The notes beneath the pieces were generated by a model. That model made no database searches and had not been told where the DNA came from. It saw only the letters and a program-made list of their open reading frames with translations. Positions 1 through 9,895 of a DNA stretch of 9,895 nt are shown here, piece by piece; within the stretch, counting starts at the first letter, position 1, and every line of letters begins with the position of its first letter. The translations under genes were made by a program, and so were the position numbers. The stretch is from assembly GCA_900754605.1 (NCBI GenBank), contig CAAEDK010000188.1:1-9895 (forward strand). Reading direction: 5' to 3'. The DNA comes from an uncultured Oscillospiraceae bacterium (lineage in GTDB: Bacteria > Bacillota_A > Clostridia > Oscillospirales > Oscillospiraceae).

Positions 1-701
1 CGGCTGAGCCATGGACAGAAGCACATTGGACAGAAACTAATATCGCCGCAGAGCTTGTAGCTATTTATACGGCCTTGTCGAATAAGGCGTCTGGCGGGTA
101 TGGATTAGGCACAGCTGCTACCTACATTCCAGACCTGAATGATGCCACAAAAAACGGATGGTACATGAATGCTGCGGGTGGAGAAGCCGTGCATGCTCCG
201 GACAATGTTGCTGGTTGGCTTGTACTGGTGTGCGCATACTCTGATGAGATTGTGTTTCAAACTGCATATCGGTATGGGAGTGCCGAGGGCTTAATAAGTG
301 CTCAGCGAGCCCATCACAATTTTTTCGGGGGGTGGCAGCCTTGGGAGTGGATTACCCCACAGATGGTGCCTGGAATCGAATACCGTACTGTGAAAAGAGA
401 TCATAATAAAGTGGTGTATGAAAAGACTGTGCAAACAGGCGCTCTTCCTGCTGGGGGAACCAAGTCCATAGCGCATGGCGTTTCAGATATTGGCCTTCGA
501 CTTACAATTCGGTGTGCCTTTGATAACGATGGTAACAACCTTGTGGGCAATCCAGGGATTGCAGGGATATTGGTGGACCAAGACAATATTATCATCACAA
601 CGACAGAGGAATACGGGACTTCTTATGGAGACGGCACTTCTAATTCATGGGTATCTATCGCATACACAAAAAACACTATTCCTCGGGCTTCCAATATTTG
701 A
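1..701 (+). CDS. Phage tail fibre / receptor-binding protein, expressed C-terminal part (5'-truncated by window)
   Basis: The reading frame is open from base 3 and runs through to a stop at 699-701, so the N-terminal stem lies left of the window. A TTG at 75 should not be taken as the start: the frame upstream codes sensible protein (…ELVAIYTALSNKA…) and no ribosome binding site precedes it. The visible part has a GLGT turn, then a knob-like region with NGWY, VHAPD and WEW-TPQM motifs (the pattern of pyocin-knob-type fibre domains), then an EYRT segment and a divergent tip ending NTIPRASNI. By family analogy it binds the bacterial surface. From base 72 onward the gene lies inside a putative invertible segment, and a homologous alternative C-terminus lies head-on at 1326-676; the two coding ends overlap by 26 bp at 676-701. 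The fibre assignment rests on motif recognition and on its position before the lysis genes. Confidence 0.8.
   Translation, partial: AEPWTEAHWTETNIAAELVAIYTALSNKASGGYGLGTAATYIPDLNDATKNGWYMNAAGGEAVHAPDNVAGWLVLVCAYSDEIVFQTAYRYGSAEGLISAQRAHHNFFGGWQPWEWITPQMVPGIEYRTVKRDHNKVVYEKTVQTGALPAGGTKSIAHGVSDIGLRLTIRCAFDNDGNNLVGNPGIAGILVDQDNIIITTTEEYGTSYGDGTSNSWVSIAYTKNTIPRASNI
72..89 (+). repeat. Left inverted repeat / crossover site
   Basis: The sequence is GCCTTGTCGAATAAGGCG. It pairs exactly with the right copy on the opposite strand. Internally it reads GCCTT, a 7-nt asymmetric centre GTCGAAT, then AAGGC. That is the usual layout of a tyrosine-recombinase core: two short inverted arms around a 6-8 nt strand-exchange spacer. 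It lies within coding sequence and encodes A-L-S-N-K-A. Weaker similarity continues into the cassettes because both encode GG-(Y/F)-GLGT. Confidence 0.85.
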
Positions 702-1326
702 GTTTCAGAGTAAAGGTTTGTCCAACGTTACGTTTCGACGCAACCGTAACAATAAATGCTCCAACCTCTGAGTTTTGGATAAACATTCCAAGATAGCTCT
801 CGTCCGATAAGTTTGCATCACCGCCAAACACTCCAGGCACTTGAGAACCAGCAACATCAAGAACTCCAGAAGCTTCAATCATTCTAACAGGGCCGATATA
901 ATTTGGGATTTGAATGGTCAACTGCTTTGATGCATTATCTGGGTAAGCGCCGCCGGATACAGCCATCACATATACAGAATTGCCTTTCCACTTCTCTGCT
1001 GTTCGATATTCAACACCAAGCATCATAGGTGGCGTTACCCACTCAAAGTCAGACCATCCATCGTAATATATCGAGTGATGCCAACGGATGACATGCCGCC
1101 CTTTTCCGTTAGACGGAGCGATAGCATAAAAGTCCTGACGAATTACATCGGTTGCAAAGGTGGTTACATGACACCACCACTGACCTCTATCAGGAGCATG
1201 GACACTGTCTCCGGTAAGAATATTGAAGTACCAGCCGTTAGTCAACGCCTGATTGTAATCCTCAATCAGTTTAGAGTTAGTCCCCAATCCGAAGCCACCA
1301 GGCGCCTTATTCGACAAGGCTGCCAT
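676..1326 (-). CDS. Alternative (silent) tail fibre C-terminal cassette, inverted
   Basis: This minus-strand frame encodes a second fibre C-terminus homologous to the expressed one. Both begin with ALSNKA-(S/P)-GG-(Y/F)-GLGT, share NGWY and VHAPD, and share a W-x-x-(F/W)EW-(I/V)TP-x-M motif followed by G-(V/I)-EYRT. The tip then diverges completely and ends KYWKPEE. The cassette begins at the right inverted repeat (1303-1320), whose 18 bases match the left repeat in the same reading frame. Inversion would therefore fuse it seamlessly to the constant stem. An ATG lies at 1326, but no Shine-Dalgarno sequence precedes it on the minus strand and a TAG stop lies a short way upstream in the same frame. 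In the orientation shown it is best read as an unexpressed cassette, not a gene with its own start. Confidence 0.75.
   Translation of the reverse strand: MAALSNKAPGGFGLGTNSKLIEDYNQALTNGWYFNILTGDSVHAPDRGQWWCHVTTFATDVIRQDFYAIAPSNGKGRHVIRWHHSIYYDGWSDFEWVTPPMMLGVEYRTAEKWKGNSVYVMAVSGGAYPDNASKQLTIQIPNYIGPVRMIEASGVLDVAGSQVPGVFGGDANLSDESYLGMFIQNSEVGAFIVTVASKRNVGQTFTLKLKYWKPEE
1303..1320 (-). repeat. Right inverted repeat / crossover site
   Basis: On the plus strand this reads CGCCTTATTCGACAAGGC, the exact reverse complement of 72-89. The sequences outside the two repeats do not match, so the shared block ends sharply on the outer side, as expected for a recombination boundary. On the inner side the two cassettes remain partly similar. 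Confidence 0.85.
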
Positions 1327-1362
1327 ATCCAGATATACTGGGTGAAAAAGGAGGTAGCGGAT

Positions 1363-2328
1363 ATGGATGCGAAAAAGGAACTGATTGACCAGCTAAAAAC
1401 TATGGCGGGATGCTGTGAGAATGAGCTGAAAGTGCTTTTGGATGGATATTGCATCACTAGAGAGCCAGTACGAGAGAGAAGCAATCTCAAAAAACAGATT
1501 TCGGCGTTTTTGACGGCCAAAAAAATAGATGGTCTATCCCACAAAACCCTGAAAAACTATCGAGAAATGCTCACGTCGTTCCATTCTCAGGTGGACAAGC
1601 ATATAACGAAGATCACCACAGATGACATCCGGACCTACATCGGCTATTTAGCTGATGAGCGCAGGCTGAAGGACAGCAGTATCCAGACACACATCAACAC
1701 TTTGCGCTCCTTCTTTTCCTGGTTAGATATGGAGGACATTATTAAGAAAAACCCCATGCGGAAGATAAGGTCTCTCAAAATTGATCGCATGAAAGCTCGC
1801 CGTCCACTCAGCCCCGAAGAGTTAGAACAACTCCGAGACGGATGCTGCTCTTACAAGGAGAAGGCTCTTGTGGAGTTTCTGGTTTCTTCAGGTTGTCGCT
1901 TGAACGAGGTTACGGGGATACGAACCGATCAAATAGACTGGCAGAGCCGGAGTGTTGTAGTTCTAGGCAAGGGGCATAAAGAACGGACCGTGTATTTTTC
2001 TGTTCGAGCAAAACTAATGCTCCGCGAGTATCTGTCATGTCGGAAGGGCGGCGAAGCACTCTTTGCAAGCACCAGAAAGCCCTATGCTGCTATGTCTCCA
2101 AGAGCTGTTGAGAAAGCATTGCAGCGGATCGGAGAGAGGGCAGGAGAAACCAGGAGGATATATCCCCATCTGATGCGCCATACCTTCGCAACAAACGCCC
2201 TGCATGGGGGGATGGATATTACAACAATCCAGCACCTACTCGGCCATAGCGACCCCAAAACAACTTTAATTTATGCAGAGCTTAGACCAGATGCAATCCG
2301 CTATGCTTATGAGAAAGTAATAGCTTAG
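1363..2328 (+). CDS. Tyrosine recombinase, probable fibre-switch invertase
   Basis: This is a complete 321-aa phage-integrase-family recombinase. The N-terminal part (about residues 40-135) looks like a SAM-like core-binding domain. The catalytic domain (about 147-321) shows every active-site residue: Arg179 in SGCRLNEV, Lys203 in GKGHKER, His269 and Arg272 in HLMRHTFAT, His295 in LLGHSD and nucleophile Tyr304 in LIYAEL. It resembles the short XerC/XerD type. The start at 1363 is set by a strong AAGGAGGT site (1348-1355) seven bases upstream; the frame is open back to 1075, but that stretch crosses the inverted repeat and lies antisense to the fibre cassette. Its place between the fibre cassettes and the lysis genes, right beside a palindromic repeat pair, suggests it inverts the segment 72-1320. 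It is less likely to be the prophage integrase, which is normally next to the attachment site, but this cannot be excluded by sequence alone. Confidence 0.9.
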   Translation: MDAKKELIDQLKTMAGCCENELKVLLDGYCITREPVRERSNLKKQISAFLTAKKIDGLSHKTLKNYREMLTSFHSQVDKHITKITTDDIRTYIGYLADERRLKDSSIQTHINTLRSFFSWLDMEDIIKKNPMRKIRSLKIDRMKARRPLSPEELEQLRDGCCSYKEKALVEFLVSSGCRLNEVTGIRTDQIDWQSRSVVVLGKGHKERTVYFSVRAKLMLREYLSCRKGGEALFASTRKPYAAMSPRAVEKALQRIGERAGETRRIYPHLMRHTFATNALHGGMDITTIQHLLGHSDPKTTLIYAELRPDAIRYAYEKVIA

Positions 2329-2348
2329 TATACAAATTATTTGAAGTA

Positions 2349-2378
2349 CGCCTGGAGCTTATATCTTCAGGCGCTTTT
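2349..2378 (+). terminator. Rho-independent terminator after the recombinase
   Basis: A 9-bp stem (CGCCTGGAG with CTTCAGGCG, one G-T pair) encloses a 7-nt loop and is followed by CTTTTG. It lies 20 bp after the recombinase stop. The T-tract is short, so termination may be partial, allowing read-through into the lysis genes. Confidence 0.65.
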
Positions 2379-2397
2379 GTCCTGCCCATCCCGCTCG

Positions 2398-2425
2398 AAA
2401 GGAGGTGGGGCCTATGCCCTGGTAA
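2398..2425 (+). promoter_or_regulatory. Leader with a three-codon ORF (M-P-W-stop) behind a strong ribosome binding site
   Basis: An AAAGGAGGT site at 2398-2406 sits seven bases before ATG CCC TGG TAA (2414-2425). A terminator hairpin begins immediately after the stop. GGAGG (2401-2405) could pair with CCTCC (2430-2434), which also belongs to the terminator stem, so the leader could in principle switch between two folds. This is a description of what is visible; a regulatory role is unproven, and it may be the remnant of a small phage gene. Confidence 0.35.
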
Positions 2426-2429
2426 ACAT

Positions 2430-2472
2430 CCTCCCAAGGAGGCTTTTACAGCTCCCTTGGGAGGGCTTTTTT
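2430..2472 (+). terminator. Strong terminator upstream of the holin
   Basis: CTCCCAAGGAG (2431-2441) pairs with CTCCCTTGGGAG (2452-2463) with one bulged G, followed by GGC and six T (2467-2472). It lies between the recombinase and the holin, so late lysis expression would need read-through, antitermination, or a promoter between here and 2523. No convincing promoter was seen in that gap. Confidence 0.75.
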
Positions 2473-2522
2473 ATCCCTTCAAATCCCATTTAAGAAGCAA
2501 TTTTAAGTAAGGAGGATGTACC

Positions 2523-2876
2523 ATGTTTGACATCACCACGATCATCGAAGCTGTTTTCATGCTCCTGGCGGCTATCATCACCGCCATTGTCATCCCCTAT
2601 ATCAAGAGCAAGACCACAGCTTCCCAGCAGGCTGAGATCAATGCTTGGGTGAAGATTGCCGTCACCGCTGCTGAGCAGATCTACACCGGCTCCGGCAAGG
2701 GTGAGGCGAAGAAAGCCTATGTGCTGAATTGGATCCGAGAGCATGGCATTACCGTTGACGATGAAAAACTGGATGCGTTGATTGAAGCCGCCGTATATGA
2801 ACTGACGAACAACGGCCTGCTTGCCATTGAGCAAGGTGTTATTGTCGGAGAGGATGATGGCCATGAAGCCGGTTGA
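2523..2876 (+). CDS. Phage holin, LLH-type
   Basis: This 117-aa protein has one hydrophobic N-terminal segment (about residues 7-27, IIEAVFMLLAAIITAIVIPY). It is followed by a charged, Ala-rich cytoplasmic region with WVKIAVTAAEQIY and a C-terminal helical part (AYVLNWIREHGI…LIEAAVYELN-like). This layout matches the LLH superfamily of holins common in Firmicute siphophages. Holins form membrane lesions at a set time and let the endolysin reach the wall. A TAAGGAGG site (2508-2515) seven bases before the ATG supports the start. The last 14 bases overlap the start of the endolysin gene in another frame, which indicates translational coupling. Confidence 0.8.
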   Translation: MFDITTIIEAVFMLLAAIITAIVIPYIKSKTTASQQAEINAWVKIAVTAAEQIYTGSGKGEAKKAYVLNWIREHGITVDDEKLDALIEAAVYELTNNGLLAIEQGVIVGEDDGHEAG

Positions 2877-3681
2877 TAGACTGCTGGCCACGGCCCGAGC
2901 CGAAATCGGCTACATTGAGAAGGAGACCAACGCCCATCTCGATGATAAGACGGCCAACGCCGGGGACGGGAACTGGAACAAATATGCCCGTGATCTGGAT
3001 GCCCTGGGTGTGGTCTACAACGGCAAGAAGAACGGCTATGCCTGGTGCGACATCTTCACGGACTGGTGCTTCATCCAGACCTTCGGCCTGGAACTGGGCC
3101 TGCAGCTGCTCTGCCAAGCCAAGAAGGGGATGGGGGCTGGCTGCTCCGGCTCCGCCAACTACTACAAGCAAAAGGGCCAGTTCCACACCAGCGGCCCGCA
3201 GCCCGGCGACCAGATCTTCTTCACGAAAGACGGCGGCAAGACCATGTATCACACCGGCATCGTGGAGAAGGTGGCCGGAGGCCGGGTGTACACCATCGAG
3301 GGCAACACCAGTTCCGCAGCAGGTGTCGTAGAGAACGGCGGCTGCGTCCAGGACAAGAGCTATCCCCTGACCTACAGCAAGATCGGCGGCTATGGCCGCC
3401 CCGATTTTTCCATTGTACCGGAGGAGGACAACGATATGGATCAAACCAAGTTCAACGAGATGTTCGTCGCTGCGATGGCGGAGCACCGAAAGCAGCTCCG
3501 TGACAACGACAGCGGTGACTGGAGCCAGAAGGCCAGAGAGTGGGCCGTGTCCGTGGGCCTATTCGCGGGCAACGGCACCCTGGACAACGGGGAGCCGAAC
3601 ATGATGTGGGAGGACTTCCTAACCCGCGAACAGGCCGCCCAGCTCTTCTATCGTTTCGCCTTGGAGCATGGGCTGGCGTGA
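2863..3681 (+). CDS. Phage endolysin: CHAP amidase/peptidase with C-terminal SLH-like wall-binding repeat
   Basis: The product is 272 aa from the chosen ATG. Residues about 1-185 form a CHAP (NlpC/P60-like) hydrolase: the nucleophile is probably Cys62 in GYAWCDIF, the histidine His130 in TMYHTGIVE, and the polar residue lies in the following IEGNTS (146-148). A linker rich in acidic residues (about 186-195) leads to a C-terminal part (about 196-272) with WAVSVGLFAGNG and a DFLTREQAAQLFYRFA helix, which resembles a single S-layer-homology repeat and probably anchors the enzyme to the wall. Such enzymes cut peptidoglycan peptide or amide bonds at lysis. Three in-frame ATGs (2854, 2857, 2863) exist; 2863 has the best spacing to GGAGAGG (2847-2853). 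The gene overlaps the holin. Confidence 0.85.
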   Translation: MKPVDRLLATARAEIGYIEKETNAHLDDKTANAGDGNWNKYARDLDALGVVYNGKKNGYAWCDIFTDWCFIQTFGLELGLQLLCQAKKGMGAGCSGSANYYKQKGQFHTSGPQPGDQIFFTKDGGKTMYHTGIVEKVAGGRVYTIEGNTSSAAGVVENGGCVQDKSYPLTYSKIGGYGRPDFSIVPEEDNDMDQTKFNEMFVAAMAEHRKQLRDNDSGDWSQKAREWAVSVGLFAGNGTLDNGEPNMMWEDFLTREQAAQLFYRFALEHGLA

Positions 3682-4010
3682 TGGGGCGCGGGAAGCGCCT
3701 GGCCCAAGCAAGGGCACATAGGCGGCTGGAGTTCTCAAAGCGCCTGGTCGCTGATATTCGCGCTCTCCTTTGGGTCGTAACAATAGGCGGCCTTGCCCTG
3801 GCTGCCTATTGCATCCGAGTCGGCTACACTGGCTCCCTACCGTGGATCTCTGCCATGGTGGGGCTTCCCTGGACGGCCCATGGGGTGGTGTGCAGTTTCT
3901 ACCTGTCCCTCTGCAAGAGTGACCACAGGGAGGGCGGGATCACCTTTGAAAGCGCCAAGGCTAAGGGCTTCCAAGAAGCCGAGGGAAGCGAGAACAGCCC
4001 TGCAATCTAA
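3681..4010 (+). CDS. Small phage membrane protein of unknown function
   Basis: This 109-aa frame starts with an ATG that shares one base with the endolysin stop (TGATG), a classic coupled start. The N-terminus is basic (MGRGKRLAQARAHRR). Two hydrophobic stretches follow (about residues 28-45, ALLWVVTIGGLALAAYCI, and about 52-75, LPWISAMVGLPWTAHG… then VVCSFYL), and the tail is polar and acidic. Translational coupling and the lysis setting suggest an accessory lysis role such as a second membrane component or antiholin, but no family was recognised and this is only positional inference. The frame remains open upstream of 3681 over the endolysin gene; that part is a shadow. Confidence 0.65.
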   Translation: MGRGKRLAQARAHRRLEFSKRLVADIRALLWVVTIGGLALAAYCIRVGYTGSLPWISAMVGLPWTAHGVVCSFYLSLCKSDHREGGITFESAKAKGFQEAEGSENSPAI

Positions 4011-4011
4011 A

Positions 4012-4038
4012 GCCCTGCAGCTCCCGTAGCTGCAGGGC
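4012..4038 (+). terminator. Hairpin closing the lysis group
   Basis: A perfect 11-bp stem, GCCCTGCAGCT with AGCTGCAGGGC, encloses a 5-nt loop (CCCGT) directly after the stop codon of the small membrane protein. The downstream T-tract is poor (GCTTCC), so it could be a weak terminator or an mRNA-stabilising 3' hairpin. Confidence 0.6.
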
Positions 4039-4095
4039 GCTTCCATAGCTCATCCGAGGATAATGCCCCTTCATTATTTGAAAGGATGAAGTGCT

Positions 4096-4854
4096 ATGGA
4101 AAGTTTCATTGGATGGATCGGCGGCAAGCGCGCCCTGCGTAGAGCCATTTTAGAGAGGTTTCCCGATGATGAGGTGGGGCGCTATATTGAGGTGTTCGGC
4201 GGTGCGGCCTGGGTGCTTTTCGCCAAGGAAAAGAAGGCAAACCAGCTGGAGGTGTACAACGACATCAACGGCAACCTGGTCAACCTTTTTCGCTGTGTGA
4301 AGTACCACTGCGGGGAGCTGCAGCGTGAGCTGGAATGGATGCTGACCTCGCGGGAACAGTTCTTTGACTGCCTGACGCAGTACCAGGCGCGCGGCCTGAC
4401 GGACATCCAGCGCGCCGCCCGCTTCTTCTATGCAGTCAAGATCAGCTTCGGATGTGATAACCGCACCTATGCCACCAGCTCCAAGCAGATCGACAACGCT
4501 GTGGAGTATATGACCAAGGTACAGGAACGGCTCCGGGGCGTGAACATTGAAAACAAGGACTTTGCAGACCTTATCAAGGTCTACGACAGGCCCACGGCCC
4601 TGTTTTACCTCGATCCGCCCTATGTGGACACTGAGAAGTATTATGACAGTCCCTTCTGTGCCCAGGATCACCAACGCTTAAGAGAGGTTTTAGGCCATAT
4701 AAAAGGCCGTTTCATCCTCTCCTACAACGACCACCCGCTGGTGCGTGAACTGTATGCGGACTACCGCATCGAGGAGGTCACGCGCACCTCCACGCTGGCC
4801 GGGAGTGGAAACAATCAGACGCAGTATGCGGAGCTGATTATCCGCAATTTCTAA
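4096..4854 (+). CDS. D12-class DNA adenine-N6 methyltransferase (Dam-like), phage-borne
   Basis: The 252-aa protein transfers a methyl group from S-adenosylmethionine to adenine in DNA. It has the D12-class order: GWIGGKR at 6-12 (N-terminal SAM-binding motif), FGGAAWVLF at 34-42 (motif I), NDINGNLVNLF at 55-65, and the catalytic DPPY at 173-176 in YLDPPYVDTEKYY, followed by FILSYNDH. The length is typical for the class. AAAGGA at 4081-4086 serves the ATG; CTTCAT (4069-4074) could pair with ATGAAG (4086-4091) around it. No restriction enzyme gene lies beside it, so it is an orphan methyltransferase, plausibly protecting phage DNA or altering regulation. The recognition sequence cannot be read from the protein; GATC is only a possibility. 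Confidence 0.9.
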   Translation: MESFIGWIGGKRALRRAILERFPDDEVGRYIEVFGGAAWVLFAKEKKANQLEVYNDINGNLVNLFRCVKYHCGELQRELEWMLTSREQFFDCLTQYQARGLTDIQRAARFFYAVKISFGCDNRTYATSSKQIDNAVEYMTKVQERLRGVNIENKDFADLIKVYDRPTALFYLDPPYVDTEKYYDSPFCAQDHQRLREVLGHIKGRFILSYNDHPLVRELYADYRIEEVTRTSTLAGSGNNQTQYAELIIRNF

Positions 4855-4867
4855 CGAAGTTCGTTAG
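4851..4867. repeat. 17-bp perfect palindrome over the methyltransferase stop codon
   Basis: CTAACGAA-G-TTCGTTAG has 8-bp arms around a single base and includes the stop codon of the methyltransferase (4852-4854). A further TTCGT follows at 4868-4872. With no loop and no T-tract it is not a typical terminator; an operator or a recombination-related site is more likely. Its function is not known. Confidence 0.5.
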
Positions 4868-4951
4868 TTCGTCACGCTCCGAGTTATTCACTCACAAATC
4901 GACCCAATATGCCCCCTATTTTTGGTAGTATATCCCTAAAGGGGCAGTGAG

Positions 4952-5221
4952 ATGATAAAAAATCACCTATCTCGAATCCTCGGAGAGCGCAGATGGACAC
5001 GCGCAAAACTTGCCCGGCTGACCGGAATCCGTCCGTCCACCATCGGAGACCTTTACAATGAGATGTCGGAGCGGGTGTCTTTCGATCAGCTGGACAGGAT
5101 TTGCGAGGTCTTGGACTGTAGCATTTCTGACCTGCTGGAATACATACCGAACCAGCAGCGCAGGACTGGCAAAGACCTGATTCTGGAGGAGCACGGAAAC
5201 CGCAGGAAAAACCGACCCTAA
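4952..5221 (+). CDS. Small XRE/Cro-CI-type helix-turn-helix regulator
   Basis: This 89-aa protein is almost wholly one DNA-binding domain of the short Cro/CI (HTH_26-like) type: helix-turn-helix around residues 15-40 (TRAKLARLTGIRPSTIGDLY), then FDQLDRICEVLDCSISDLLEY, a pattern typical of the family. The basic tail (about 70-89) is unstructured-looking. AAAGGGG at 4938-4944 can act as the ribosome binding site. The site may be partly masked, since GCCCC (4911-4915) can pair with GGGGC (4941-4945). It is the last gene before a strong terminator and a change of gene content. It might control late or lysogeny functions, but no partner is visible. Confidence 0.8.
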   Translation: MIKNHLSRILGERRWTRAKLARLTGIRPSTIGDLYNEMSERVSFDQLDRICEVLDCSISDLLEYIPNQQRRTGKDLILEEHGNRRKNRP

Positions 5222-5238
5222 ATCTGAGCAAAAGAAAT

Positions 5239-5286
5239 GGCGCTTAAGAGGTTTCTTAAAACCCTTTTAAGCGCCGTTTCTTTTTT
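5239..5286 (+). terminator. Strong terminator after the XRE gene
   Basis: A 13-bp stem, GGCGCTTAAGAGG with CCTTTTAAGCGCC (one G-T pair), is followed by GTTTC and six T. It closes the phage-like gene block and lies only a few bases before the permease frame. Confidence 0.85.
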
Positions 5287-5291
5287 GCAGA

Positions 5292-6209
5292 TTGTTTGAA
5301 AAATTTTCGCAGCTTGTTTGCAAAGCAACAGAGAGACTGATTACGAAAAACAAAAAAACCAAAGCTATATATTTGATGCTGGTCTCATCGCTGTCCTTTT
5401 CCATCATGCAGGTATTTGTCAAATTGAGCTCTGAAGAGGTGGGGACATTTGAGCAGACCTTCTTCCGCAATCTTGTCAGCCTGATTATTGCAGCTGTTAT
5501 GGTCCGACGGGAAAACCTGCAGGTTTTTCAGGAGATCAAACGAGGAGGCTGGGCGCTTTGGGGAAGGTCGTTCTTCGGCTTTCTGGGGATCGTGCTCTTC
5601 TTCTATGCGGCCGGTCACGCCCGCCAAGCGGATGTAGCTATGCTGAACCGGGCATCTCCGGTATTTGTCACACTGCTCGCCGGTATTTTCCTGAAGGAGA
5701 AGATCACTCCCGTCAAGATCGCCTCAACGATCCTGTGTCTTGTGGGCGCATATATCGCCATGCAGCCGTCCTTCGACTCCAACCCGTTCCCGCTTCTGGC
5801 GGCTTTGCTGGCAGCGGTGGTATCCGGCATGGCTTACACCATGTTGTCCTACTGTAAAAATTTCACGCACCCATCTGCGATCATTTTCCACTTTTCCGCA
5901 CTGAGTACGGTCTGCGCAGGACTGATGATGCTGCCGAATCTGGTGATTCCGTCTCCAAAGGTATTCGTGATGCTTTTGCTGATCGGCGTCTTTGCGGCAG
6001 GGGGACAGTTCTTCCTGACATACGCTTATCAGCAGGCCCCGGCCTCTGAGGTCAGCATCTATCAGTATTCCGGTGTTGTGTTCACTGCCGTGTTCAGCTA
6101 TGCCTTTTTGGGAGAGACCCTGAGCAAAAGCTCCATAATTGGCGGGATTGTGATTCTGGGCGCTATATTCTGGGTGTTTGAAAACACCAGGAAAGAAAAG
6201 AACACATGA
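5292..6209 (+). CDS. DMT superfamily permease with two EamA domains
   Basis: This integral membrane protein of up to 305 aa shows about ten hydrophobic segments in two EamA halves (about residues 25-158 and 166-297). Typical family features are seen: an NRASPVFVTLLAGIFLKEK-like stretch ending the first half and YQYSGVVFTAVFSYAFLGE in the second. DMT permeases export or exchange small metabolites or amino acids; the substrate cannot be told. The start is uncertain. TTG at 5292 is the furthest possible start but directly follows a terminator T-tract with no Shine-Dalgarno sequence; the first ATG is at 5376 (residue 29), also without a clear one. Residues 1-24 are therefore doubtful, and the natural 5' end may have been changed by insertion of the neighbouring prophage. 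Confidence 0.8.
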   Translation: MFEKFSQLVCKATERLITKNKKTKAIYLMLVSSLSFSIMQVFVKLSSEEVGTFEQTFFRNLVSLIIAAVMVRRENLQVFQEIKRGGWALWGRSFFGFLGIVLFFYAAGHARQADVAMLNRASPVFVTLLAGIFLKEKITPVKIASTILCLVGAYIAMQPSFDSNPFPLLAALLAAVVSGMAYTMLSYCKNFTHPSAIIFHFSALSTVCAGLMMLPNLVIPSPKVFVMLLLIGVFAAGGQFFLTYAYQQAPASEVSIYQYSGVVFTAVFSYAFLGETLSKSSIIGGIVILGAIFWVFENTRKEKNT

Positions 6210-6352
6210 TTTGAAAATCTTGTGCTCACATAAGCTGCAGTTCCCTACGGAATTCCAGGCTATTCACCAATAAGCAGGGAACGTCATGGCCGTGTTCAAT
6301 TTTACTGAAATGACATTTACTCTTTGCATTTTGACCTGGTCTGTACATACAG
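6210..6352. other. Non-coding stretch between the permease and the double-palindrome terminator
   Basis: No convincing gene was seen. It contains a distant 7-bp inverted repeat, GTTCCCT (6240-6246) and AGGGAAC (6276-6282), with a long loop, and a small palindrome CTGTACATACAG (6341-6352). The minus-strand frame crossing it has no ribosome binding site or recognisable domain. Confidence 0.4.
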
Positions 6353-6387
6353 AACCCGGCGCCGGGAATTCCCGGCGCCGGGTTTTT
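6353..6387 (+). terminator. Double-palindrome terminator between convergent genes
   Basis: Two copies of the self-complementary CCCGGCGCCGGG are separated by AATT, so the whole block is a perfect palindrome with 14-bp arms, followed by five T (6383-6387) on the plus strand. It lies between the plus-strand permease and the minus-strand ATPase. The T-tract favours termination of plus-strand transcripts; on the minus strand only two T follow, so bidirectional action would be weaker. Confidence 0.8.
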
Positions 6388-6496
6388 GTGCGGATTTGGT
6401 CCCTTCACGCTTGACCGGAGGGCTGCCTTTGCCTGGGGCTCTGCCGCCGGACTCCGGGACATGCCCGTGCAGCTTTGGACGGGGCGCTTTCCGCGT

Positions 6497-8383
6497 TCAC
6501 AGCTTTTTGACGAACAGCGCACGGATGGCGTTGAGCACTGCCAGGATCATCACACCCACATCGGCGAAGATGGCCAGCCACATATTGGCGAACCCCAGGG
6601 CCACAAGCACCAGACACGCCAGCTTGATGCCGATGGCAAAGACGATGTTTTCATAGACGATCCGCAGGCACTTGCGGGAGATCCGGATGGCCTTTGCGAT
6701 TTTGGCGGGATCGTCATCCATCAGGACCACGTCGGCGGCCTCGATGGCGGCATCGGAGCCCATGGCGCCCATGGCAATACCGATATCCGCCCGGCTGAGG
6801 ACCGGGGCGTCGTTGATGCCGTCCCCCACGAAGGCCAGCTTTCCCCGCTCAGAGTTGTCCAGCAGCAGTTCTTCCACCTTTTCCACCTTTCCAGCGGGGA
6901 GCAACTCGGCGTAAACCTGATCGATGCCCAGGGACTGGGCCACCTGGTCTGCCACCGGCTTGGCGTCGCCGGTGAGCATGACGGTCCTGTGGACACCGGC
7001 GGCCCGCAGGGCCTGGACAGCCTCCCGGGCGTGGGGTTTCACCACGTCGGAGATGACGATATGTCCGGCATACTTCCCGCCGACGGCCATGTGGATGATG
7101 GTGCCTACGCTGTGACAGGGGATGTACGGCACGCCCAGCCGGTCCATCAGCTTGTCGTTGCCGGCGGCTACCTCCACGCCGTCCACTTTGGCGATGACGC
7201 CGCTGCCGCTGATCTCCTGAACATCCGTCACCCGGCTGCGGTCGATCTCCCGGCCATAGGCCCGCTGCAGGCTTTTGCTGATGGGGTGGCTGGAAGCGCT
7301 CTCCGCCAGAGCGGCGTACTCCACCAGCTTCTCGTTCTCCATCTCATGATGGTGGATGCCGTTGACCTCAAACACGCCCTGGGTCAGGGTGCCGGTCTTG
7401 TCAAAGACCACCGTTTTGGTTTGGGACAGAGTCTCCAGATAGTTAGAGCCCTTTACCAGTACGCCGGCGTTGCTGGCCCCGCCGATGCCGGCAAAGAAGC
7501 TGAGAGGGATGCTGATGACCAGAGCGCAGGGACAGCTGGCCACCAGGAAGGTGAGGGCCCGGTAGACCCAGACGCTCCAGCCGGCGGGCAGGCCCAGAAG
7601 GAGCGTCCGGGCCAGAGGGACCAGGATGGCCAGGGCCAGGGCGGCGAAACACACGGCGGGGGTATACACCCGGGCGAACCGGGAGATGAAGTCCTCCGAC
7701 CGAGACTTGCGGGAAGAGGCGTTCTCCACCAGGTCCAGGATCTTGGACACCGTGGACTCGCCGAATTCCCGGGTGGTACGGATTTTCAGCAGCCCGGTCA
7801 TGTTGACGCAGCCGCTGATGATCTCGTCCCCCTCCCGGACCTCCCGGGGCAGGGACTCGCCGGTGAGGGCGGCGGTATTCAGGGTGGAGGCGCCCTCCAC
7901 CACAGTGCCGTCGATAGGAACCTTCTCGCCGGGCTGGACCACAATAACGGTGCCGATGGACACCTCGTCCGGGTCTACCTGCTCCAGCTTCCCGTCCTGC
8001 TCCACATTGGCGTAGTCCGGGCGGATGTCCATCAGCTCACTGATGTTCCGGCGGCTCCGGCCTACTGCATAGCTCTGGAACCACTCGCCGATCTGATAGA
8101 ACAGCATGACGGCGATGGCCTCGGTGTAATCCCCGCTCCGCTCGTACAGGGCCAGGGCAATGGCGCCCACAGTGGCCACGGCCATCAGGAAGTTCTCGTC
8201 GAACACCTGGCGGTTTTGGATGCCCTTCAGGGCCTTTCGCAGGATGTCGTAACCTGCGATCAGATAGGGGATCAGGTACAGCCCAAACCGCATCCAGCCT
8301 GTGACGGGGAGAACATGCAGGACAGCCAGCAGGGCCGCCGCTGTCAGAATGCGGATCAGCATGATTTTCTGCTTTTTATTCAT
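6497..8383 (-). CDS. Heavy-metal P1B-2-type ATPase (Zn/Cd/Pb exporter) without N-terminal metal-binding domain
   Basis: This 628-aa pump uses ATP to move metal ions out of the cell. Motifs in order: TGES (174-177, actuator), CPC (284-286, metal site in the membrane), DKTGT (328-332, phosphorylated Asp), SSHP (364-367, HP motif), TGDAK (471-475) and GDGINDAP (520-527). The last membrane segments carry GIK and FADVG, the Lys and Asp typical of the Zn/Cd/Pb group (ZntA/CadA); a copper pump would show other residues there. The protein begins directly at the first membrane helix, so the usual HMA domain is missing; a separate HMA protein is encoded just upstream. An ATG at 8383 with GGAAG about nine bases before it is preferred; a GTG at 8392 would add three residues. 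GC content is clearly higher than in the prophage genes. Confidence 0.92.
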   Translation of the reverse strand: MNKKQKIMLIRILTAAALLAVLHVLPVTGWMRFGLYLIPYLIAGYDILRKALKGIQNRQVFDENFLMAVATVGAIALALYERSGDYTEAIAVMLFYQIGEWFQSYAVGRSRRNISELMDIRPDYANVEQDGKLEQVDPDEVSIGTVIVVQPGEKVPIDGTVVEGASTLNTAALTGESLPREVREGDEIISGCVNMTGLLKIRTTREFGESTVSKILDLVENASSRKSRSEDFISRFARVYTPAVCFAALALAILVPLARTLLLGLPAGWSVWVYRALTFLVASCPCALVISIPLSFFAGIGGASNAGVLVKGSNYLETLSQTKTVVFDKTGTLTQGVFEVNGIHHHEMENEKLVEYAALAESASSHPISKSLQRAYGREIDRSRVTDVQEISGSGVIAKVDGVEVAAGNDKLMDRLGVPYIPCHSVGTIIHMAVGGKYAGHIVISDVVKPHAREAVQALRAAGVHRTVMLTGDAKPVADQVAQSLGIDQVYAELLPAGKVEKVEELLLDNSERGKLAFVGDGINDAPVLSRADIGIAMGAMGSDAAIEAADVVLMDDDPAKIAKAIRISRKCLRIVYENIVFAIGIKLACLVLVALGFANMWLAIFADVGVMILAVLNAIRALFVKKL

Positions 8384-8402
8384 GAGGTTCACTTCCGATC
8401 TG

Positions 8403-8419
8403 AGCCGCTCCGTGCGGCT
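8403..8419 (-). promoter_or_regulatory. Leader hairpin before the ATPase
   Basis: AGCCGC pairs with GCGGCT around a 5-nt loop, just upstream of the ATPase ribosome binding site. A perfect 10-bp palindrome TAAACGTTTA lies at 8430-8439. Together with the upstream terminator these make a structured intergenic leader; whether it holds a second promoter is unclear, as no good -35/-10 pair was seen. Confidence 0.3.
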
Positions 8420-8449
8420 GATAATTCAATAAACGTTTAATTGTTTTGG

Positions 8450-8480
8450 GAAAGAAAACACCCCGCCTCCGGAGGGGGTG
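8450..8480 (-). terminator. Intercistronic terminator between the HMA protein and the ATPase
   Basis: On the minus strand CACCCC…GGGGTG encloses a GC-rich inner part and is followed by GTTTTCTTT. It would reduce transcription into the ATPase, giving more metal-binding protein than pump from one promoter. Confidence 0.6.
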
Positions 8481-8498
8481 CTTTCCTGAAAAACGCGC

Positions 8499-8717
8499 TT
8501 ACAGGTAGATTTCGCAGTCGTCCTCCACCTTTTTGCAATTTCTGCGGACCTGCTCCATCACGGCCTTGGGGTCCTGCCCCTCCGCGAATTCCACGATCAT
8601 CTTCAGCGCCATGAAGTTCACGGTGGCGCTCTGGACGCCTTCGGTCTTCCGGGCGGCCTCCTCCATCTTGTTGGCGCAATTGGCGCAGTCCACATCGATC
8701 TTATAGGTTTTTTTCAT
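8499..8717 (-). CDS. Stand-alone HMA-domain metal-binding protein
   Basis: This 72-aa protein is a single heavy-metal-associated domain. The metal-binding pair Cys11 and Cys14 sits in DVDCANCANKMEE, and the rest follows the family pattern (EGVQSATVNFMALKMIVEF). Extra cysteines at 61 and 68 lie near the C-terminus. In related Zn/Cd ATPases this domain is often fused to the pump's N-terminus; here it is separate and probably passes metal to the ATPase or serves as a buffer. The start at 8717 is supported by an AAGGGAG site eight bases upstream; an earlier ATG at 8759 would overlap the operator region and lacks one. Confidence 0.88.
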   Translation of the reverse strand: MKKTYKIDVDCANCANKMEEAARKTEGVQSATVNFMALKMIVEFAEGQDPKAVMEQVRRNCKKVEDDCEIYL

Positions 8718-8749
8718 ATAAAAGTCTCCCTTCAGCAATTGAGCAAAAC

Positions 8750-8769
8750 GATTAAGCAATTATTTAATC
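8750..8769. promoter_or_regulatory. ArsR-type operator candidate
   Basis: GATTAAGCAATTATTTAATC has perfect 6-bp arms (GATTAA/TTAATC) and an AATT centre with two mismatched pairs between. It lies directly downstream of the -10 box for the HMA-ATPase operon, about where transcription begins. AT-rich imperfect palindromes of this size are typical SmtB/CadC-family operators. AGCAATT also occurs at 8734-8740 and 8755-8761. Confidence 0.55.
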
Positions 8770-8778
8770 TATGGTCTT

Positions 8779-8807
8779 ATCATACACGGGGCGGCCCCCC
8801 AAGTCAA
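8779..8807 (-). promoter_or_regulatory. Sigma-A promoter for the HMA-ATPase operon
   Basis: On the minus strand TTGACT (8807-8802), a 17-bp spacer and TATGAT (8784-8779) are close to consensus. The spacer contains a GC-rich palindrome (GGGGC-G-GCCCC, 8788-8798). The operator candidate lies just downstream, which fits repression relieved by metal. Confidence 0.75.
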
Positions 8808-8824
8808 CGGGGGAGGGAGAGAAT

Positions 8825-8858
8825 CTTCCGATTGGGCAAAAACTCCTTCCGATTGGGC
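8825..8858 (+). repeat. 13-bp direct repeat with 21-bp period
   Basis: CTTCCGATTGGGC occurs at 8825-8837 and again at 8846-8858. Start-to-start distance is 21 bp, two turns of the helix, so a protein could bind both on one face. The second copy runs into an 11-bp palindrome ATTGG-G-CCAAT (8852-8862). It lies between the divergent promoters. Confidence 0.7.
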
Positions 8859-8884
8859 CAATGCGGGGCGGCATATTTTCGCTC

Positions 8885-8913
8885 TTTCAGAATGGCGCGG
8901 GGTGTGGTAGAAT
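8885..8913 (+). promoter_or_regulatory. Candidate promoter for arsR-araC operon
   Basis: An extended -10, TG-G-TAGAAT (8905-8913), lies 26 bp upstream of the arsR start. The -35 position (8885-8890, TTTCAG) is poor, so the promoter may rely on the extended -10 or on an activator bound at the direct repeat upstream. Confidence 0.45.
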
Positions 8914-8938
8914 ACAAAACCAGAAGGAGGGACGACCG

Positions 8939-9301
8939 ATGGAAGAAAAGAAGCTGCCCCACGACCATGGACAGTCCATGGAGCGGGAGCTGGAACAGAT
9001 GCCCAGCGTGGACGATTTCCAGACAGTGGCTGACATCTTCAAACAGCTGGGGGACGGCAGCCGCATCCGGATTTTTTGGCTGCTGTGCCACTGTGAAGAG
9101 TGCGTCATCAACCTCTCCTCCATGGTGGAGATGAGCTCCCCGGCGGTGTCCCACCACCTGAAGCAGCTGAAGGCCGGCGGCCTGATCGTCAGCCGGCGGG
9201 ACGGGAAAGAGGTCTACTATAAGGCTGCCGAGACGGAGCGGGCCCAGCTGCTGCACCACATGATTGAGGCGATGGTGGAGATTGCCTGCCCCTCGGCGTG
9301 A
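8939..9301 (+). CDS. ArsR/SmtB-family metal-sensing repressor (CadC-like)
   Basis: The 120-aa winged-helix repressor probably binds DNA until a metal displaces it. A cysteine cluster, LLCHCEEC (Cys50, Cys52, Cys55), occupies the place of the ELCVCD motif in ArsR/CadC. The recognition helix lies at about 65-79 (MSSPAVSHHLKQLK) and the wing contains RRDGKEVYYKA. The C-terminal helix has His106, His107 and Glu114, possible residues of a second (alpha-5) zinc site. The start at 8939 follows AAGGAGG (8923-8929); longer in-frame starts are rejected because they run through the promoter. It is divergent from the HMA-ATPase operon, and its likely targets are the operator at 8750-8769 and its own promoter. 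Confidence 0.9.
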   Translation: MEEKKLPHDHGQSMERELEQMPSVDDFQTVADIFKQLGDGSRIRIFWLLCHCEECVINLSSMVEMSSPAVSHHLKQLKAGGLIVSRRDGKEVYYKAAETERAQLLHHMIEAMVEIACPSA

Positions 9302-9320
9302 GGTGGGAAGGAGCGGCGGA

Positions 9321-9895
9321 ATGAAGCAAGCGGATTGCCTGCGGATGGCTCTGGCGGAGCTGCCGCAGGGGACTATGGAGATCGTGGGGCGCCCTGCGGC
9401 CGAACCTGGGGTTTTGTTCACCGGGACATTTCAGGGAGAGACGGATGGACGGGGACGGATGGAGGTCTACCCGGTCTTTCCGGGGGTGGAGGCGTCCTTC
9501 AACACGGTCCTGGGCACCTATGCCGCCTTCCGGCACGAGGCGGCCCGGTCCACGCTGGAGATCAACCACTGCCGCCTGGGCCGGGTGGGCTGGGACCTGC
9601 GGGACGGCATGTCGGTCTATCTGGGGGAGGGCGATCTGTCCCTCCACAGTGCGGACTGCTGCGCGGATTCTGTGATGCACTTCCCGGCGGAGATGTACGC
9701 GGGGCTGATGATCTGCGTGGATTTGACCCATCTGGCGGAGTCGCCGCCCCCCATCTTGGCGGAGGCGGACTTCCAGGCCGAGAGGCTGGCGGAAAAATTC
9801 TGCGGAGGCGGGACCTTCGCCCTTCCGGCGGGACCGGAGCTGGAGGAGATCTTCCGGCCCCTGTACCGGCAGCCGGAGATGCGGCGGCTGCCCTA
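9321..9895 (+). CDS. AraC-family regulator, N-terminal sensor part (3'-truncated by window)
   Basis: An open frame of 191 codons starts at ATG 9321 and reaches the window edge without a stop. It follows arsR by 19 bp, with AAGGAG at 9308-9313, so the two are probably one operon. The sequence has the pattern of the N-terminal domain of a Clostridial AraC group: VYPVFPGVEASF, LEINHCRLGRVGWD, SVYLGEGDLSLH and ADSVMHFP. The DNA-binding C-terminal half would lie beyond the window. What it senses and controls is not visible; nearby transport genes are possible targets. Confidence 0.75.
   Translation, partial: MKQADCLRMALAELPQGTMEIVGRPAAEPGVLFTGTFQGETDGRGRMEVYPVFPGVEASFNTVLGTYAAFRHEAARSTLEINHCRLGRVGWDLRDGMSVYLGEGDLSLHSADCCADSVMHFPAEMYAGLMICVDLTHLAESPPPILAEADFQAERLAEKFCGGGTFALPAGPELEEIFRPLYRQPEMRRLP

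Follow-up and report, generated by a model that had tools for sequence, protein, structure and literature searches.

Invertible tail fibre segments that use serine recombinases are known from phage Mu (Gin), P1 (Cin) and p15B (Min), the last of which undergoes multiple inversions (PMC6109161). A putative shufflon of a receptor-binding protein that uses a tyrosine recombinase, named Rin, has been described in Bifidobacterium prophages (Mavrich et al. 2018, PMC6109161), and tail inversions in bifidobacterial prophages are also described in PMC8705816. For the tyrosine recombinase Rci of R64, Katalinic et al. (PMC11852207) describe sites with a variable left arm, a 7-bp core and a conserved right arm. 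Prophage inversions around tail fibres have been reported in four species of Proteobacteria together with many inversions in Clostridia, and the portions of that report available to us do not mention a tail fibre switch in Clostridia (PMC5903667). Our literature search, which fell short on subscription papers and bioRxiv preprints, found no description of the fibre switch family presented below. Few accounts exist, to our knowledge, of phages of gut Clostridia that switch receptors.

Here we analyzed a stretch of 9,895 nucleotides (the window) from an uncultured Oscillospiraceae bacterium, which we consider very likely to contain a site-specific inversion switch in a prophage, run by an adjacent tyrosine recombinase. 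A sequence-only reading of the window had not known this locus as a described system; as far as our literature search shows, this holds for the branch to which it belongs, but not for the kind of switch, which is already described in Rin (PMC6109161). As in Mu, P1 and p15B, a predicted invertible segment with alternative tail fibre ends lies beside its predicted invertase, whereas the enzyme is a serine recombinase in those phages and a tyrosine recombinase with XerC/D-like domains in the window.

Two fibre tips face each other between exact inverted repeats

The window opens inside a fibre gene, and the N-terminus of the fibre lies beyond it. Positions 3..71 on the forward strand encode the 3' end of a constant fibre stem (the N-terminal part of the fibre, with the gene start outside the window), and the full-length stem is visible in the public protein P0122. 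P0122 and another public protein, P0129, match the window at every one of the 29 residues that end with the site-encoded part. The stem is followed by predicted recombination site 1 (72..89, forward), whose in-frame translation at the junction of stem and tip is ALSNKA, and by tip A (90..701, forward), the C-terminus currently joined to the stem. Tip B (676..1302, reverse) is a silent fibre C-terminus convergent with tip A, and it is joined to the stem in P0122. Predicted recombination site 2 (1303..1320, reverse) is an exact inverted copy of site 1 in the identical codon phase. The first parts of the tips align with 40% identity over 135 amino acids (E 4e-30), which bears out the earlier description of two homologous but divergent fibre C-termini facing each other. 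With an overlap of 26 bp between the 3' ends of the two tips, almost all of the segment is coding.

The 18-mer GCCTTGTCGAATAAGGCG occurs exactly at 72-89 on the forward strand and at 1303-1320 on the reverse strand, and its position is codon phase 0 in both reading frames, as the sequence-only reading had claimed for 18-bp inverted repeats in the same phase. The alignable arms of the repeats reach 41 nt at 83% identity, and the left arms of sites 1 and 2 differ at only one of seven positions. When up to three mismatches were allowed, the 18-mer was found at only these two places in the window. Two matches to it were obtained in 0 of 200 dinucleotide shuffles, a test of a pattern picked after being seen. 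In a cruder and weaker test, in which self-palindromes were counted, the longest inverted match in the first 2600 bases had a mean of 11.5 and a maximum of 18 over 200 mononucleotide shuffles. An Rfam scan of the window gave no matches. The site doubles as an LSNKA linker at the hinge between stem and tip, and flipping would therefore be seamless.

We examined the tip with an AlphaFold2 model built from 40 sequences, which had a mean pLDDT of 81. A helix spans residues 11-26 of the model, confidence is low at 28-34, a stretch that starts inside the site-encoded LSNKA (25-29), and a beta-rich body follows. Among solved structures, the only Foldseek matches with E below 0.001 were the C-termini of the R1 and R2 pyocin fibres (E 1.6e-5 and 2.4e-5; probability 1.00), with a weak superposition on the model (TM-score 0.28, rmsd 51.7). 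The next matches, the phi92 endosialidase and the phi11 host-recognition device, were above E 0.01. Several of the predicted viral proteins that match the model are named tail fibre or minor tail proteins. The model supports, without proving, a receptor-binding role for the fibre tip, and it suggests that the fibre would be the receptor-binding protein of the phage.

An intact tyrosine recombinase gene lies beside site 2

The gene at 1363..2328 on the forward strand is intact and codes for a tyrosine recombinase of 321 amino acids, the predicted invertase (PF00589, E 7e-34). Its ATG is separated from the repeat at site 2 by 42 bp, exactly the spacing given in the earlier reading. About 45 residues precede the SAM-like core-binding domain (48-123) of the protein. 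Its catalytic domain spans 149-307, and the chain ends at residue 321, 17 residues past Y304. In a set of 27 sequences (the window and 26 relatives with 67-98% identity), R179, K203, H269, R272 and Y304 are invariant and H295 is nearly invariant; we take these to be the six catalytic residues, with Y304 as the presumed catalytic tyrosine. Family models label the protein integrase or Xer-like, and its bit scores against the curated cut-offs were 188.6/335 for XerC, 169.4/329.6 for XerD and 221.9/220 for XerA_Arch, below the first two and marginally above the third.

Upstream of the recombinase is a promoter-like sequence, TCGACA-17-TATACT (1311..1339, forward), whose putative -35 box lies inside site 2 and whose -10 box lies in the fixed flank. 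AGGAGG, which resembles a ribosome site, is also found between site 2 and the gene. The boxes and their spacing are the same in an 82%-identical relative (L001/L179), and a promoter scan of the window gave three promoter-like sites against a shuffle mean of 3.7, which is no better than chance. We scored the boxes upstream of the recombinase out of 12 in 13 loci. A score of 10 with the -35 box in the site was obtained in 5 of the 13 (the window, L001/L179, L173 with a spacing of 18, L082 and L086), and a score of 10 with boxes outside the site in L175, L176 and L093; L087 scored 8, and L174, L081, L003 and L084 scored 7-8. Because the repeat is identical at both ends, inversion would leave the boxes of the window unchanged. 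Recombinase bound at the site could also repress its own gene.

The genes that follow, all on the forward strand, code for a holin (2523..2876; PF09682, phrog_6918), a CHAP endolysin (2863..3681; PF05257), a D12 N6-adenine DNA methyltransferase (4096..4854) and an HTH_26 regulator (4952..5221), which is the last recognised phage gene. The alignment to genome G024 stops at about 5286, with host-like genes beyond, and the window covers the right end of the phage only. The phage lies in the chromosome of a bacterium that probably lives in the gut. The methyltransferase and the regulator also occur in the related locus L093, where the recombinase is followed by an NlpC/P60-like gene (below the cut-off), the D12 methylase and the HTH_26 regulator. 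The record that holds L093, G672, carries GemA, Mor, Gp27 and Mu F; MuA (PF02914) was not found in this record, and rve (PF00665) was found in 0 of 8 related records. L173 has a MuA-type gene beside its array. A MuA-type gene in G609 was considered as part of the phage that carries L175 and rejected, since about 35 kb separate it from the L175 recombinase, in the direction opposite to the fibre genes. In phage Mu, the G segment is located near the right end together with a DNA-modification gene. A Mu-like setting for the window, with the switch where Mu has its G segment, is plausible.

Among the host-like genes, a perfect 32-nt palindrome (6353-6384, positioned by eye) followed by T's lies in the gap between an EamA transporter and a heavy-metal ATPase and is probably a terminator. 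A host-like heavy-metal cluster spans 6497-9301. It includes the heavy-metal ATPase, a P-type ATPase with no close counterpart among plasmids, and two products recognised by eye, one resembling a small metal-binding protein (8499-8759) and the other an ArsR-like regulator (8941-9301).

The family labels are consistent with a different role, in which the recombinase is the integrase of the prophage, the repeats are attachment-like or fossil sites, and orientations differ by rare rearrangement. In 11 of 11 viral records PF00589 finds one gene only, this recombinase, and the serine recombinase model PF07508 matches in 1 of 11, so that 10 of the 11 records, many of them fragments, show no second recombinase of either family. 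However, the recombinase gene lies among the late genes, with the fibre on one side and the holin on the other, and record G669 has a separate serine recombinase. In addition, the sites fall within fibre genes, in a phase that is the same wherever they recur. The record of L093 has Mu-like genes, although no MuA or rve was found in the records, and with such genes an integrase would be unnecessary. We therefore consider it very unlikely that the enzyme is the integrase, and favor the inversion switch.

Related recombinases share a site plan

Sites around related recombinases follow a common plan, in which a degenerate left arm is followed by a 6-nt core that is common within a locus and by the right arm TAAGGCG, replaced by TAAGGTG in L175 and in two of the three sites of L176. 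Seven cores were found in 13 loci (GTCGAA, GTCAAA, GTCCAA, GGAAAA, GGGTAA, GGCGAA and GTCCTC). The left 7 nt are 47% identical within loci (47 pairs) and 47% identical between loci (694 pairs), and the right arm is 96% identical within loci and 94% between them; the search pattern for the sites included the core and, for the most part, the right arm. The 100% identity of cores within loci is by construction and is not evidence. Most repeats detected free of the motif begin at the first core position or 1-2 nt ahead of it, the exceptions being the window (5 nt ahead), one L176 pair, and longer repeats in L085 and L089-L091. We dropped the idea that each locus has a private core separating neighbouring switches, because the window, L173 and L174 share GTCGAA, and L175 and L176 share GGCGAA. 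The last two are different fibre arrays with same-family recombinases on one chromosome, G609.

A strict site was present within 260 bp of the recombinase in 11 of 20 loci, giving 29 site rows, and in the other nine there was none. In 28 of the 29 rows the site encodes [S/A/G/N/T]-N-K-[A/V], with L preceding in 12, although N-K-A partly follows from the pattern sought. At least 100 open codons come next in the same phase in 25 of 29 rows, a count that includes one spurious L176 row; the exceptions are one L173 row, one L174 row and both L081 rows. The stop codon TAG directly precedes the site in 9 of the 29 rows, at sites not joined to a stem (in L173, L174, L175, L176, L082, L086 and L087). 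Three sites were counted in each of L173, L175 and L176, four in L174 (the same DNA as L092) and L093, and five in L084 and L085 when one right-arm mismatch was allowed; each of the remaining 6 of the 13 tabulated loci has two.

The right arm in L088-L091 reads TATGGCG or TATGACG. These loci contain recurring sites, often in steps of 30 nt, as far as about 1.8 kb upstream of the recombinase, and crossover at different copies there could also alter the length of the repeat stretch. L001/L179 has a single degenerate site about 60 bp upstream of the recombinase, in which the arms have changed together (GCTTT..AAAGC for GCCTT..AAGGC) and the core is kept. This site adjoins Mu-like Gp27, gpT and protease genes on the opposite strand, and no partner for it was found within 3.2 kb.

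We also measured the association of repeats and recombinase without a motif, as an exact 13-nt inverted repeat with one copy at most 250 bp upstream of the recombinase. Such a proximal repeat was present in 12 of 19 dereplicated loci with at least 50% identity and at least 1300 bp upstream, compared with 1 of 47 control anchors placed downstream within those loci. The counts were 3 of 27 against 3 of 52 controls at 38-50% identity, and 10 of 86 against 11 of 227 below 38%, the latter somewhat above control. Recombinases that repeat 300 bases of an earlier row, matches shorter than 200 residues and loci with less than 1300 bp upstream were dropped; L084, L085, L174 (presumed dereplicated) and L012 are missing from the list, which did not include L161-L172 and L179-L206. 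The qualifying match of L083 overlaps a site of another core. The 7 of 19 loci with no qualifying pair are L001, L081, L094, L177, L178, L003 and L091. The upstream sequence of L003, L091 and L178 is shorter than 2 kb, pairs at a greater distance are present in L081 and L091, and L001 keeps its one degenerate site.

The recombinase is rare in whole genomes. At E 1e-80 it was found in at least 5 of 297 genomes of the family and at least 2 of 394 of the order of G001, with G001 counted in both and with part of the first-look candidates scored in many genomes. A phage database of 50,697 records held no near DNA match to the window and no match to the fibre P0160; its best recombinase relative among the matches listed was 39.3% identical, and all 962 records were below 60%. 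No relative was found when viral_contigs was searched with a single recombinase or with P0129, and relatives were found when it was searched with the recombinase alignment A1.

Both orientations occur in public proteins and in related loci

Searching 5.8 billion proteins with tip B returned eight proteins at E 0.001. One of them, P0122 (332 aa), joins a stem identical to the 29 residues of the window to tip B, with 1 difference in 208 residues. The window fibre as query returned 41 proteins, including P0130, in which tip A (1 difference in 203) follows MAALSNKA, the start that precedes tip B on the silent side of the window. The stem is also joined to A in P0129, with 14 differences in 203. 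All four junctions that flipping would produce are present: stem with A (window), stem with B (P0122), silent A (P0130) and silent B (window). P0122 and P0130 are metagenome proteins with one contig listed each, and the state was read at the protein level.

In relatives, inversion was observed in the DNA. One related locus, with a recombinase 60% identical to that of the window, is present in the virus collection in three copies (L083, L084 and L085), each from an IMG data set with a different number. Between L084 and L085, blocks of 766 bp (99.0% identity), 375 bp (99.2%) and 183 bp (97.8%) are inverted, and the recombinase-side flank is colinear over 3.8 kb at 94%. Between L084 and L083, 563 bp are inverted at 100% identity, and 2.5 kb on the recombinase side are colinear at 98%; both flank comparisons concern that side, L083 and L085 beginning inside the array. 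One repeat of L083 is bordered on its first side by L084 sequence and on its second by a different part of L084 in reverse complement. L086 is inverted relative to L082 (75-94%) and to the Anaerotruncus locus L012 (82-84%), and the stem-side flank of L086 is 95% identical to that of L012. Where checked, the ends of inverted blocks fall in sites, except at contig ends. The sequence-only reading had proposed looking for both orientations among relatives and had argued that inversion would swap the predicted tip. Inversions were found among L084, L085 and L083 and among L086, L082 and L012, and together with the alternative state in P0122 and P0130 they support such a swap. With both states present in proteins and inverted blocks in relatives, the arrangement is not confined to a single orientation.

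The stem of the window was found with 11 C-termini. Among these 11 proteins, one of which (P0168) is short and may be broken, stem identity averaged 98.5% with a minimum of 92.7% (55 pairs), and the tips averaged 36% with a range of 20-68%. Judged by eye, P0124, which bears the stem of L087, has as its expressed tip a near-identical version of the silent tip of L087. With 7 of 13 loci holding 3-5 sites and 11 C-termini found on its stem, two states may understate the switch in the window. In 7 of 45 tip pairs one half is 88-99% alike and the other 26-39%, and because these halves meet near a conserved GVEYRT and not at the site, we conclude that tips are also remodelled by ordinary recombination. 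Two proteins are probably chimeric assemblies: P0123, in which the first half of tip B is fused to a PF13306-matching stretch, and P0010, in which the recombinase is fused, by eye, to a Mu transposase-like N-terminus.

The tip pairs that meet near GVEYRT show that homologous exchange acts too, and it could be argued that the tips were assembled by duplication and homologous exchange, with differences in orientation arising from RecA-type recombination and not from the neighbouring enzyme. Yet the exact blocks shared at the sites are mostly just 14-23 nt, the inverted blocks at 99-100% identity end in sites, and the proximal repeat is far more common beside close relatives of the recombinase than beside control anchors; we regard this origin of the orientations as highly improbable. 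It is scarcely credible that misassembly at the repeat produced the alternative joins: although the assemblies of P0122 and P0130 are listed with one contig each and P0010 and P0123 look chimeric, the exact repeat of 18 nt is shorter than the usual assembly word, P0122 and P0130 belong to 90%-identity clusters with 35 and 58 member sequences (cluster sizes alone), and the breakpoints of L083, L084 and L085, from three IMG data sets, lie in sites.

Discussion

In the inversion switch that we favor, the recombinase (1363-2328) would bind the sites at 72-89 and 1303-1320, and strand exchange in a short core between the site arms would flip about 1.2 kb. Flipping would place either tip A or tip B in frame behind the fixed fibre stem, and each phage particle would carry one of two presumed receptor-binding tips. 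The recombinase gene would stay outside the flipping segment, and the promoter-like boxes at and beyond site 2 would be unaltered by flipping. Catalysis by the window recombinase and the exact core are predictions from sequence, and the tip swap would be expected to change host range. The locus would be a small switch between two states, with its enzyme and sites defined. Both states occur in public data, and existing reads could be used to measure the switch directly. Related enzymes could also enlarge the set of invertases used as tools.

More tentatively, and with slightly less than even confidence, we suggest that the locus belongs to a large, apparently undescribed family of tyrosine recombinase fibre shufflons in Clostridia phages, many of them Mu-like, at the place of the Mu G segment. 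A common TAAGGCG right arm would go together with a core that drifts between lineages (seven in 13 loci), the in-frame linker might let these phages trade tips, and inversion might proceed without the C-terminal domain of Rci, perhaps by means of the conserved N-terminal stretch.

The window resembles Rin in several respects. Rin has an XerD-like tyrosine recombinase beside a receptor-binding protein gene, a constant N-terminus with C-termini that are swappable at short repeated sites, and arrangements that vary among sequences (PMC6109161); the window has a PF00589 gene 42 bp from the repeat and a stem found with A and B, and its arrangement varies at the protein level and that of relatives at the DNA level. 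In contrast, Rin uses the 11-bp rix site TTCCCTAACCC and an array of several tips in Bifidobacterium prophages (PMC6109161), whereas the window has the 18-bp repeat, two tips and two sites, and its family occurs in phages of Clostridia, some of them Mu-like.

R64 offers a second parallel, because Rci is also a tyrosine recombinase that swaps adhesin C-termini at asymmetric sites (PMC11852207), and the relatives here likewise keep the right arm, share a core within each locus and vary the left arm. The two differ in that R64 Rci acts on a plasmid pilus tip and has an extra C-terminal domain (PMC11852207), whereas the locus here would act on a phage fibre with an enzyme that ends 17 residues past its presumed catalytic tyrosine. 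A fixed right arm, a shared core and a free left arm would thus be the logic of the R64 shufflon in an enzyme lacking that domain, and so how inversion occurs without deletion becomes testable. As far as our literature search shows, what is new relative to the known systems is the setting in Clostridia phages, some of them Mu-like, the different site, and inversion at the DNA level among relatives.
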